Part shown: in pieces, positions 1 to 64,000 of the stretch | How the letters are laid out: each line of letters starts with the position of its first letter | Numbering within the stretch: the first letter of the stretch is position 1 | DNA from: a bacterium | Lineage (GTDB): Bacteria > JAMCPX01 | Length of the DNA stretch: 64,000 bases | Direction of reading: 5' to 3' | Assembly (NCBI GenBank): GCA_021792615.1 | Contig: JAJYUJ010000002.1 | Span: 41,495 to 105,494 of the forward strand | Notes under the pieces: generated by a model | What the model saw: only the letters and a program-made list of their open reading frames with translations | What the model was told of the DNA's origin: nothing | Databases searched by the model: none | Translations under genes and position numbers: made by a program

Positions 1-656
1 GCGGGACGATCTTTGATGCACTGAAGAATGCGGGCATAACATTCTCTGTTTTCGGACAGGGCATGCCCTCGATCTACAATGGTCCCTTTAACAATAATAA
101 TCCGTTAAATTTATTGCCTGAAATTGATCAATCCTACAGCGGGAATGACATTAGCGATGTAACAAAGGCAGATTACTTTATTAAGAATTTCGTTCAAACC
201 AACAACCTGCCAGACTTTGTATTTATGTCATTGGGAGACGACGGATACGAACCGACAGATACCCCCATAGCTGCTTACACGGAAAACGATGCTGCAACAG
301 CAGCGGTTGTGCAAGCAATTTCAAACAGTAAATACTGGGGCTCTACCGCTATATTCATCGATGAGGACGACCCGCAGCCCGGCTTCGATCATATAGACCA
401 GGAGCGCTCGTTTATCATTGTTGTCAGTCCGTACGCGAAGCACGGATATATTTCTACCGCCCACTATGGATTTGCGAGTGCGCTCAGGACCATAGAAATT
501 ATCCTGAGCCAATCTACCGGCAAAACCCTCTCACCGATGACGGAGTTTGATGCCACAGCCTTGCCGATGTATGATATGTTTCAGGCAACCCCGATCATGA
601 CACCGTTTACGGCAATGCCCGTGACATGGAATTCGGTTGGATGGTCGCGCAATTAG
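1..656 (+). CDS. Phosphoesterase-family protein, C-terminal part (5' end outside window)
   Basis: The frame is open from base 3, before the first ATG at 63, so this is the end of a longer gene. It resembles the C-terminal half of the phosphoesterase superfamily that contains phospholipase C and acid phosphatases (PF04185). The motif around FIDEDDPQPGFDHIDQER, then an IVVSPYAKHG segment and a conserved histidine stretch (TAHYGFASALRTIE), is the usual metal-site region of the family. Such enzymes are normally exported, but the N-terminus is not visible. A strong terminator follows. A decayed N-terminal piece of the same family lies at about 14.0-14.5 kb on the other strand. Substrate unknown. 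Confidence 0.75.
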   Translation, partial: GTIFDALKNAGITFSVFGQGMPSIYNGPFNNNNPLNLLPEIDQSYSGNDISDVTKADYFIKNFVQTNNLPDFVFMSLGDDGYEPTDTPIAAYTENDAATAAVVQAISNSKYWGSTAIFIDEDDPQPGFDHIDQERSFIIVVSPYAKHGYISTAHYGFASALRTIEIILSQSTGKTLSPMTEFDATALPMYDMFQATPIMTPFTAMPVTWNSVGWSRN

Positions 657-682
657 AATTCTGACTATTGAATCTTCAATTT

Positions 683-714
683 AAAGAGGGCGGGTTTTCC
701 CGCCCTCTTTTTTT
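683..714 (+). terminator. Rho-independent terminator of the phosphoesterase gene
   Basis: Perfect 12-bp inverted repeat AAAGAGGGCGGG / CCCGCCCTCTTT with a TTTT loop, followed by more T. It sits 26 bp past the stop codon. Confidence 0.92.
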
Positions 715-728
715 ACGCTGGTAAATGA

Positions 729-1037
729 ATAATCCGGAAAATGCTACAAGGAAGTTTACTTATTCCCGCGATCCACAACCTCCTCATTCCCCCTCGACAG
801 GGGTAAGTCCCCCCTTATCAGGTCGTCCGACAACGCGCTTTTTTGTCCCTCCCTTGACGGGAGGGATGTAAGGGAGGGTGATAAAATCATTAAATATCCG
901 CAACTTTCACCCTCTCTCTGTCTCCCCCGTCAAGGGGAGAAGTAATTTTATATATTATTGGACAGCCTGATAAGGGGAAAAGGGTGGGCTAAAAACGAGC
1001 TTTTAGTCTGTATTTTCAAACGCATTTTTCGGGTTAA
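729..1037. repeat. Interspersed repeat split by an insertion
   Basis: Bases 729-766 match the left part, and 1012-1037 the right part, of the 61-bp palindromic repeat that is whole at 23532-23592. The right part includes the same 17-mer CGCATTTTTCGGGTTAA at 1021-1037. About 245 bp lies between the halves, including the palindromic element at 811-977. No open frame with coding character is seen in the gap between the terminator and metG. Confidence 0.55.
811..977. repeat. MITE-like palindromic element
   Basis: Ends are 18-bp near-perfect inverted repeats, CCCCTTATCAGGTCGTCC (811-828) and GGACAGCCTGATAAGGGG (960-977), 16 of 18 matching. Inside are two smaller hairpins built on CTCCCTTGACGGGAG (861-876) and CTCCCCCGTCAAGGGGAG (924-942). 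It has no coding capacity. It behaves like a small non-autonomous insertion. Confidence 0.6.
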
Positions 1038-1042
1038 GGGGG

Positions 1043-3034
1043 TTATTTGATCCTTGTCCCGTTTGCTGCGTCCCTGTCAAGCGTGAGCAGGCCAAGATGC
1101 TCGGCATCGCCGGCAGCAAGCAGCATGCCCTGCGATTGTATGCCGAACAACTCCGCGGGCTGCAGGTTTGCAACAATAATGATTCGTTTGCCCAAAAGCT
1201 CTTCGGGTTTATACGATTTCCCGATACCGGCAACAATAGTTCTTCTCTCACCGATATCAACATCAAGCTTTATAAGCTTATTCGATCCCTCCACCCTTTG
1301 AGCAGCAAGTATGGTGCCGACCTTAAGCTCAACGGTTTTGAACTGGTCTAGAGTAATGAGCGGTGTAATCGACGGATTAACAGACTGTGCTGCCTGCTTT
1401 CCAGAAGCAATCTTTGGCTGAGGTGCAGAAGGCGGTTCTTGCCCTTTTATGCCGGCACCCTGAGTGCCTGGTCCTGCCTTTGCAGGATCTGTTTTTTTTT
1501 CAAATAAAGGTTGTGCCTGGGCAATATTGACAGAAGGCACAGCAACGCCCCATCGGGCTAATTGTTCAAGGCTTTTTCCTTTTGTGTCCTGGGCTATGGC
1601 ATTCAATATCTTGCTTGCCGTATCCGGCATAAACGGCAACAGATAGACTGCTGCAATCCTTGTTGCCTCGATGGTATGATAAAGTCTTGTGTTCAGCCTT
1701 ACCGCATTTCCCGATTTTGCATCCTGCCATGGCTTTGTCCTGTCCACATATTTATTTGCCTCGCCGATAAACTCCCATAAGACCGAGAGCGCAGTATGAA
1801 ACTCCAAGTTGTTCATGGAAGTTTTATATGCATCATAGAGCTGTGCAGCTTTTTGCTGAAGTGCTGTATCGAACTGGTCGGGGACATCCGGCACGGGCAA
1901 TACGCCGCCTGCAAACCGCACGACCATACCCGTTGCCCTTGAAAGCAGGTTACCCAGATCGTTTGCGAGATCGCTGTTGATACGCGTCTGCATTGCAGTG
2001 CCCGAAAAATTACCGTCAAGGCCGAAGGGGACCTCGCGCATCAAAAAGTACCGCGTTGCATCGGCGCCGTAGTCATTGACCAGGGACTCGGGAGAAACGA
2101 CGTTACCGAGGGATTTGCTCATCTTCACATCTTCGATGGTCCACCATCCGTGTGCAAATATATGTTCGGGCAGAGCTATGCCTGCGGACATGAGGAATGC
2201 AGGCCAGTACACGGCATGAAACTTTATGATGTCCTTGCCCACGATGTGGATACTGGGCGGCCAGAAATCTCCAAACTTGCCTTCATCGCTTGAGAACCCG
2301 GCTACGGTCAGATAGTTTAAAAGAGCGTCCAGCCACACATAGATCACCAGCTTAGGGTTATCGGGGACTTTAATGCCCCATTCAAACCCCGCTCTTGTTA
2401 TGCTCAGGTCCTTCAGCCCGTCTTTTACAAAGCTCAGGATCTCGTTCCTCCGGGAAACGGGAAGGATGAACCCGGGATTCGACTCGATATGCCGGAGCAA
2501 GGGCTGCTGGTACTTTGACAATCTGAAAAAGTACCCTTGCTCCTGCACCCTTTCCACGTCCCTGCCGCAAACAGGACACTTTCCGTTTACAAGCTCCTTC
2601 TCGGTCCAATACGACTCATCAGGAACACAGTACCACCCTTCGTACAATCCTTCGTAGATGTCCCCGTTCTGCTTCATCCTTTGCCAGATCTCGTATACAA
2701 CTTTCGCATGACGCTCTTCGGTGGTCCGTATGAAATCATCGTTGCTTATGTCGAGCAGGCTCCAGGCGTTTTTAAATCTTTTTACAACGGTATCCGCAAG
2801 CGCAATGGGCGTTATGCCCTGCTGCTCTGCAGACCTCTGTATCTTTTTGCCATGTTCGTCGGTACCGGTCGCAAAAAGCACCTTCTCCCCGCACAGGCGT
2901 TTAAACCGTGCAAGAACATCCGCTGCAACCGTTGTATACGCGTGACCTATGTGAGGAACGTCATTTACGTAGTATATCGGTGTTGTTATATAAAATCCTT
3001 TGTTTTCCGTTTTTAAGATCGGATCTCCCGCCAT
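1043..3034 (-). CDS. metG: Methionyl-tRNA synthetase
   Basis: Cytoplasmic class I aminoacyl-tRNA synthetase that charges tRNA-Met. The N-terminal Rossmann domain has the HIGH signature (PHIGHAYTT, about residue 26), a CPVC zinc knuckle near residue 145, and the second signature KMSKS near residue 300. After an anticodon-binding domain and an Ala/Pro/Lys-rich linker, the last ~105 residues are an EMAP-II/Trbp111-like tRNA-binding domain, making the long 663-residue form. The ATG at 3034 is preferred: it has GGAG 5 nt upstream, and an upstream in-frame TTG at 3049 would overlap the ricT stop. It begins 11 bp after ricT in a tmk-holB-ricT-metG run, a common order in deltaproteobacteria. Confidence 0.97.
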   Translation of the reverse strand: MAGDPILKTENKGFYITTPIYYVNDVPHIGHAYTTVAADVLARFKRLCGEKVLFATGTDEHGKKIQRSAEQQGITPIALADTVVKRFKNAWSLLDISNDDFIRTTEERHAKVVYEIWQRMKQNGDIYEGLYEGWYCVPDESYWTEKELVNGKCPVCGRDVERVQEQGYFFRLSKYQQPLLRHIESNPGFILPVSRRNEILSFVKDGLKDLSITRAGFEWGIKVPDNPKLVIYVWLDALLNYLTVAGFSSDEGKFGDFWPPSIHIVGKDIIKFHAVYWPAFLMSAGIALPEHIFAHGWWTIEDVKMSKSLGNVVSPESLVNDYGADATRYFLMREVPFGLDGNFSGTAMQTRINSDLANDLGNLLSRATGMVVRFAGGVLPVPDVPDQFDTALQQKAAQLYDAYKTSMNNLEFHTALSVLWEFIGEANKYVDRTKPWQDAKSGNAVRLNTRLYHTIEATRIAAVYLLPFMPDTASKILNAIAQDTKGKSLEQLARWGVAVPSVNIAQAQPLFEKKTDPAKAGPGTQGAGIKGQEPPSAPQPKIASGKQAAQSVNPSITPLITLDQFKTVELKVGTILAAQRVEGSNKLIKLDVDIGERRTIVAGIGKSYKPEELLGKRIIIVANLQPAELFGIQSQGMLLAAGDAEHLGLLTLDRDAANGTRIK

Positions 3035-3045
3035 GCATACTCCTC

Positions 3046-3864
3046 TCAACCGAACAATCCCTTGAGCTTTACCTCGGTATGTTTGAACTTGGCCTTTTCC
3101 CCGTTTTCCAGCAAGACGATCACGTTCATACCCAGCACATCATGACCCACGACCTCGCCGGTGCCGAGCGGGGTTGAAACCTTCTTGTTCAGTTTCGGCA
3201 AAATATTGAGCGCCTCCACATACAGATCGTATTCATACGTCAGACAGCACATGAATTTTCCACAGACGCCGGAAAGCTTATGGTATGTCTGTGGTAAGCC
3301 CTGCGGCTTTACGTGTTTGAGCGTAACGGAGTTAAAGGTTTTCAAAAATGTGCTGCAGCACAATTCCCTGCCGCATGGACCGACACCGCAGATAATTTTC
3401 GACCGGTCTCTGGCACCTATCTGGCGCATCTCTATATGCGTGTGGAAACGCTTTGCAAGATCCTTTATCAGATCACGGAAATCAACCCGTGTCTCCGAGA
3501 CAAAATAAAACAGCGCCCCGCTGCCGTCAAAGAAAAACTTAACATCGACGACGGAAAGCGTCAACCCGAGTTCTGTTGCTTTATTCTGGCAGTACATCTT
3601 TGCCTCTTTTGCCCGCTGCAGCAGGATTTGTTCTTTCTCGGCATCGTCGAGCGTAAACGGCCGTACCACCTTTAACAGAGATTTTATATTTTCATCCGGC
3701 ATTTCCATCTCGAACGGTTCCACTTTGACCCTTCCGGTCGATATCCCGTTCTTTGTCTCGATGATGACCTTTTGGTTCCGTTGTATTTTTAAATCCGACG
3801 AATCGTATACCTGAAGCTCGTGGGAAAACTCCGGCTGGATTTTTGTAACCCGTTTAGTTGTCAT
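3046..3864 (-). CDS. ricT: PSP1-domain protein RicT/YaaT
   Basis: Conserved PSP1-domain protein of the YaaT/RicT family. In Bacillus the homologue belongs to the Fe-S RicAFT complex that affects RNase Y and mRNA maturation; here only the family is certain. The protein contains the typical cysteine clusters CGVGPCGRELCCSTF (about residue 160) and CGKFMCCLTYEYD (about residue 200), candidate Fe-S ligands. The ATG at 3864 is preferred to an in-frame GTG at 3873 because AGGTGA lies 5 nt upstream. The start lies inside the end of holB (11-bp overlap), suggesting translational coupling. Confidence 0.92.
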   Translation of the reverse strand: MTTKRVTKIQPEFSHELQVYDSSDLKIQRNQKVIIETKNGISTGRVKVEPFEMEMPDENIKSLLKVVRPFTLDDAEKEQILLQRAKEAKMYCQNKATELGLTLSVVDVKFFFDGSGALFYFVSETRVDFRDLIKDLAKRFHTHIEMRQIGARDRSKIICGVGPCGRELCCSTFLKTFNSVTLKHVKPQGLPQTYHKLSGVCGKFMCCLTYEYDLYVEALNILPKLNKKVSTPLGTGEVVGHDVLGMNVIVLLENGEKAKFKHTEVKLKGLFG

Positions 3865-4843
3865 TATTGTCACCTGTTAGTTGGAATAGTACATGCTCCA
3901 TAATCATTTGAGGGCTTATGTTCAGTTCATAGGCAGAACGCGCCTTTTCGAGGGATACGGCAGCATTTATTATGGCATGAGACCGGAATTGCCGGGAAAA
4001 TGCGGTTATTTCCTGCTGGAACCCTTTATTCCGTATCAACCCGGGGTTGTTCTGAATAAGAACTGAATCGATGAAGAATGACAACATGATATCGACAATC
4101 TGTTCAAAATGTTCTTTATAGGTTTGTAATTTAAATTTTTCTGCAAGTTTTACCATAGAAGCCGGCTCTTTTAACTCTGCCAGTAATGCTATCATCTTTT
4201 TTACATCGTTTTCAATGTCATCCGGTGCCGTATATTTTATACCCCCGTCCGAGAGAAAACTCAAATAATTTAATTGTTCTTTATTAAGCGTAGTTATAGA
4301 GGCAAGTATTTCTTTTATGCTTTCTTCGGAAAGCCTGTTGAACCCGACCTTTATAAGCCTCGACTGAACGGTCGGCAGCAGACGCGCATAGGATGACGTT
4401 ATGAATACGATCGTGACCCATGGCAGCGGCTCCTCAAGGGTTTTCAGCATGGCATTCTGTGCATGCACATTCAATTCCGACGCATCGTCCACGACGAGTA
4501 TTTTTTGTTTGCCTTCAAAAAGCGGCATGTGAAGCCATTCTATGACACGCACCATGGTTTCCATCTGCGAAGACTCATCCGGTATCGGTACGGTGATCTG
4601 CATGACATCGGGATGAATGTTGTTTTCTATCTTCTTACAGCTTACGCATGCATCGTCGGACAACCATGCCCGTTGTTTTTCCCCGATGCAGTTTATGGCC
4701 TTTGCCATATTCAAGGCAGTAAGGTGCTTACCGATACCCGGCCTTCCAAAGAAGAGAAACGAACTGTTTATACTTTTATTCTCTATAAACTTTTCTATAA
4801 TGGTTATGGCCCTTTGCTGGCCTTTTATATCGAGGAGTGACAT
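3854..4843 (-). CDS. holB: DNA polymerase III subunit delta'
   Basis: AAA+ clamp-loader subunit of the replicative polymerase. The N-terminal domain has the P-loop-like GRPGIGKH (about residue 33), a partial zinc-binding region (CVSCKKIE), a DEXX-box-like VVDDASELN and the sensor/SRC region TLEEPLPWVTIVFIT. The C-terminal half is divergent, as usual for delta'. Length 329 is normal. It lies 19 bp after tmk and overlaps ricT; tmk-holB adjacency is widely conserved. Confidence 0.93.
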   Translation of the reverse strand: MSLLDIKGQQRAITIIEKFIENKSINSSFLFFGRPGIGKHLTALNMAKAINCIGEKQRAWLSDDACVSCKKIENNIHPDVMQITVPIPDESSQMETMVRVIEWLHMPLFEGKQKILVVDDASELNVHAQNAMLKTLEEPLPWVTIVFITSSYARLLPTVQSRLIKVGFNRLSEESIKEILASITTLNKEQLNYLSFLSDGGIKYTAPDDIENDVKKMIALLAELKEPASMVKLAEKFKLQTYKEHFEQIVDIMLSFFIDSVLIQNNPGLIRNKGFQQEITAFSRQFRSHAIINAAVSLEKARSAYELNISPQMIMEHVLFQLTGDNNDN

Positions 4844-4862
4844 GTTTTGTTGTTTAAATCTT

Positions 4863-5693
4863 TCATCTTGATTTTTTATTATTGAATCTTGAATTTCTTC
4901 CTTCTTGAGTTTGTAATCTTGAATCTTTAATCTTGAGTTTTGAATTTCTTCCTTCTTGGGTTTGTAATCTTGAATCTTTAATCTTGAGTTTTGAATTTCT
5001 TCCTTCTTGGGTTTGTAATCTTGAATCTTTAATCTTGAGTTTTGAATTTCTTCCTATGCCTGCCCATCCGAAAAAATCATCCCTAATCTGTTCGTGTATC
5101 TCACCAACACCCTTATTCGCATCTATAACCGCTATTCTTTCCGGCTCCTGATGCGCTATAGCCAGATATCCTTCCCTGACTCTCTCGAAAAACACCCTAT
5201 CCATCATTTCAATGCGTGTTTCGTCGCTCCGCGCCGTCATCCTCCGCTTTGCCGTTTCATAGGAACAATCGAGCAAAAATGTCCGGTCCGGCCGAACCGG
5301 TAAAATAAATATATTCTCCAGCACCTTGATGGTATCCAGGTTCAGGCCCCTCCCGTAGCTCTGGTAAGCAACCGTTGCATCATGGAACCTGTCGCACAGT
5401 ATTATTTTGCCCTTTTGCAGCCCGGGTTTGATCGATTCTTCGATGAGCTGTACCCTGCTCGAGAAAAACAACAAAAGCTCTGCATCGGGCGCTATATAAA
5501 GCCGCTTATCCGCGAGCAAAGACCGTATTTTTTCTCCTGCCTTCGTACTGCCGGGCTCGCGCATTTTGATCACACCGGCTTTTTTTAATAATAGCTCTTT
5601 ATACAGCAATTGAAGCTGCGTCGTCTTGCCGGATCCGTCGATCCCCTCGAAGGTTATGAACAATCCCCTTTTTATCATTGACCTCTCACTCAT
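4863..5693 (-). CDS. tmk: Thymidylate kinase with repeated C-terminal tail
   Basis: Phosphorylates dTMP to dTDP. P-loop FEGIDGSGKTTQLQ, the REPGSTKAGEKIR segment, the DRFHDATVAYQSYGRG motif and a LID region with TARSDETRIE are all present within the first ~212 residues, the usual full length. The remaining ~64 residues are three copies of the 17-residue unit RNSKLKIKDSRLQTQEG and a short degenerate end, encoded by 51-bp tandem repeats at 4891-5055. The tail is very basic and polar, with no recognisable fold. Start is either the ATG at 5693 or MIKRG at 5678, which has GAGAGG close upstream. The catalytic core looks intact, so the enzyme is probably active. Confidence 0.93.
   Translation of the reverse strand: MSERSMIKRGLFITFEGIDGSGKTTQLQLLYKELLLKKAGVIKMREPGSTKAGEKIRSLLADKRLYIAPDAELLLFFSSRVQLIEESIKPGLQKGKIILCDRFHDATVAYQSYGRGLNLDTIKVLENIFILPVRPDRTFLLDCSYETAKRRMTARSDETRIEMMDRVFFERVREGYLAIAHQEPERIAVIDANKGVGEIHEQIRDDFFGWAGIGRNSKLKIKDSRLQTQEGRNSKLKIKDSRLQTQEGRNSKLKIKDSRLQTQEGRNSRFNNKKSR
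4891..5055. repeat. 51-bp tandem repeat inside the tmk 3' end
   Basis: Three nearly identical 51-bp units begin at 4891, 4942 and 4993, each starting GAATTTCTTCCTTCTTG on the plus strand. A fourth is cut after 12 bases (5044-5055). Unit length is a multiple of three, so the tmk frame stays open. A diverged 51-bp unit of the same family is at 6647-6697. Confidence 0.95.
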
Positions 5694-5709
5694 TCTTTTT
5701 TAAAACTCA

Positions 5710-5726
5710 TGCGGCTTTTAGCCGCA
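5710..5726 (-). terminator. Hairpin between rpe and tmk
   Basis: Perfect 7-bp stem TGCGGCT / AGCCGCA with a 3-base loop, followed on the minus strand by TGAGTTTTAAAAAAG. It could be a weak terminator after rpe or part of the tmk leader. The following T-run is poor. Confidence 0.35.
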
Positions 5727-5739
5727 ACGAAACTTCTCA

Positions 5740-5890
5740 TTCCCGGACTTCTGCGTTACCCCTCTTATATAAGAGAGGTTAAGGGAGTTACTTTCCTCCA
5801 TTTCTTATCCGCATTCTGTAGAGAACCTGCAAAGTAAGAATTGAATTCCCCTCTTTGACCTTCTCTCGGGAAAGGAGGGGAAGACAGCCC
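5740..5890. repeat. Intergenic hairpin-rich region downstream of rpe
   Basis: Non-coding. It holds short palindromes of C/T-rich type, including CCTCTTATA / TAAGAGAGG near 5761-5778 and TTCCCCTC / GAGGGGAA (5846-5853 and 5875-5882). Composition resembles the element at 811-977 and the sequences at 33.5 and 47.2 kb, but I cannot align them as one family by eye. Confidence 0.35.
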
Positions 5891-5905
5891 GTAAGTTTAT
5901 CTCTT

Positions 5906-6568
5906 TTATTCATCCCGGACGGATTTCAGCTTCTCGATAGCCCCTTTGTAACTTTTCGATCCGAATATTGCGGTGCCTGCAACGATTATGTCCGCCCCTG
6001 CTTTTACCACAGACGCAGAGTTCTGGACATTGATACCGCCGTCGACTTCTATCATGAGCGCCGGGTTCAACTCGCGCTTCAGGCCGTCGAGCTCTTTGAT
6101 CTTTTTAAGCGTCGAACTGATAAATTTCTGGCCGCCAAATCCGGGATTGACCGTCATGATAAGGACCAGATAAAGCTCTTCTATAATGTCTTTGAGCATA
6201 ACCACCGGCGTTGCTGGATTCAGGGATATGCCTGCTTTTTTTCCCGCATCCTTTATCATTGCAGTTGCCTTGTGGAGATGATTGCAAGCCTCGAGGTGGA
6301 TCGATACGATATCGGCACCGGCATCGATAAAGCTCTTTATGTGTTCCATAGGCTCGGTTATCATGAGGTGCACGTCGAGCGGCAGCCGGGTAACTTTTCT
6401 TATGGCACTGACCACCGGCTGGCCTATGGTAATATTCGGCACAAATCTGCCGTCCATCACATCTATGTGCAGCATGTCTGCCCCTGCCTTCTCTACTGCC
6501 TCTATTTCATCGGCAAGCTTTGAGAAATCGCATGCAAGTAATGAAGGTGCTATTTTTATCCGTTTCAT
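5906..6568 (-). CDS. rpe: Ribulose-phosphate 3-epimerase
   Basis: TIM-barrel enzyme that interconverts ribulose-5-phosphate and xylulose-5-phosphate. Hallmarks are IAPSLLACDFSKL at the N-terminus, HIDVMDGRFVPNITIG (metal-binding His/Asp), the DVHLM strand, MTVNPGFGGQ and the C-terminal EVDGGIN and AGTAIFGS phosphate-binding loops. At 220 residues it has normal length. It is the first gene of the leftward block. Transketolase at 15.6 kb and pgi at 21.2 kb belong to the same sugar-phosphate network. Confidence 0.97.
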   Translation of the reverse strand: MKRIKIAPSLLACDFSKLADEIEAVEKAGADMLHIDVMDGRFVPNITIGQPVVSAIRKVTRLPLDVHLMITEPMEHIKSFIDAGADIVSIHLEACNHLHKATAMIKDAGKKAGISLNPATPVVMLKDIIEELYLVLIMTVNPGFGGQKFISSTLKKIKELDGLKRELNPALMIEVDGGINVQNSASVVKAGADIIVAGTAIFGSKSYKGAIEKLKSVRDE

Positions 6569-6610
6569 ATCGATTTCTTTCCCAATCTTTAATTCTTAAT
6601 TTATATTCTT

Positions 6611-6709
6611 GAATTTCTTTATCTTGAATCTTTAATATTGAGTTTTGAATTTCTTCCTTCTCGAGTTTTTAATCTTGAATCTTTACTATTTAATTTTGAA
6701 TTTCTTCAT
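6611..6709. repeat. Second array of the 51-bp repeat family, non-coding
   Basis: A shortened unit (6611-6646), a full 51-bp unit (6647-6697) and the start of a third (from 6698) are the same family and orientation as the tmk repeats, but more diverged and lying between rpe and the DsbA-like gene. No open frame is kept here. Confidence 0.8.
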
Positions 6710-6741
6710 GATACCAGATGCAATCAACCTGTTTTACTTAA

Positions 6742-6770
6742 GCAGGGGACTCAAAATTTGAGCCCCCTGC
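6742..6770 (-). terminator. Terminator of the DsbA-like gene
   Basis: Long stem GCAGGGG-CTCAAA / TTTGAG-CCCCTGC with one mismatched pair, 16 bp beyond the stop codon of the minus-strand gene ending at 6786. The trailing sequence TTAAGT is a weak U-tract. Confidence 0.65.
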
Positions 6771-6785
6771 CCTCTCAGAAGAAAT

Positions 6786-7631
6786 CTACTTCAATATTTC
6801 ATTGATAATCTGCACAAACGCCTCTTCCGGCTGTGCGCCCTGGACGATCCTGCCGTTTATGACAAAGGTCGGCGTTGCACTGACTCCGATGCTGTTTCCC
6901 TCTTTTACGTCCCTCTCAACCATCGGCTTCGTCTGCTGTTTGTCAACGCATGTTTCGAATTTGCTTACGTTCAGCTTGGTATCTTTGGCATATCCCTTGA
7001 GCTTGTCACCGACATTATCAGGCGTTATAGAACCCTGCTCCTGAAACAGGTGATCATAAAAATACCAGAACGAGGCATGGTTCTGTTCATACGCACAATC
7101 AGCGCCGATCGCAGCCTTCATTGCCCACGGATGCATAGGGAGAGGGTAGCTCTTGTATACGAGCTTTATCTTACCCGCGTATTTCAGCAAAAGATCCTCT
7201 ACCGTACTGTAAGCCCTTCCGCAGAAAGGACACTCGAAATCCGTAAACTCGACCACCGTGACCTTTGCCCCTGCGGCACCCCTTACCGGTGAGCCGTTGA
7301 GCGTAATCTTGCTCCAGGTCTCTTTTAACGGGTCCTCATTAAGATTGAAGACCTTGCCGAGGATAAGATATTTGCCGTTCCTTGATATATAGATATCCTG
7401 GGTTTGCTTCCTTTCACCGATAGAAACATTAACGACGGACTTTTCCAGTCCCGGCACCTCTGATGCTGAAATATGTCCAACAGAGATTTTTACATTCGCG
7501 GGTATATTAAACGCCTTTCGCATGTATGCGGTAATTTTTTCTTTTAACACGGTCTCATTCGTCAACCCATAAGCAATACCGCTGCTCAATAAGAGCAATG
7601 ATAGTGCAACTGCCACATTTTTCAATCTCAT
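6786..7631 (-). CDS. Secreted DsbA-family thiol:disulfide oxidoreductase
   Basis: A signal peptide (MRLKNVAVALSLLLLSSGIA) is followed by a small N-terminal region of ~100 residues and a DsbA/thioredoxin-fold domain with the active site ECPFC near residue 135, a long helical insert and the cis-proline loop ATPTFVING near residue 255. It is predicted to act on periplasmic thiols. The N-terminal extension resembles that of DsbA-like proteins in anaerobic deltaproteobacteria. It has its own promoter and terminator, so is probably monocistronic. The exact substrates, perhaps c-type cytochromes, are not shown by the sequence. Confidence 0.88.
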   Translation of the reverse strand: MRLKNVAVALSLLLLSSGIAYGLTNETVLKEKITAYMRKAFNIPANVKISVGHISASEVPGLEKSVVNVSIGERKQTQDIYISRNGKYLILGKVFNLNEDPLKETWSKITLNGSPVRGAAGAKVTVVEFTDFECPFCGRAYSTVEDLLLKYAGKIKLVYKSYPLPMHPWAMKAAIGADCAYEQNHASFWYFYDHLFQEQGSITPDNVGDKLKGYAKDTKLNVSKFETCVDKQQTKPMVERDVKEGNSIGVSATPTFVINGRIVQGAQPEEAFVQIINEILK

Positions 7632-7660
7632 ATCTTCTCCTTTTCGTTGATATTCATTGG

Positions 7661-7689
7661 TTTATACGTGAAAGATTTAAAAAGGTCAA
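7661..7689 (-). promoter_or_regulatory. Sigma-70-type promoter of the DsbA-like gene
   Basis: On the minus strand TTGACC (7689-7684) and TATAAA (7666-7661) are separated by exactly 17 bp. The expected start site is about 7654, 23 nt upstream of the ATG. Confidence 0.7.
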
Positions 7690-7722
7690 TCTGATCCTTT
7701 CGCAGTTTGCACCAAAAACAAA

Positions 7723-7740
7723 GGGCGGCTTTCGCCGCCC
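7723..7740 (-). terminator. Terminator of the lipoprotein gene
   Basis: Minus-strand hairpin GGGCGGC-GAAA-GCCGCCC followed by TTTGTTTTT. It lies 28 bp past the stop at 7769. Confidence 0.92.
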
Positions 7741-7768
7741 TCATACGTAAGATAATTTTATCCGGATA

Positions 7769-8920
7769 TTAGAATTTGCAAAGCGGGGAGTTCGGTGTAG
7801 GTGTACCGTTTTCAGTTACTGCAGCACATCCGCACGTCTGGCCAGTAAAGGTGAACACATATACGTTGTTCGCTTGAATGGTAAGCCTACCACTGGAAGG
7901 ATAACCAGGGCATACACTCGGGTCAAATACAATCGAGGAATAGGTCACGATGACCTTTCCTGAGTATGAACTCGTTCCGGTAGAAGCAGACACACCATAG
8001 GTACCGCCGCCGTCCAGAGTCATAGAGCTAACCGGAATACCTGTCGTTGTCATGGTTATTGAACCGACACCATAGGTACCGAACTTTGAGCTGCCGGAAT
8101 CCATCTCGGACCCGTCACTGAAGGTATATATGAGTTGAGAAGGCGTACCGGTAAAGCTATCGTCAATGTCTATCCATCCTGAAACAGTATAGCTCCCATT
8201 TGGATTGGTGATTGTTGCATTGATATTCGTATGGCCCTTTTCCGTGTAGGTGATGCTTGTTGTACCTGCAATAACACCGGCACCCGTTATTGTTTCACTG
8301 CCGTTTAAACTAACAGCTTCATTTACTCCTGTTGTCGGGTCGTCGAGTGTAAACTTAAGATTATCCGTTTCTGTAAGATCCATATTCCCTAGGGAGGTGT
8401 CATACGTACCTATGACTGTGATCGTTCCGTCGATGGTCATGGTCGAGCCCGAGAAACTGCATATAGCATTATTCCAGGTAACGGTAAAATCAATGTTACC
8501 CGTGCTTGAATTGTCTGTATAGGTCGGCGATGTGCAGGAACCGGATGTTGCGGCTTGCTGAAACATGGACAGGGCATTCACTGTTGCTCCTTTCATGGAC
8601 TGGGGCTTTACAATAACATTTTTACTCCCGATTCCCTTCAACAAAAAGGATAAGGTCGGAATAGTTGCGCTTGTTGATCCGTTTACGGTGGTCGATGTTA
8701 TTGTTGATACATCGCTCGGCGGCGGATTGTCTGCACCTTTCAGTGCCTGGCTTGCAGCGCTGCCAACGTTTTGAACGGTCAGATTTGCAGGCGGTAAAGC
8801 ATTTAAGCCTGATGACACCTGGTTTCCTGACGATCCGCTTGACGTGCTTCCGCATCCAATACCTGCACTGGCTAAACCTATAGCCAGGAGTACTACGGTT
8901 AAGATTTTAATTTTCTTCAT
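7769..8920 (-). CDS. Ser/Thr/Gly-rich lipoprotein, function unknown
   Basis: The N-terminus is a lipoprotein signal (hydrophobic stretch, then AGIGC near residue 23), so the protein is probably lipid-anchored at the cell envelope. The remaining ~360 residues are rich in Ser, Thr, Gly and Asn, with alternating beta-type pattern and segments such as MTIDGTITVIGTY, and a Cys pair near the C-terminus (TCGCAA). I do not recognise a named family. A clear ribosome site AAGGAGG precedes the ATG. It is transcribed alone between its own promoter and terminator. Confidence 0.8.
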   Translation of the reverse strand: MKKIKILTVVLLAIGLASAGIGCGSTSSGSSGNQVSSGLNALPPANLTVQNVGSAASQALKGADNPPPSDVSTITSTTVNGSTSATIPTLSFLLKGIGSKNVIVKPQSMKGATVNALSMFQQAATSGSCTSPTYTDNSSTGNIDFTVTWNNAICSFSGSTMTIDGTITVIGTYDTSLGNMDLTETDNLKFTLDDPTTGVNEAVSLNGSETITGAGVIAGTTSITYTEKGHTNINATITNPNGSYTVSGWIDIDDSFTGTPSQLIYTFSDGSEMDSGSSKFGTYGVGSITMTTTGIPVSSMTLDGGGTYGVSASTGTSSYSGKVIVTYSSIVFDPSVCPGYPSSGRLTIQANNVYVFTFTGQTCGCAAVTENGTPTPNSPLCKF

Positions 8921-8941
8921 AAAACTTCCTCCTTTTTCGTT

Positions 8942-8971
8942 ATAATTCCCATACCCTTATAACTTTGTCAA
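8942..8971 (-). promoter_or_regulatory. Possible promoter of the lipoprotein gene
   Basis: Minus-strand TTGACA (8971-8966), an 18-bp spacer and AATTAT (8947-8942). A partly overlapping dyad TGATC-TT-GATCA lies directly upstream and may be a regulator site. Confidence 0.45.
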
Positions 8972-9058
8972 TGATCAAGATCACACCGTTCCCGCACCCT
9001 GTTTTTTCTTAAAAGCTTGCATTTTATGCATATCTTAATAATACTGAGAAGCAACTTT

Positions 9059-9280
9059 ATGAAACAGTTACGGGAACTCATTGGAAAAGAAGTGGAGGTT
9101 GTAGCCAATGGCATAGTATACAAAGGCGTACTCAAGGATGCGTCCGAGTACGCAATAAGCATACTTTCAATGTCCGGCTGGCTTGAGATTAGTATGTCGT
9201 CTATCAACAGGATCAGTGAGGCCGGAACTCAGGTATTTGAACCAAAATATGTTGACCCGTCATTTTACAAGGACAAATAA
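9059..9280 (+). CDS. Small Sm-like protein
   Basis: A 73-residue protein beginning MKQLRELIGKEVEV. The pattern GKEVEVVANGIVYKGVLKDAS followed by a hydrophobic strand and SMSSINRI fits a short Sm/Hfq-like beta-barrel of the kind seen in many small bacterial proteins, but no diagnostic RNA-binding motif can be shown. The ATG at 9059 is preferred to one at 9017, since the extra 14 residues look non-conserved. It lies 90 bp upstream of pepA and may share its transcript. Confidence 0.6.
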   Translation: MKQLRELIGKEVEVVANGIVYKGVLKDASEYAISILSMSGWLEISMSSINRISEAGTQVFEPKYVDPSFYKDK

Positions 9281-9370
9281 TAATAAAGAGCCGATGACCC
9301 CGCCCTGGCCCACTTCAATAAAAGGGGATAAAAACCAAGGGGGTATTCCTAAAAGGAGGACGAGCTAAAG

Positions 9371-10822
9371 ATGAAGATAGTGCCCGGTGCAGGTGATTAT
9401 AAAAAGGCCGATGCGGAATTAAAGGTATATGGATATTTCAAGGACGATCTTGAAGCACTTTTGAAAGCGCTGGAACCGGATAGTGCCCGGCATATTAAGC
9501 CGCAATTAAAGGACCTCAAAAACGGATTAAGGTTTTTGAATAAACAGGGCACGTGGTATTCATTTTTAAAACTTGATGAAAAACAGAAAACAACGGCAGA
9601 ATCATTCAGGAAATTCGGTGCCGCTCTTGCAAAAGAGGCGGATGCAGTATCCGCAAAAAATGTCGTTGTACTCATGCCTGCGGCGGAAAAAGTAACACCG
9701 GATGATGCTGCCGCTGCTTTGACCGAGGGCATTGTCCTCGGTATGTATACTTATGATGAGCTAAAAACATCGGATAAGAACAACGGTCCCGGATTAAAAT
9801 CCATAGCTGTCTATACGTGCGGGAAAACCAGAATATCACAGAAGGCCATCGATCGCGCACAACGCGTTTCAGAGGCAACCAATGAGGCACGCAGGCTTGC
9901 AGACGCTCCGAGCAATCTGATGACACCGGCTATATTCGCCAGGATAGTGACCGGTAAGGCAAAAAAAGAAGGCATCCGGGTAAAGGTGCTGGAAAGACCT
10001 GTTCTCGAAAAGGCTGGCTGGGGTGCATTCCTCGGGGTTGCCCGCGGGAGTTACGAACCGCCGAAGGTCGTTATTCTCGAATATCATGGCGGCAAAGGAC
10101 AAAAAAAACACGTCATCGTAGGCAAGGGCATTACCTTTGACAGCGGCGGGATATCGATAAAACCAAGCAGCGGTATGGAGGAGATGAAGTTCGATATGGC
10201 AGGGGCTGCTGCGGTTGCCATGACCGTCATCCTTGCGGCAAGATTAAAAATACCGGTAAATCTTGCAGCCGTTATACCGCTTACGGAAAACATGCCGGGA
10301 GGCAAGGCGCAGAAGCCCGGCGATGTCGTGAAAACCCTCTCCGGCAAGACCGTCGAAATTATATCCACGGACGCAGAGGGCAGGTTGATACTTGCGGATG
10401 CCCTGTACTATGCGGTAAAAACATTCAAACCCGAATCCATCATCGACCTTGCAACACTCACCGGCGCATGCGTTGTTGCACTGGGAAGTGAGGCAAGCGG
10501 TATCATGGGGACCGGGGACGGACTTATCGACGAGATCATCGAGGCAGGAGAGCGGAGCGGAGACCGGCTCTGGAAGCTTCCCCTGTGGGATGATTATAAA
10601 GACCTGCTCAAAAGCGATGTCGCGGACATCAGGAATTCAGGCTCGCGCTGGGCAGGCGCTATACAGGGCGGCATATTCCTGAAGGAGTTTGTCGGAGATG
10701 CCCGCTGGGCACACGTCGATATCGCAGGCACCGCCTACCTTGAACGGCCAAAGGCCTATTTTAAAAAAGGAGCGACCGGTGCCGGTGTACGGTTTCTTAT
10801 CAAATTTTTCGAGGAACAATAA
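9371..10822 (+). CDS. pepA: Leucyl aminopeptidase (M17 family)
   Basis: Cytoplasmic di-metal aminopeptidase that releases N-terminal residues from peptides. The C-terminal catalytic domain carries VGKGITFDSGGISIKPS (metal and catalytic Lys), MKFDMAGAAAV, and the signature STDAEGRL near residue 335, where Ser replaces the usual first Asn. Then come ATLTGACVVALG and the C-terminal HVDIAGTAY. Length 483 is typical. A strong AAAAGGAGG precedes the start by 12 nt. It begins a rightward series with cobO and the acyl-CoA mutase. Confidence 0.96.
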   Translation: MKIVPGAGDYKKADAELKVYGYFKDDLEALLKALEPDSARHIKPQLKDLKNGLRFLNKQGTWYSFLKLDEKQKTTAESFRKFGAALAKEADAVSAKNVVVLMPAAEKVTPDDAAAALTEGIVLGMYTYDELKTSDKNNGPGLKSIAVYTCGKTRISQKAIDRAQRVSEATNEARRLADAPSNLMTPAIFARIVTGKAKKEGIRVKVLERPVLEKAGWGAFLGVARGSYEPPKVVILEYHGGKGQKKHVIVGKGITFDSGGISIKPSSGMEEMKFDMAGAAAVAMTVILAARLKIPVNLAAVIPLTENMPGGKAQKPGDVVKTLSGKTVEIISTDAEGRLILADALYYAVKTFKPESIIDLATLTGACVVALGSEASGIMGTGDGLIDEIIEAGERSGDRLWKLPLWDDYKDLLKSDVADIRNSGSRWAGAIQGGIFLKEFVGDARWAHVDIAGTAYLERPKAYFKKGATGAGVRFLIKFFEEQ

Positions 10823-10832
10823 TTGACCTGCT

Positions 10833-11360
10833 ATGGAAGGCCCGGGATTAATTCAGATATATACGGGTAACGGCAAGGGAAAGACCACCGCGTCTTTGGG
10901 CCTGGCATTAAGGGCAGCAGGTCATGGCTACAAGACCATAATAATCCAATTCATGAAGGGTAAGATAGATTACGGGGAGTTAAAGGCACAAAAATTGCTT
11001 GAACCCTATCTTAAGATCGTTCAGGCGGGTGGGCCGCATTTTATAAAAAGGGGCAGCCCCTCTGAACAGGATATAAAGATGGCACATGAAGGTCTTGAAG
11101 AAGCAAAAAGGGCCTTTACGGAAGGGTCCTATAACATCGTTATTCTTGATGAATTGAATGTAGCAATTGACTTCGGGCTTATTACCCTCACCCGGGCACT
11201 TGAACTGATAAAACAAAAACCGCCGGATGTTGAGTTGATCATCACCGGCAGGTATGCACGGCAGGAGATTATAGATATCGCGGACCTTGTGACCGAGATG
11301 AGAGAGATAAAGCATTATTACCAAAAGGGAGTGCAGGCACGGGATGGCATCGAAAAGTAA
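10833..11360 (+). CDS. cobO: Cob(I)alamin adenosyltransferase (CobO/BtuR type)
   Basis: Transfers the adenosyl group of ATP to cob(I)alamin, giving coenzyme B12. The P-loop [21 protein letters not shown] sits at the N-terminus. Later motifs are [14 protein letters not shown] and the ELIITGRYA strand, all typical of the BtuR/CobO family (175 residues). It starts 10 bp after pepA, and its last 17 bases overlap the mutase gene that needs the cofactor, so the two are likely translationally coupled. Confidence 0.95.
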
Positions 11361-12978
11361 ACCTATAGACAAGGAAAAATATTCAGGTAAAAGGCTCAAG
11401 CGGTATTCGACCATCTCCGATAAAGAGCTTGATTCTATCTATACACCGGAGGATACCGCCGGTTTTGATTATAACGATAAACTCGGCATGCCCGGCGAAT
11501 ACCCGTTTACGCGCGGCGTTTACGATACCATGTACCGGGGAAGGCTCTGGACCATGAGGCAGTTCTCCGGATTTGGCACTGCCGAAGAAACAAACAAAAG
11601 ATTTAAGTATTTGCTGTCGCATGGACAAACAGGCCTGTCCGTCGCATTTCATATGCCAACCATCATGGGATACGATTCAGACCACCCGCGCTCTGCAGGA
11701 GAGGTGGGTAAATGCGGGGTTTCCATAGATACGCTTCAGGATATGGAGGTGCTTTTTGAAGGCATTCCTCTTGATAAGATCACGACATCCATGACGATCA
11801 ACGCACCTGCCATCGTACTGCTTTCGATGTATATAGCTGTTGCCGAAAAACAGGGGGTCAGCCCGGATGTCATCAGCGGCACTATCCAGAACGACATTCT
11901 CAAAGAGTATATAGCCCAGAAATCATGGATATACCCTCCCGAGCCGTCCATGCGTATCATTACCGACATATTCGAGTACTGCACCCGGCATGTGCCTCGA
12001 TGGAACACCATCAGTATCAGCGGCTACCATATACGGGAGGCCGGGTCAACCGCAGTCCAGGAACTTGCGTTCACGCTCGCGGACGGTATTGCCTATGTTC
12101 AGGCAGGCAGGGAACGCGGATTGGATGTGGATAGTTTTGCACCCCGGCTTTCTTTCTTTTTCGATGCACATAATGACTTCTTTGAAGAAATAGCGAAGTT
12201 CCGCGCAGCACGCAGGATGTGGGCAAAGATCATGAAAGAAAGGTTTCATGCAAAGAAAGAAGAATCCCTGCGATTGAGATTTCATACCCAGACAGCAGGG
12301 TGCAGCCTTGTTGCGCAGCAGCCCATGAATAATATTGTCCGCGTTACGCTCCAGGCGCTTGCCGCTGTGCTCGGGGGAACACAATCGCTGCACACCAATT
12401 CAATGGATGAAACACTTGCACTTCCCACGGAGCAGGCAGTGACCGTTGCACTCCGAACCCAGCAGATCATTGCCGGGGAGAGCGGTGTTGCAAATGTCAT
12501 AGATCCGCTCGGCGGCTCGTACTTCGTGGAAAGACTCACCGATGAAATGGAGCAGGAGGCATGGGATTATATCAATAAGATCGACCGGATGGGCGGGATT
12601 ATACCAGCGATAGAAAAGGGCTACCCTCAGATGGAAATAGCGGACGCGGCCTACCGGTACCAGAAACAGATAGATAATTCACAGAAGGTCGTTGTCGGCG
12701 TCAATATGTACAAGATGCAGGAGAAAGAAACAATTCCAACGCTGACGATCTCTCCGCAGGTTGAGCAAAACCAGATAGAAAAGACCCGGCGCATAAAATC
12801 AACGAGGGACACTGGCCGCGTCAGGACTTCGCTTGACCGGTTAATGCTTGCTGCAAAGGGCAGGGACAACCTTATGCCGTTTGTGCTCGAAGCTGTTAAG
12901 GCGTATGCTTCCATCGGAGAGATCATGGACGTTATGAGAGCGGTCTTCGGAGAGTACAGGGACCCGGCGCTTTTTTAA
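11344..12978 (+). CDS. icmA: B12-dependent acyl-CoA mutase large subunit, isobutyryl-CoA-mutase-like
   Basis: Large (substrate-binding TIM-barrel) subunit of the methylmalonyl-CoA mutase family, 544 residues, ending before any B12-binding domain. Two substrate-determining positions differ from methylmalonyl-CoA mutase. The RQYAGF tyrosine is Phe (TMRQFSGFG), and the arginine of the EYIAR or MVRNTYI segment is Gln ([15 protein letters not shown]). Phe plus Gln is the pattern of isobutyryl-CoA mutase, which interconverts isobutyryl-CoA and butyryl-CoA. Other family motifs are intact ([34 protein letters not shown]). No small subunit is visible in the window. Coupled to cobO. Without assay the substrate remains inferred, and other acyl-CoA mutases are possible. 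Confidence 0.88.
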
Positions 12979-12993
12979 ACGGCGATTACCGTT

Positions 12994-13941
12994 TCAGGTG
13001 TTGTAGGACTTGCTGTCGAAAAGGGATATCTTGTTTCTTCCGGTGTTTTTCGAAATGTATAAGGCTTCATCCGCTGATTTCAAAAAATCACTTATACTGT
13101 TGATGGCTGATTCGGGCAGGTACGCTATACCGATTGAGCAGGAAACACTCTTAATCTTTCCGCATATATCGGTAGCGGCATATTCCCGTATTTTGTTCAG
13201 ATACCTCTGAGCAACCGCAACTGCCCCGGTTTTGTCCGTTTCCGGCAGCATGGTGATAAATTCATCGCCGCCGTACCGGGCACACACATCCATCCTCCTC
13301 AGCCCTGTCGTGAGTATCCTCGAAACAACCGTTAAAACCCTGTCACCCACGGGATGCCCGCATTTGTCATTGATGGATTTAAAATGATCCATATCGATCA
13401 TCAGCAGGGACAGCGTCCTGTTGTACCGTTTCAATCTCTCGAATTCTTTTTCCAGTGCATTTACAAAAAATCTTCTGTTGTAAAGTCCGGTCAAAGGATC
13501 GATGTTGGAAAGCGTTTCAAGCACCTGAAGTTTCTTCTGTGCTGCCACAAGCTCGTCCTGAAGTATTTTTATTTTGAGATTGGATTTTACGCTCGCAATC
13601 AACTCGATAGGGGTAAATGGTTTTGTCACATAGTCCTGGGCGCCCTCTTCAAGGATATGAAACTTATTGTTCAGTTCTTTTTTATTTGCGACGACGAGAA
13701 CGGGTATTGCATTGAGGTCCTGATGTGATTTCTTCAACTTAAGGAACTTGAACCCATCGGATTCCGGCATAAACAGATCGCATATTACAATGTCCGGTCG
13801 GCTGGAAACCATCTCTTTAAAACCGGCAAGACCGTCACTCGCTTCATAAAACATATCGAACAGCCCGGCATCGGTCAGCACGGATCTGATCTGTTTCCTT
13901 GTTGCAGCAGAATCATCAATAATAAGTATACTTCTCCGCAT
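12994..13941 (-). CDS. Response regulator with diguanylate cyclase output
   Basis: PleD-like two-domain protein. An N-terminal REC domain (about residues 3-120) has acidic residues IIDDS, phospho-acceptor D in VICDLFMPESDG and Lys in VTKPF. A short coiled-coil linker leads to a GGDEF domain (about 155-310) with an intact active site RYGGDEF and an inhibitory RxxD site (RRMD) five residues before it. It should make cyclic di-GMP when phosphorylated. It is convergent with the mutase gene and alone on its strand; no cognate kinase is adjacent. The start could be the ATG at 13941 or a GTG at 13950; neither has a strong ribosome site. Confidence 0.93.
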   Translation of the reverse strand: MRRSILIIDDSAATRKQIRSVLTDAGLFDMFYEASDGLAGFKEMVSSRPDIVICDLFMPESDGFKFLKLKKSHQDLNAIPVLVVANKKELNNKFHILEEGAQDYVTKPFTPIELIASVKSNLKIKILQDELVAAQKKLQVLETLSNIDPLTGLYNRRFFVNALEKEFERLKRYNRTLSLLMIDMDHFKSINDKCGHPVGDRVLTVVSRILTTGLRRMDVCARYGGDEFITMLPETDKTGAVAVAQRYLNKIREYAATDICGKIKSVSCSIGIAYLPESAINSISDFLKSADEALYISKNTGRNKISLFDSKSYNT

Positions 13942-14039
13942 TACACACACTCATGGCAAAAACAAGCGCAGATGTCAAGGATTTCAGCGCCTGTTTTAAA
14001 GTTTTGAACGGCGCACTTGTTTATTTTTAAACACAACGC

Positions 14040-14520
14040 TGTCTGTAGAACAGCGCGGGGATTTTTTTTGTTCAATCGGAAGCACCGGTATCCCGAAACC
14101 GCATTACCTGTCCATGACCATGATCCTGAACGGTATTTGGAGAACAGGTGTTTGTTTATCTGTATGAGAAAGACCGTTGCATGGGCGCCATTCAGTCGCT
14201 GGTGTCTCTGTACTTATGATTGACCCTCTGCGTAAAAATTATCCGTCAAACAAAACCTGTCTGCAAGGGCGTGGCTGTTGGGTGTATATGTTTTCCCGTA
14301 TATCGCAAGTGCAGGGCCACCGTTTCCCCTGCCGAGGTCACCGAAGCAGGCATCGTATGTTTTGTTTTCGCGGATGATGAACACGGCATGCTTGAGTTTG
14401 CTCCACTGAAAATTGGTGTTTTGCTCCCATGCGTACGGGCAGTTGTTTGCAGCCACCCGAATAGTTGTCGTGCTTATCCTGCGATCACAAATATATTGTC
14501 AAACGGAATCCAGAAATGAT
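14040..14520 (-). pseudogene. Decayed phosphoesterase-family gene, N-terminal region
   Basis: Reading leftward, the segment to 14214 encodes recognisable N-terminal phosphoesterase motifs: HAVFIIRENKTYDACFGDLG, RGNGGPALAIYG, TPNSHALADRFCLTDNFY. After an in-frame TAA at 14214, homology-like sequence continues (LNGAHAT) for about 150 bp before it fades. No start with a ribosome site is seen and there is no C-terminal half. This is the same superfamily as the gene at the left window edge. I infer an inactivated paralogue. It accounts for most of the 650-bp gap before the ROK kinase. Confidence 0.65.
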
Positions 14521-14607
14521 AGCAGTAAAACAGAAGGGTGCATGAAACAAGCGGTACGCTATAACAGAGTTTTAAAATAAAAAGTTTCCATTCTACAGGA
14601 ACGAGAG

Positions 14608-15591
14608 ATGACGGAAAACAATTGGACAGTCGGTATTGATATTGGTGCAACAAAAATCGAGGTAGCCGGTATCGATAGAAACGGCAACGTCCTCCACCAT
14701 ATCAGGCGTAAAACGAACACCGGCTCAAGCGCCGAAGCCATAGAGTCCGGGACAGCGGACGCGGTACGGGAACTCATGAGAACGATTGGTACAAGGCCCG
14801 TGGCTGCCGGTGTCGGCATGGCCGGACAGATCGATCCTTTGCAGGGTGTGGTTGTTTTTTCGCCCAACCTGGACTGGCATAATGTGCCGCTCCGGAAAGG
14901 ACTTGCCGCAAAACTGGGGATGCCTGTTGCTGTCACGAATGATGTTCGCGCTGCAACATGGGGCGAATGGCTCTATGGGGCAGGCAGGGGATATGATGAT
15001 ATGGTGTGTGTTTTTGTCGGTACCGGTATCGGCGGAGGTGTTGTCAGCCATGGAGCCATGCTTACGGGATGCAGCAACACCGCGGGAGAGATAGGACATA
15101 TAACGATCGATATCAACGGCCCGGTCTGCACGTGCCGCAACAAAGGATGCCTCGAGGCATTGGCAGGCGGGTGGGCAATAGCACGGGATGCACAGAACGC
15201 GGTTGCGGACAATCCGGTTGCTGGCACTGCGATGCTGGAGCTTGCAGACGGAGACCCCAAAAACATAACGGCAAAGGTCGTGGCAATGGCTGCACAGAAG
15301 GGAGACGCTCTTGCTCTGCAGCTCGTTGAACGCGTATCCGGAGCACTTGTTGCCGGCGCGGTCAGTCTTGTACATGCGTTTAACCCATGCCTTCTGGTTT
15401 TTGGCGGAGGCGTTATAGAAGGTCTGCCCGGGCTTGTCGGCAGCATAGATTACGGCATACGCAGCCGTGCACTCGGTGCCGCAATAATAAACCTTAAGGT
15501 TGTCCGCTCGCAACTTCACAGCCACGCAGGGGTTATAGGGGCCGCGGCATTTGCAAATCATTCATTCAGAGACAAAGGAGATACAGTATGA
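14608..15591 (+). CDS. ROK-family sugar kinase, probable glucokinase
   Basis: The N-terminal ATP-binding motif [15 protein letters not shown] is typical of ROK proteins. Further signatures are [20 protein letters not shown] (catalytic Asp region), GTGIGGGVV, the GEIGH histidine and the zinc motif [15 protein letters not shown]. There is no N-terminal HTH, so it is a kinase and not a repressor; the 327-residue length fits. It phosphorylates a hexose, most likely glucose, in the cytoplasm. Its stop overlaps the transketolase start by 4 bp (ATGA), indicating one operon; pgi lies further along the same strand. Confidence 0.9.
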
Positions 15592-17678
15592 GGAAGAAAA
15601 AGCTTTCGACGGGATTTTCCAAGATTGACGAGTTGTGTATAAACACGATCCGTTTCCTCTCAATAGACGCAATAGAAAAGGCAAACAGCGGGCATCCCGG
15701 CATGGTGATGGGAGCGGCCCCCATGGCTTATACCCTCTGGACAGGCTTCCTGAAACACAACCCTGCAAATCCTGGCTGGTTCGACAGAGACAGATTCATT
15801 CTGTCTGCAGGGCACGGCTCAATGCTTTTATACAGTCTGCTTCACCTTACCGGTTATGGGGTTTCGCTCGATCAGATTAAACAGTTCAGGCAATGGGGCA
15901 GCATAACCCCCGGACACCCGGAACGCGGCATTGTGCCCGGTGTCGAGGTGACGACCGGTCCTCTTGGCCAGGGGTTTGCAAATGGGGTCGGAATGGCGAT
16001 TGCGGAGGCATACCTTGCATCGCGCTACAACCGTCCAGGGTTTAAGATCATAGACCATTACACCTATGCAATCGTGAGCGACGGTGATTTGATGGAAGGG
16101 GTGACGTCTGAAGCAGCATCCCTTGCTGGTCATCTTGGACTGGGTAAATTGATATACCTTTATGACGACAACCGGATTTCTCTTGCCTCTTCGACGGATA
16201 TCACCTTCACGGAAAACCGGAAAAAGCGCTTTGAGGCATACGGCTGGCACACGCAGACGGTAAAAGACGGGAATGATACCGGCGCCATGAAAGCAGCTAT
16301 CCGTGCTGCAAAAAACGAAAAAGACCGGCCATCCATACTGCTCATAAGAACGCATATAGGATACGGCGCACCAAAAAAACAGGACACATTCGAAGCACAC
16401 GGGGCACCCCTCGGTAAAGAAGAAACAGCAATGGCCAAGAAGCGTCTGAACTGGCCGGTAGAACCTGATTTCTACATACCGGAGCAGGCGCTCGGACATT
16501 TCAGAAAGGCACAAGCATCGGGTAAAAAAGCCGAAGCTGATTGGGAATCGAAATTCCGTGCATACGCAAAATCGTTTCCCGGACTTGCCGAAGAGCTTCT
16601 TCTCTTAAAAGACGGCGGATTGCCGGAAGGCTGGGACAAGAACATCCCTGTATACCCGGCGGACGCAAAAGGTATGGCCACGCGTGTGGTGTCCGGAAAG
16701 GTCCTGAACGCACTTGCACCGGCGCTACCCCATTTGATAGGCGGTTCGTGCGATCTGAACCCGTCTACCCATACGGCTTTGAAAGATATGGGTGATTTCG
16801 GTAATCCGAAAAATATTCATGAAGACCGGCAGGGTTCTGTCGGCACCTCATGGAGTTTTAACGGCAGGAACATCCACTTCGGAGTACGGGAACATGCCAT
16901 GGGCGCAATGCTCAACGGTATGGCAGCGCACCGGGGTGTTCTGCCGTTCGGTTCCACGTTTTTGATCTTTTCGGACTACATGCGGCCTGCGATCCGTCTT
17001 GCAGCCTTGATGGGTCTCAAGGTTATTTATGTTTTTACCCATGACAGTATCAGTGTGGGAGAGGACGGGCCCACACACCAGCCCGTAGAGCAGCTCACCA
17101 GCCTGAGGGCTATTCCGGATCTGATCATCATACGGCCCGGTGATGCGAATGAAACGGCTGCGGCATGGCGCGTTGCAGTCGAAACAAAAGACCGTCCGGT
17201 CGCACTGATTCTCACGCGTCAGAATGTTCCCACGTTCGACCGCCTGAAAACCGCAGGCGCTGACGGACTGAAAAAAGGGGCATACATATTGTCGGATCCG
17301 GAAAACGGACGTCCGGACATACTCATCATAGCAAGCGGGTCGGAGGTCAGCCTGGCAATGGATGCGGGGCAGAAGCTGGAACGTGAACATGGTATCAAGG
17401 TCAGGATCGTATCAATGCCGAGCTGGGAGCTGTTCGAAGAACAATCACCCGGATATAAAGACTCCGTGCTGCCCCATGAAATCACCGCGAGACTCACGAT
17501 CGAAGCAGGCTCCACCCATGGCTGGCTCAGATATGCCGGAGAGAAAGGAGGATCCATTGGAATCGACAAATTTGGTGCATCCGCCCCGGGAGGTATCGTC
17601 ATGAGGGAATACGGCTTTACCGTGGACAATGTCTGTACGCAGGCTATCGGGATCCTAAGACGGACACAGCAGTCGTGA
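15588..17678 (+). CDS. tkt: Transketolase
   Basis: Thiamine-diphosphate enzyme of the pentose-phosphate pathway; full length at 696 residues. The N-terminal domain has [17 protein letters not shown] and [18 protein letters not shown]. The ThDP site contains [20 protein letters not shown] and the Pyr domain has [10 protein letters not shown] and [16 protein letters not shown]. The C-terminal domain ([14 protein letters not shown]) is present. It is coupled to the ROK kinase by a 4-bp overlap. Together with rpe and pgi it covers much of the non-oxidative sugar-phosphate interconversion. Confidence 0.97.
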
Positions 17679-17741
17679 CACCCTGGAAGAGACAGGTGGA
17701 CTTTGGTTACAGGCAGGAAAGATCGTACAGAATGAACCCTT

Positions 17742-18530
17742 ATGAATAAGGATGTTATCATTATCGCGATAGGCAGGGAATTGGTCAACGGCAGGACACT
17801 GGACACCAATTCAAGGTACCTTGCGAGGAATATCACGATACTCGGTCTCAGGGTCGCAAGTATTCATGTGATAGACGATATCCCCGCGGATATCGTTAAA
17901 ACGATAAGAAGGGCACTCGCCGAAAAACCCTGGCTTGTCATTACGACCGGAGGACTCGGCCCCACGGTTGATGATATGACCCTTCAGTCAGTGGCAAAAG
18001 CTCTGAACAAGGGCCTTGTAAAAAACAAAAAAGCCATGGCAATGCTTGAAAAGCGTTACGATGAACTGTATCGTAAAGGGCTGCTGCATACAAAGGGATG
18101 GAATGAGGGCAGGATAAAGATGGGCATAATGCCCGCAGGGGCAAAACCCCTGAAAAATCCTGTCGGTACCGCTCCGGCGGCCTTTATAAAAAAGGATGGG
18201 ACTGCCCTGTTCTGCCTGCCCGGTGTGCCCGCCGAAGCACAGGCTTTTTTTGACACCTCCATACTCGCGTGGATAAAACAGCATGCCGCAAACAGCTTCT
18301 GGTTCGAACAATCGCTCGTGACCAAAAGCTATGACGAAAGTGTTTTAAGGATACTGCTGGACAAGGTCTCCGCCGCATTCCCTGATGTGTATATCAAATC
18401 AAGTCCTGCGGGATTCTTAAAAGAGAAGTCTCTGGAGGTATTCTTCACATCTGTGGGTAAAGACAAGGCTTATGTCCGGGACAGGGTAAACGGTGCAATG
18501 GATAGGGTAAGGAAGCTTCTGCATCATTAA
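17742..18530 (+). CDS. CinA-like molybdopterin-binding domain protein
   Basis: Single MoCF_biosynth-type domain (COG1058) as in the N-terminal half of CinA, 262 residues. Motifs include IIAIGRELVNGRTLDTNSRY and LVITTGGLGPTVDDMT, then GTAPAAFIKKDG and FCLPGVPAEAQ. It lacks the C-terminal nicotinamide-nucleotide deamidase domain of full CinA. The exact role is unsettled; homologues are annotated as competence/damage-inducible or molybdopterin-binding proteins. No strong ribosome site precedes the ATG. Confidence 0.87.
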   Translation: MNKDVIIIAIGRELVNGRTLDTNSRYLARNITILGLRVASIHVIDDIPADIVKTIRRALAEKPWLVITTGGLGPTVDDMTLQSVAKALNKGLVKNKKAMAMLEKRYDELYRKGLLHTKGWNEGRIKMGIMPAGAKPLKNPVGTAPAAFIKKDGTALFCLPGVPAEAQAFFDTSILAWIKQHAANSFWFEQSLVTKSYDESVLRILLDKVSAAFPDVYIKSSPAGFLKEKSLEVFFTSVGKDKAYVRDRVNGAMDRVRKLLHH

Positions 18531-18590
18531 CAAATAGCTTGTTTATTTAAAACAGTGTGATAAAAAATAAATAAAAAGGAGGTAATGGGT

Positions 18591-19061
18591 ATGGCAATTC
18601 CTTTTCCAAGTGAAGAATGGATAGCGGAGTACAAGATAAAGATCAATTCAAACCCCAACTACAAAGAATCGGGGGCAAACTGGGAACACGGCACCATTGC
18701 TCTTATTTTGCAGCTTGACGACGAGAATGCCCTTCAAAAGGCACGGCAGGATCCTATTTTGAGCAAGCAGCTCAAAGCGGATGAAACCGCAGTCGGGGTA
18801 TGGCTTGACCTTTACCATGGCGTTTGCAAAGAGGCAAAGCGGGTATCGGTGGATGAGGCAAATAAGGCCAAATTCGTGATCTCCGGCGGATATGCACGCT
18901 GGAAGGCCGTTCTCAAAAAGGAGCTTGACCCGGTAAAAGGTATGATGCAGGGGAAATTAAAGCTCAAAGGAGATCTCCCCACAATCGTACGGTTCGTAAA
19001 AGCAGCCCAGGACCTGGTAGATTCTGCAACCATGATAGACACCAAGTTTGTGGATGAGTGA
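18591..19061 (+). CDS. SCP2 sterol-transfer-domain protein
   Basis: Cytoplasmic 156-residue protein resembling the SCP2 lipid/acyl-CoA carrier fold (VWLDLYHGVCKEAKR, then FVISGGYARWKAVLKKELDP, then MQGKLKLKGDLPTIVRFVKAA). Such proteins accompany acyl-CoA metabolism in deltaproteobacteria; the ligand is unknown. Of two ATGs, 18591 lies 8 nt after AGGAGG, while 18585 is only 2 nt from it. A terminator follows. A second, divergent SCP2-type gene is at 20322. Confidence 0.82.
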   Translation: MAIPFPSEEWIAEYKIKINSNPNYKESGANWEHGTIALILQLDDENALQKARQDPILSKQLKADETAVGVWLDLYHGVCKEAKRVSVDEANKAKFVISGGYARWKAVLKKELDPVKGMMQGKLKLKGDLPTIVRFVKAAQDLVDSATMIDTKFVDE

Positions 19062-19090
19062 TAAACAGGTTTGATACCGGCAGTGATGTA

Positions 19091-19135
19091 CAGGGGCTTG
19101 CCCGGAAAAGTTCAGGCGGGCCAGCCCCTGTTTTT
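19091..19135 (+). terminator. Terminator after the SCP2 gene
   Basis: Long stem with outer arms CAGGGGCT / AGCCCCTG and inner arms TGCCCG / CGGGCC, ending in TTTTT. Confidence 0.88.
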
Positions 19136-19158
19136 AACATTCAGTAAAGGAGTTGTTT

Positions 19159-20319
19159 ATGTATGACGCTGATCTGAATTTTATATTTCGTAACCCGACA
19201 AAGATCATCTTTGGCAAAGGCTCTGCAAGCGAGGTATTACAGGAGGTAGAAGCCCTGAAAGGAAAAAAGGTTTTGCTGATAACGGATAAATTCCTTGAAA
19301 AGAGCGAGATGGTCGAGAAGGTAAAAAAGGCATTGTCCTCGAAATTCGCGGGTATGTTCTCCGATATAGAACCGGACACAGGCACCCATATCGTGAATAA
19401 AGGCGCGGATTATGCTAAATCCATAGGTGCGGATTGCATCGTAACGGTCGGGGGCGGCAGTTCCATAGACACGGCTAAGGGCATCGCCATAGTCCTTGCT
19501 CTGGGAGGGAAGATAGAAGATCATTCAGGTATAAATTTTCTTAACGGACCCATTACGCCGCACATCGTTATCCCGACCACAGCAGGGACGGGCAGCGAGG
19601 TCACGTATGCTGCGGTAATAAAAGACCATTCGAAACACAGGAAACTTCTCTATGCGGACAACTATATAATCCCGAATGTCGGCATACTCGATCCCCTGAT
19701 GACCCTCAGCATGCCTGCAAATGTCACCGCAGGTACAGGCATGGATGCAATGAGCCATTGTATTGAAGCAATGCATTCCCAGCAGGCAACACCGATCACA
19801 GACGGTCTTGCACTGCAGGGGATTCGGTTAATAGTCGAGTTTCTGCCTCAGGCGGTTGATAACGGTAAAGATATCAAGGCAAGGGGACAGATGCAGATAG
19901 CAGCGAACCTGGCGGGTGTAGCCTTCGGCAATGCACAGGTAGGGGTAGTCCATGCCCTTGCCCACAGTGTCGGCGGCAGATTCGGTGTCCCGCATGGCGT
20001 TGCAAACAGCATCCTGCTGCCGTATTGCATTGAGTACAATCTTGATGCTGTTGCAGACAAGTATAAGCTTGCAGCCCAGGCTATGGGTGTCGATATCAAA
20101 GGGCTGAGCGATGAAGCTGCGGCACATAAAGCCGCAGAGGCGATCTGGACACTGACAAAGCGTATAAAAATGCCCCAGAAATTAAGAGAGGTCGGCGTAA
20201 AAGAAGACGGCCTGAAACAGGTTGCCGAAGATGCTATATCAGACGGTTCCATTGTATATAATGCAAAGCCGATATTCGATCCCGAAGAAACGTTAAAGAT
20301 ACTGAAACAGGCATTTTGA
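19159..20319 (+). CDS. Iron-containing alcohol dehydrogenase
   Basis: Group III NAD(P)-dependent dehydrogenase of 386 residues. The nucleotide site is VTVGGGSSIDTAKG and IPTTAGTGSEVTY. Metal ligands are the Asp in PNVGILDP or GTGMDAMSHCIEA and the histidines of VVHALAHSVGG and GVPHGVANSI. Substrate cannot be told; butanol, 1,3-propanediol and 4-hydroxybutyrate enzymes all share this fold. The ATG at 19159 has AAAGGAG six bases upstream. The SCP2-like gene follows after only 2 bp. Confidence 0.92.
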   Translation: MYDADLNFIFRNPTKIIFGKGSASEVLQEVEALKGKKVLLITDKFLEKSEMVEKVKKALSSKFAGMFSDIEPDTGTHIVNKGADYAKSIGADCIVTVGGGSSIDTAKGIAIVLALGGKIEDHSGINFLNGPITPHIVIPTTAGTGSEVTYAAVIKDHSKHRKLLYADNYIIPNVGILDPLMTLSMPANVTAGTGMDAMSHCIEAMHSQQATPITDGLALQGIRLIVEFLPQAVDNGKDIKARGQMQIAANLAGVAFGNAQVGVVHALAHSVGGRFGVPHGVANSILLPYCIEYNLDAVADKYKLAAQAMGVDIKGLSDEAAAHKAAEAIWTLTKRIKMPQKLREVGVKEDGLKQVAEDAISDGSIVYNAKPIFDPEETLKILKQAF

Positions 20320-20321
20320 AA

Positions 20322-20741
20322 ATGGCCGGCATCACTATAGACCAATCAGCCCGGGACAATGGGTTGGCTGCAATGATACGGGACCTTATCACCCAGAATA
20401 TAGTGAACCACCCGGAAAGGGCGAAGGATTTAAATGCATTAAAGGGCAATATCGGGATCTCGGCCGGGGATATCGAGGTAAGCCTTACCCTGCAATGTAA
20501 GGAAGGTAACGTGGTTATCTATGACGGGATACAGCAGCCGTGCAAACTCCTCATAGCGACAGACTCGGACAATATCCTCAAGTTGAGCACCTTGAAGATA
20601 AAGGCTGGACTACCGTATTATTTTGACAAGACGGGCAGAGAAATTGTCGGCATGCTCTTCAATGGCAAGCTCAGGATTCAAGGGTTGTTCGCACATCTTC
20701 TGCTTCTTACCCACGTAACGAAGTTGTTCTCGGTCTATTGA
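20322..20741 (+). CDS. SCP2-like small protein
   Basis: 139 residues. The central pattern of strands (GNVVIYDGIQQPCKLLIATDS, then YYFDKTGREIVGMLFNGKLRIQGL) suggests an SCP2-type lipid carrier, shorter than the protein at 18591. The end (LLLLTHVTKLFSVY) is hydrophobic. An in-frame TTG at 20316 overlaps the dehydrogenase stop; the ATG at 20322 is chosen. It lies between the Fe-dehydrogenase and the thioesterase in one run of genes. Confidence 0.65.
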   Translation: MAGITIDQSARDNGLAAMIRDLITQNIVNHPERAKDLNALKGNIGISAGDIEVSLTLQCKEGNVVIYDGIQQPCKLLIATDSDNILKLSTLKIKAGLPYYFDKTGREIVGMLFNGKLRIQGLFAHLLLLTHVTKLFSVY

Positions 20742-20751
20742 GGTCAAACCA

Positions 20752-21165
20752 GTGGAAGGGTTCAATCTCAAAACACAGGTAAGGGTTCGGTTTGTTGAAA
20801 CCGATGCCCAGGGTATCGTCAACAACGGCACCTATATGACCTACCTTGAGGTTGCCAGGATAGAGTTTCTCAGGAAGGCCGGTATATCGGTAAAAGACAG
20901 ATTGAAATACGGAATAGATTTTGTGCTCGTGGAGGCATGCATCCATTATAAGAGCGCTGCGACTGCGGATGATGTCTTAAATATCTATGTCAAATTAAAG
21001 GAGTTGAAGGACAGGGCATTTACCCTTGAATACGTCATAACACAGGACGAAGATAACGAGCGTATCGTTGCGACCGCACATACGGTAACTGTTGCGGTCA
21101 ACCCTGCAGTCATGAAGGCGTGCATGATTCCACAGAATGTACGGGAAATGTTTTTGTCGGTATAA
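20752..21165 (+). CDS. Acyl-CoA thioesterase (4HBT/YbgC type)
   Basis: Hot-dog-fold protein of 137 residues. The motif ETDAQGIVNNGTYMTYLEVARIEFL carries the Asp and Tyr of 4-hydroxybenzoyl-CoA thioesterase-like enzymes; a typical VEACIHYKSAATADD strand follows. It should hydrolyse an acyl-CoA in the cytoplasm. The start is GTG at 20752 with GAGG 8 nt upstream. It follows the SCP2-like gene by 10 bp and precedes pgi by 3 bp. Confidence 0.88.
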   Translation: MEGFNLKTQVRVRFVETDAQGIVNNGTYMTYLEVARIEFLRKAGISVKDRLKYGIDFVLVEACIHYKSAATADDVLNIYVKLKELKDRAFTLEYVITQDEDNERIVATAHTVTVAVNPAVMKACMIPQNVREMFLSV

Positions 21166-21168
21166 ATT

Positions 21169-22485
21169 ATGAACATAGGCGATATATCCATAAACACCAA
21201 TTTTGCCATGAGCCAGTACCTCTCTTCAAAGGACGGCATTCCGGCACATATGATAATGGCGGCCCAGGACAAAATAAATGTAACCGCTGAGGATCTTCTT
21301 CAATCAATAACGAACAATAAGATAGGATTTTTGACTGTCCTTGATGATGCGGCAATGATAAAAGATATAAAGACCCTTGCCGGGAAATATCCCGCATCGA
21401 AATATACAGACATTGTGGTCCTGGGCATCGGAGGTTCCGCACTCGGCGCACGTGCCATAAAACAGGCCTTCACCGGCACCTCAAAATCAAAAGTAACCGT
21501 CCATATCCTCGACAATATAGATCCGGTACCGTTTTCCGCTCTGCTCCAGGAGATCCATCTGCAAAAAGCACTCGTTATTGCCATAAGCAAATCCGGCGAG
21601 ACGGTTGAGACCATGGCACAGCTGTTTATCCTTATTAAGGATTTCAAAAAATTGATTGGCGCAAAGGCAATGGACAAACACTTTGTGTTTATAACCACAC
21701 CCGGCAGCGGCGCGCTGTACCAATTGTCCCAGAAGTACGGTATTCCTGTTCTTTCCATCCCTCAGAACCTTGGAGGCAGATACTCCGTATTGTCTCCGGT
21801 AGGATTATTCCCGGCTTCGTTTATGGATATAACCGTATCCGACTTCGTGGATGGCGGAAGGAAGATCCGCGATGTATTTATGAAAAGCAAGGGCGTGAAC
21901 ATAGGGGAAATAGCCGCCGTATATTACCTTATGCACAGGCAATTGAATAAAAACATCATGGTTTTTATGCCGTATTCTTCGCTTCTTACGGATTTTACCG
22001 AATGGATTGCCCAACTATGGGCAGAAAGTCTCGGGAAAAAGCATTCGAGGGACGGCAAGGAGATTTATACCGGCAGTACCCCGGTCAGGGCACTCGGCGT
22101 CACAGACCAGCACTCACAACTCCAGCTTTATAAAGAGGGACCCGCCGACAAGCTCATAACATTTATCGAGATAGCCAGGACAACTGCCAAAGAAAAGAAG
22201 ATTGTGCCCATGCCTCCGGTGGATGTTGAATTTGGACACCTTTTCGGCAAAACGCTCGATATGCTGCTTCATGCGGAAATGAATGCCACGAGGATGTCGC
22301 TGATAAATTCTGCGCGCCCATCGGTAACGATATCCATACCGGAACTTACCCCTAAAATCCTTGGTGAACTTTTTGTGTTCTTTGAATTGCTTGTCGTGTT
22401 CGTTGGGTACCTCTATCAGATAAACCCCTTTGACCAGCCGGGCGTGGAAGAAGGAAAAAGAATTCTCAAACAGCTTTTACACTAA
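21169..22485 (+). CDS. pgi: Glucose-6-phosphate isomerase
   Basis: Interconverts glucose-6-phosphate and fructose-6-phosphate. SIS-type signatures are VLGIGGSALGARAIKQAF (about residue 85), AISKSGETVETMAQ (about 140) and the C-terminal QLYKEGPADKLITF with catalytic residues in LGVTDQHSQLQ. The 438-residue length matches the compact PGI of many anaerobes. It starts 3 bp after the thioesterase. Confidence 0.96.
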   Translation: MNIGDISINTNFAMSQYLSSKDGIPAHMIMAAQDKINVTAEDLLQSITNNKIGFLTVLDDAAMIKDIKTLAGKYPASKYTDIVVLGIGGSALGARAIKQAFTGTSKSKVTVHILDNIDPVPFSALLQEIHLQKALVIAISKSGETVETMAQLFILIKDFKKLIGAKAMDKHFVFITTPGSGALYQLSQKYGIPVLSIPQNLGGRYSVLSPVGLFPASFMDITVSDFVDGGRKIRDVFMKSKGVNIGEIAAVYYLMHRQLNKNIMVFMPYSSLLTDFTEWIAQLWAESLGKKHSRDGKEIYTGSTPVRALGVTDQHSQLQLYKEGPADKLITFIEIARTTAKEKKIVPMPPVDVEFGHLFGKTLDMLLHAEMNATRMSLINSARPSVTISIPELTPKILGELFVFFELLVVFVGYLYQINPFDQPGVEEGKRILKQLLH

Positions 22486-22517
22486 TTTTTACAGGACCCG
22501 AAAGGCTAACCCATTAA

Positions 22518-23477
22518 ATGCCGGAAAAAATAATAGAACATTGGGCACATAAAGCGGGCAGGCATTGCGCCTCTACGGCGCTTTCCGACCTTATGAACTT
22601 CTACGGCTACGACATGACGGAGCCCGAGTGTTTCGGCGCCGGCGAAGGCATTGGATTCTGGTATATCGAAGGGCTGATCCCGCCGAGAATGATGCACTAC
22701 AGGTCTGCGGATATAGAAAAGAAATTCTTCGAAAACATCGGCGTTGACTTCGCATGGTTCGAACTGGACAGGGAAGAAGAAATAAAAGAGGCCCTCATAA
22801 AGAGCATAGACGATGCTATACCCGTATTGCTCAGGACCGATATCTTTTATCTCGACTATTATAAAAGCAAAACGCATTTCCCGGGGCACTCCATAATTTT
22901 ATGGGGGTACAACCTTGAGGACGATACCGCCTACATCTCGGACACGGAACGGAAAGGCCTCACAAAATGCGGGTTCGGGTCCTTGATTGAAGGGATAATC
23001 CATGGAAACTTTCCCGAGGGGGAACATGCACATTTTATCCCCATAGCAAAACCTGTTTTTCAGCTGCATAAAAAGAAACTGTTTGCTAAGGCTGCGGCTT
23101 CCAATGCCGGTGTCATGCTGTCTCCCGGGGGTTTTGAAGGCTACGGGGTAAAGGGCATTCAGCTTGCCTCAAAAAAGGTTTTGGAATGGAAAGACCTTCC
23201 GGACTGGAAATGGCTTTCACGCTTCGCCTATCAGGTGATAGAGAAACGGGGGACAGGCGGCGGTGGATTCAGAAAAATGTATGCGGATTTCCTTGAAGGC
23301 TTTGCGGGCAAAAAAGCTGTAGCCATGATGAAGCAGATTGCAACCCGCTGGACCGATATATCCATTGTCTTCAAGGAGATAAGCGAATCCGATGTCCCTG
23401 ATTTCAGTATTGTTTCGGATATGCTCTGGATACAGGCAATCAAGGAAGAAGAGTTTTATAAAAGCATCATTGACTGA
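22518..23477 (+). CDS. BtrH N-terminal / DUF4872 protein
   Basis: 319 residues. The N-terminal ~150 residues match the BtrH-type cysteine acyltransferase/peptidase fold: GRHCASTALSDLMNFYG with a candidate catalytic Cys (residue 17), and GHSIILWGYN with the candidate His (about residue 123), followed by an Asp-containing strand (YISDTER). The C-terminal half is the helical DUF4872 region. In butirosin biosynthesis BtrH moves an acyl chain from a carrier protein to an aminoglycoside. Here no peptide or antibiotic cluster is adjacent, so the substrate is unknown. Confidence 0.75.
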   Translation: MPEKIIEHWAHKAGRHCASTALSDLMNFYGYDMTEPECFGAGEGIGFWYIEGLIPPRMMHYRSADIEKKFFENIGVDFAWFELDREEEIKEALIKSIDDAIPVLLRTDIFYLDYYKSKTHFPGHSIILWGYNLEDDTAYISDTERKGLTKCGFGSLIEGIIHGNFPEGEHAHFIPIAKPVFQLHKKKLFAKAAASNAGVMLSPGGFEGYGVKGIQLASKKVLEWKDLPDWKWLSRFAYQVIEKRGTGGGGFRKMYADFLEGFAGKKAVAMMKQIATRWTDISIVFKEISESDVPDFSIVSDMLWIQAIKEEEFYKSIID

Positions 23478-23531
23478 TCCCGCACCGTATAAGGATAGGG
23501 ATAAGCAAATTCCTTTCTTAGATTTTTCAGG

Positions 23532-23592
23532 TTAATCAGAAAAATGCGCACAAGGAAGTTTCCTTATTTTTCAATCGCATTTTTCGGGTTAA
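23532..23592. repeat. 61-bp interspersed palindromic repeat
   Basis: Outer arms TTAATCAGAAAAATGCG (23532-23548) and CGCATTTTTCGGGTTAA (23576-23592) are inverted, 14 of 17 matching. An inner hairpin AAGGAA-GT-TTCCTT is followed by ATTTTT and may terminate the BtrH gene. The right edge contains the stop codon of the response regulator at 23589. Partial copies are at 729-766, 1012-1037 and 52053-52068. Confidence 0.75.
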
Positions 23593-23993
23593 GCAACAGC
23601 AAGGAGCTTATCGACCGTTTTTATGAGGAAGTCGCTTTTTACCGGTTTTTCAAGATAGGCCTCCGGTGCCCGAATTGCGACCCCCTTTAAAAATTTCTTG
23701 TAGCTGATATCGCTGTTTGTGTTTGTATCAATGCCCGTTATAATGACGATGGGAATGTCATTCCAGTTTTGCGATCCACGGATTTTTCTGAAAAGCTTTA
23801 TGCCCGTTTCCCCGGGCAGTATAAGGTCGAGAGTTATGAGATCGGGTTTTTGTTTTACCAATGCCCTTATCGCCTGCGCACTGGTACCGGCAATGACAGC
23901 GCTATAGCCGGATTCCTCAACCAGATATTTCAGGAAACCGGCGAAATCAAAGTCGTCTTCAATTATTAAGATACTTTTTCTTTGTGTTTTCAT
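23589..23993 (-). CDS. REC-only response regulator (Rrf1-like)
   Basis: 134 residues, a single receiver domain without output. Acidic pocket IIEDD, phospho-acceptor Asp in LITLDLILPGETGIK, Thr/Ser in IVIITG and Lys in YLEKPV. It is the last gene of the leftward redox-complex operon. In Desulfovibrio the hmc operon likewise ends with the response regulator rrf1, so the position supports a regulatory or assembly role. It is a paralogue of the first gene of the operon at 32838 (shared LITLDL..P..TGIK and EKPV). Its 3' end runs into a palindromic repeat. Confidence 0.9.
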   Translation of the reverse strand: MKTQRKSILIIEDDFDFAGFLKYLVEESGYSAVIAGTSAQAIRALVKQKPDLITLDLILPGETGIKLFRKIRGSQNWNDIPIVIITGIDTNTNSDISYKKFLKGVAIRAPEAYLEKPVKSDFLIKTVDKLLAVA

Positions 23994-24013
23994 CCGTACA
24001 GCCTTATCGCATT

Positions 24014-25261
24014 TTAAAAATTAACCGCCTGTTTTTTCCCTGCCATGGGCATTGATTCCGGTTCAGACTCCTCATGGGCATGTAATATTGCCATACGATT
24101 AACAATGAACCGGTAGGAAAGAACAAGCATGGTGATAACACCGAGGGTCAGCATAATCTCGGTCCACCTTGGATAGTATTTTTGTGAAGCCGGCAGGTAC
24201 CAGTTAAATGCTACGATGGAAACATCCAGTCTGTTCAATACCACCCCGAGGACTGTCAACAACCCGGCAAACCGGGTCAACTTTGCATTTTGCTGCCTGA
24301 CTGCATAGAGGAATATCATGGCAGGAACAAGAACAAAACCCAGGACTTCCACAAGATATAAGTACCCGTACGATGTGTTCAAATAGACCCAATTCTCCGT
24401 GCGCACGAGGTCAAACACCTTCAAGAGAAAATATATGAAGAGTGCTGAGGATGCTGCTTTTCCAAGCCCGAGGGTAAGTTGATCGAATTCAGCATGATCA
24501 AAATCTTTTATCTGGTTTGCAAAAAACCTGTGTGACAGAGCGCTTTCGACGATAACCATGGAGATACCCGCAAAGATGGCCGAGAGCAGGAAGAAAATCG
24601 GGAGCAAAGGCGAGTACCATAGCGGATAGAGTTTCGCCCGTGCAGCAAGGTACAATGCACCCAGTGCCGATTGGTGCCCGGCAGCTATGATGACACCGAA
24701 GATGGTAGCCCAGACAGTCAATTTACTGAAAAAGTCCTTCCATTTTTTTAGATTGAGCCATTCAAAAAGCACCGGACTGAATTCAACAATGGATATGTTG
24801 ATGTAGAGGAAGAAATGCCATCCTATCAAGAATAGGATCGAGGTGAACCCCCAGGACCATACGAGGAGATAGGGAATACGGTAATACCGGCCGAGATCGA
24901 ACATCAAGGCAATTACCGCAAAAATGTATCCGAGAAGACTCGAGAGTATAGCAGGGCGGACAAACGGGTGATACTTTTTCATCCCAAACAGATGGACTGC
25001 CGTGCCAAGGGTAAGCCCGGGAGCTGCCAGAGCAATACCCACGAGGATATCGAACCCTATCCATAGCCCCCACGGGTAATTATCCGAAAGGTTTGTCGAC
25101 GGCCCGAGCCCATAGATTATCCTATAGACCATAATTGGAACCGACACACAGAGGATGAGAGCGGCTATAAGGTTCGGCAGGGTAAGGTTGATCTTCAGGT
25201 ATTCCTTCGGCGTCATCCCCAGCAGTATTTTATTTTTAAGCCATAAACTTGTATTTTCCAT
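24014..25261 (-). CDS. hmcC: NrfD/HmcC-type integral membrane subunit
   Basis: 415 residues with about ten hydrophobic helices; PsrC/NrfD/HybB superfamily quinone-interacting subunit. Typical features are the N-terminal NYPWGLWIGFDILVGIALAAPG and ALSALFAG-like helices, and a short hydrophilic C-terminus. In Hmc it is the membrane partner that connects the periplasmic Fe-S protein with the menaquinone pool. It starts 25 bp after the Fe-S subunit gene, with AGGAAGG as ribosome site. No haem ligands are expected in this family. Confidence 0.9.
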   Translation of the reverse strand: MENTSLWLKNKILLGMTPKEYLKINLTLPNLIAALILCVSVPIMVYRIIYGLGPSTNLSDNYPWGLWIGFDILVGIALAAPGLTLGTAVHLFGMKKYHPFVRPAILSSLLGYIFAVIALMFDLGRYYRIPYLLVWSWGFTSILFLIGWHFFLYINISIVEFSPVLFEWLNLKKWKDFFSKLTVWATIFGVIIAAGHQSALGALYLAARAKLYPLWYSPLLPIFFLLSAIFAGISMVIVESALSHRFFANQIKDFDHAEFDQLTLGLGKAASSALFIYFLLKVFDLVRTENWVYLNTSYGYLYLVEVLGFVLVPAMIFLYAVRQQNAKLTRFAGLLTVLGVVLNRLDVSIVAFNWYLPASQKYYPRWTEIMLTLGVITMLVLSYRFIVNRMAILHAHEESEPESMPMAGKKQAVNF

Positions 25262-25286
25262 ACGTAATCCTTCCTTTTGTTATAAT

Positions 25287-26306
25287 CTACGTTTTTTTCC
25301 CGGTGTCCGAAGGTCCTCCTGCGTGTTTGTCGTTTCTGTGTTCGCGAAGTTTCGATACTGCGTAATATGCTCCGAAAACAAGGGGCCAGGCGCTCACCAT
25401 TTCGAATATCTTTACTCCTAACAGATACCCTTTCGTAAGATCGGGAACGGGTGTTGTACCGACATCCGTCCGAAGGCCTATTTGATCGAAGTCTACCGGT
25501 GAAAGATAAAGCCAGCTTGTTCCTCCTGCCTCCTGCTCCCCGTAAATATGGTTTATGTATCTGCCGGGGTTGCTGTCGATCCTCCGGCGGGCTGTTTTGA
25601 TCAATTCGCTCCTGCTGCCGAATATGAGAGCGCCGGCAGGACAGTTCTCCACACACGCAGGCATCCGTCCATCCACGACCCTGTCGTAGCACATGGTACA
25701 TTTGGTAATCTGCGGGTGAAAAGCTGAAAAGTATTCATACGCGGGAATGCCAAAGGGGCATGAGACCATACAATACCTGCATCCTATACACACATTGGGA
25801 TTATAGATCACGGGTCCTTCGGGCGTTTTTCTGAAGGCGTCTACAAAACAGGCGTTGAGGCATGCCGGATCAACGCAGTGCATGCATTGTTTCTTTACAT
25901 AGACAGGATCACGATCTTTTTTCTCAAACCGGTTGACGACGGTGAAGTTGCCGGCATGGGTCCTTCTCACGTCATTGAAAACAGAGTTTTTTTCATTCAC
26001 CGATGCTTCAAACTTTTCTACAGGCTGATTTGGGTTTTTATTCCAGTTGTTGCAAGCCCATTCGCACCTGCGGCACCCGATACAAAAAGTCGTGTCGACC
26101 AATATACCGTACGGTTCACCGTTCGGCTGTGATTGCTTTTTTCTCTTTTCCCATATCTTCCAGTCTCTTTCATTGGCCGTGTTGTCCGTAAAGAATTTTG
26201 AAAAATCTTTTTTATCTGCTGCGTGTGCAATACTGCTGCCGCCGAGCAAGGTAACACCGGCAATCGCTGCAGTGCGTTTTAAGAACTCTCTTCTATCGAT
26301 ACCCAT
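25287..26306 (-). CDS. hmcB: Tat-exported 4x[4Fe-4S] ferredoxin-type subunit
   Basis: HybA/HmcB-type protein. A twin-arginine signal (DRREFLKRTAAIAGVTLLGG) directs export. Four cysteine clusters follow: CIGCRRCEWAC, CMHCVDPACLNAC, CIGCRYCMVSC and CTMCYDRV...CVENC, giving four cubane ligand sets. A single hydrophobic helix near the C-terminus (MVSAWPLVFGAYYAV) anchors it to the membrane. It would take electrons from the 16-haem cytochrome to the HmcC-like subunit. GGAGG lies 7 nt before the ATG. Confidence 0.93.
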   Translation of the reverse strand: MGIDRREFLKRTAAIAGVTLLGGSSIAHAADKKDFSKFFTDNTANERDWKIWEKRKKQSQPNGEPYGILVDTTFCIGCRRCEWACNNWNKNPNQPVEKFEASVNEKNSVFNDVRRTHAGNFTVVNRFEKKDRDPVYVKKQCMHCVDPACLNACFVDAFRKTPEGPVIYNPNVCIGCRYCMVSCPFGIPAYEYFSAFHPQITKCTMCYDRVVDGRMPACVENCPAGALIFGSRSELIKTARRRIDSNPGRYINHIYGEQEAGGTSWLYLSPVDFDQIGLRTDVGTTPVPDLTKGYLLGVKIFEMVSAWPLVFGAYYAVSKLREHRNDKHAGGPSDTGKKT

Positions 26307-26333
26307 ATTCTGCCTCCATCATTGCAAAGGTCG

Positions 26334-26453
26334 TTAATACTTTCTTCTCGGGGTACTCACAAAGTAATAGAACACTATGAATACAAACAGAGTCAGAATA
26401 GCTATGAGGTATTCATAACCTATCGGTGTAAACAATTGTTTTAAGATATACAT
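26334..26453 (-). CDS. hmcD: 39-residue single-helix membrane protein (HmcD-like)
   Basis: Encodes MYILKQLFTPIGYEYLIAIL, a hydrophobic run and a basic end PRRKY. There is one predicted helix of ~20 residues (YLIAILTLFVFIVFYYFV). AAGGAG sits 7 nt before the ATG, and the gene fills the otherwise unexplained space between the cytochrome (10 bp away) and the Fe-S subunit (27 bp away). Desulfovibrio hmc operons carry a tiny membrane protein, HmcD, beside the same partners. No sequence homology can be proven by eye, so the name rests on size, topology and position. Confidence 0.78.
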   Translation of the reverse strand: MYILKQLFTPIGYEYLIAILTLFVFIVFYYFVSTPRRKY

Positions 26454-26463
26454 TTTTGTCTCC

Positions 26464-28203
26464 TTATTTCGCCTGATCGGTTTTCACAAACGCATGACAG
26501 TCCGCACAAGCCTTCGGTTTTTTGAGTTCCATTTTCGTGTGACACTGGATACACATTTCATGGTAAGCGGCAAGAAGACGCGGACGGTTTAAAGTCAACG
26601 GTTCGAAATACTTGCTATGACATTCGACGCAGGACGGCGGTTCATCTTTTATAATCTGTGCATCACGGTATCCATGGTGGTGGCATGCTTCACACAGTGT
26701 TTGAATGTTCTCATGAAAATATGTTGCAAGTTTGCTGCTGTTGGAAACCCCGGCTAATTTTATCAGTATCTTTTCATGAGGATATTTCACAGGTTTGAAT
26801 TGGTTTGCAAGCTCCTTTATGGTAATTTCTTTCTTCACAATGTCCGGGTTAAGGCCGGCAGTAGTTAACGTGGCAGGCATTGCAACCTTGCTGAGGCCAT
26901 TATGACAACGGGAACACATCCGATCAGAGGGTTCTTTTGCGACTACGGATGGACGGTGGCATCCGGAGCAATCCTTTGCTGTTTCTTCTGCCTTATGGCA
27001 TCCGATACAACTCTTATTGGAGAAGAGGTCATGATAGGCATCGAACACGTTGATTCCTTCGCCGTTAACACCGCCCTGCAGAGTATGGCATCGAGAGCAG
27101 TTGTATAAGGTTTCATGGTGGCAGGCCCTGCAACTGTCGATCTGCTGCGCATGGAATGCGTGATCGAAGGGAACAGTCTTCATCTTTGCGTCCTTCACTG
27201 TTATCGAACACGTAGCCGGCTGGCCTGCCTGCGGACGCGGAACTTTTGCAAGTTCCGCCGGTGCCACGGACTTTCTTTCGTGACATTTATAACAGAGCGT
27301 AGGGCCGGCTTTACCAGCGCCCTCTGCTTTGGCTATAATCAGATGGCAGTTCAGACACCGTATATGAGCGATCCTTTCCATGGTGAGTGCTTTTCTGGTC
27401 GTTACGCTCATGTCGGCCGCAAGAAGAGGGCTTCGCTGTGCACCAATAGTGTGGCAATCTTCGCACGCCCACGACCTGTCTGTCTCCCTGCCGCTTTTAT
27501 AAACAACCGCGTAGATCATCTTCTTTTGCTCCGGGGAATACTGGTGATGACACAGCGCGCAATTTTTCTCCCGGGCCTTTTGTTCTATGAGTTTCTTTTG
27601 GCTTTCCTTGAGATTATCCGGTTCGAATTTCACCACAACCGTGGATTCGAGATTAAGGGCTTGAAGTTCTTCGATCTGTTTCATCTGCAGTTTCTTTGTA
27701 TGGGTCTCGTGGAGTTTAAAATCGAAGTTCACTCCGGGATACGTATATTTTGCTGCATCTGTGCCTTTTACATGACAGTTTCCGCACACCACGGGTCCTG
27801 CCTTTTTCCCTTGCTCCAACCTCTTTTCATGACAACCTATGCACGCCGTATGGTATGCATGCATCAGGGCTTTGGGGGATGTTTGACTTATATCTTTAAT
27901 ACCCTGAGGAAAGATGAAATCTACGAGGTTATGATTTTTGCCATAAAAAGGATGGCAGGCATCGCAACCCTTGCCTTCTTTTCCCAAAACCTGCGTATGC
28001 TTGTCGTGGTCAAATATTACTGCGGGGTATTCCAATGTTTCAAATACCTTTGTATTTGCAATAACAATCTTATCGTCATACGTTGTCTTCACCAGTTTTT
28101 CTGCGGGAACACGCTGGACCCCGGAATGAACGACGCCGGACATTCCTGCAATAATCGTAATCAGTAATCCCGGAATTGCTATGATACTGAACCTTTTTTT
28201 CAT
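26464..28203 (-). CDS. hmcA: 16-haem high-molecular-weight cytochrome c (HmcA-like)
   Basis: 579 residues with an N-terminal signal peptide and exactly sixteen CXXCH motifs (first CDACH near residue 80, last CADCH near 570), the same number as Desulfovibrio HmcA. Additional histidines (for example in FDHDKH, FDHAFH and HAYH) are likely sixth ligands. It should be periplasmic and pass electrons between soluble cytochrome c3-type carriers and the membrane complex. GGAGGAAG precedes the start. It sits 15 bp after the TmcB/HmcF-like gene. Confidence 0.95.
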   Translation of the reverse strand: MKKRFSIIAIPGLLITIIAGMSGVVHSGVQRVPAEKLVKTTYDDKIVIANTKVFETLEYPAVIFDHDKHTQVLGKEGKGCDACHPFYGKNHNLVDFIFPQGIKDISQTSPKALMHAYHTACIGCHEKRLEQGKKAGPVVCGNCHVKGTDAAKYTYPGVNFDFKLHETHTKKLQMKQIEELQALNLESTVVVKFEPDNLKESQKKLIEQKAREKNCALCHHQYSPEQKKMIYAVVYKSGRETDRSWACEDCHTIGAQRSPLLAADMSVTTRKALTMERIAHIRCLNCHLIIAKAEGAGKAGPTLCYKCHERKSVAPAELAKVPRPQAGQPATCSITVKDAKMKTVPFDHAFHAQQIDSCRACHHETLYNCSRCHTLQGGVNGEGINVFDAYHDLFSNKSCIGCHKAEETAKDCSGCHRPSVVAKEPSDRMCSRCHNGLSKVAMPATLTTAGLNPDIVKKEITIKELANQFKPVKYPHEKILIKLAGVSNSSKLATYFHENIQTLCEACHHHGYRDAQIIKDEPPSCVECHSKYFEPLTLNRPRLLAAYHEMCIQCHTKMELKKPKACADCHAFVKTDQAK

Positions 28204-28218
28204 CGCGCTTCCTCCGAC

Positions 28219-29565
28219 CTACTTCTTGGCCTTCATGCTCTCTGGCACCTCTATTGCATCAACAAGTATATCGCTGATAAATTTCGTATGCATGCCAAGC
28301 TTGTAATATCCAATTATGTCCTCTATGCCGCTGTGGCAGTTATGGCATGGCGTAATAACGACACGTGCGCCCGTTGCCTTCATTTGTTCCGCCTTGACAC
28401 GGTTTCCCTCCATGCGTTTGAGCTTCCAGGGGGGACCGCAGTTGATGACACCTCCGCCTGCTGCACAGCAATAATTGTGCTCTTTGTTTGGCGACATATC
28501 CCTGAAATCTTCACAGATCGCATTCACAACATACCGCGCCATGTCACCAAGTCCCCTCCCCCGCATTACATTGCACGGGTCATGCAGGGTTACGGGCTCT
28601 TTGAATTTCTTAACGATCTTTATCCTTCCTTCTTTGATAAGCTCATAATAAAACTGGATCGCATGTATGACCGGCACCGGAGGCATCTTCCAGCCGAACC
28701 ACCGGTTCCCGACATCGTAGACGGATCTGAATGCATGGCCACATTCGCCCATGACGATCCTTTTGACCTTCAGCCGCATGGCAGCTTCAAAATGCGCCCT
28801 CTTTACCCTTCCCATTATCTCCTGATCCCCGGAAAACATGGCCATATCGCTGTTGTCCCAGCCGTCGAAAGAAGGGAACGTCCAGTCAATACCGGCAACG
28901 TTCATGATCTTGGCAGCATTTCCGATAAGCATGGCGAGGAACTTCGGCTCCGGACCGATGACAGAATACATGATATCGGCGCCTTCCTTATCCAAAGGAA
29001 TCGTAAGATTTTTTATCTCTCTTCTGTAATCGTCCTCCTGCCAGAATAAGGTATCGATCCATTCGTCCTGCTTGAGCCACATCTGGTTCATGGTAGCAGC
29101 GTGACTGTGTGCGGTATCCTGCAGGTATTGGGGTGTTACACCGAGCAGATGGCATATACGCCGTACGGAACTTATTATGTAGGCAATATCGATTCCAAAG
29201 GGACAGTACATACTGCATCTGCGGCACAGGTTGCACTCGGTGTATGCTATTTCTGCAATTTTTTTGACGGAATCGGGACTTACACGGCCTTTGTTCTTCA
29301 GTATCTCCCACATGGTCTGCTTGACCTTACCGACCGGAGAGAAATGCGGATCACCGTCATGCGACAGATAAAAATGGCACGCCTCCGAGCATAGTCCGCA
29401 GTGGATACAGGTCGAGACATAAGCATCCAAACGTGCACCGCCCATAGCAGCCAGTGCATTGTTTATCGTTATTTCTATTTTTTCCGGGGTCAGTTTTTTT
29501 GCACCTTCTTCTAAGCCAAGATCGATTATTTTTTTCACTTCTTTCTTTTCAGCCGCTACTGCCAT
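28219..29565 (-). CDS. tmcB: Cytoplasmic Fe-S / CCG-domain subunit (TmcB/HmcF-like)
   Basis: 448 residues, HdrD-related. Two [4Fe-4S] motifs CIHCGLCSEAC and CNLCRRCSMYC are near residues 60 and 120. The C-terminal cysteine-rich (CCG) domain contains HDPCN, YCCAAGGG and ITPCHNCHSG. No export signal, so it should face the cytoplasm, as in Tmc and Hmc complexes. The ATG at 29565 has GGAGG seven nt upstream; an open frame to 29733 would overlap the tmcC-like gene and is not used. CCG domains bind non-cubane clusters in Hdr enzymes. Confidence 0.92.
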   Translation of the reverse strand: MAVAAEKKEVKKIIDLGLEEGAKKLTPEKIEITINNALAAMGGARLDAYVSTCIHCGLCSEACHFYLSHDGDPHFSPVGKVKQTMWEILKNKGRVSPDSVKKIAEIAYTECNLCRRCSMYCPFGIDIAYIISSVRRICHLLGVTPQYLQDTAHSHAATMNQMWLKQDEWIDTLFWQEDDYRREIKNLTIPLDKEGADIMYSVIGPEPKFLAMLIGNAAKIMNVAGIDWTFPSFDGWDNSDMAMFSGDQEIMGRVKRAHFEAAMRLKVKRIVMGECGHAFRSVYDVGNRWFGWKMPPVPVIHAIQFYYELIKEGRIKIVKKFKEPVTLHDPCNVMRGRGLGDMARYVVNAICEDFRDMSPNKEHNYCCAAGGGVINCGPPWKLKRMEGNRVKAEQMKATGARVVITPCHNCHSGIEDIIGYYKLGMHTKFISDILVDAIEVPESMKAKK

Positions 29566-29609
29566 TCCATACCTCCATCGTGAACTTGATTCGTCGTACC
29601 GCGCATGTT

Positions 29610-30284
29610 TTACCAGTCCCTGGCATGACGCACCATGCCAAACTCCGAACCTGTGTAAGCCCTTGTGAATACGGAGAACAACATGTGTGCCAGCCTGGTA
29701 AAGGGGATCGCAATCAACATAAGTTCTCCGCACAGGATATGAAGCACTATTAATGCTTTATACGGGAGAAACAGTTGGTGGTACGCTAAAAATCCTGTGA
29801 AAAACGGTAAAAATACAATTGCGAGGATAAAAAAGTCTGAAGGATAGGTAACGAACCTGACCTCTCTTGCAACAAACCTTCTCAGGAGAAAGAACACACA
29901 GGAAAGCATTACGATGAGCGTCATAAGGTCGGCAAGCCCCTCCGGCAGGGTCCACAATCTTATGTGCCATGATTGAAACAACAGGATGTTATGTGCCAAC
30001 AAGAATACCGGCGTTATGATGAGACAAAAGTGAAAAAGAAAGGTTACGGTCGTCATGACAGGGTGTCTTCTCCAATTAACCGTGCCAAAAGGTGTGGCCC
30101 AATGGGCAATGGATCTCAGACCGTATTTAAAACTCATGTACGGCAGAACGACTGCTTCCTTTTTCAGACCGGAGATTATTTTGTATATCCTGTATGTGCT
30201 GCCTGATATGAATACCAGAAAAGCGAGCCATACCATCGGACCTCTCACAAACTCATAGAAACCTTCGCTCATAAGGAATTTCAT
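29610..30284 (-). CDS. tmcC: NarI-like cytochrome b membrane subunit (TmcC/HmcE-like)
   Basis: 224 residues with about five hydrophobic helices and the NarI/HdrE pattern. Helical histidines (FHFCLIITPVF and HILCGELMLIAIPFTRLAH) are candidate haem b ligands. It should pass electrons between quinone and the cytoplasmic CCG subunit encoded next. Length and order match TmcC and HmcE. It lies 20 bp after the tmcD-like gene. The ribosome site GGAG is slightly distant (11 nt). Confidence 0.9.
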   Translation of the reverse strand: MKFLMSEGFYEFVRGPMVWLAFLVFISGSTYRIYKIISGLKKEAVVLPYMSFKYGLRSIAHWATPFGTVNWRRHPVMTTVTFLFHFCLIITPVFLLAHNILLFQSWHIRLWTLPEGLADLMTLIVMLSCVFFLLRRFVAREVRFVTYPSDFFILAIVFLPFFTGFLAYHQLFLPYKALIVLHILCGELMLIAIPFTRLAHMLFSVFTRAYTGSEFGMVRHARDW

Positions 30285-30303
30285 AGCTTTGTATTCTCCA
30301 TTT

Positions 30304-31701
30304 TTAAATTTCGTCTAAAGGAACAACATACCGGTAATACTTGCCACCCCCTATGCAACGGACGAGAATCTTATCTCCACGGGGGCTGAATACCGGGGAC
30401 CAGAGTGCGTCAAACATTTTTTTACCTGCCTTGCCGTTTACAGCGACACAGTATTTCCCGTTGATTTCCGCCTTTGCCGCTACCGTACTTCCGTCCGGGC
30501 TAAAAACCGGGTCCCATATCATATCGAAATCCTGATTCCACGGGATACCGTCAACAACGATTGTCCACCGGTCGTTTCCTTCGATGCTGTGAAGTGACGA
30601 GCCCATATTCATAGGATCCTTCGATTCCTTTGCTATTGCCGCCACCCGTTTACCGTCCGGAGAAAATACGGGGTCTAAAACCGTATCGCTGAATGTTTGC
30701 TTCCATGCACTGCCGTCAACAGCTATCGTCCACCTGCCGAATTCAGATGCCACTACAGCCGCTATCTTTTGACCGTCAGAACTGAATTTCGGGGGCCATA
30801 CCTGAATAAAGGGTCCCCAAATCGGCTTTCCATCGAGGGCGAGTGTCCAGCCCTTGGCGATCTTAACCGGAGCGATAACATTGTTTTTTGCCGTAAAACA
30901 GGGCTCGCACACACACTTATAGGTTTGCGGCCACATGTTCCCGTCTACGACGACTGCGTAGTCATACAGGTTTATTCTTGTTTCTGCAGCAACGTGCCTG
31001 CCGTCGGGACTGAAGGCGAGGCCCCAGACATTGACAAAGTTTTTATCCCACGGGACCCCGTTCACAGCGACGGTCCAGACACCCTTCTGAAAATTAAATA
31101 TGTCGGCCTCTGCAAGCCTTTTTACGGCAACCGATGCTGCTGCCTTTGTCCCATCGGAGCTGATGAAAAGGTTTCTTACATCGGCAAAGCCCTGTACCCA
31201 TGGTTTATCCCCCAGACAAACACCGTATTGATCATCTTTCTTTATGTTGATACCAATGGATCTGCCATTTGGTGCTATCTGTAAATTCCACGCATAGTCG
31301 AACTTTTCATTCCAGGGGATCCCGTCGAGAGCAACGGTCCAGGCATTATCTTTGAGTACAAGACATGCTGCCTTACCTTCATTGGTGAATTTAAACGACC
31401 ATATTTTTTCGTACGTTTCTTCCCATGGATTTCCATTTATGCAGACGGTAAAAGTCTCATCATCGTTCTGAACCACAGCTCCTATTTTTTCCCCGTCTTC
31501 GCTTACGTTGAAGGGACGCACCTCGGCATATCTGCTTTTCCATTCGTCGGTATTGGCGATCATCTTTTCTTTCGTATCCCAATCCATTCTGGACTCCGCA
31601 TCCTTTCCGCGGTCCAGCGGAGTTGCCGTATGTAATGGGGACGGGATACCCTGTTTTGAGATCGGTTGGACTTTTTCTTCTGATTTTTGCGTTGCTTCCA
31701 T
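30304..31701 (-). CDS. tmcD: Trp-rich beta-propeller-like protein (TmcD-like)
   Basis: 465 residues, about 52 kDa, no signal peptide. The body is nine to ten repeats of ~43 residues with consensus WTVAVDGxPWxxxFxxVW followed by FSPDGxxVAA, a WD40/Tol-PD40-like pattern. This resembles TmcD, the tryptophan-rich fourth subunit of the Tmc complex, which has no Hmc counterpart. Its role is not established; a scaffold or cytoplasmic docking function is plausible. The ATG directly abuts the kinase stop, with AGGAGG at 6 nt. The first ~55 residues are polar linker. Confidence 0.87.
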   Translation of the reverse strand: MEATQKSEEKVQPISKQGIPSPLHTATPLDRGKDAESRMDWDTKEKMIANTDEWKSRYAEVRPFNVSEDGEKIGAVVQNDDETFTVCINGNPWEETYEKIWSFKFTNEGKAACLVLKDNAWTVALDGIPWNEKFDYAWNLQIAPNGRSIGINIKKDDQYGVCLGDKPWVQGFADVRNLFISSDGTKAAASVAVKRLAEADIFNFQKGVWTVAVNGVPWDKNFVNVWGLAFSPDGRHVAAETRINLYDYAVVVDGNMWPQTYKCVCEPCFTAKNNVIAPVKIAKGWTLALDGKPIWGPFIQVWPPKFSSDGQKIAAVVASEFGRWTIAVDGSAWKQTFSDTVLDPVFSPDGKRVAAIAKESKDPMNMGSSLHSIEGNDRWTIVVDGIPWNQDFDMIWDPVFSPDGSTVAAKAEINGKYCVAVNGKAGKKMFDALWSPVFSPRGDKILVRCIGGGKYYRYVVPLDEI

Positions 31702-32841
31702 TTAATGCCTCCTGTAAGGTATAGAGATCGAGAAGACGGTGCCTTTCGGTGAAGATTCAAATGTAATCATGCCGCCGTGGCCGGCTATGATCTTTTCCGT
31801 TGTAAGCAATCCGAGTCCTGTTCCCCTGTCATTCTTCGTCGTAAAATAACCTTTAAAAATTTTATCTTTGTTTTTCCGGGAGATCCCGCATCCATTATCT
31901 TTTACAGAAACGAGACACCCGATTCCCCTATAATCACTGCTTTTAATCGTAATGCCATGATAAGACTTTCTTCGCTTATCCATTCTGCAAGCGTCTATTG
32001 CATTATCTGCAAGATTTAAAACAGCATGATAAAGACCATTGCTGTTTCCGTGTATCGTCTTTATATCTTTACCGAACACTCTGCTGAATTTTATATGCTC
32101 CCTGGCCAGTTTTTCTTTTATCGCAACGGCAACGTCCTCTAAAATCCGGTTCATTTCGACAGGCTCCGGTATTGAAGGCACGTCTTTTGCATAGTCGAGT
32201 AAACGGAGAACCGTATCTGACAGTTTTGTTATGTTCCCCTGGATCATGGACCAGCCCTTGCTAATTTTTTCCTGTTCTCCACGCATAAGCCCGTTGTTGA
32301 CTAAATATGTTCCTGCATCCATCAGGGAAACGACGTTTTTTATACTATGAGCGATACCGGATAGTGTCTGACCGAGGACCGCGAGTTTCTCGGCATGTTT
32401 GAGCCTGGTTATGTCGGTAGCTATCTCTATAACGTGCGAAACATGGCTATGATCACCAAATACCGGGAATGATTGAACGAGAATATGGCGGGTTTCTCCA
32501 TTCAGAAGGATTGGCTCTTCGCGCATGTGTGGTTTGCCGTCATGAAAAGACCTCTCGAGGCAGCAATCATTACATTTTGCATTTCTATGTTTATAGAGTT
32601 CATAACAATGCCTGCCTGCTGTTGTGCCGAAATCCTCGATCACCCTTTCATTGGCCTGTATTATATAAAAAGCCCTGTCCTGCATTGTTATGTAACACGG
32701 GACAGTATTATAAATGGATTTATAAATGTTAAACTGATTTATGAATGATACCATGCTTTCCCGGTAAGCCTTTGCAGAAGCAACTACTTTTCCAGAATCA
32801 AGCGTCGTTCTATCGATAGTTTTCAATGAAGAGGTTCTCAT
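31702..32841 (-). CDS. Soluble PAS histidine kinase with a cysteine cluster
   Basis: 379 residues, no membrane helix. A PAS domain (about 40-150) contains CYELYKHRNAKCNDCC, four cysteines of a kind often seen in redox-responsive PAS domains of anaerobes. The kinase core has phospho-acceptor His in LSGIAHSIKN, the N box NLADNAIDAC, G1 VKDNGCGIS and G2 GTGLGLLTTEKI. It overlaps the preceding response regulator by 4 bp (ATGA), so the pair is probably a two-component system acting on or with the redox operon. Confidence 0.92.
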   Translation of the reverse strand: MRTSSLKTIDRTTLDSGKVVASAKAYRESMVSFINQFNIYKSIYNTVPCYITMQDRAFYIIQANERVIEDFGTTAGRHCYELYKHRNAKCNDCCLERSFHDGKPHMREEPILLNGETRHILVQSFPVFGDHSHVSHVIEIATDITRLKHAEKLAVLGQTLSGIAHSIKNVVSLMDAGTYLVNNGLMRGEQEKISKGWSMIQGNITKLSDTVLRLLDYAKDVPSIPEPVEMNRILEDVAVAIKEKLAREHIKFSRVFGKDIKTIHGNSNGLYHAVLNLADNAIDACRMDKRRKSYHGITIKSSDYRGIGCLVSVKDNGCGISRKNKDKIFKGYFTTKNDRGTGLGLLTTEKIIAGHGGMITFESSPKGTVFSISIPYRRH

Positions 32842-33308
32842 ATCGCCTTTGCCCTTAAGCTTGAAGTACTTCTTTTTTTAGACGCCAGAATTTTGCGGAT
32901 AACAGAAATAAGCCTTAACGATTCAACCGGTTTTTCAAAATAACCATCAGGTGGCATTAATGCCTTGGAATATAAAGCCTTTTTAAAATCTATCCCTGGA
33001 TGGGTGTTATTGGTATAACTGGTTATTATTATTACGGGAATTGAACAATATTTACTGTTTTTTCGTATTTCCGTAAAAAATTTTATGCCGGTTTTATTCG
33101 GCATTATAAGATCAAGGGTTATAAGGTCAGGCACGATGGATTTCATCAGTTGAAAACCAGCCATACCGTCGGATGCAAGCACAGTACAGAATCCAGCCTC
33201 TTCCAAAATGATTTTCAGGTAGTAAGAGAATTCAGGATCATCCTCTACAATCAGAATTCTTGGGATTATTCCGCCATGCTCATAGTTATCTGATACTTTT
33301 TTTTCCAT
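32838..33308 (-). CDS. REC-only response regulator, first gene of the redox operon
   Basis: 156 residues, single receiver domain: acidic pair IVEDD, phospho-acceptor in LITLDLIMPNKTGIK, IIITSYT and Lys in GYFEKPV. No output domain. The ATG at 33308 is chosen because the open frame further upstream (TTG at 33332) runs into the TGGTCTGACCA element. Paralogous to the regulator at 23589 that closes the operon. It could relay phosphate from the adjoining kinase. Confidence 0.88.
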   Translation of the reverse strand: MEKKVSDNYEHGGIIPRILIVEDDPEFSYYLKIILEEAGFCTVLASDGMAGFQLMKSIVPDLITLDLIMPNKTGIKFFTEIRKNSKYCSIPVIIITSYTNNTHPGIDFKKALYSKALMPPDGYFEKPVESLRLISVIRKILASKKRSTSSLRAKAI

Positions 33309-33320
33309 AAATCTCTTCGC

Positions 33321-33331
33321 TGGTCTGACCA
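33321..33331. promoter_or_regulatory. GntR/FadR-type operator, proximal copy
   Basis: Perfect dyad TGGTCTGACCA, 12 bp upstream of the redox operon's first ATG. It matches the TGGTnnnACCA core known for FadR-subfamily GntR regulators. Confidence 0.7.
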
Positions 33332-33362
33332 ATAATACAGAGCCATAAATATTCTATATAAC

Positions 33363-33373
33363 TGGTCTGACCA
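33363..33373. promoter_or_regulatory. GntR/FadR-type operator, distal copy
   Basis: A second identical TGGTCTGACCA within a 15-bp palindrome ACTGGTCTGACCAGT (33361-33375). It is 42 bp from the first, about four helical turns. Confidence 0.75.
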
Positions 33374-33381
33374 GTGATAAA

Positions 33382-33408
33382 ATTATATGGTTCCTGATTC
33401 GGTGTCAA
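33382..33408 (-). promoter_or_regulatory. Candidate promoter of the redox operon
   Basis: Minus-strand TTGACA (33408-33403) and TATAAT (33387-33382), both consensus but with a short 15-bp spacer. The predicted start near 33375 would fall at the distal TGGTCTGACCA site, a layout that suits repression. Confidence 0.5.
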
Positions 33409-33415
33409 GTTATTT

Positions 33416-33430
33416 TGTGTACAATGTACA
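33416..33430. promoter_or_regulatory. Second copy of the gntR-type operator
   Basis: TGTGTACAATGTACA matches 13 of 15 bases with the inverse of the dyad in the gntR promoter (34686-34700). It lies just upstream of the candidate redox-operon -35 box. Confidence 0.55.
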
Positions 33431-33647
33431 ATATACCAATGAGGGCATTATCAAAAATGCATAGGGCTGGTACCATCCCTATCCCGGTTTTCGTAAAATA
33501 CTACCTTCGACAAGCCCCCCCTGCTGAGGTGACATCATTTCTGTGCGGTGAACTGATTCTCCATGAGAGGGGGTGAGGGGGAAAATTGTAACAGGTATTG
33601 CTTTTTTATAAAAATTCTTATAGAGTGAAAGCTACTGGAGGATACAG
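33431..33647. other. Intergenic region before the DUF1573 gene
   Basis: Non-coding. It contains C/G-run palindromic debris near 33510-33585 similar in style to 811-977, and an A/T-rich stretch (TTGTAA, TATAAA, TATAGA around 33588-33622) where a promoter for the rightward gene is likely. No single spacing is convincing. Confidence 0.3.
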
Positions 33648-34652
33648 ATGAAAATTAAGAATGTATTATCCCTTATTGCTTTTTTGATTTTTGGTTTAAC
33701 GGTTTCGAACGGGTGTACTCCTGTCAAACAAACAACTACAGACGCGCCTTCCCTGCACTTTGATCAAGTAAGTTATAATTTTGGAAAAATCCCTAAGGGA
33801 AAAAAAGTTTCACATAATTTTACGTTTACCAATACCGGTAATGAGAAGCTTGTCATAACCAAGGTACAACCAACCTGCGGGTGTACGGTGGCGGTTACCT
33901 CATCAAAGGAATTGTTGCCGGGAGCAAAGGGCGTAATCAAGATTACATTCGATTCTCAGGGCTACCTTGGACCTATTACCAAGACCATTACGGTTATGGA
34001 TAACGACCCTGCAAAACCATCGGTATTGCTGTCTATCAGCGGCGACGTAGTCACAGACGTTATGCTCTCTAAACCAGCCCTGTTTTTCGGCTCTATTAAG
34101 AAGGGGCAGGGAGCACAGCAATCTGTAGATATTTTCATCTCCAATCCTTCTGTGCACATAATGTCCGTCGTCTCGACAAATCCTTATATAAAAGTATCAA
34201 CCGTCAGCCAGTTTATGTCCCAGGAAACTATCAATGTGTCCGTTCTTCCGGATGCCGGGTATGGTCCGCTCAACGCCGATATTCTTATTCTTTCTTCGAG
34301 CAAAGAACAACCTGCGCTCCACATACCGGTTATAGGTAACATTGTCGGCGATATTCTTCTGAACCCCGATGTGGTAGATTTTGGCGTTGTTAAGGCACAC
34401 GCCGAACAAAGTATACTGCCTGTTTACCTTTATACTCAGCCGCCGCGCGAATTCTCTTTAACAAAGGTAACGGTAAAACCCGATATTGTCCATGTAAAGG
34501 TCATGAAACAAAACCAGGGAAGCTATAAGTTAGAATTGCTGTTAAAACCGGTAAAAAGTATGGGTGGTATTCATGGCACCATAACCGTCCTGACAACAAT
34601 GAAAAAAATGCCTGTTGTCGTTATTCCGTTTCAAGGAACTATCGAGCCCTAA
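33648..34652 (+). CDS. DUF1573 lipoprotein
   Basis: 334 residues. Signal peptide with lipobox (SNGC near residue 23). The N-terminal half is a DUF1573 immunoglobulin-like domain with SYNFGKIPKGKKVSHNFTFTN and the hallmark TCGCTV; a second Ig-like module follows (FGSIKKGQGAQQSVDIFISN) and a third at the C-terminus. Function unknown; probably an envelope protein. GGAGG precedes the start. It is divergent from the redox operon, with the shared regulatory region between them. Confidence 0.85.
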   Translation: MKIKNVLSLIAFLIFGLTVSNGCTPVKQTTTDAPSLHFDQVSYNFGKIPKGKKVSHNFTFTNTGNEKLVITKVQPTCGCTVAVTSSKELLPGAKGVIKITFDSQGYLGPITKTITVMDNDPAKPSVLLSISGDVVTDVMLSKPALFFGSIKKGQGAQQSVDIFISNPSVHIMSVVSTNPYIKVSTVSQFMSQETINVSVLPDAGYGPLNADILILSSSKEQPALHIPVIGNIVGDILLNPDVVDFGVVKAHAEQSILPVYLYTQPPREFSLTKVTVKPDIVHVKVMKQNQGSYKLELLLKPVKSMGGIHGTITVLTTMKKMPVVVIPFQGTIEP

Positions 34653-34671
34653 CCCATGACAAAAAAAACAG

Positions 34672-34701
34672 TTGACTTGTTGAAATGTATATTGTATACA
34701 T
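34672..34701 (+). promoter_or_regulatory. Autoregulated promoter of gntR
   Basis: TTGACT (34672-34677), 17-bp spacer, TATACA (34695-34700). A perfect dyad ATGTATA-TTG-TATACAT (34685-34701) covers the spacer end and the -10 box, as expected for a self-repressed GntR gene. The start codon begins only 10 bp after the -10 box. Confidence 0.72.
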
Positions 34702-34709
34702 AAAACATT

Positions 34710-35384
34710 ATGGGACTAAGACAAATTGATCTTCAAAAGAAACAAACGCTAAGGGAACAAATAGCGGATGCCATACGGGACGCTATCATAAAGGGTATTC
34801 TCCAGCCCGAAGAACGTGTGGCAGAAGCAGAAATGGCCAACAAGTTCAACATCAGCAGGACGCCTATCAGAGAGGCAATACGGCAGCTTGAGACAGAAGG
34901 GTTCATAAAGGTACAGGCTCACCGGGGTGCTTATGTCGCTCCGATCACAGAAAAGGACATACGGGATTTTTACGAGATCAAAAGCATCCTTGAAGGATAT
35001 GCCGCAAAGCTTGCGTGCAGCAGGATGAACGAAGACGACATAAAAAAAATGGAAGAACTCAACAACAAGCTCGAAGATGCGCATAAAAAAGGTGAATGGC
35101 GGCTCGCGTTCAAGCTGCACAATGATTTCCACGATAAATTCCTGCGCAACTGCGGCAACGAGAAACTGTATCAATTGCTCCAGTCGCTGACCCAGCAATT
35201 CCAGAGATTCAGAATAGCCCTGACGATGAGCGGCAAGATTGAAGGTTCTATAAGCCAGCACCGGGAGATAGTAAATGCATTCCGCAAACGCAATGCAGAC
35301 CTTGTAGAAAAGCTCGTCAAAGAGAACGCAACCTATGGGAGTGAAACACTTGTCTCAGAAATTCTGAGACATGGACAGGTGTAG
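34710..35384 (+). CDS. GntR-family regulator, FCD (VanR/FadR) type
   Basis: 224 residues. The N-terminal winged HTH reads LREQIADAIRDAIIKGIL, EAEMANKFNISRTPIREAIR, and the wing LETEGFIKVQAHRGAYVAPI. The all-helical FCD domain follows, with likely metal/ligand residues in HNDFHDKFL and SISQHREIVNA. It would respond to a small organic acid or acyl-CoA. No ribosome site precedes the ATG and the promoter is almost adjacent, suggesting a leaderless mRNA. The HNH gene starts 1 bp after the stop. Confidence 0.93.
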   Translation: MGLRQIDLQKKQTLREQIADAIRDAIIKGILQPEERVAEAEMANKFNISRTPIREAIRQLETEGFIKVQAHRGAYVAPITEKDIRDFYEIKSILEGYAAKLACSRMNEDDIKKMEELNNKLEDAHKKGEWRLAFKLHNDFHDKFLRNCGNEKLYQLLQSLTQQFQRFRIALTMSGKIEGSISQHREIVNAFRKRNADLVEKLVKENATYGSETLVSEILRHGQV

Positions 35385-35385
35385 C

Positions 35386-35988
35386 ATGGGCGTTTTGTCC
35401 ACAGAGGTTTTAGTTCTCAATAAATCATACCTTCCGGTACATGTAACGACGGTAAAAAGAGCGTTTACCCTTCTCTACGAAGGCATTGCCAAGGTTGTGG
35501 ATAAACAGTTTACCATTTATGACTTCAAAAACTGGGCGGAATTAAAAGCAGAATACGATGACGATGTTATCGGTATTGTGCAACGAGTGATCAAGGTACC
35601 GAGGGTGATCGTGCTTGTTGCTTATGACCGCATACCGAAGAAGCACGTACGGTTCTCAAGGCTCAACATATTTTCCCGGGACAAAAACACCTGTCAGTAT
35701 TGCGGAGAATCATTTTCAAGGACGGAGCTTAATATCGACCACATCATACCGCGCTCGGTCGGGGGTTTAAGCACATGGGACAACGTTGTCTGCAGTTGTT
35801 TTGAATGCAATAAAAAGAAAGGCGGGCGTACGCCTGAACAGGCAGGTATGAAATTAATCAGAAAGCCACGAAAACCCGAATGGACACCCTATGCGGCATT
35901 TAATTTCAAACATATCCTTTACGAAGAATGGGCGCCATTTTTGAATATCGTGGATGCGTCATACTGGAATGTCGAGCTCGAAAAGTAA
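35386..35988 (+). CDS. HNH endonuclease-family protein
   Basis: 200 residues. The N-terminus (STEVLVLNKSYLPVHVTTVKRAF) and centre are typical of a widespread stand-alone HNH family. The nuclease core has zinc cysteines CQYCGESF and CSCFECNKKK and the catalytic motif LNIDHIIPRSVGG. Its cellular role is not known; it is found as a single chromosomal gene in many phyla and is not evidence of a mobile element. ATG at 35386 has AGGTG 5 nt upstream. Confidence 0.88.
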   Translation: MGVLSTEVLVLNKSYLPVHVTTVKRAFTLLYEGIAKVVDKQFTIYDFKNWAELKAEYDDDVIGIVQRVIKVPRVIVLVAYDRIPKKHVRFSRLNIFSRDKNTCQYCGESFSRTELNIDHIIPRSVGGLSTWDNVVCSCFECNKKKGGRTPEQAGMKLIRKPRKPEWTPYAAFNFKHILYEEWAPFLNIVDASYWNVELEK

Positions 35989-35997
35989 CTATTATAT

Positions 35998-36894
35998 ATG
36001 GTAAAAATAGGGCTCGCCCTCGGCGGGGGCGGAGCACGGGGTCTTGCACATATCGGGGTGATAAAACAACTCCATAAATCCGGCATTAAATTCCATTGTA
36101 TAGCCGGAACAAGTGCCGGTGCCATTGTAGGGGCTATTTATGCGAGTTCCCAAGACCCGGACATCATAGAGGAAAAACTCCTGATCATGCTCAGAAGCAA
36201 AGAGTTCAGGAGCATAAAACTGGATTACATACGGGGGAAAAAGGCCGAGAAGGACAGCGTTTTTGAGTCTGTGCGAAGACATTTTTTTACCGGTATGTTT
36301 TTTGCCTCTTCCATAACACGGCTTTCTTTTGTAAAAGATCCTACCTACAGAAGCCTTATCAATATGCTCATAGACGACGTTCTCATAGAGACCTTGCCCA
36401 TCAAATTTTCCGCAATAGCCGTGGATATTTTAAACGGTATGGTTTTGAAGATCGAGAAAGGGGCATTGCGGGAAGCAATCATGGCAAGTTCTGCCATACC
36501 CGGCGTACTCCCTGCCGTACAAAAGGACAACATGCTCCTTGTAGACGGCAGCTTTATCGATACCGTGCCTGTCCGGCACGTACGCCAGCTTGGGGCCGAT
36601 ATTGTTATAGCCGTCGATGTCTCCTCTCCCCTCGATATTATAAAAACACCGTCAAGGGGGATAGACCTTATATGGCGCTCAAACGCCATTTTGCGTCATA
36701 TCGCAAAGGAAGAACAATTACGGGATGCCGACCTCGTCATTCGGCCTTCGCTTAACGGACTTGAATGGACGGATTTCGGCAGGTATTCTGACATGATAAA
36801 GCAGGGCTTTTATGCAGCAGAGTTGCAAATTAATAAATTGAGTGGTTTAATCGATGTAAAAGAACAAAGGGGGCTTTATGCCGCTAATAGGTAA
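35998..36894 (+). CDS. Patatin-like phospholipase (RssA type)
   Basis: 298 residues. Oxyanion loop GLALGGGGARGLAHIGV, nucleophile GTSAG (Ser about residue 41) and the catalytic Asp motif VDGSFIDTVPV (about residue 182) make the Ser-Asp dyad complete. Such enzymes hydrolyse acyl lipids; cellular substrate unknown. It follows the HNH gene by 9 bp and overlaps the next small gene by 17 bp. Confidence 0.93.
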   Translation: MVKIGLALGGGGARGLAHIGVIKQLHKSGIKFHCIAGTSAGAIVGAIYASSQDPDIIEEKLLIMLRSKEFRSIKLDYIRGKKAEKDSVFESVRRHFFTGMFFASSITRLSFVKDPTYRSLINMLIDDVLIETLPIKFSAIAVDILNGMVLKIEKGALREAIMASSAIPGVLPAVQKDNMLLVDGSFIDTVPVRHVRQLGADIVIAVDVSSPLDIIKTPSRGIDLIWRSNAILRHIAKEEQLRDADLVIRPSLNGLEWTDFGRYSDMIKQGFYAAELQINKLSGLIDVKEQRGLYAANR

Positions 36895-37156
36895 CGAGGT
36901 TGAAGCGAAAAGGCTTGCGAGAGCAATTGCCTCTGACCTTGCCCTGTACAATCAGGAAAAAGTAAAACAGGGCATAGAAAATGATAATTTTTATGAAGTC
37001 ATGAAGGATGAAATAGGAGAAGGGAAAGAACTTTTCTTGAGCAGGTTGTCACCGGAATTCAAGCAAAACAAATCGGTAGTGCAACTCTATGAAAGAGCAA
37101 TCGCGGATGTTATCATAAAGCTGGCAGGCCAAAGGATAAAATCCAAAATCTGGTAA
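36878..37156 (+). CDS. Conserved small helical protein, function unknown
   Basis: 92 residues, mostly helical and charged (KRLARAIASDLALYNQEKV, KDEIGEGKELFLSRLSPEFK). Its start lies inside the patatin gene with AAAGGGGG just upstream, and rluD begins 1 bp after its stop, so it is a real member of the operon. I recall similar proteins in deltaproteobacteria but no defined function. No Cys, signal or membrane helix. Confidence 0.75.
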   Translation: MPLIGNEVEAKRLARAIASDLALYNQEKVKQGIENDNFYEVMKDEIGEGKELFLSRLSPEFKQNKSVVQLYERAIADVIIKLAGQRIKSKIW

Positions 37157-37157
37157 T

Positions 37158-38117
37158 ATGGATCAGGCACACAATCAACTTTTCCTTTTTGCAGAGGATA
37201 GGGGGAAAAGGCTTGATGTTTTTTTGACAAACAGCCTTCGGGCGGTCTCGAGGGAAAGGGCAAAGGCACTCATATCCGCTGGCAAGATCTCCATAAACGG
37301 CGTTATCGTTCAAAAACCGGATCACAAATTAAAAGGCGGAGAGAGCATACAGATAGGAACGCTGGATGATGAAACACCGGTTTTATCGCCGCCCCCTGAA
37401 TTCATTCCCTTGCCTGTGCTTTACGAAGATGACCATATCATGATCGTGAATAAACCCGCGGGCGTATCGACACACCCTACCCCCGTCGCTCTTCACAATT
37501 CCGTTCTTAACGGGCTGCTCTTCATGAATAAGGCACTCTCCGATATGGGCGACCCTATGCGCCGGGGCATTGTCCACCGGCTCGACAAACAGACGTGCGG
37601 ATTACTGATTATAGCCAAGAACAACGAGTCCCATTTAAACCTTTTAAAAATGTTTAAACAAAGGACTATCCACAAAACCTACATTGCCGTCACGTATAAT
37701 GTCATGAAGGAACAAACCGGCATTATAGATACCTTCATAGGCCGGCATCCTGTCGACAGAAAAAAAATGACGACCAAAACAATGAGGGGAAGGAGGGCTG
37801 TCACCTCTTTCCGTGTTCTGAAAATGTTCGACGACGCTACGGTTGTAGAACTGTCGCCCCGGACCGGGAGAACACACCAGCTGAGAACACAGTTAAGCGA
37901 CAAAGGGTATCCTATCATAAACGACATGCTCTATTCGAAGAAAAAACCCGTGTTCCGCAGCCTGCAATTACAGAAAATGGTGTTACTGCTTGACGGCATT
38001 GCACTGTTTGCTTATGCACTAAGCTTTCTGCATCCGATCTTTGGCACGCAAATGTCTTTCTCCGCACCTTTCCCGCTATGGCTGAAGGAGGTATTGAAAG
38101 AAGATGAGCTATCTTAA
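37158..38117 (+). CDS. rluD: Ribosomal large-subunit pseudouridine synthase, RluD/RluA family
   Basis: 319 residues. An N-terminal S4 RNA-binding domain (KRLDVFLTNSLRAVSRERAK, then ISINGVIV) is followed by the catalytic domain with HRLDKQTCGLLIIAK, whose Asp is the nucleophile, and the RTGRTHQLRTQL motif. It modifies 23S rRNA uridines; the exact site cannot be deduced. It overlaps pgeF by 14 bp. Confidence 0.94.
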   Translation: MDQAHNQLFLFAEDRGKRLDVFLTNSLRAVSRERAKALISAGKISINGVIVQKPDHKLKGGESIQIGTLDDETPVLSPPPEFIPLPVLYEDDHIMIVNKPAGVSTHPTPVALHNSVLNGLLFMNKALSDMGDPMRRGIVHRLDKQTCGLLIIAKNNESHLNLLKMFKQRTIHKTYIAVTYNVMKEQTGIIDTFIGRHPVDRKKMTTKTMRGRRAVTSFRVLKMFDDATVVELSPRTGRTHQLRTQLSDKGYPIINDMLYSKKKPVFRSLQLQKMVLLLDGIALFAYALSFLHPIFGTQMSFSAPFPLWLKEVLKEDELS

Positions 38118-38748
38118 GGACGGCTACCTTGAACAGTTTTCCTCAATAGAGCATGGTTTTGGAACGGCAAGTTCCCTGTGGCCGGAAGATATAATCCTCA
38201 TGTCTCAGAAACATACGAACCATGTGATAATAATCGAAGACGGTAATGGGGCATACATCCCGGTTGCCGATGCCCTGTTAACAAGCATACCGGCAAAGCG
38301 TCTGGGCGTTAAGACAGCGGACTGCCTTCCAATCCTGCTGTATAATCCCCGGGTAAAGGTAGCGGGTGCGATCCATGCGGGCTGGCGGGGACTAGCAAAC
38401 GAAATCATTCTGAACACTATCGATAAACTGCGGACATTTTACGACGCCTCATTGGAAAGCACATTTTTTTCCATAGGACCGGGTATTTGTAAAAACTGCT
38501 ATGAAGTCGGCAGCGAGGTTATTGACCGACTCAATTCCGTGATCGAGGTCAACGGTGCATTCAGACAAACGGCGCAACATGCGGGTTTGCTCGACACACG
38601 GGCAATAGCAGAAAGGCAGATTCTCAGTGCGGGTGTGCCGCAGTCCAACATATCCCATGTTAATTTCTGTACGAGGTGCTCTCCGGGTTTCCATTCACAC
38701 AGGGCAGGCAGCAAGGAACGGCAGGTGTCTTTTATCAGGATACGGTAA
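38104..38748 (+). CDS. pgeF: Peptidoglycan-editing / laccase-domain protein (YfiH, PgeF)
   Basis: 214 residues, somewhat shorter than usual. Zinc-site motifs: VKTADCLPILLYN, AIHAGWRGL and GPGICKNCYEVG, with C-terminal CTRCSPGFHSHRAGS. The family has purine-nucleoside phosphorylase or deaminase activity and affects cell-wall composition in E. coli. Translationally coupled to rluD, an arrangement also common elsewhere. Confidence 0.9.
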   Translation: MSYLKDGYLEQFSSIEHGFGTASSLWPEDIILMSQKHTNHVIIIEDGNGAYIPVADALLTSIPAKRLGVKTADCLPILLYNPRVKVAGAIHAGWRGLANEIILNTIDKLRTFYDASLESTFFSIGPGICKNCYEVGSEVIDRLNSVIEVNGAFRQTAQHAGLLDTRAIAERQILSAGVPQSNISHVNFCTRCSPGFHSHRAGSKERQVSFIRIR

Positions 38749-38839
38749 CCCGGACTATGCATTTGGTTGGAACAACAGGGGAATGTATATCATTCATGAC
38801 GGTATTTACATTGTCTATGAAAGACACTATATTAAAGAG

Positions 38840-39328
38840 ATGGAAAATGCCTTGAAAAAGGGAAGATACAATGTACTGGCACTTCTCTGCATAGGAATAG
38901 GCGGATTGCTGATCCTTGAAAATTATGGATACATAAGAGGAGTGTATAACCTCTGGCCTGTATTCCCCCTGATTTTCGGTATAGGGTTTTACCTGCTCTA
39001 CAGGGACAGGGGCAAAAAGGATTTGCTTTTGCTTGCAATTGGTATATATTTGATACAGTTTAGTGTACTCGCATTCTATGAGAATTATACTTCATGGTCG
39101 AATATGATTTATCTGTGGCCGTTCTTTGTAGGCTTTCTTGGAGTATCGTTTCTATCCATATATGTGAGCACGGGACAAGGAATTATATTTTTTCATCTTG
39201 CGGTACTGCTTATCGGCTTGTGCGTAGTATTTTTCCTGATATTCTCCGTTGATTACCGGCTATGGCCGATTTCGTTGATATTGTTCGGAACAAGTATATT
39301 GTTAATAAAGGAGTTTAACAAATCATGA
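38840..39328 (+). CDS. Small membrane protein with LiaF/DUF5668-like helices
   Basis: 162 residues with about six hydrophobic helices arranged as pairs, each with a W-P element (LWPVFPLIFGIGFYLL, LWPFFVGFLG, LWPISLILFGTSIL). This is the look of the LiaI/LiaF-type transmembrane region. Start chosen at MENALKKG; an upstream ATG at 38783 would add 19 residues. Neither start has a good ribosome site. Its stop overlaps the radical SAM start by 4 bp. Confidence 0.65.
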   Translation: MENALKKGRYNVLALLCIGIGGLLILENYGYIRGVYNLWPVFPLIFGIGFYLLYRDRGKKDLLLLAIGIYLIQFSVLAFYENYTSWSNMIYLWPFFVGFLGVSFLSIYVSTGQGIIFFHLAVLLIGLCVVFFLIFSVDYRLWPISLILFGTSILLIKEFNKS

Positions 39329-40740
39329 AAAAAGTTTTGTTCGTGGAACCAAAGGCAGTTGAGGCAAATGTATTTGCACAATTTATGAACCTGCCCCTCA
39401 TGGGGCCGCTTTATCTGGGTTCCCTTATAAAGAAAGCTGGGTTCGATGTTAAAATAGTAAACGAAAATTTACTGGGAAGAAAATTGACCATGAATGAGCT
39501 CGAAGGCGATTTCCTTCTCCTGACTTCGCTGACATCCACCTCCGAGAGGGCGTATGAACTGGCAAGACAATTCAAACAAAAAAATCCCAATTCCACGGTG
39601 ATCATGGGAGGCATCCATGCTACGTTCCTTAAAGAGGAGGCGGGCAAGTACGTCGACTATGTCGTGACTGGCGAGGGTGAGGATGTGATTGTAGATCTTC
39701 TCAAAAACGGCTCTGACCAGCGCATTATAAACGGTAAGTTATTGGACACGCTCGATAACCTTCCGCTCCCGGATTTCAACCTGCTCGTAAACAGCAACAA
39801 AATGAGCATTACGCCTATTATGACGTCAAGGGGCTGCCCGTACGACTGCAATTTCTGTTCCGTGACGAAGATGTTCGGCCAGGGATACAGGACCCTGCCG
39901 GTTGACAGGGTGATGGAAGAGCTGCGACAGGTAAAAACCGATTTTGTTTTCTTCTATGACGACAACCTCACCGCAAATGTCAACCGCACGCATGAGTTGA
40001 TGGAGCGCATAGCGAAGGAAAAATTTAAATTCAACTGGTCTGCACAGGTACGAACGGACATTACGCGATATCCCGATCTTGTAAAAGACATGAAGAAAGC
40101 GGGGTGCGACACGGTGTATATCGGTTTCGAATCCGTCAGCAATGCGACCCTGAACAGCCTCAGCAAACATCAAACTATCGACGACATACAACGCGCCATA
40201 GATGTTTTTCACGGCAACAGCATCCGCATCCACGGCATGTTTATATTCGGCGGAGACGAGGATGATAAGTCCATATTCAAAGAGACGGTAAAATTCTCGG
40301 TAAAGAACAAGATCGACACTGTCCAGTATATGATCCTGACGCCTTTGCCGGGCACAGAAACCTATCAGAGGATCGAATCCGAGGGAAGACTCCTGCATAA
40401 GATGTGGCATTACTATGACGGCCTGCACGCCGTGTTCCAGCCTAAAAACATGTCGCCGTTCGAATTGCAACAGGGAATGCTGGATTCCTTTGAAGAGTTT
40501 TATTCGTACACGAGATTGCTCAACGAGGCGCTTAATCTTGTCTATGACAGGACCCTGGGAAAGGCGGTTGGCTTGATCAACTATAAATCTTATCCGGCTT
40601 CCACCCTGGCTATAAAATTCGTCGCCAACCATATTGTAAAGAGATGGTCAAAGCTTAACAAGGATTACATGGCATACCTTTATCAAATAAGGTCCAGTAT
40701 GAAAAAATCCGCGCAAGCCTTACATCTCAATATGTTTTAG
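39325..40740 (+). CDS. B12-binding-type radical SAM protein
   Basis: 471 residues. N-terminal cobalamin-binding-like domain (about 1-150, including MGGIHATFL), then a radical SAM barrel with CPYDCNFC cluster ligands near residue 172 and the GFESVSNATLNSL and GMFIFGGDEDD segments. The C-terminal ~90 residues are helical, like DUF4070. Family members methylate unactivated carbons or rearrange lipids, but I cannot assign a substrate. AAAGGAG is about 11 nt upstream of the ATG. ubiD follows after 3 bp, so a link to quinone or lipid synthesis is possible. Confidence 0.88.
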   Translation: MKKVLFVEPKAVEANVFAQFMNLPLMGPLYLGSLIKKAGFDVKIVNENLLGRKLTMNELEGDFLLLTSLTSTSERAYELARQFKQKNPNSTVIMGGIHATFLKEEAGKYVDYVVTGEGEDVIVDLLKNGSDQRIINGKLLDTLDNLPLPDFNLLVNSNKMSITPIMTSRGCPYDCNFCSVTKMFGQGYRTLPVDRVMEELRQVKTDFVFFYDDNLTANVNRTHELMERIAKEKFKFNWSAQVRTDITRYPDLVKDMKKAGCDTVYIGFESVSNATLNSLSKHQTIDDIQRAIDVFHGNSIRIHGMFIFGGDEDDKSIFKETVKFSVKNKIDTVQYMILTPLPGTETYQRIESEGRLLHKMWHYYDGLHAVFQPKNMSPFELQQGMLDSFEEFYSYTRLLNEALNLVYDRTLGKAVGLINYKSYPASTLAIKFVANHIVKRWSKLNKDYMAYLYQIRSSMKKSAQALHLNMF

Positions 40741-40743
40741 GAA

Positions 40744-42189
40744 ATGTACTTTAAAGACCTCAGGGCATATATCTCCGCCCTTGAAGACAGAGCGGAGATA
40801 AAAACAATTAGCAAAGAGGTCTCCCCTGAGCTGGAGGCTGCAGAGATCGCAGACAGGATGATTAAGTCGGGCGGACCCGCACTGTTGTTCAAAAACGTCA
40901 AAGGCAGCCAATTCCCGCTTTTGATGAATATGTTCGGCACGGAATCGAGAACGGCTTTTTCGCTCGGTGTCAATGCGCTGAACGACCTCCAGAACAAAAT
41001 GAAAGTACTGCTTGATCAAAAACCTCCTGAAACGCTCTGGGAAAAGCTCAAGATGATCCCGAGGTTGAAACAGCTTTCGGACATGCTTCCGAAAATAAAC
41101 AAGGATGGTCCATGCCATGAGGTTGTCATAAAAGACAATCCCGATCTGAACATGCTGCCCATCGTAAAAACGTGGCCAATGGACGGCGGTAAATTCATAA
41201 CCCTGCCGCTCGTGTTTACGAAAGACCCGGTTACCGGAGAGCGCAATACAGGCATGTACAGGATGCAGGTGTATGATGGCAGAACAACCGGCATGCACTG
41301 GCATATTCACAAGCATGGAGCCGCACATTTCAGGAAATACCGGCAGCTCGGGAAAAGAATGGACGTTGCCGTTGCACTCGGCGTCGACCCGCAGACGATC
41401 TACGCTGCAACAGCACCCTTGCCCGACGGCGTCGATGAAATGATCTTCGCGGGGTTCCTGAGAGAGCAGCCTGTTGAACTTGTACAATGCATCAACTCGG
41501 ACATAGAAGTGCCTGCTTATGCGGAGTTCGTGCTCGAAGGATATGTCGATCCCGAAGAGATGCGGACCGAGGGTCCTTTCGGAGACCACACGGGGTACTA
41601 TTCAATGGAGGACCTCTATCCCGTTTTCCATATCACCGCGATAACGCACCGTAAGGATGCCATATATCCGGCAACGATCGTCGGGAAACCGCCCATGGAA
41701 GACTGCTTCATCGGCAAGGCAACGGAAAGACTTTTCCTGCCGCTGATCCAGAAGATCCTTCCCGAAATTGTCGATATCAACCTCCCCATAGAAGGTGTGT
41801 TCCACAACATGGCATTCGTGAGCATCGACAAGTCCATACCGGGGCACGCGCGCAAGGTGATCAACGCACTCTGGGGACTGGGACAATTCATGCTGACCAA
41901 AATGATCGTCGTTTTTGATAAGGACGTTGACGTTCAGAACATAAAAGACGTTATCTGGAGGCTTGGAAACAATGTCGATCCGCAGCGTGATGTCATAATC
42001 CAGCAGGGCCCGGTCGATGTGCTGAACCATGCGGCGCCTGAAACAGGTTTCGGTTCGAAGATGGGGATCGACGCCACGAAAAAAACCGCTGAAGAAGGAC
42101 ACAGGCGCATCTGGCCTCCGGTCATAGAAATGCCCGATGAGATAAAGGCACTGGTTACAAAAAGCTGGAAGGAATACGGGTTCGATTGA
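40744..42189 (+). CDS. ubiD: UbiD-family decarboxylase
   Basis: 481 residues, full length. Prenylated-FMN-dependent decarboxylase; motifs include TGMYRMQVYDGRTTGMHWH, EMRTEGPFGDHTGYYS with the catalytic Glu, and GHARKVINALWGLGQ. Close relatives act on polyprenyl-hydroxybenzoate or on the futalosine-pathway product in menaquinone synthesis; the latter suits an anaerobe. Needs a UbiX-type flavin prenyltransferase, which is not in the window. It starts 3 bp after the radical SAM gene and its stop overlaps bioA. Confidence 0.88.
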   Translation: MYFKDLRAYISALEDRAEIKTISKEVSPELEAAEIADRMIKSGGPALLFKNVKGSQFPLLMNMFGTESRTAFSLGVNALNDLQNKMKVLLDQKPPETLWEKLKMIPRLKQLSDMLPKINKDGPCHEVVIKDNPDLNMLPIVKTWPMDGGKFITLPLVFTKDPVTGERNTGMYRMQVYDGRTTGMHWHIHKHGAAHFRKYRQLGKRMDVAVALGVDPQTIYAATAPLPDGVDEMIFAGFLREQPVELVQCINSDIEVPAYAEFVLEGYVDPEEMRTEGPFGDHTGYYSMEDLYPVFHITAITHRKDAIYPATIVGKPPMEDCFIGKATERLFLPLIQKILPEIVDINLPIEGVFHNMAFVSIDKSIPGHARKVINALWGLGQFMLTKMIVVFDKDVDVQNIKDVIWRLGNNVDPQRDVIIQQGPVDVLNHAAPETGFGSKMGIDATKKTAEEGHRRIWPPVIEMPDEIKALVTKSWKEYGFD

Positions 42190-43559
42190 AAAGATACACC
42201 TATCAACAGCTCTCCAGCATCGACAAATCATACCTATGGCATCCATTTACCCAGATGAAGTCATGGGAAAAAGAAGAGATCCTGATCATAGAAAAGGGCA
42301 GCGGGAATTATCTCATCGACGTAAACGGTAAACGATACCTCGACGGCGTGGCTTCCCTGTGGGCGAATGTCCACGGGCATAGAAACAAAAAAATAGACGG
42401 TGCTGTCGATAATCAGCTGAAAAAGATTGCACATTCTACGTTTCTCGGGCTGAGCCACCCGGGTGCGATTATTCTCTCCAGGATGTTAATTGACATTGCA
42501 CCTGATGGATTGAAGAGGGTTTTCTATTCGGACAGCGGGGCAACGGCAGTGGAGATTGCAATCAAGATCGCGCTCCAGTACTGGTTCAATACCGGAAAAC
42601 CGCAGCGGCATATATTCGTTTCACTGAACAATGCTTATCACGGCGACACCATAGGCTCTGTGAGCGTGGGCGGCATAGGTCTGTTCCATTCCACGTACAA
42701 GCCCCTTTTATTCAAGACAATAAAGGCACCCTCTCCATATTGCTACCGGTGTGAACTCGGACTCGTCTACCCCTCGTGTAAGCTTGCCTGCGTACAAAAA
42801 ATTGATGAAATACTTGCCCGCAATGAGGGCAGGGTTGCGGCCCTGGTACTCGAACCCATGATCCAGGCAGCAGGGGGCTTTATAACATCACCGCACGGCT
42901 ATTTGAAGGCGGCAGCCATGATTGCAAAAAAACATAATGTTTTATTGATTCTCGACGAAGTAGCCACGGGGTTTGGCAGGACCGGGAAGATGTTTGCATG
43001 CGAGCACGAGGATGTAAAACCGGATATTATGGCTGTTGCCAAGGGTATAAGCGCCGGATACCTGCCGCTTGCGGCTACGTTTACGACGCAAAATATCTAC
43101 AACGCGTTCCTCGGCGAGTATGCCGAGAAAAAAACGTTCTATCACGGTCATACGTACACCGCTAATCCGTTAGCGGTCGCTGCGGCCATAGCGAACCTTG
43201 AGATTTTCAAAAAAGATAAAATTATACGGCAGCTGCAGCCGAAGATCCGGCTCCTGACCCGGGGGCTGAAAAAGATAGCAGCCCTTGAGCATGTTGGTCA
43301 GATACGGCAGCTCGGCATGATGACCGGCATAGAACTCGTCCTCGACAAAAAAACAAAACAACCCTACCCGTTCGAACATAGGACCGGGGCACGGGTGTGC
43401 GCCGAAATCAGAAAACACGGGATTATCCTGAGGCCGCTCGATGATGTCGTTGTCCTTATGCCCCCGCTCTCCATTACAGAGCAGGAGATTTTACGCCTGC
43501 TTGCTGAGGTTGAAAAGGCAATACGCACGGTGACGGAGAAGCCAACGGTAAAGACCTGA
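42186..43559 (+). CDS. bioA: Adenosylmethionine-8-amino-7-oxononanoate aminotransferase
   Basis: 457-residue class III PLP aminotransferase of biotin synthesis. N-terminal LWHPFTQM, the substrate-site segment YSDSGATAVEIAIKIALQYW, LDEVATGFGRTG and the PLP lysine in AVAKGISAGYLPLAA are typical of BioA. No other bio gene is near. The start is TTG at 42186, overlapping the ubiD stop by four bases; no later ATG preserves the conserved N-terminus. Confidence 0.94.
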   Translation: MKRYTYQQLSSIDKSYLWHPFTQMKSWEKEEILIIEKGSGNYLIDVNGKRYLDGVASLWANVHGHRNKKIDGAVDNQLKKIAHSTFLGLSHPGAIILSRMLIDIAPDGLKRVFYSDSGATAVEIAIKIALQYWFNTGKPQRHIFVSLNNAYHGDTIGSVSVGGIGLFHSTYKPLLFKTIKAPSPYCYRCELGLVYPSCKLACVQKIDEILARNEGRVAALVLEPMIQAAGGFITSPHGYLKAAAMIAKKHNVLLILDEVATGFGRTGKMFACEHEDVKPDIMAVAKGISAGYLPLAATFTTQNIYNAFLGEYAEKKTFYHGHTYTANPLAVAAAIANLEIFKKDKIIRQLQPKIRLLTRGLKKIAALEHVGQIRQLGMMTGIELVLDKKTKQPYPFEHRTGARVCAEIRKHGIILRPLDDVVVLMPPLSITEQEILRLLAEVEKAIRTVTEKPTVKT

Positions 43560-43739
43560 TTCGGCTTCATCAACGTGCGCTTCCTCTCAATCTTCAATGT
43601 CAAGGCTGCCCTTAAACCTCCTCCCATTGTCAAGAACGTTGCCCTGCCCAATATCACCCGAAGGGCTGAACGGGTGTTCGCCGCAATCCCCGCTATTTAT
43701 GACTGGAGCAAGGCGAACTATAAGATTAACAAATCCCAT

Positions 43740-44045
43740 ACCGACGAAGAAGCAGGCAATTATGCATCGTATTGTTGGAAGGTTCCGAGCCGATGGATGA
43801 GCAATGAAAAGACAAAAGGGAAAGGGAACGATAAATGTGGGAACAAATATCTTGCGTGGTCATTTTCGGAGGCAGCGGAATGTGCGAGGCGATATAATCC
43901 GGAATCAAGGGCGTATTACAGCCGCAAGATGCAAAAGACGAATTTCATGGTAGCGCATGAAGCCTTTGCGATCAAGATTGCCAAAGCAGCGTACTACATC
44001 ATGAAAGACAGCGTGGAATTTAAGCCTGAGAAATGTTTTTGTTAA
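43740..44045 (+). pseudogene. IS110-family transposase remnant (C-terminal)
   Basis: The frame ending at 44045 encodes the typical C-terminal (transposase_20) region: GNYASYCWKV, then KCGNKYLAWSFSEAAECARRY, SRKMQKTNFMVAHEAFAIKIA and AYYIMKDSVEFK. Everything before, including the DEDD catalytic domain, is missing. The preceding 43560-43740 shows no transposase similarity that I can see. A dead insertion remnant next to bioA. Confidence 0.75.
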
Positions 44046-44416
44046 CACAAAAGGTTGATAGCTGGATATGAACTCGGTCGAGGAGATGGCAGTAAAGTCT
44101 GTATTTACAGACTTATTCATTACTGACATACAATTACAAAGAAACTACGGCATTGGTAGAGATATTGATAACACAAAAGTACGGAACAGCCGGGAGTAAC
44201 TCCGTTTCTCACGATAGGAATAAATTTTTCTCTTGACAGGGGCACTTTAAATGGGTGACCCAATACTTCTTTGAACAGTTCGAATGTGCTGATGTCATTA
44301 TCCACACGTACCTGTCGTAATATTATTTCATTGACGCGCAGCATTGTTTTAGTATATATATCATACAATACGATAGAATAGTTTATCTTTTTAATTCACA
44401 CAAAGGAAGGTTTCCT
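44046..44416. other. Non-coding flank of the transposase remnant
   Basis: No convincing gene. A minus-strand open frame of 82 codons (44120-44368) begins with TTG, lacks a ribosome site and resembles nothing I know. A/T-rich sequence with TATATATA and TAGAAT near 44350-44385 is a likely promoter area for the lipoprotein downstream. Confidence 0.35.
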
Positions 44417-46597
44417 ATGTCGCAAAATAATATGGAAACGTCACGCCCGGACAGATGGGAGCACTTATTGCTCATGATTGCAGCTTTTTTTTCTCTTCTC
44501 TCTCTTTCAGGATGCATCCGGCAATCAACGTACAATGAACACTCCAGTAAGCTTTTGGGAACATATGAGCTTGACTATCATGCCGGCACACAAACATTGA
44601 GAATTAAATCTATCGATGTGACACCACCGAAGGCGAATCAGACTATATCAGGCACGGCAGGATTATTTCAGTCTGGCAGCACCCTATTTAACGGTAATCT
44701 CGTTACAGCACCGCTGTATATAGTAAATAATGATACCTCCCCCTGGACAGGCGTCGAGATGCAGGCATATGGTATCATATCCGGCAACCCTACAGCAGCT
44801 TTTTCAGACCTCGGTACGGGCTGGTACGCTGATCATCCCCCTTCCGGAGCATGGGGTTGGATTTTTACATCGAGGTCAGCCGGCTCTCCGTTTACGATAC
44901 CGTCCGGAGGGCAGTCGGCAAACAAGATCATAGGATTCAACGCATCGTCAAATTTCGTTGCATGGGTTTATATCTATGCAGATGCGCCGGTGATAACCGG
45001 TATTGCCATCGGAACGGACGGATCTACAATCACTGTATCCGGCTACAATTTTTCTACTACGCAGAGATATATACTCTGCAACGGTACGGCCATCCCAGTC
45101 CTGTCCTGGTCCGACAGATCTATAATCGCAACCATGCCGTCCGGCACTGTAACCGCTGATATTGTCGTTGATACCGTTGACCCGAATACGCCGTATTCGA
45201 ATACGTTCGTCATATCGAACCGCCTGTCGCTGCCGCCGGCAGTCGCATTGTTTCTTGACTCGTCAGGTTCTATGACATCCCTGCCGTGTGCAATGTTTGA
45301 TGGAGATGATGCGTGCGGTGTTACTGCGATAAATCCGACAAGTACATTTTTCGTGAACACCCTTGGTTACGCTCCGAACACAGATTACGGATACTCCGGG
45401 ACAAATCCTGTATGTTTTGACTCGAATATCTCACCGGGAGGTGAAGGATGTTTTTATGGCGGGACCCAATCGGGCACTACGACGGAAGGTCCTCTTGGAA
45501 ATAATATGACGCCCAGCGGTGCGCATGTTTATGCGAATGGCTATTTTGCAACAACTCTCCCGGGTTATTGCGCAACCGTTACTACGACAGGGACCGGTAG
45601 CATCAGCGGCATACTACCAAGCTATTGGTACGATTGCGGGACGATTCAATATTTCTGTTATCACAGATATGCGGGCATTGCATCGAGAAATCAATGCATA
45701 AGCCAGCTTCAAAGTTTAGGTTACTGGTTCGGTGGAACGGATTCTTATGGCGCATATTCATTTTATTCGGGAAACTTTTTGAACTTCTATCCGCCGAAGT
45801 TCGTTCTTCTGAAAAAAGGTATTCGTGAAACGATTGAATATAATTCTGATCTGTACGCAACCGGACACGGTGTGCGTCTCGGAATCTTTTCATTCAGCTC
45901 TGATTCAACGGGTGCTGAAACAGATGTCAATATATATCCGCCTTGTTCTCAATTTACTACCGTTCCAAGTATCAGTATGTATTTGGCAGCACTTTATAAG
46001 CTGACCTTTGACCACGCTACCCCGCTTGCCGGGGCGATTGTTCAGGTTGCCGGGTATTTTGCAAACATCTCCACCAATTCGGCATGGTGGGATAATCTTG
46101 CCTGTAATAATAATACATATTGTTCCGGTCTGGCAGGCAGCAACCCCGAAGGGGCATGTTCTCCACTTGATTCATGGTGCGGGTGTTATTCGGTCAACCT
46201 GTCCAACGAACAAAACGACATTATCGTGATTACCGACAGTAATGAGAATTCCGGTCCTTCAGGGATACCAGGTTGGCCTATAGCGACGTATGATCTAAAT
46301 ACCAGCGGCGAATCAACAGCGTGCCCATTGGCTCCGGGTGGATCATGCAACATAGATGAGGTTACAGGCTTTATTTATAATAATAGCGTAAGGCCTCCAT
46401 CTCAGACCGCCTATTCAGTGAACATAAACAGCTATATGATAAGTCTTGCCGGATTATCAAATACCAGCACTACGCTCGACACAATAGCATTGCAAAGGGC
46501 GGCAGCGAATGGAGGCGGCTTGTTTATAAATTCATCGAACTGGCAGGCTTTGGAAACAGCATGTGAAACCGTATTGACAGCCATCAATCATCATTGA
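44417..46597 (+). CDS. Large lipoprotein with IPT/TIG-like and vWA-like domains
   Basis: 726 residues. Lipoprotein signal (LSLSGC near residue 33). Residues ~195-265 look like an IPT/TIG domain (TITVSGYNFSTTQRYILC). From ~275 a vWA-type fold begins with MIDAS motif LFLDSSGSM, and continues with a long Cys/Tyr/Gly-rich insert (about 290-480) before further vWA strands (VRLGIFSFSSD, IIVITDSNEN). The layout recalls the N-terminal part of PilY1-like adhesins, but no beta-propeller follows. Cell-surface adhesion is inferred only. AGGAAGG is the ribosome site. Located in accessory DNA. Confidence 0.75.
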   Translation: MSQNNMETSRPDRWEHLLLMIAAFFSLLSLSGCIRQSTYNEHSSKLLGTYELDYHAGTQTLRIKSIDVTPPKANQTISGTAGLFQSGSTLFNGNLVTAPLYIVNNDTSPWTGVEMQAYGIISGNPTAAFSDLGTGWYADHPPSGAWGWIFTSRSAGSPFTIPSGGQSANKIIGFNASSNFVAWVYIYADAPVITGIAIGTDGSTITVSGYNFSTTQRYILCNGTAIPVLSWSDRSIIATMPSGTVTADIVVDTVDPNTPYSNTFVISNRLSLPPAVALFLDSSGSMTSLPCAMFDGDDACGVTAINPTSTFFVNTLGYAPNTDYGYSGTNPVCFDSNISPGGEGCFYGGTQSGTTTEGPLGNNMTPSGAHVYANGYFATTLPGYCATVTTTGTGSISGILPSYWYDCGTIQYFCYHRYAGIASRNQCISQLQSLGYWFGGTDSYGAYSFYSGNFLNFYPPKFVLLKKGIRETIEYNSDLYATGHGVRLGIFSFSSDSTGAETDVNIYPPCSQFTTVPSISMYLAALYKLTFDHATPLAGAIVQVAGYFANISTNSAWWDNLACNNNTYCSGLAGSNPEGACSPLDSWCGCYSVNLSNEQNDIIVITDSNENSGPSGIPGWPIATYDLNTSGESTACPLAPGGSCNIDEVTGFIYNNSVRPPSQTAYSVNINSYMISLAGLSNTSTTLDTIALQRAAANGGGLFINSSNWQALETACETVLTAINHH

Positions 46598-46685
46598 AAC
46601 CCAATGGTTGCTTGAAGAGACCTTCCCCCGGGTTTGTTTTTCGGGGAACACGGAGCCTGCCTCCCAAAGTTAGGACTCATTCTCC

Positions 46686-46847
46686 TCAGTGAAACGCATA
46701 GACATAGCCATCGGTAGAACCGATATAGACCGTGCCGTCTGCACCGATCGCCGGGGATGCTTCCTCAGAATTGGCGGCACCCACGTAATACTGCCATTGG
46801 ACTGAGCCATCCGAGGAAGAACTGGGGTCGTGGCTACACAGGCTGAC
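46686..46847 (-). pseudogene. Fragment of a PQQ-type beta-propeller gene
   Basis: Minus-strand codons encode a single propeller blade, WQYYVGAANSEEASP and AIGADGTVYIGSTDGYVYAF, then a stop. Complete proteins have many such blades. No start, signal or further blade is visible upstream. Remnant of a lost gene. Confidence 0.6.
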
Positions 46848-46849
46848 CA

Positions 46850-47392
46850 AGGCATTCGGTTGATATGATAGGGAGTAAAGGTGCCTGATTTTGACTTGTG
46901 ACAAAAGAATTGCTGGTTTCTTTCAAACCGTTCCATGAGATTCGATCTTCCTGGGGAAGTTGGGTGTCCATGAATTCCATATATCAAACCCCGTTGGAAA
47001 GGACAAGCATCGTTAATGAAAGTATAAGGGGGGTTGCCATAAAATGTAGCAAAAAGTGCGCCCCAGCGGTTCGCCCCTACATTCAATCCAACACCTATAC
47101 ATCCCTGCGCCCATCTTGGTAGAGGGCGTTAAAACATCAGACCTCGCCTTTATCTTCTACGGATGTAGGATTAAAGGACAGATTCTTCGGTACCTTCAGA
47201 ACGACAGGAGGCAAAACATATTGCCCTCGGAAAACCCCCTTTCTCCCCCTTGATAGGGGGAAGATAAGATAGACCTCATGGCCCAAGCTCCTCAGCCAGA
47301 GGAAAATCCGTCCTTTGGCGGAAAATAGATGAGGGGACAACCGGGCTTCCGCTTTGCGTGCCTTAAGCTGTCCCCTCGGAGGGTTATTCCGT
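46850..47392. other. Gene-free accessory stretch with hairpins
   Basis: No intact gene. The region contains C/G-run sequences near 47232-47262 and a hairpin GAGGGGACA (47331-47339) / TGTCCCCTC (47369-47377) just before the end of the minus-strand oxidoreductase gene, which may act as its terminator. Confidence 0.4.
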
Positions 47393-49459
47393 TTATAAAG
47401 ACCTTTGTACGATCTCTGCTATATCGAGCACTTTGACGTTATCTTCAACGCCCTTGTCTTTTACTCCATCGTCAATCATGGTCATACAGAACGGGCATGC
47501 GGTTGCGATAACATCGGGGTTCAGGGACAATGCCTCTGCAGTCCTCACCCTGTTGATACGGTCGCCTTCTTTTTCCTCAAGCCACATCCTCGCACCTCCT
47601 GCGCCGCAGCAGAAGCTGTTTTTGTGACTGCGTTTCATTTCAACCATCTTTACCTGCGGTACGGCTGCAACGACATCACGCGGCTCTGCGTAGATATTAT
47701 TGTGCCTGCCGAGGTAGCATGAGTCATGGTAGGTAACGGTCTTTTCCATGGCCTTTACCGGATTCAATCTGCCCTCTTTGATAAGCTGGCTGATGAACTG
47801 TGAGTGATGGATAACCTCATAATTTCCGCCAAACTCGGGGTAATCGTGCTTGAGCGTGTAATACCCATGCGGACATGCGGTTACAATCTTTTTCACCTTG
47901 TACTTGTTGAGCGTTTCTACGTTCTGCTTTGCGAGGGCCTGGAACGCATACTCGTTGCCCGCCCTTCTTACCCAATCTCCGCAGCACGTCTCTTCTGTGC
48001 CGAGCACCGAGAACTTTACCTTGGCCGCCTGCATAAGTTTGACGAATGCAATGGCAATCTTTTTGTTCCTGTCGTCGTAAGCCCCGGCACACCCTACCCA
48101 GAACAGGATATCGGCATCCGGCTGCTCAGCCATGGTCTTCACGCCGAGGCCCTCTGCCCATTCAAGCCGGGCATCGGAACCGAGCCCCCACGGGTTGCCG
48201 TTCGTATCGTTGTTTCTGAATGTTGCGGACAACTCCTGCGGCATCTTGCTCTCGGTCATAACAAGATACCTTCTCATATCTATAATATCCCTGATATGTT
48301 CATTTGCTACAGGGCAGATCGCCTGGCATGCGCCGCACGTTGTACATGCCCAGAGCTCCTGCGGAGAAATGGACGTGGCTGTAGCATGTTCTTTGGGATG
48401 TTCTTTTTTAAAGGCCATGCGCTGTTCACCCGCTGCGTCGTCCGCGATAAGGGTGGCCCTTTGGTCGTCCGGCAGTTTTTCGCCGGCTTTTAACTTCAGG
48501 ATCTTCGGACCGTTTGCTTTCATATTTTCCTTGATGTTCAGAATAACCTCTCTCGGTGAAAGGATCTTACCCGTATTTGCTGCGGGACAGTCATCCGTAC
48601 ACCGGCCGCATTCCGTACATGCAGGTCCGTCAAGCAGTTGTTTCCACGTTAATTCCTCAAACTTCGAAACACCGAAGGTCTCAACGCCCTCTGCCTCGAA
48701 GTTTATGGGCTGAAGCTGCATGGTTTTTTCCGAAAGATTGAGGAAAAAATTGTTCGGTATTGCACCGAGTATATGCAGGTGCTTTGAGTTCGGAATAAAA
48801 TCAAGGAAGAATAAAAGCATGAGTACATGCAGCCACCAAATTACCTCGTATGTTACGGGAGATAAGGGGTTCGTAACATGGAAAATCTTTATGTACGTAC
48901 CGGCAAAGAGCATCCAGTTTACTGCACCCGACACAGGCTCATCGGGGTTTACGCCGTTGCTTATATTCATGGCAAACAGGGTGAGCATAAGCCCTGTTAT
49001 AAGACCGAGTATCAAGTAAGAACCAAAGTGATAGTTCAGCTTTTGGGGATGTTCTATAAACCTCCTTGCAAGGGACATGAGGATCGCAATGAGGACTGCC
49101 GCTGCCATAAAGTCCTGGGAAAAGATGAATAAATTATAGAGGGGATAACCTAAAAACTTAAAGGTAAATCCATGCACCAGTCCTCCGGCAAGTATCTCTA
49201 TCTCTCCGAGCAGCAGGATCATGAATCCCCAGAAGATCATAAAGTGCATGATACCGGCATACAGGATATCACCCTTGGGGCGCTTGAAATTTGCGAGCTG
49301 GAAGATGGCATTGCGTATCATCATCCATGTCCGCTTACCGATTCGATCGAACCGGTTTTCCGGTTTACCGAGCAGGACAAACTTTGCTAAGGTGATTACT
49401 TTGTAGAAAAAATAGCTTAATGAAACAATTAAAACTATGGCTACAAAAATTGATTTCAT
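47393..49459 (-). CDS. Membrane Fe-S oxidoreductase, ETF:menaquinone oxidoreductase-like
   Basis: 688 residues. About six N-terminal helices form a NarI-like cytochrome b domain. Two [4Fe-4S] motifs follow, CTECGRCTDDCPAANTGK (about residue 275) and CTTCGACQAICPVANEH (about 375). Two CCG domains contain GTEETCCGDW, HDSCYLGRHN and FCCGAGGARMW. This architecture, directly behind etfBA, matches the EMO proteins that pass electrons from acyl-CoA dehydrogenases via ETF to methylmenaquinone in syntrophic bacteria. It should be an inner-membrane enzyme. About 100 bp with a hairpin separate it from etfA. Confidence 0.9.
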   Translation of the reverse strand: MKSIFVAIVLIVSLSYFFYKVITLAKFVLLGKPENRFDRIGKRTWMMIRNAIFQLANFKRPKGDILYAGIMHFMIFWGFMILLLGEIEILAGGLVHGFTFKFLGYPLYNLFIFSQDFMAAAVLIAILMSLARRFIEHPQKLNYHFGSYLILGLITGLMLTLFAMNISNGVNPDEPVSGAVNWMLFAGTYIKIFHVTNPLSPVTYEVIWWLHVLMLLFFLDFIPNSKHLHILGAIPNNFFLNLSEKTMQLQPINFEAEGVETFGVSKFEELTWKQLLDGPACTECGRCTDDCPAANTGKILSPREVILNIKENMKANGPKILKLKAGEKLPDDQRATLIADDAAGEQRMAFKKEHPKEHATATSISPQELWACTTCGACQAICPVANEHIRDIIDMRRYLVMTESKMPQELSATFRNNDTNGNPWGLGSDARLEWAEGLGVKTMAEQPDADILFWVGCAGAYDDRNKKIAIAFVKLMQAAKVKFSVLGTEETCCGDWVRRAGNEYAFQALAKQNVETLNKYKVKKIVTACPHGYYTLKHDYPEFGGNYEVIHHSQFISQLIKEGRLNPVKAMEKTVTYHDSCYLGRHNNIYAEPRDVVAAVPQVKMVEMKRSHKNSFCCGAGGARMWLEEKEGDRINRVRTAEALSLNPDVIATACPFCMTMIDDGVKDKGVEDNVKVLDIAEIVQRSL

Positions 49460-49485
49460 GTTACCTCCTTATTTGCGGGACAACG

Positions 49486-49518
49486 TACCCCGTTACAGGC
49501 ACTGCCCTTAACGGGGTA
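49486..49518 (-). other. Intercistronic hairpin between etfA and the oxidoreductase
   Basis: Perfect 10-bp inverted repeat TACCCCGTTA (49486-49495) / TAACGGGGTA (49509-49518) with a 13-base loop and no U-tract. More likely an mRNA-stability or processing element than a terminator. Confidence 0.55.
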
Positions 49519-49555
49519 ACTGCATTGCCCCTGCTCCGAATGCGTGTAATGTTCT

Positions 49556-50533
49556 TTACTTAACTTTCTTGATTTCTTCAACCAATTCAGGCACTGCCTT
49601 TGCAAAATCGGCAACAAGCCCGTAGTCCGCTATCTGAAAGATCGGGGCATCCGGGTCCTTGTTTATGGCAACGATTGTTTTGGAATCTTTCATGCCTGCA
49701 AGGTGCTGGATCGCACCGGATATACCGATCGCTATGTAAAGGTTCGGTGCAACTATCTTGCCCGTTTGTCCGACCTGAAGATCGTTCGGCACCCATCCTG
49801 CATCCACAGCAGCCCTTGAAGCACCTATCGCAGCACCAAAGAGGTCTGCAAGCTGTTCTATGATTTTAAATCCTTCGGGCCCTTTCAGTCCTCTTCCTCC
49901 GGATATAACCACACTTGCATCCGCCAATTGCGGCCTGGTTGATTTATGCTCTATGACCTCGAGGGATTTTGCCTTGAGTGCACCCTGGTCTATTTTCACA
50001 CTGACCGGCGTGATCGGCGATGCCGCAGACACAGCCTCGGCATGTGCAAACGCCGTTCCTCTTACCGTCGCAACGATGGTGTCACCGCTTACCTCGACAT
50101 CCGCAACCATACTTCCTGCCCACATTGCCCTTGTAAACCCGGCAATTTTCCCACCGTCGGTTTTGATCGAAAGGATATCGGAAACCATCCCTGCCTTGAG
50201 TTTGACGGCAAGTCTTGGAAAAAGGTCCTTGGAGAAGGCGGACGTCGTTGCAAGGACGAGCCCTGCTGACTGGGATTTGACAGCCTCGAATGCCGCAATT
50301 GCATACGCCTCTGCCGTGTATCCGGCAAGTGATGCGTCCTCAACGGTTATAACGCCGTCAGCGCCAAAACGTGATGCCGCTTCTTTTGCCTTATCGATTC
50401 CCGATCCAATAAGCAGAAGGAAAGATTTCCCTGACGTCGCTTTTGCCGCATCAATACCTGCCTTAATCGCAGAAAGACTCTGCTTTACCAGATCACCGTT
50501 TTTATGTTCGCACAGTATTATTACATTACCCAT
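49556..50533 (-). CDS. etfA: Electron transfer flavoprotein alpha subunit
   Basis: 325 residues. N-terminal domain I ([11 protein letters not shown]) and the conserved C-terminal FAD domain: [54 protein letters not shown], and [19 protein letters not shown]. With EtfB it shuttles electrons from acyl-CoA dehydrogenases. It begins 11 bp after etfB. No extra ferredoxin domain, so this is not the bifurcating type with N-terminal Fe-S clusters. Confidence 0.96.
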
Positions 50534-50544
50534 TTCAGCCTCCT

Positions 50545-51297
50545 CTATATGACCTTTGCTTCGTTCTTTAGTTTGGTTACAAGATCCTGCACGGATTCCA
50601 CTTTCACCCCGCCCTTTCGCTTGGGCGGCTCTGTCAGTTTTTTAACGGTAACGCGGGGTTTTACCGCAGCACCGAGGGCGTCGACAGTAACTTCTTTTAC
50701 GGGTTTTTGCTTTGCCTTCATGATATTGGGCAAAGACGCATACCGGGGGGTATTCAGTCTCAGGTCTGCCGTGATAACACAAGGCAGCTCGACCTCTTTC
50801 ACCTCAAGTCCGCCGTCAATCTCCCGTGTTACCTTTGCCTTTTTCTTGTCGTCCGAAATCTCCACTTTTGAAGCAAACGCCGCCTGTGGATACCCGAGGA
50901 GCTCGGCAAGCATAAAGCCGGCTGCGCCCATATCATCGTCAACGGCCTGCTTTCCAAGAATAATGATGTCGGGCTTTTCCTGCTCAACGACTTTTTGCAG
51001 GATATTCGCGACATCGTAAGAATCATAGCTGCCGGTATAGTTGACAAATATGCCTCTGTCCGCCCCCATGGCAAGTGCGGCGCGCATCTGTTCGGTAACC
51101 ACCTTTTCTCCGATGGAAACGACGACAACTTCGCCGGTTTGCTTTTCTTTTATCCTCAATGCCTCTTCCACAGCGATCTCGTCAAATGGATTAACAACAA
51201 ACTTCACACCCTCTGTCTGTATCCATGACCCATCGGGTTTTATCTTGAGTTTTGCCTCTGGATCACTCACCCTTTTAACAGTTACAAGAATTTTCAC
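50545..51297 (-). CDS. etfB: Electron transfer flavoprotein beta subunit
   Basis: 250 residues. Conserved strands KILVTVKRVSDPEAKL, NPFDEIAVEEALRIKE, and ADRGIFV, plus the PDIIILGKQAVDDDMGA adenine-nucleotide region and VTREIDGG. The start is GTG at 51297, preceded by GAGGAGG; an open frame to 51366 overlaps the tetR gene and would add an unconserved extension. It is 17 bp after the TetR gene in one operon. Confidence 0.95.
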   Translation of the reverse strand: MKILVTVKRVSDPEAKLKIKPDGSWIQTEGVKFVVNPFDEIAVEEALRIKEKQTGEVVVVSIGEKVVTEQMRAALAMGADRGIFVNYTGSYDSYDVANILQKVVEQEKPDIIILGKQAVDDDMGAAGFMLAELLGYPQAAFASKVEISDDKKKAKVTREIDGGLEVKEVELPCVITADLRLNTPRYASLPNIMKAKQKPVKEVTVDALGAAVKPRVTVKKLTEPPKRKGGVKVESVQDLVTKLKNEAKVI

Positions 51298-51314
51298 GGT
51301 TACCTCCTCAATGG

Positions 51315-51920
51315 TTATTTTTTTATAGCTATACCGTTTATCAAAACTTCCGCGGCATCTTTGCAAAGCTTTTCGATCGAATACTTAGAGTCGCCCGCAA
51401 GAACCCATATCAGCGTCAGCTCATCAAGCGCACCGAATACCATCCTCTTGATAATACCGGGCATAAGGTGTTTCGCCACGAGCCCTTTTGCCTGGGCATC
51501 CCGTATAATACCGGATATAATGTTGAGATATTCTTTGAACTTTATGTTTTTGTATTCCTTAATGAACTTATTACTCTGTCTTAACTCAACTGATATGACC
51601 TCTGCAAGGAATTTATCCTTTTTAATGAGTTCGAAATGAATTTTTATGAAAGCGCGCAGTTGTTCGATGGGATCGGTGATGGAAGAAAGCCTTTCGTTTA
51701 CCATTTGTATAATCTGATTCATGCTTTCTTCGAAGAGCGACACGAGGAGGATGTCCTTGTTCTTAAAATAAAGATAGATGGTGCCGTCGGCGACGTTTGC
51801 CTCCTTTGCAATATCCGATATGCGGGTATTGTAAAATCCCTTCCTGGCAAAGGTTTTAATAGCCGCCCTCAGTATTTGCTCATGCTTGTCATTTTTCTCG
51901 TGATTAACGGTATTTTTCAT
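51315..51920 (-). CDS. TetR-family regulator, FadR-like
   Basis: 202 residues. N-terminal HTH: KHEQILRAAIKTFARKGF, TRISDIAKEANVADGTIYLYF. The C-terminal helical domain resembles acyl-CoA-responsive TetR repressors. It is the first gene of a tetR-etfB-etfA-oxidoreductase operon, and its upstream region holds a perfect copy of the Bacillus FadR operator. Hence it probably represses fatty-acid electron-transfer genes and is released by long-chain acyl-CoA. The ATG at 51920 is preferred over a TTG at 51926. Confidence 0.9.
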   Translation of the reverse strand: MKNTVNHEKNDKHEQILRAAIKTFARKGFYNTRISDIAKEANVADGTIYLYFKNKDILLVSLFEESMNQIIQMVNERLSSITDPIEQLRAFIKIHFELIKKDKFLAEVISVELRQSNKFIKEYKNIKFKEYLNIISGIIRDAQAKGLVAKHLMPGIIKRMVFGALDELTLIWVLAGDSKYSIEKLCKDAAEVLINGIAIKK

Positions 51921-51935
51921 AGGCAATTACAATAT

Positions 51936-51971
51936 TGAATGAATAGTCATTCATTTTTAACCGTTTGTCAA
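51936..51971 (-). promoter_or_regulatory. FadR-type operator and promoter of tetR-etfBA
   Basis: TGAATGAATAGTCATTCA (51936-51953) is a perfect 7-bp dyad with 4-base spacer and fits every position of the Bacillus FadR consensus TGAATGAMTANTCATTCA. A minus-strand TTGACA (51971-51966) is upstream; the -10 box is poorly defined (GACTAT at 17 bp) and would be covered by the operator. Confidence 0.8.
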
Positions 51972-52052
51972 GGTGATTTTGACGCAGTGTTTTGTTCCGC
52001 GAATGCGGCAGGAAAAGTATGGCGGCGTTATTGCGAATCCGTATCCGGTGGA

Positions 52053-52107
52053 TTAACCCGGAAAATGCAGCCAATTCCTCTTTCTTTTTACCACCCTTGA
52101 CGGACAG
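52053..52107. repeat. Degenerate copy of two intergenic repeats
   Basis: TTAACCCGGAAAATGC (52053-52068) matches an arm of the 61-bp repeat at 23532, and CTTGACGGACAGCCTG just after it resembles the end of the element at 811-977. Confidence 0.4.
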
Positions 52108-52111
52108 CCTG

Positions 52112-53566
52112 TTATAATGACTTCAGGTAAATCGCTATGTTCCTTAATTGTTCTTTCGTCAACAAAGGGTGATCCGGCATAACGTTATACACTTCCTTTC
52201 CGAGAAGAACTTCATGACCGCCGGATTTGAAATGCTTTCCCGGAGTGGCAATCTGCGTTTCGAGCCAGCTAATGCTATGCTCCCTTACCCCTTTGTCGCT
52301 TAAATCTACGGACATGGTGCCGCCTACTCCCCGAATGGAATGGCAGGAGAGGCAGTCCTGCGATTTCACCAGTTCCATCCCCGTAGACGTTGGTGAACTT
52401 GAAGCGGTGGGTATGGTTTCTCCGCTCACGGCACCGGCAGAGTAAGGGGGAAGTTCGGGAGGGCTGATGATAAACGCGGGACCGTGGAGCGATTCTAAAA
52501 ATGCAACCAATTCTTTTTCTTCTTTTAACGTTAAATGAAGCGGCTTCAGCATCTTTGATTTGTTTGCTACGTTTTTGCCGCCTCCTTTATTGAAGAATTC
52601 AACGACATTTAATAATCCCCGTATGGCCCCGTTATGCATGTAGTATGGCCCAACCGCATCTATCAAGCTGGGCGTTCCGAATTTGTCCATATCGGACTCC
52701 TTATGGGTAACGAAATATCTTCCGAGGTCTCTGTGTATCGTACTGGGATCTTTTATGCCGGCTTTGTAAGCAAAGTAGTGTCTGGCAGCGGCATTGAGCT
52801 TTTGTTCTTCTCCGGTTAACGGCAGTTCCGGTACGCCTAATGCATGAAAACCGTTGTCGGTGAAAACCGGCCCGTAATGACACCGGATGCATCCCGCTTT
52901 TCCGGTAAACAATTTAAAACCGGCGAGGGCTTGTTTTGACAGTGCGTTTTTGTCCCCGTTCACATAGCTATAAAAAGGAGTTTGGGTGACGACTATAGTT
53001 CTTTCGAAGGAGGCCAGTGCCTGAGCAATCATTTCTGGTGTGATCACATCGGAATGGAACACCTGTTTGAACATTTCCCTGTAAACGGGTATTTCATATA
53101 ACCTTGCCGCTAAATAATTCAGGTGCATGTTCATTTCAAACGGCGCCCCGATAGGACCCAGCGCCTGTTCTTCAAGGGAGCCCGCCCTGCCGTCCCAGAA
53201 TAAATATTTTAGGTATGCCGCGTCAATTACAGAATCAACCGCCCTCCAGTGCATGGTCGAGGGGAAAGACAGGGATAGCCTTGTCGGAGAGACGAATCCT
53301 GCCGCAGGGATATGGCATGTGGAACATGCTATTGCACCATTGCCCGAAAGCCTCGGGTCGAAAAACAGCATTTTCCCGAGTTTTATTTTTTCCGGTGTCT
53401 GTGGATTGTTTTTAGGAACCGGCACCGGATACGGTTTAAAGCTTTCCAGGCTAACCGCAAAAGAACTTGCCGGTTTAAGGAGCAATAATAAAACCAGAAG
53501 ACCCGCGGCGACAAAAACAATGACGCCTATGCTTTTTCTGTTCCGTAAATAAGTTTTGTTCAGCAT
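52112..53566 (-). CDS. Di-haem peroxidase (MauG/CcpA type) with a third, C-terminal haem
   Basis: 484 residues. N-terminal membrane anchor or signal (residues 12-38). Two CXXCH motifs of the bacterial cytochrome c peroxidase fold: CSTCHIPAAGF (about 82) and CIRCHYGP (about 231), plus YYMHNGAIRGLLNVVEFFN. A further cytochrome c domain at the C-terminus has CLSCHSIRG (about 408). It would reduce hydrogen peroxide in the periplasm. A strong AAGGAGG lies 10 nt before the ATG. Monocistronic by position. The additional haem could take electrons from a donor cytochrome. Confidence 0.9.
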   Translation of the reverse strand: MLNKTYLRNRKSIGVIVFVAAGLLVLLLLLKPASSFAVSLESFKPYPVPVPKNNPQTPEKIKLGKMLFFDPRLSGNGAIACSTCHIPAAGFVSPTRLSLSFPSTMHWRAVDSVIDAAYLKYLFWDGRAGSLEEQALGPIGAPFEMNMHLNYLAARLYEIPVYREMFKQVFHSDVITPEMIAQALASFERTIVVTQTPFYSYVNGDKNALSKQALAGFKLFTGKAGCIRCHYGPVFTDNGFHALGVPELPLTGEEQKLNAAARHYFAYKAGIKDPSTIHRDLGRYFVTHKESDMDKFGTPSLIDAVGPYYMHNGAIRGLLNVVEFFNKGGGKNVANKSKMLKPLHLTLKEEKELVAFLESLHGPAFIISPPELPPYSAGAVSGETIPTASSSPTSTGMELVKSQDCLSCHSIRGVGGTMSVDLSDKGVREHSISWLETQIATPGKHFKSGGHEVLLGKEVYNVMPDHPLLTKEQLRNIAIYLKSL

Positions 53567-53937
53567 AACAACGCAACCTCCTTCTTATTAATCTTTTACT
53601 CCGTCCGGAAGCCGGCCGTTCCCGGCGGACCCCCTTGCCCTCATTTTACTTTCCTCGAAAAAAGGGATTCTGCAAAACAATAGAAGTTTTTAAGGGATTT
53701 TAGGGATTTATACGATTTACTCTCATTGTCTGCATTTTATTTTGTTTAAATTTTGCTGTCAATGTAAACAGGCGAATTTGATTATAACCATGTCCTTTCT
53801 ATAAGAGGTTTACGGAGCGCATGGTTATTGCTCATTACATAAACTACCTTTTGTCCCAAACGCTCTTTTAGGGTTTAGCATGCTCCGTGGGACAAAATAT
53901 CTGGCTTTTTTTACGGAATAATACTATAGAGACCTGT
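53567..53937. other. Intergenic region with a long inverted repeat
   Basis: No gene of its own. A perfect 10-bp inverted repeat TTTTGTCCCA (53849-53858) / TGGGACAAAA (53888-53897) encloses 29 bases and is followed by CTGGCTTTTTTTAC. It could be a structured leader or the remains of an insertion end. The rest is A/T-rich and unremarkable. Confidence 0.45.
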
Positions 53938-54351
53938 ATGACAGAACAGGAACTGTGGAAAGATCTTGTGAAAGATCCTTCAAACGAGGAACAGCACCAG
54001 CGCTATGCAAACGAATGCGTGGAGTACGATCTTGAAAAACAGGCACTCCTGCGTTATCAGGGGCTCAAGGCCGCCTATCCCGCACTATCGGAAAAGTTTA
54101 TAAAACAATTAACGACAGCACTTGAGTTCAAACTCATGCCCGCTTCCGAGGCAGCAAACGGAGGCGCTGCGGACAACGGCATGTTAAGACGGTTGAACGG
54201 TTTTGTGCATTCTTTGCTGCTGACCGGCGTTCTTTCTCTGGGATACGGATACATGAAAAAATCGATGCTCGAGATAGTGATAGGCGTTATCATGATCGCC
54301 GCGTATCTCAGTTACATGGTAAGAAAGTCGTTCCGTATAGACGGGAGATAA
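53938..54351 (+). CDS. Small two-helix membrane protein, unknown
   Basis: 137 residues. The soluble N-terminal half (MTEQELWKDLVKDPSNEEQ, RYANECVEYDLEKQALLRYQ) looks like a short tetratricopeptide-type helical region. Two hydrophobic helices follow (LLTGVLSLGYGYM and LEIVIGVIMIAAYLSYMV), ending in a basic tail. I do not recognise the family. The start at 53938 is selected over an ATG at 53887 inside the inverted repeat. Confidence 0.6.
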   Translation: MTEQELWKDLVKDPSNEEQHQRYANECVEYDLEKQALLRYQGLKAAYPALSEKFIKQLTTALEFKLMPASEAANGGAADNGMLRRLNGFVHSLLLTGVLSLGYGYMKKSMLEIVIGVIMIAAYLSYMVRKSFRIDGR

Positions 54352-54419
54352 TACATCCGATGAATAACGGGCATATCGTTGACATGGTATGTTTGTTCTG
54401 TTAATTTAATTCGCAGAGT

Positions 54420-54491
54420 GCGGGCGTAATTCAGTGGTAGAATGCAAGCTTCCCAAGCTTGACGTCGCCGGTTCGACCCCGGTCGCCCGCT
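54420..54491 (+). tRNA. tRNA-Gly (anticodon CCC)
   Basis: 72 nt cloverleaf: acceptor GCGGGCG / CGCCCGC, anticodon arm CAAGC-TTCCCAA-GCTTG with anticodon CCC (reads GGG), T-arm GCCGG-TTCGACC-CCGGT, discriminator U. The 3' CCA is not encoded. Confidence 0.95.
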
Positions 54492-54615
54492 TTCTTTTCT
54501 CAATCGTGCATTTTGCTCTTAACCTTGCCCGTGCGACTTTCGTCCCATTGAATAATCCGGTATGCCGCTTTATTTTCTCATCAGAGCCACTATGCGAACA
54601 TAAGGAGGAAAAGAC

Positions 54616-55587
54616 ATGAAAGCGATCCGTGTGCATCAGTACGGAGGTCCGGAAGTTTTGGGTTACGAAGACAGCACAATACCAGAACCGGGGCAGGGGG
54701 AGGCCCGCGTAAAGATCGAGACAAGCGGCATCAATTTTGTTGATATTTACCAGCGCCAAGGGCTGTATCCCGTTGCACTGCCGTTCACTCCGGGTCAGGA
54801 GGCAGCAGGCGTTGTAGATGCGGTTGGTCCCGGTGTTACCGGAGTGCGGACAGGCGACCGTGTTGCATATACCGCTGCGCCGGGATCCTATGCCGAATAT
54901 GCTATCGTTCCTGCATGGAGGCTTGTACCGGTTCCGGACGGCATCGGTACTCAGCAGGCAGCAGCTGTAATGCTGCAGGGCATGACGGCTCACTACCTCG
55001 CATGCAGCACGTATCCGCTCAAGGCGGGCGACACAGCGCTGGTGCATGCGGCTGCCGGAGGTGTCGGGCTGATCCTCGTTCAGATTGCAAAGCGCCGCGG
55101 TGCGCATGTCATCGGCACGGTCTCGACCGAAGAAAAGGCGCGTCTTGCCAGACAGGCCGGTGCTGATGAGGTGATCCTGTATACCAGGACCGACTGGGAA
55201 GCAGAGGTGAAACACCTGACCGGCGGGAAGGGAGTTAACGTGGTCTATGACGGGGTGGGAGTTATGACCTTTGAAAAGAGCCTGAACTGCCTGAGGCCGC
55301 GCGGGTTTATGGTGCTGTTCGGTCAGTCATCCGGTCCTGTCCCGCCGGTCGATCTGCAGATCTTCAATACCAAGGGAGGGCTTTTTCTTACGCGCCCTTC
55401 ATTGATGCAGTACACCGCAGACAGAGCAGAGCTTATGGAACGCGCAAACGATCTGTTCAACTGGATGCTGCACGGGGGGTTGACCGTACGGATCGATTCG
55501 GTATTCCCGCTGGCAAAGGCCGCAGACGCGCACCGCAAACTTGCAAGCCGGGCTACCATGGGCAAGGTGCTCCTTGCAGTCAGATAA
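54616..55587 (+). CDS. Quinone oxidoreductase (zinc-less MDR family)
   Basis: 323 residues, medium-chain reductase superfamily of the QorA type. [28 protein letters not shown] and [14 protein letters not shown] form the catalytic domain without zinc cysteines; the nucleotide site is [20 protein letters not shown]. It should reduce quinones or related carbonyls with NADPH. GGAGG precedes the ATG. Transcribed alone after the tRNA. Confidence 0.93.
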
Positions 55588-55655
55588 GACGTAGAGATAT
55601 CAGGCAGATCGCGGGATTGAGTAAATAAGTAAACCTCTTTATTGCATGTTCCGGT

Positions 55656-56786
55656 TCACAAGTTTTCCACGCCTGACCGGTTCACAAGCGACTTGAACAG
55701 CCCGATAAAATCATCTGTGACCTTGTCCCACAGGTAGGAAGCCCTGATGCGGTCACGTGCCTTTTGCCGCAGCGATTCGTGCAGCTCCTTGTTCGCAAGC
55801 AGCGTCGTCAGTATATCAACGAGGGAGTCCGCGCCCTTTTTCCCGTCGTATGCAATACCCGCATCTCCGACGACCTCAAGGCTCGACGGTATGTTATTGA
55901 TGATAACCGCGTTCCCGGCTGCAAGCGCCTCGATCAGCACGGGGTGCGTGCCCCCGACCTCCGAAGCAAGCACATAGATATAGGCGTTGCGCATAAGACA
56001 TTTGTAATCATCGCCAAAAACATAGCCGGTAAAAACAATCCTCGGATCGCCCGCTGCACTTTCTTTCAGCTCTGCCTTGTACGCGCCGGCATACGGCGCA
56101 TCGCCGACGATCACGAGCCTTTTCTCCGTAGCTATTTTTTTGTACGCTTTGATAAGCTGATGTGCGTTATTTTCCGGTACAAGCCTTCCGACATAAAGGA
56201 TAAAACCATCCGGCTCGACGCCGTATTTGCCGAGCACTTCCCGGTCACCCGGGGTGCGTTGATCAAGGTCTGTTCCATATGGGATGAATATGCTTTCTTT
56301 ATTGTATTGCTCTTTGTAATACCGCTTGACTGCCAGAGAATCCGCATTAACAACATCGGGGAAGACGGTAGCCATTCTTTCGCTTGCCCGCAAAAACCAC
56401 CGTGCAAACCATCCCCATTTTTTTCTTTCCCAGTCGGCCCCGTCGACATTCAGCACCACCTTTGTCCCGGCAAGCCTGAGGAGGAACGAAGGCAGGCTGT
56501 TACCGACACCGCATATATAAACGATATCGTATCCTTTGAATATACCATGGAGAACGGAAAGGAAGGTATGCGTTATGGTATCGAGGTGTTTTGTCGGTAT
56601 GGTCGGCAGACGTACAAGCTTCACGCCCCTGTACAAGGGTTCTCTGTACTTCACATGCGTTGTACGGTTGTAAACCGTAACGTCGTGTCCTTTGCTTGCA
56701 AGCCGAATCGATAAGCCCTCGACAAATGTTTCAAAACCGCTGTAGCTTGCGGGGATGCCCCGTATGCCCATAAATGCTATCTTCAT
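55656..56786 (-). CDS. Glycosyltransferase, GT4 type with DUF1972 N-terminus
   Basis: 376 residues. N-terminal IAFMGIRGIPASYSGFETFVEGL is the DUF1972 signature of rhamnosyl/glucosyltransferases. The C-terminal GT4 domain has ILYVGRLVPENNAHQLI, VIVGDAPY, and the donor-site EVGGTHPVLIEALAAGNAVI. Probably makes a surface polysaccharide; no other polysaccharide gene is nearby. Cytoplasmic, perhaps membrane-associated. Confidence 0.9.
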   Translation of the reverse strand: MKIAFMGIRGIPASYSGFETFVEGLSIRLASKGHDVTVYNRTTHVKYREPLYRGVKLVRLPTIPTKHLDTITHTFLSVLHGIFKGYDIVYICGVGNSLPSFLLRLAGTKVVLNVDGADWERKKWGWFARWFLRASERMATVFPDVVNADSLAVKRYYKEQYNKESIFIPYGTDLDQRTPGDREVLGKYGVEPDGFILYVGRLVPENNAHQLIKAYKKIATEKRLVIVGDAPYAGAYKAELKESAAGDPRIVFTGYVFGDDYKCLMRNAYIYVLASEVGGTHPVLIEALAAGNAVIINNIPSSLEVVGDAGIAYDGKKGADSLVDILTTLLANKELHESLRQKARDRIRASYLWDKVTDDFIGLFKSLVNRSGVENL

Positions 56787-56984
56787 GCCTTCTTATTAAT
56801 CACAAACTGCATATTCTTTACAAGATAATATGGCGTTTTGCTTCTGTTGACTAACAATAAAGAGGATATAACCTTAAAATAGGAAAGAAGGGAACGGCCG
56901 AAAAACGAAAACGGCAGAAGGCACAGTGGTTGAGGGTTAAAACGGCTTTGATTTATCGAAACTATTTCTATGACGGTGAATACA

Positions 56985-57401
56985 ATGATAAAAAAAGCTG
57001 CGGCAACAATTTTATTTTCATCTTTATTGGCAATAACATCCTGCATCAATCTTACGGTGTCTCAAACCAAGGAATACGATACGATGATGAACAAAGCGAA
57101 ATCATCTCTCAACATGTTCAGCGGGAATTATGCGGATATTATTTCAAAACACCTCGGCGAATTCGGGTTATCGGATACAGCCAAAGGCAGAGCGATGCCG
57201 GACTATCTCGATATTTTAAAAAAATACCGTTTTGAGGTAAACCCGCACGGTAACTACTATGACTTCAAGATTATAGACAACAGGGAATGGCGTCTGTTCG
57301 ATTATACCTGCACACTCGAGCTCGGCAGCACGGTATTCATGACGCCGGGCAGGTTCAATCTGAACGAAGTAGGTTTATTCGATAAATGCGTTCGTCATTA
57401 A
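56985..57401 (+). CDS. Small lipoprotein, function unknown
   Basis: 138 residues. Signal with lipobox (SLLAITSC near residue 18). The mature part is mixed, with aromatic/charged segments (KKYRFEVNPHGNYYDFKI, REWRLFDYTC). No family recognised. The ATG at 56985 has GGTGA nearby; an alternative is 56970. It converges with clpB, 9 bp apart. Confidence 0.7.
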   Translation: MIKKAAATILFSSLLAITSCINLTVSQTKEYDTMMNKAKSSLNMFSGNYADIISKHLGEFGLSDTAKGRAMPDYLDILKKYRFEVNPHGNYYDFKIIDNREWRLFDYTCTLELGSTVFMTPGRFNLNEVGLFDKCVRH

Positions 57402-57410
57402 CCGTGCCTT

Positions 57411-60071
57411 TTATTCCTGCTTGAATGTCAGATGGGTTTGTTCGCCGGATGTTGCTGCGGCAGGCTCCTCTCCCTTTTTACCACGGCTTACGCCAATCTT
57501 TACAGCCTTGCCCGGCATAATCTCTCCCGATACGATTGCCTTTGCAAGCGGCGTCTCTATCTCCCTGCTGATTGACCTTTTCAGCGGCCGTGCACCATAG
57601 ACGGGATCATAGCCGGATTCCGCAAGGTACTTTTTGGCTGCATCGGTCAGTTCGATGGTAATGTTCCTGTCTTTCAACCGGTCGACAAGCCTGCGCACCT
57701 GTATGTCCACGATCTTAATCAGCTCTTCCTGGGTCAGCGCATGGAACACGACGACCTCATCAACCCTGTTCAGGAATTCAGGCCGGAAATTGTTTTTCAA
57801 TTCATCGAGTACCCGCTGTTTCATGCGGTCGTAGGACTGCCCGCGCTCATTGAGATACTCGAGGATATACGTACTTCCGATGTTCGATGTCATGACGATA
57901 ATCGTGTTCTTGAAATCAACGGTCCTGCCCTGTCCGTCGGTAAGCCTGCCGTCGTCCAGAATCTGGAGCAGGGTATTGAACACATCGTTATGCGCTTTTT
58001 CTATCTCGTCGAACAGGATAACGCTGAACGGTTTGCGCCGCACAGCCTCGGTAAGCTGGCCGCCCTCCTCATATCCCACATAGCCCGGTGGAGCACCGAT
58101 GAGCCTTGCAACGGTATGTTTCTCCATATACTCGGACATATCGAGCCGTATCATGTTGCTCTCGTTATCGAACAGGGCTTCTGCAATGGCACGCGCAAGC
58201 TCGGTTTTGCCCACGCCCGTCGGACCAAGGAATATAAAACTGCCGATCGGCCTGTTGGGATCTTTTATACCCGAACGCGCACGGATGATCGCATCGGTAA
58301 CCACGGTCACCGCCTCGTTCTGTCCGACTACACGCTTGTGAAGGATTTCGTCAAGATGAATAAGCTTCTGGGACTCGCCCTCCATCAGCTTTGAAACGGG
58401 TATGCCGGTCCAGCGGCTTACGACCTGTGCGATGTCTTCATCGTCAACCTCTTCTTTCAGCAGTCTGTTGCCGCCTTCTTCCATCTTTTTGCCGAGCTTC
58501 GCATACTCTTTTTCAAGACCGGGTAATTTACCGTACTTCAATTCGGCGACCTTATTGAGGTCGTACGCACGTTCGGTTTTTTCTATATCGATCTTTATCT
58601 TCTCAATTTCTTCCCGGATCTTTCTTACTTCACTTATGGAGGATTTTTCGGTCTGCCACCGTGCTTTCAGCACATCCCCCTTTGATTTGAGCTCGGACAA
58701 CTCCCTTTCAAGCTTTGCAAGCCTTTCTTTCGATGCGGGGTCAACCTCTTTCTTTAATGCCTGCCGTTCGATCTCAAGCTGCAATATTTTTCTCGTTATC
58801 TCATCCAGTTCAACGGGCATGCTGTCAATTTCTGTCCTTAATTTAGCTGCTGCCTCATCGACAAGGTCTATCGCTTTATCGGGCAGGAACCTGTCGGATA
58901 TATACCTGTTGCTCAGGACCGCTGCAGCTACCAGTGCAGAATCCTTGATCCTGACACCGTGGTGCAATTCATAACGTTCTTTAAGCCCCCTGAGGATCGA
59001 AACCGTATCTTCCACGGTCGGTTGATCGACCATGACCGGCTGGAACCTCCGCTCGAGTGCAGCGTCCTTTTCAATGTGTTTTTTGTACTCGTTGAGCGTC
59101 GTTGCACCGATGCAGTGAAGCTCTCCCCGGGCAAGCATGGGTTTCAGGAGATTGCTCGCATCCATTGCTCCCTCTGCAGCACCCGCCCCTACGACCGTGT
59201 GCAGTTCGTCAATGAACAAGAGTACTTCGCCCCTGGATTCCAGGATCTCTTTCAGTACCGCCTTCAATCGTTCCTCAAACTCGCCCCTGTATTTCGCACC
59301 CGCAACCAGTGCACCCATGTCAAGGGCCACAAGCTTTTTATTTTTCAGGCTCTCCGGTACATCGCCCTTGATGATCCTCTGTGCCAGGCCTTCAACGATT
59401 GCCGTTTTTCCTACACCGGGCTCACCGATAAGAACAGGGTTGTTTTTTGTCCTGCGGGAAAGGATCTGGACTGTCCTGCGGATCTCTTCGTCCCTCCCGA
59501 TCACAGGGTCCAGCTTGTCCTGTGCAGCGGCTTTTGTAAGGTCCCTTCCGTATTTTTCCAGCGCTTCGTACGTGGATTCGGGTGTCTGCGATGTTACCCG
59601 CTGTCCGCCCCGAATGGCTGCAAGGGCTTTCATGACCCCGTCTTTTTTTATCCCGTGATCAAGCAATATCCTGCCGAGCGCCCCGGAGCTTCCTTCGCCA
59701 AGCATGGCCAGTAAAATGTGCTCCACGCTGATGAACTCGTCCTTCATATTCTGCGCTTCCTGAGAAGCCCGATCCAGGGTACTGTTCAGCCGCGAAGTAA
59801 TGTAGAGTTGATCGACGGCACCGGCCGGGCCCGAGACCTTCGGAAGTCCGGCAAGGTGCCGTTCCACAGCTTCGCGGATGCCTGCTGGATCCACATTCGA
59901 TTCAGCCGCAGCAATCTTTTCCAGCAGATGGGGAATAAGCCCGTCTTCCTGATTGAGCAGGGCGAGCATGAGATGTTCGTTGTCAACCTGCTGGTGCTTA
60001 TACCGTGCGGCTATACTCTGCGCATCCATAAGCGCCTGCTGCGCCTTTTGTGTAAATCTATTTATATCCAT
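57411..60071 (-). CDS. clpB: ATP-dependent disaggregase ClpB
   Basis: 886 residues. Two N-terminal Clp_N repeats (to ~145), NBD1 with GEPGVGKT (about 210), a coiled-coil middle domain (about 410-540), NBD2 with GPTGVGKT (about 615) and the C-terminal D2 small domain. All arginine fingers and Walker B motifs ([19 protein letters not shown]) appear present. It resolves aggregated proteins with DnaK. A ~25-residue polar tail ([19 protein letters not shown]) extends beyond the usual end. AGGAGG precedes the ATG. A heat-shock promoter was not found. Confidence 0.97.
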
Positions 60072-60436
60072 AATACCTCCTTGTATGAGCAGGAAGGAGA
60101 GCAGTCATTGCCATCCTTCCGATTAAAAACTCTATAAATAATAATCATGATTTTACGAAATTTGAAGAGCTTACGCTCTCTTCCCCTGCTGTCCTTCCGG
60201 GAATGTCGCCGAGCAATCCCCAGTTGCAAAGGATAAGATAGTAAAAAAGCTGTGCGTGGCACGATCACATGCCCAAAAGCAATTAATATTGACAATCTTA
60301 GTTTGTTGTGATGTCATAAAATCAATTAGAAAAGCGAAGCTGACTCCATTTACCTCCGAAAGCAGATTGTTTTATGCTTAAAGTCCAATAAGGGCTATGA
60401 ATATAAATACTTAAATAATAATGAAGGAGGGCTTCT
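60072..60436. other. Divergent intergenic region, clpB and secreted protein
   Basis: No gene. A hairpin GAAGAGC-TTAC-GCTCTCTTC (about 60162-60184) lies in the clpB leader. On the plus strand TTGACA (60289-60294) with 17 bp to TGTCAT (60312-60317) is a possible promoter of the rightward gene. No CIRCE element is seen. Confidence 0.4.
60289..60317 (+). promoter_or_regulatory. Possible promoter of the secreted C39-like gene
   Basis: Consensus TTGACA, 17-bp spacer and a 4/6 -10 box TGTCAT; leader of about 110 nt before the ATG at 60437. Confidence 0.4.
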
Positions 60437-61855
60437 ATGCGGAACATTATTCTTAAACGAATATTTCTGCTATTTTTCTTTGAATGTTTGTTTTTGTTTC
60501 ATGCGTCTTTGTCATTTGCACAGAGTCCAATTGTTGGCGATATACGTTCAGGAATTGTGCAGGCCCCCATAGGTCCATTTAAAAGCCTTGCGGATGCAAA
60601 AAAGTATGTAGAGAATCATGGTATTCTGTTAGTCGAAAATTCATCACAATTATATGAGAACACTCCTCTTGTCAGCCCGGGTATTGTAGCTTTACAACCT
60701 AACACTACAGCGCCTGCTGCTCCAGATCCTCCCGCATGCTGCTCCGGCTTGCAGTTAAATAATTCTCATACACAAATGGCTTTAGGTGTTCCTTATTCAG
60801 CAGATGGGTTAGATACTGTAAAAGAAGTAGGTTATGTTGAATATTTAGGAACTCCAGGACAACCAGGATATGAGGGGGCTCATCCATATAATGCAGTATG
60901 GACACCCAATTATACAATAGGACAGCAAAATACCTTTGGAGTCTTTGATTACTGGTACGAGTCATCAATTAAAGCAATCAATTCGAACCATATAGTAGCC
61001 TTTTATGCCACGATAGATTCCCAATCTGGTTATTATCCGCCCTTGTTTTTTACGGTCATAACTGAATCGCCAGGTATCTATACGGCCGAATGGTGGTGGG
61101 TATGGTATGTATATTTTAACGGTGGTTATGTTAATGGTGATAATGGTCCTACTGAAATCACATATTACATGCTTGCTAATGGATGCAGTACCAATGACGT
61201 GGATATTGACAGGGATGGATGGGCGGTATGCGACGGGGATTGCAATGATTATGATCCTTCAATACATCCGGGGGCATCGAGTGTTGGAGAGATATGTACA
61301 GGGATAGACTATAATTGCGATGGAATTATCGGTGAGAATACCTCTCTGAATGTGCCCTTCCTTGATCAAGGAGATCCTCAGTGGGCAAGTAATACCTATA
61401 ATTCTCTGAGTTGTTCTGATCCTAAGAAGTGTGATATTGGTGCACAGGGGTGTGCACTCTCATCATTTAATATGGTCTGGAATTATTATTTCCCGTATTA
61501 TTCACAAATGCCGGATACACTTAATCGTATATTAAATGGAGCACCTGGAGGATATGATAGTCGAGGAAGAATTAATTGGGGTGTTGGATGTGATTATGCC
61601 AGTGGTCAGCAACAGAATATGTGCACTGAACAAACAGTTCCATATGACCCATCAGTAATAGATAGCGAGTTATGTGCAGGCCATCCTGTTATAGTGGAAG
61701 TCCCGGGTCATCCGTCTCACTTTGTTGTAATAACAGGTAAAGATAGTCAAGGAAACTATGTTATGAATAATCCAGGGAATAGGTCGGAGGGGAATTTTTC
61801 AGGAACCTACCCCAATGGAGGCACAAGCATGAGAATTATTACACCTATTCAGTGA
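60437..61855 (+). CDS. Secreted protein with MopE-type Ca-binding motif and C39-like peptidase domain
   Basis: 472 residues. Signal peptide (residues 1-28). After an unassigned Tyr/Pro/Trp-rich region (to ~250) comes a metal-binding motif of MopE type, DIDRDGWAVCDGDCNDYDPS with IHPGASS and DYNCDGIIGE. From about 300 a papain-like C39_2 domain follows: VPFLDQGDPQW, catalytic Cys in GAQGCALSSFN, His in PSHFVVITG and an Asn in VMNNPG. It is predicted to cleave or transfer at peptide bonds outside the cell. GAAGGAGG is the ribosome site. AT-richer than neighbours. Confidence 0.82.
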   Translation: MRNIILKRIFLLFFFECLFLFHASLSFAQSPIVGDIRSGIVQAPIGPFKSLADAKKYVENHGILLVENSSQLYENTPLVSPGIVALQPNTTAPAAPDPPACCSGLQLNNSHTQMALGVPYSADGLDTVKEVGYVEYLGTPGQPGYEGAHPYNAVWTPNYTIGQQNTFGVFDYWYESSIKAINSNHIVAFYATIDSQSGYYPPLFFTVITESPGIYTAEWWWVWYVYFNGGYVNGDNGPTEITYYMLANGCSTNDVDIDRDGWAVCDGDCNDYDPSIHPGASSVGEICTGIDYNCDGIIGENTSLNVPFLDQGDPQWASNTYNSLSCSDPKKCDIGAQGCALSSFNMVWNYYFPYYSQMPDTLNRILNGAPGGYDSRGRINWGVGCDYASGQQQNMCTEQTVPYDPSVIDSELCAGHPVIVEVPGHPSHFVVITGKDSQGNYVMNNPGNRSEGNFSGTYPNGGTSMRIITPIQ

Positions 61856-61866
61856 AGGGAGGCACT

Positions 61867-63891
61867 ATGAAAAAGATGATAATATTGCTTACAATACTGT
61901 ATCCTACAATTGTTTATTCTCAAAACTATGTTACATTGAATATAGATGTGGGAAGTTCTGTTAAAGGAACATATACTTCCGTATATCCATTACTAATGGC
62001 ACCCGATGGCAAAGAATGTGGATATGATCTTAATAGACCTTATACATATTTCGAAAATAAGGCTGTGGGGGGTACTTTAAATCCTAATATGTCCGAAATC
62101 CCAAGTTGCAGTGGTGGTGAGGATACTATAGGTGATAATGAAGATCCAACAGATCAATATGTGATAGATAGTGCGTATATAGAGGCGCATTATCTTACAA
62201 CAGGCACGTATATACTTACACTGTTTGCAAGCCCGGTATCGCAATCTACTGGTTACTTGATTGAAGGAACCATATTAAAAAATGGCATGGATATTGTATT
62301 GCCAAACATACAAGGCTATATTGGCCCCGGTGGTGTTGACACCTATACTTTTACCTATTATCCCACCATGACAACGCCCCCAGTGCTCATAAAACAGGTA
62401 AGCTCCTACACTGTCCTTAGTACTATTCAAGGTGCTTTTGGAGCAGGATGCATAAAAACAAGCGCTGTAGAGAATGACCTTACAAATATAATCAACCAGG
62501 CACAAACAGATCAGGATGCTAATGATACACCTGGTGCAATAGCTATTATGGAAAGCTATATAAGCACGGTAAATGTCGGAAAATCTCAGGGTACTATAGG
62601 TAGTCCATGCAGCGCTATACTGGTTTCAGATGCACAATCTCTTGAGCAGTCTCTCCAACAAGGTTACGTTCCTCCTCCCCCCCCGCCAAAGTTGACACTG
62701 ATGCCGGCAAAGACAACATTACCGCTTGGTGCGTATTATACCATGACTGCAACACTTACCCAGGGAGATACACCTTTGTCAGGCTCCTTCATTACTGTTG
62801 GTGTAATTTCAGGCCCCAATCAGGGGCTTGTATTGCAAGGAGATCGGACCGATTCGAGCGGGCAGACAACACTGCGTTATACAAGCAAGATAACAGGTAC
62901 TGATTATCTTGTGGCATACGCAATGGCTGGGAGATTGAGCAGGTATAAGCCAGCAGGGAAGGGAGTAAAACTTGCGCTGAACATGTTGGCACAGCCGGAC
63001 ATTCCTCTTGCGCTGGTGGGGCAGCCAGGGAGTCAAATTATTGCATCTGTGCCTGTTCAGGTAACGTGGTCTGGCGGTCCTGACCTTGCAGTGGATTATT
63101 TTTATCCCCAGTTTATCAGGGCAAAGGCAGGTGACACAATTACCCTTGAGGATATAACGGGGAATTATGGAAATGTCCCAGCAGGCCCCTCTATCACCAG
63201 ATACTATATTACTCAAGGTCTGGAGATAAGTCCTGCAACGGACCAATCCCTTGGACAAAGGCCTATACCAACACTCGCTCCTCAGCAAACGAGTAAAGGG
63301 GGGCTCGAGGTAACATTGCCCACCAACCTCACAGATACTACTTATCATTTGTATGCGTGTGCTAATGCAGATAACCGGATAATTGAGACTAATTATGCGA
63401 ACAACTGTCAAAGGAACAGACTGGTTGGATATTTCGTACCCGCACCCGGATCTGTAGCTATGCAGAGTATTGCAACGTATTGCCGCAATGCAAAGGCAAA
63501 GGTAATAATAACAGGGCGTAAGAATAAGAGGGTAGCCACAGTAACCATTATTGGCGTCAATGCGCCGACCGTAATTATATATGTCACCAGGCTCAGACAT
63601 GGAAAACCCACCAAAATAGAAGGGTCTTATGTTTCTGGCGTAGGAACGTCGACAGTGCAGATCAAGCTTAAGAATAGAGATCAATGCAGAGAGGAGAAAG
63701 ACTGTGACTACATTATAGGATATTTCAGGAATGATTCTCAGGGTGGAATATGTGGTGGCACTGTTACGGTTAACCTCTGCATAAAAAAGCACGAAAGGGA
63801 ACATGAAGACAAAGACAGAGACCGTAAAGAGAAACATCAACATCCGGAAGATCGGGAACATCACGAATCATCGGATCATGAGAGCGATTAA
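61867..63891 (+). CDS. Secreted Ig-like / CARDB-domain protein with charged tail
   Basis: 674 residues. Short signal (MKKMIILLTILYPTIVYSQ). The centre (about 280-370) has an Ig-like invasin/BIG-type domain (LTLMPAKTTLPLGAYYTMTA, SSGQTTLRYTSKITGT); a CARDB-type domain follows near 395-530 ending in DNRIIETNYANNC. The last ~35 residues are Lys/Glu/His/Asp-rich (KHEREHEDKDRDRKEKHQH). GGGAGG lies just upstream of the ATG at 61867; the preceding stop overlaps an earlier frame start. With the C39-like protein it may form a surface pair. No function known. Confidence 0.75.
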   Translation: MKKMIILLTILYPTIVYSQNYVTLNIDVGSSVKGTYTSVYPLLMAPDGKECGYDLNRPYTYFENKAVGGTLNPNMSEIPSCSGGEDTIGDNEDPTDQYVIDSAYIEAHYLTTGTYILTLFASPVSQSTGYLIEGTILKNGMDIVLPNIQGYIGPGGVDTYTFTYYPTMTTPPVLIKQVSSYTVLSTIQGAFGAGCIKTSAVENDLTNIINQAQTDQDANDTPGAIAIMESYISTVNVGKSQGTIGSPCSAILVSDAQSLEQSLQQGYVPPPPPPKLTLMPAKTTLPLGAYYTMTATLTQGDTPLSGSFITVGVISGPNQGLVLQGDRTDSSGQTTLRYTSKITGTDYLVAYAMAGRLSRYKPAGKGVKLALNMLAQPDIPLALVGQPGSQIIASVPVQVTWSGGPDLAVDYFYPQFIRAKAGDTITLEDITGNYGNVPAGPSITRYYITQGLEISPATDQSLGQRPIPTLAPQQTSKGGLEVTLPTNLTDTTYHLYACANADNRIIETNYANNCQRNRLVGYFVPAPGSVAMQSIATYCRNAKAKVIITGRKNKRVATVTIIGVNAPTVIIYVTRLRHGKPTKIEGSYVSGVGTSTVQIKLKNRDQCREEKDCDYIIGYFRNDSQGGICGGTVTVNLCIKKHEREHEDKDRDRKEKHQHPEDREHHESSDHESD

Positions 63892-64000
63892 ATAGCCGAG
63901 TCTGCAATAAAGCTATAACAGAAAAATGGACAGGCCGAGAAGAAAGCAAAACAGTTACAGAAATACTGCATCGCGTAAAGAATAAAGGGTCAAATCTTTC

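Follow-up and report, generated by a model that had tools for sequence, protein, structure and literature searches.

A Tmc-type redox operon carrying Hmc-type cytochrome and quinone-module genes in a predicted sulfate reducer

The 64,000-nucleotide stretch of bacterial DNA analysed here (the window) contains a ten-gene operon in which genes of two membrane redox complexes, Tmc and Hmc, are combined. We favour its interpretation as a deep-branching Tmc variant, TmcDCB plus HmcADBC, whose Hmc-type cytochrome and quinone module would feed both menaquinone and DsrC. In Nitrospirota this hybrid arrangement is the rule, and at least three other lineages have it too; it is old and widespread. Tmc is described as being reduced by TpI-c3/hydrogenase and passing electrons to the cytoplasm. 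It has also been called a simplified Hmc, and an intermediate between the two has been lacking.

The host is a sulfate-reducing bacterium by gene content (Sat, AprA and DsrABC-MKJOP are present, in a Sat-Apr-Qmo-Dsr pathway). It lies outside the Desulfobacterota, the frame assumed in an earlier note on this sequence. Its phylum is small and little known, with nine genomes in the collection searched, all of one family.

Organization of the operon

All ten leftward open reading frames (minus strand, 23589-33308) are present where the earlier note had placed them, and the ORFs and their spacing agree with its description of a single operon with that gene order, gaps below 50 bp and some overlap. 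The first gene of the transcript encodes a REC-only response regulator (32838..33308, 156 aa; PF00072, 62 bits), whose best NCBIfam match is DVU0259_DivK (80 bits, cut-off 160); a TTG start is possible at 33332. It overlaps by 4 bp the gene of a PAS sensor histidine kinase (31702..32841, 379 aa; PAS domains PF13426/PF08448, HATPase domain PF02518), where a scan for hydrophobic segments found no transmembrane helix. The gene of the cytoplasmic tryptophan-rich beta-propeller protein TmcD (30304..31701, 465 aa) follows with no gap, and that of the membrane cytochrome b TmcC (29610..30284, 224 aa) after 19 bp. The next gene encodes TmcB, a cytoplasmic protein with two [4Fe-4S] clusters and CCG domains (28219..29565, 448 aa); its distance of 44 bp from tmcC assumes an ATG start at 29565, and a longer ORF with a GTG start (29733) overlaps tmcC.

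The Hmc-type genes come next. They encode a periplasmic HmcA-type cytochrome (26464..28203, 579 aa; 15 bp after tmcB), an HmcD-like single-helix peptide of 39 residues (26334..26453; gap 10 bp), an HmcB-like Tat-exported [4Fe-4S] ferredoxin with a TIGR01409 signal (25287..26306, 339 aa; gap 27 bp), and an HmcC-like membrane protein of the NrfD family with ten predicted helices (24014..25261, 415 aa, PF03916; gap 25 bp). The last gene, 20 bp downstream, encodes a second REC-only response regulator (23589..23993, 134 aa; PF00072, 61 bits; DVU0259_DivK, 83 bits). The order of the ten genes is identical in a second species of the same genus, and thus an assembly artefact can be dismissed. The identity between the two species is 92% for TmcB, 90% for HmcC and 73% for HmcA.

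Family assignment of the subunits

The mixed composition proposed earlier, with TmcD, TmcC and TmcB beside HmcA and an HmcBCD module, is upheld by family scores and trees. TmcD scores 510 bits with NF045725 (cut-off 440) and is a true member of this family rather than an unrelated WD40 protein; its matches to Pfam PD40/WD40 are weak. Its AlphaFold model is a propeller (pLDDT 88). A fold search of the PDB returned only generic beta-propellers with TM-scores below 0.5 and gave no functional clue. TmcC scores 308 bits with NF045723 (cut-off 240) and only 196 bits with the HmcE model (cut-off 275). Its histidines 85, 98, 182 and 200 are invariant across 111 TmcC and HmcE sequences. TmcB scores 790 bits with NF045724 (cut-off 735) as against 368 bits with the HmcF model (cut-off 750), and its cysteine ligands and Cys275 (in GECGH) are invariant. 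In eight Nitrospirota genomes, the position of this conserved cysteine is occupied by an in-frame TGA, a putative selenocysteine codon. Phylogenetic trees place the two proteins in the TmcC and TmcB clades, outside the HmcE and HmcF clades; TmcB is sister to the classical TmcB. The genome contains single copies of TmcD and of true TmcB and no second Hmc or Tmc set. The tetrahaem cytochrome TmcA, said earlier to be missing, was indeed found by profile search neither in the operon nor in the 99.55%-complete genome, the TmcA model matching only domains of HmcA itself.

HmcA contains exactly 16 CxxCH motifs, as had been claimed, and scores 425 bits with NF045713 (cut-off 400), compared with 113 bits for the nine-haem cytochrome model (cut-off 640). 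It is related to the structures 1gws/2cvc/1h29/1z1n. HmcB (NF045715, 360 bits, cut-off 420) and HmcC (NF045714, 446 bits, cut-off 550) are clear yet divergent relatives of their families. The HmcD-like peptide is similar to canonical HmcD (hhalign probability 76, E 2e-5). In the hybrid operons its position between hmcA and hmcB is conserved, whereas in Hmc the gene lies between hmcC and hmcE.

HmcB and HmcC are homologous to HybA and HybB of [NiFe] hydrogenase-2, with proposed proton-path residues in common, and Qrc is similar in this respect (PMC6303296, PMC8076601). However, where those modules have a hydrogenase or QrcB as partner, the hybrid has a 16-haem cytochrome together with a CCG protein. 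HmcC retains the HybB pathway residues R89, Y99, E148 and H184, whose mutation has been linked to proton transfer, and HybB Glu133 is given as a quinone-site residue (PMC8076601). The latter position is Glu in all 17 canonical HmcC proteins and Leu in 22 of the 23 hybrids, which throws some doubt on the quinone step.

It is highly improbable that the operon encodes a plain divergent Hmc. A set of this kind in Thermodesulfovibrio sp. N1, THER_1440-THER_1444, has been published under the label 'Hmc' (PMC5165239); it comprises a CCG ferredoxin, a 16-haem cytochrome, a periplasmic ferredoxin and an NrfD protein, but TmcC and TmcD are not remarked upon and its Tmc identity went unnoticed. The 16-haem HmcA, above its curated cut-off, HmcB and HmcC are indeed shared with HmcABCDEF, and a peptide resembling HmcD is present at a different position. 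However, TmcC and TmcB replace HmcE and HmcF, whose models score far under their cut-offs, HmcB and HmcC fall below theirs, TmcD is additional, and the trees exclude HmcE and HmcF. The Tmc of Desulfovibrio and Desulfobacterota (TmcABCD) is closer in TmcB, TmcC and TmcD, all above the cut-offs, in the tmcD-C-B order and in the REC and kinase neighbours. It differs in having TmcA, whose place the 16-haem HmcA takes here, and in lacking the quinone module HmcD/B/C.

Distribution and phylogeny of the hybrid operons

The earlier note needs correcting in that the mixture is not peculiar to this locus. The order tmcD-C-B-hmcA was observed in the genus of the host, Nitrospirota, Acidobacteriota, a Zixibacteria bin and some "Deltaproteobacteria" bins. 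All 18 TmcD-positive Nitrospirota genomes inspected have the hybrid order, which is seen in full in Nitrospirota genomes of 1.8-2.0 Mb. The classical operons of Desulfobacterota are tmcD-C-B-A, whereas the hybrids carry hmcA-D-B-C at the tmcA position, with hmcA occupying this slot in every case. A search of 297 Acidobacteriota genomes yielded real TmcB only in the seed genome, the remaining matches being other CCG proteins.

In the TmcB tree, classical Tmc forms one clade (100/96), sister to the hybrid clade of the window (100/99). When the tree is rooted with HmcF, which sits on a very long branch, the root falls among the hybrids, and hybrid TmcB is a basal grade outside the classical clade. 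Rooting on DsrK was rejected, since the branch of the host's own DsrK, 4.1 changes in length, joins the tree within classical Tmc. In a HybAB-rooted tree the hybrids are again a basal grade, and canonical HmcB and HmcC form one clade nested beside the hybrid L083. The HmcA of the window and of Nitrospirota form one clade separate from canonical HmcA; likewise, Nitrospirota HmcC forms a clade separate from canonical Hmc, not nested within it. The similarity of TmcA to HmcA domains gave no guide to polarity, as TmcA matches hybrid HmcA just as well as canonical HmcA (mean best 45 and 44 bits), in both cases at the N-terminal domain or the second one.

These trees suggest that the hybrid is probably close to the form giving rise to classical Tmc. 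The opposite order of events would be a secondary fusion, in which tmcDCBA lost tmcA and once captured an hmcA-D-B-C block that then spread among Nitrospirota, Acidobacteriota and the phylum of the window; the complex would work in the same way but be derived. AU tests did not reject monophyly of the hybrids to the exclusion of HmcF and Tmc (p 0.059) or of canonical Hmc (p 0.057), and therefore a single secondary fusion is conceivable. All 25 hybrids lie on one side of the TmcD tree (support 87), complete tmc and hmc sets are adjacent in some Desulfobacterota (L045, L047; D. multivorans, PMC5109826), and at L065 hmcABC is joined upstream of a Desulfobacterota-like tmcDCB. However, hybrid TmcB lies outside the classical clade and Nitrospirota HmcA and HmcC lie apart from canonical Hmc, and we consider such a fusion rather unlikely. 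Thus, of the earlier description of the operon as ancestral or hybrid, the latter term holds, and the former is favoured by two rooted trees but, given the AU tests, is unproven. In the acidobacterial and deltaproteobacterial hybrids HmcA and HmcC are closer to canonical Hmc, and thus a second recombination is possible there.

Candidate mechanism and implications

From the families of the subunits, the Tmc variant favoured here would be one physical complex with a quinone link; we infer the path of electrons, its direction and the polarity of the evolutionary change. The periplasmic entry would be the 16-haem HmcA in place of tetrahaem TmcA, with multihaem cytochromes of the periplasm or the cell exterior as electron donors. 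One candidate exit would run by way of HmcB to HmcC, where menaquinone would be reduced, and further through QmoABC to APS reductase. The other would use the two b haems of TmcC and then the centres of TmcB, Fe-S and CCG, to reach DsrC and, through it, sulfite reduction. Tmc is required to carry periplasmic electrons to sulfite reduction (PMC4215793). QrcD is electrogenic and HmcC likely alike (PMC6303296), and the attached HmcB/HmcC menaquinone module may be electrogenic as well. TmcD could serve as a cytoplasmic scaffold for TmcB, and regulation of the operon may fall to the PAS kinase and both REC proteins. Such a single assembly would do the job of Qrc plus Tmc, which are separate in Desulfovibrio. 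No biochemistry on any hybrid was found in the literature, and PDB searches with TmcB and HmcC found no Tmc or Hmc membrane complex.

The operon might instead encode two co-expressed but unassembled complexes, TmcBCD and a separate quinone-linked HmcA-B-C-D complex similar to Nhc. Complexes of a cytochrome, an Fe-S protein and an NrfD protein without a CCG protein are known (Nhc; PMC4215793, PMC8076601), as is Tmc lacking both TmcA and HmcA, in Seep-SRB1a and Seep-SRB1g (PMC10553843). The Seep-SRB1g locus L095 falls on the hybrid side of the TmcB and TmcD trees, although HmcA/B/C were not found beside its Tmc. However, the canonical Hmc operon joins HmcABCD with HmcE and HmcF, the homologues of TmcC and TmcB, and hmcA is located exactly at the tmcA slot in all hybrid operons. 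Two complexes are thus unlikely. Nhc and Ohc themselves have nine- and eight-haem cytochromes and no CCG protein; the hybrid has 16 haems and TmcB.

As doubtful as two complexes is reverse flow, in which cytoplasmic thiols or quinol would supply electrons that leave through HmcA into the periplasm or the exterior, as in syntrophy or extracellular electron transfer. Searches of the genome found neither a hydrogenase (NiFe or FeFe) nor a formate dehydrogenase that could supply HmcA; the genome encodes one molybdopterin protein and contains multihaem clusters with MtrC/MtrF-like domains, and backward operation has been proposed for Hmc (PMC4215793, PMC5109826). On the other hand, the cytoplasm is where the reductive sulfate pathway requires its electrons, and Tmc homologues oxidise periplasmic cytochromes (PMC4215793).

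If the favoured interpretation as a Tmc variant is correct, classical Tmc most likely arose once from the hybrid, by replacement of hmcA with tmcA and loss of hmcDBC. More tentatively, the hybrid may be a living complex of the type ancestral to both classical Tmc and canonical Hmc, whose two exits, to menaquinone and APS reductase and to DsrC, would make Qrc and hydrogenases dispensable. The host, predicted to reduce sulfate, has no hydrogenase or formate dehydrogenase, and the hybrid is its sole complex of the Tmc/Hmc type. Such hybrids, which are common outside Desulfobacterota, could plausibly stand between Tmc and Hmc, and cultured Thermodesulfovibrio makes testable both the kinship of the two complexes and the sharing of periplasmic electrons between the quinone pool and DsrC.

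Gene content of the operon

Ten adjacent minus-strand genes occupy positions 33308 down to 23589 of the window, with all intergenic gaps below 50 bp and a 4 bp overlap of the REC and kinase genes. Families were assigned with NCBIfam equivalog models and their curated cut-offs. TmcD (510 bits, cut-off 440), TmcC (308, cut-off 240) and TmcB (790, cut-off 735) belong to the Tmc families, and HmcA (425, cut-off 400), with 16 CxxCH motifs, to the Hmc family. HmcB (360 bits) and HmcC (446 bits) score below their cut-offs of 420 and 550, respectively, and are divergent relatives. The HmcE and HmcF models remain clearly below cut-off in the operon. In the whole genome, the TmcA model matches only HmcA domains. 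The operon described in the earlier note and the absence of TmcA are confirmed, and the reading as a hybrid is supported.

The 39-residue peptide encoded between hmcA and hmcB is conserved throughout the window's genus and in many hybrids of Nitrospirota; it matches canonical HmcD in a profile comparison (probability 76, E 2e-5). The HmcD-like label is therefore fair but not certain. The neighbouring gene, transcribed divergently from the operon (33648-34652, plus strand), encodes a DUF1573-domain protein related to the OS_HP2 (seleno)protein family (89.5 bits, below the cut-off of 100).

Distribution and descent

The search with TmcB yielded 80 named loci. In these, a tetrahaem gene comes after tmcB in 58 cases, giving the classical tmcD-C-B-A order. 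The 16-haem hmcA takes this place in ten loci, from the window's genus (L021, L022), Nitrospirota (L023, L024), Acidobacteriota and Thermoanaerobaculales (L048, L064, L083), a Zixibacteria bin (L061) and Deltaproteobacteria bins (L060, L081). Full-length TmcD was found in 20 of 295 sampled Nitrospirota genomes; all 18 TmcD-positive genomes inspected have the order tmcD-C-B-hmcA, followed by hmcB and hmcC wherever the contig extends. The corresponding genes of Thermodesulfovibrio sp. N1, THER_1440-1444, were published as "Hmc", with TmcC and TmcD unremarked (PMC5165239). No recognition of the combination as a hybrid was found in the literature searched. The arrangement is thus a real and widespread variant, earlier labelled Hmc.

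Several loci deviate. In L163:8655-11988 (Nitrospirota), hmcA and tmcC are each broken into two ORFs, by decay or sequencing error. In L024:4214-7629 and L153:2228-4815 (Nitrospirota), an extra tmcD-(C)-B set with a probable selenocysteine TmcB lies directly upstream of a complete hybrid operon. In L065:3746-11299, hmcA-hmcB-hmcC directly precede tmcD-C-B of Desulfobacterota type; this junction differs from the hybrid and is an independent association. In L025, L027, L028 and L029, two tmcB copies flank tmcD-tmcC downstream of aromatic amino acid (shikimate pathway) genes, and neither a tetrahaem nor a 16-haem cytochrome gene adjoins them; their TmcB branches between the hybrids and classical Tmc.

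The earlier note suggested an ancestral or hybrid complex and called for TmcB/HmcF and TmcC/HmcE trees. In the TmcB/HmcF tree (63 rows, IQ-TREE, LG+C20), classical Tmc, including its TmcA-less members, forms a single clade (100/96), whose sister is the window together with L021, L022, L023 and L024 (100/99). The other hybrids branch outside when HmcF is taken as the root. The TmcC tree is poorly resolved, yet excludes HmcE, and in the TmcD tree all hybrids fall on one side (87). In the HmcB+HmcC tree, rooted on HybA/HybB, canonical Hmc is a single clade nested beside the hybrid L083 (99/90), and the remaining hybrids lie outside. In the HmcA tree, the 23 sequences of hybrids from Nitrospirota and the window's genus group together (100), separate from canonical HmcA, and the six from acidobacterial, zixibacterial and deltaproteobacterial hybrids fall on the canonical side. 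Since two independent gene sets agree, the hybrid is favoured as the older arrangement, though this is not formally established, as AU tests of the hybrids as a single clade gave p 0.059 (TmcB/HmcF) and 0.057 (HmcB+HmcC).

Tmc without TmcA is known from Seep-SRB1g (PMC10553843). In both the TmcB and the TmcD tree, the TmcA-less tmcDCB of L095:7939-11299 (Seep-SRB1g) and L076:3151-6671 join the hybrids rather than classical Tmc. The position of L095 suggests that the Seep-SRB1g form arose from a hybrid by loss of hmcA-B-C, not from classical Tmc by loss of tmcA.

Probable selenocysteine in TmcB

Ten tmcB genes from eight Nitrospirota genomes have an in-frame TGA exactly at the Cys275 codon, within the invariant motif GE[C/U]GH (L024:6241-7629, L153:3481-4815, L154:5317-6522, L155:1752-3104, L156:3663-4982, L157:5726-7117, L158:8038-9399, L159:10707-12068, L160:4894-6288, L164:3323-4699). 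A strong SECIS-like hairpin follows in most of them, and a tRNA-Sec scoring at least 70 bits is present in seven of the eight genomes. Thus these are probable selenocysteine proteins. The window's TmcB has cysteine here, and no tRNA-Sec above the gathering score was found in its genome or in the second species of the genus. A known selenoprotein family, "Fe-S oxidoreductase (GlpC)", carries selenocysteine in a UGH motif (PMC1794560, PMC13188914); its occurrence in TmcB of this complex did not turn up in the literature searched. The replacement suggests that Cys275, in the CCG half, is redox-active. L051:6706-7955 encodes another, distinct CCG protein with an E-TGA-GH site, so selenocysteine at this motif extends beyond TmcB.

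Host and candidate electron path

The host genome, 2.54 Mb in size and 99.55% complete, falls in a phylum other than Desulfobacterota, represented here by nine genomes, all of one family. DsrAB, DsrC, DsrM, DsrK, DsrP, Sat and AprA all exceed curated cut-offs, so a sulfate reducer is predicted. The genome encodes a single TmcD and a single true TmcB, the latter alongside DsrK and further CCG proteins. One of the window's proteins, of 688 residues (47393-49459, minus strand), combines a ferredoxin domain with two CCG stretches, is nearest to TfrB/LdhH-type heterodisulfide-reductase-like proteins, and may be another DsrC partner.

No [FeFe] hydrogenase was found in the genome, and nothing reaches the [NiFe] cut-off; a single weak match, on contig C35 some 4 kb away from the only molybdopterin match, probably belongs to complex I. 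With only one molybdopterin protein, there is no formate dehydrogenase of known kind, and thus the usual Tmc donors are missing. The genome has multihaem clusters with MtrC/MtrF-like domains. One (L018:3873-11709, contig C32), with 11-, 7-, 9- and 17-haem cytochromes, some with such domains, and b561-type membrane subunits, could supply periplasmic or extracellular electrons. Upstream of the window, L020:9061-11634 (contig C67) encodes a 9-haem protein of 857 residues that carries a lipoprotein-like signal and a carboxypeptidase-regulatory domain; the gene adjoins the Sat-Apr-Qmo genes. A MauG/MbnH-like di-haem protein with three CxxCH motifs is encoded at 52112-53566 (minus strand) of the window.

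The operon proteins retain all their cofactor motifs. Conserved in TmcB are the eight cysteines of the ferredoxin part, the five of the CCG part and Cys275. The four histidines of TmcC, invariant across 111 TmcC/HmcE sequences, are likely the ligands of two b haems. HmcA has relatives in PDB (1gws, 2cvc, 2e84, 1h29, 1z1n); TmcB and HmcC have no close one that would settle the architecture. TmcD is a predicted beta-propeller (AlphaFold, pLDDT 88) with only generic fold matches in PDB, and a scaffold role is a guess.

HmcC is thought to be electrogenic, as QrcD (PMC6303296). It conserves Arg89, Tyr99, Glu148 and His184 of HybB; mutating these impairs proton-coupled hydrogen oxidation (PMC8076601). 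Where HybB has Glu133, listed as a quinone-site residue (PMC8076601), 22 of the 23 hybrid HmcC have Leu and all 17 canonical ones have Glu, a caveat for a menaquinone exit.

Hydrogen use by D. alaskensis requires Qrc (to menaquinone and APS) and Tmc (to sulfite reduction) (PMC4215793). The hybrid combines a module of either kind, both placed behind a single large cytochrome. The economical hypothesis is a single assembly with two exits, to menaquinone via HmcB/HmcC and to DsrC via TmcC/TmcB.
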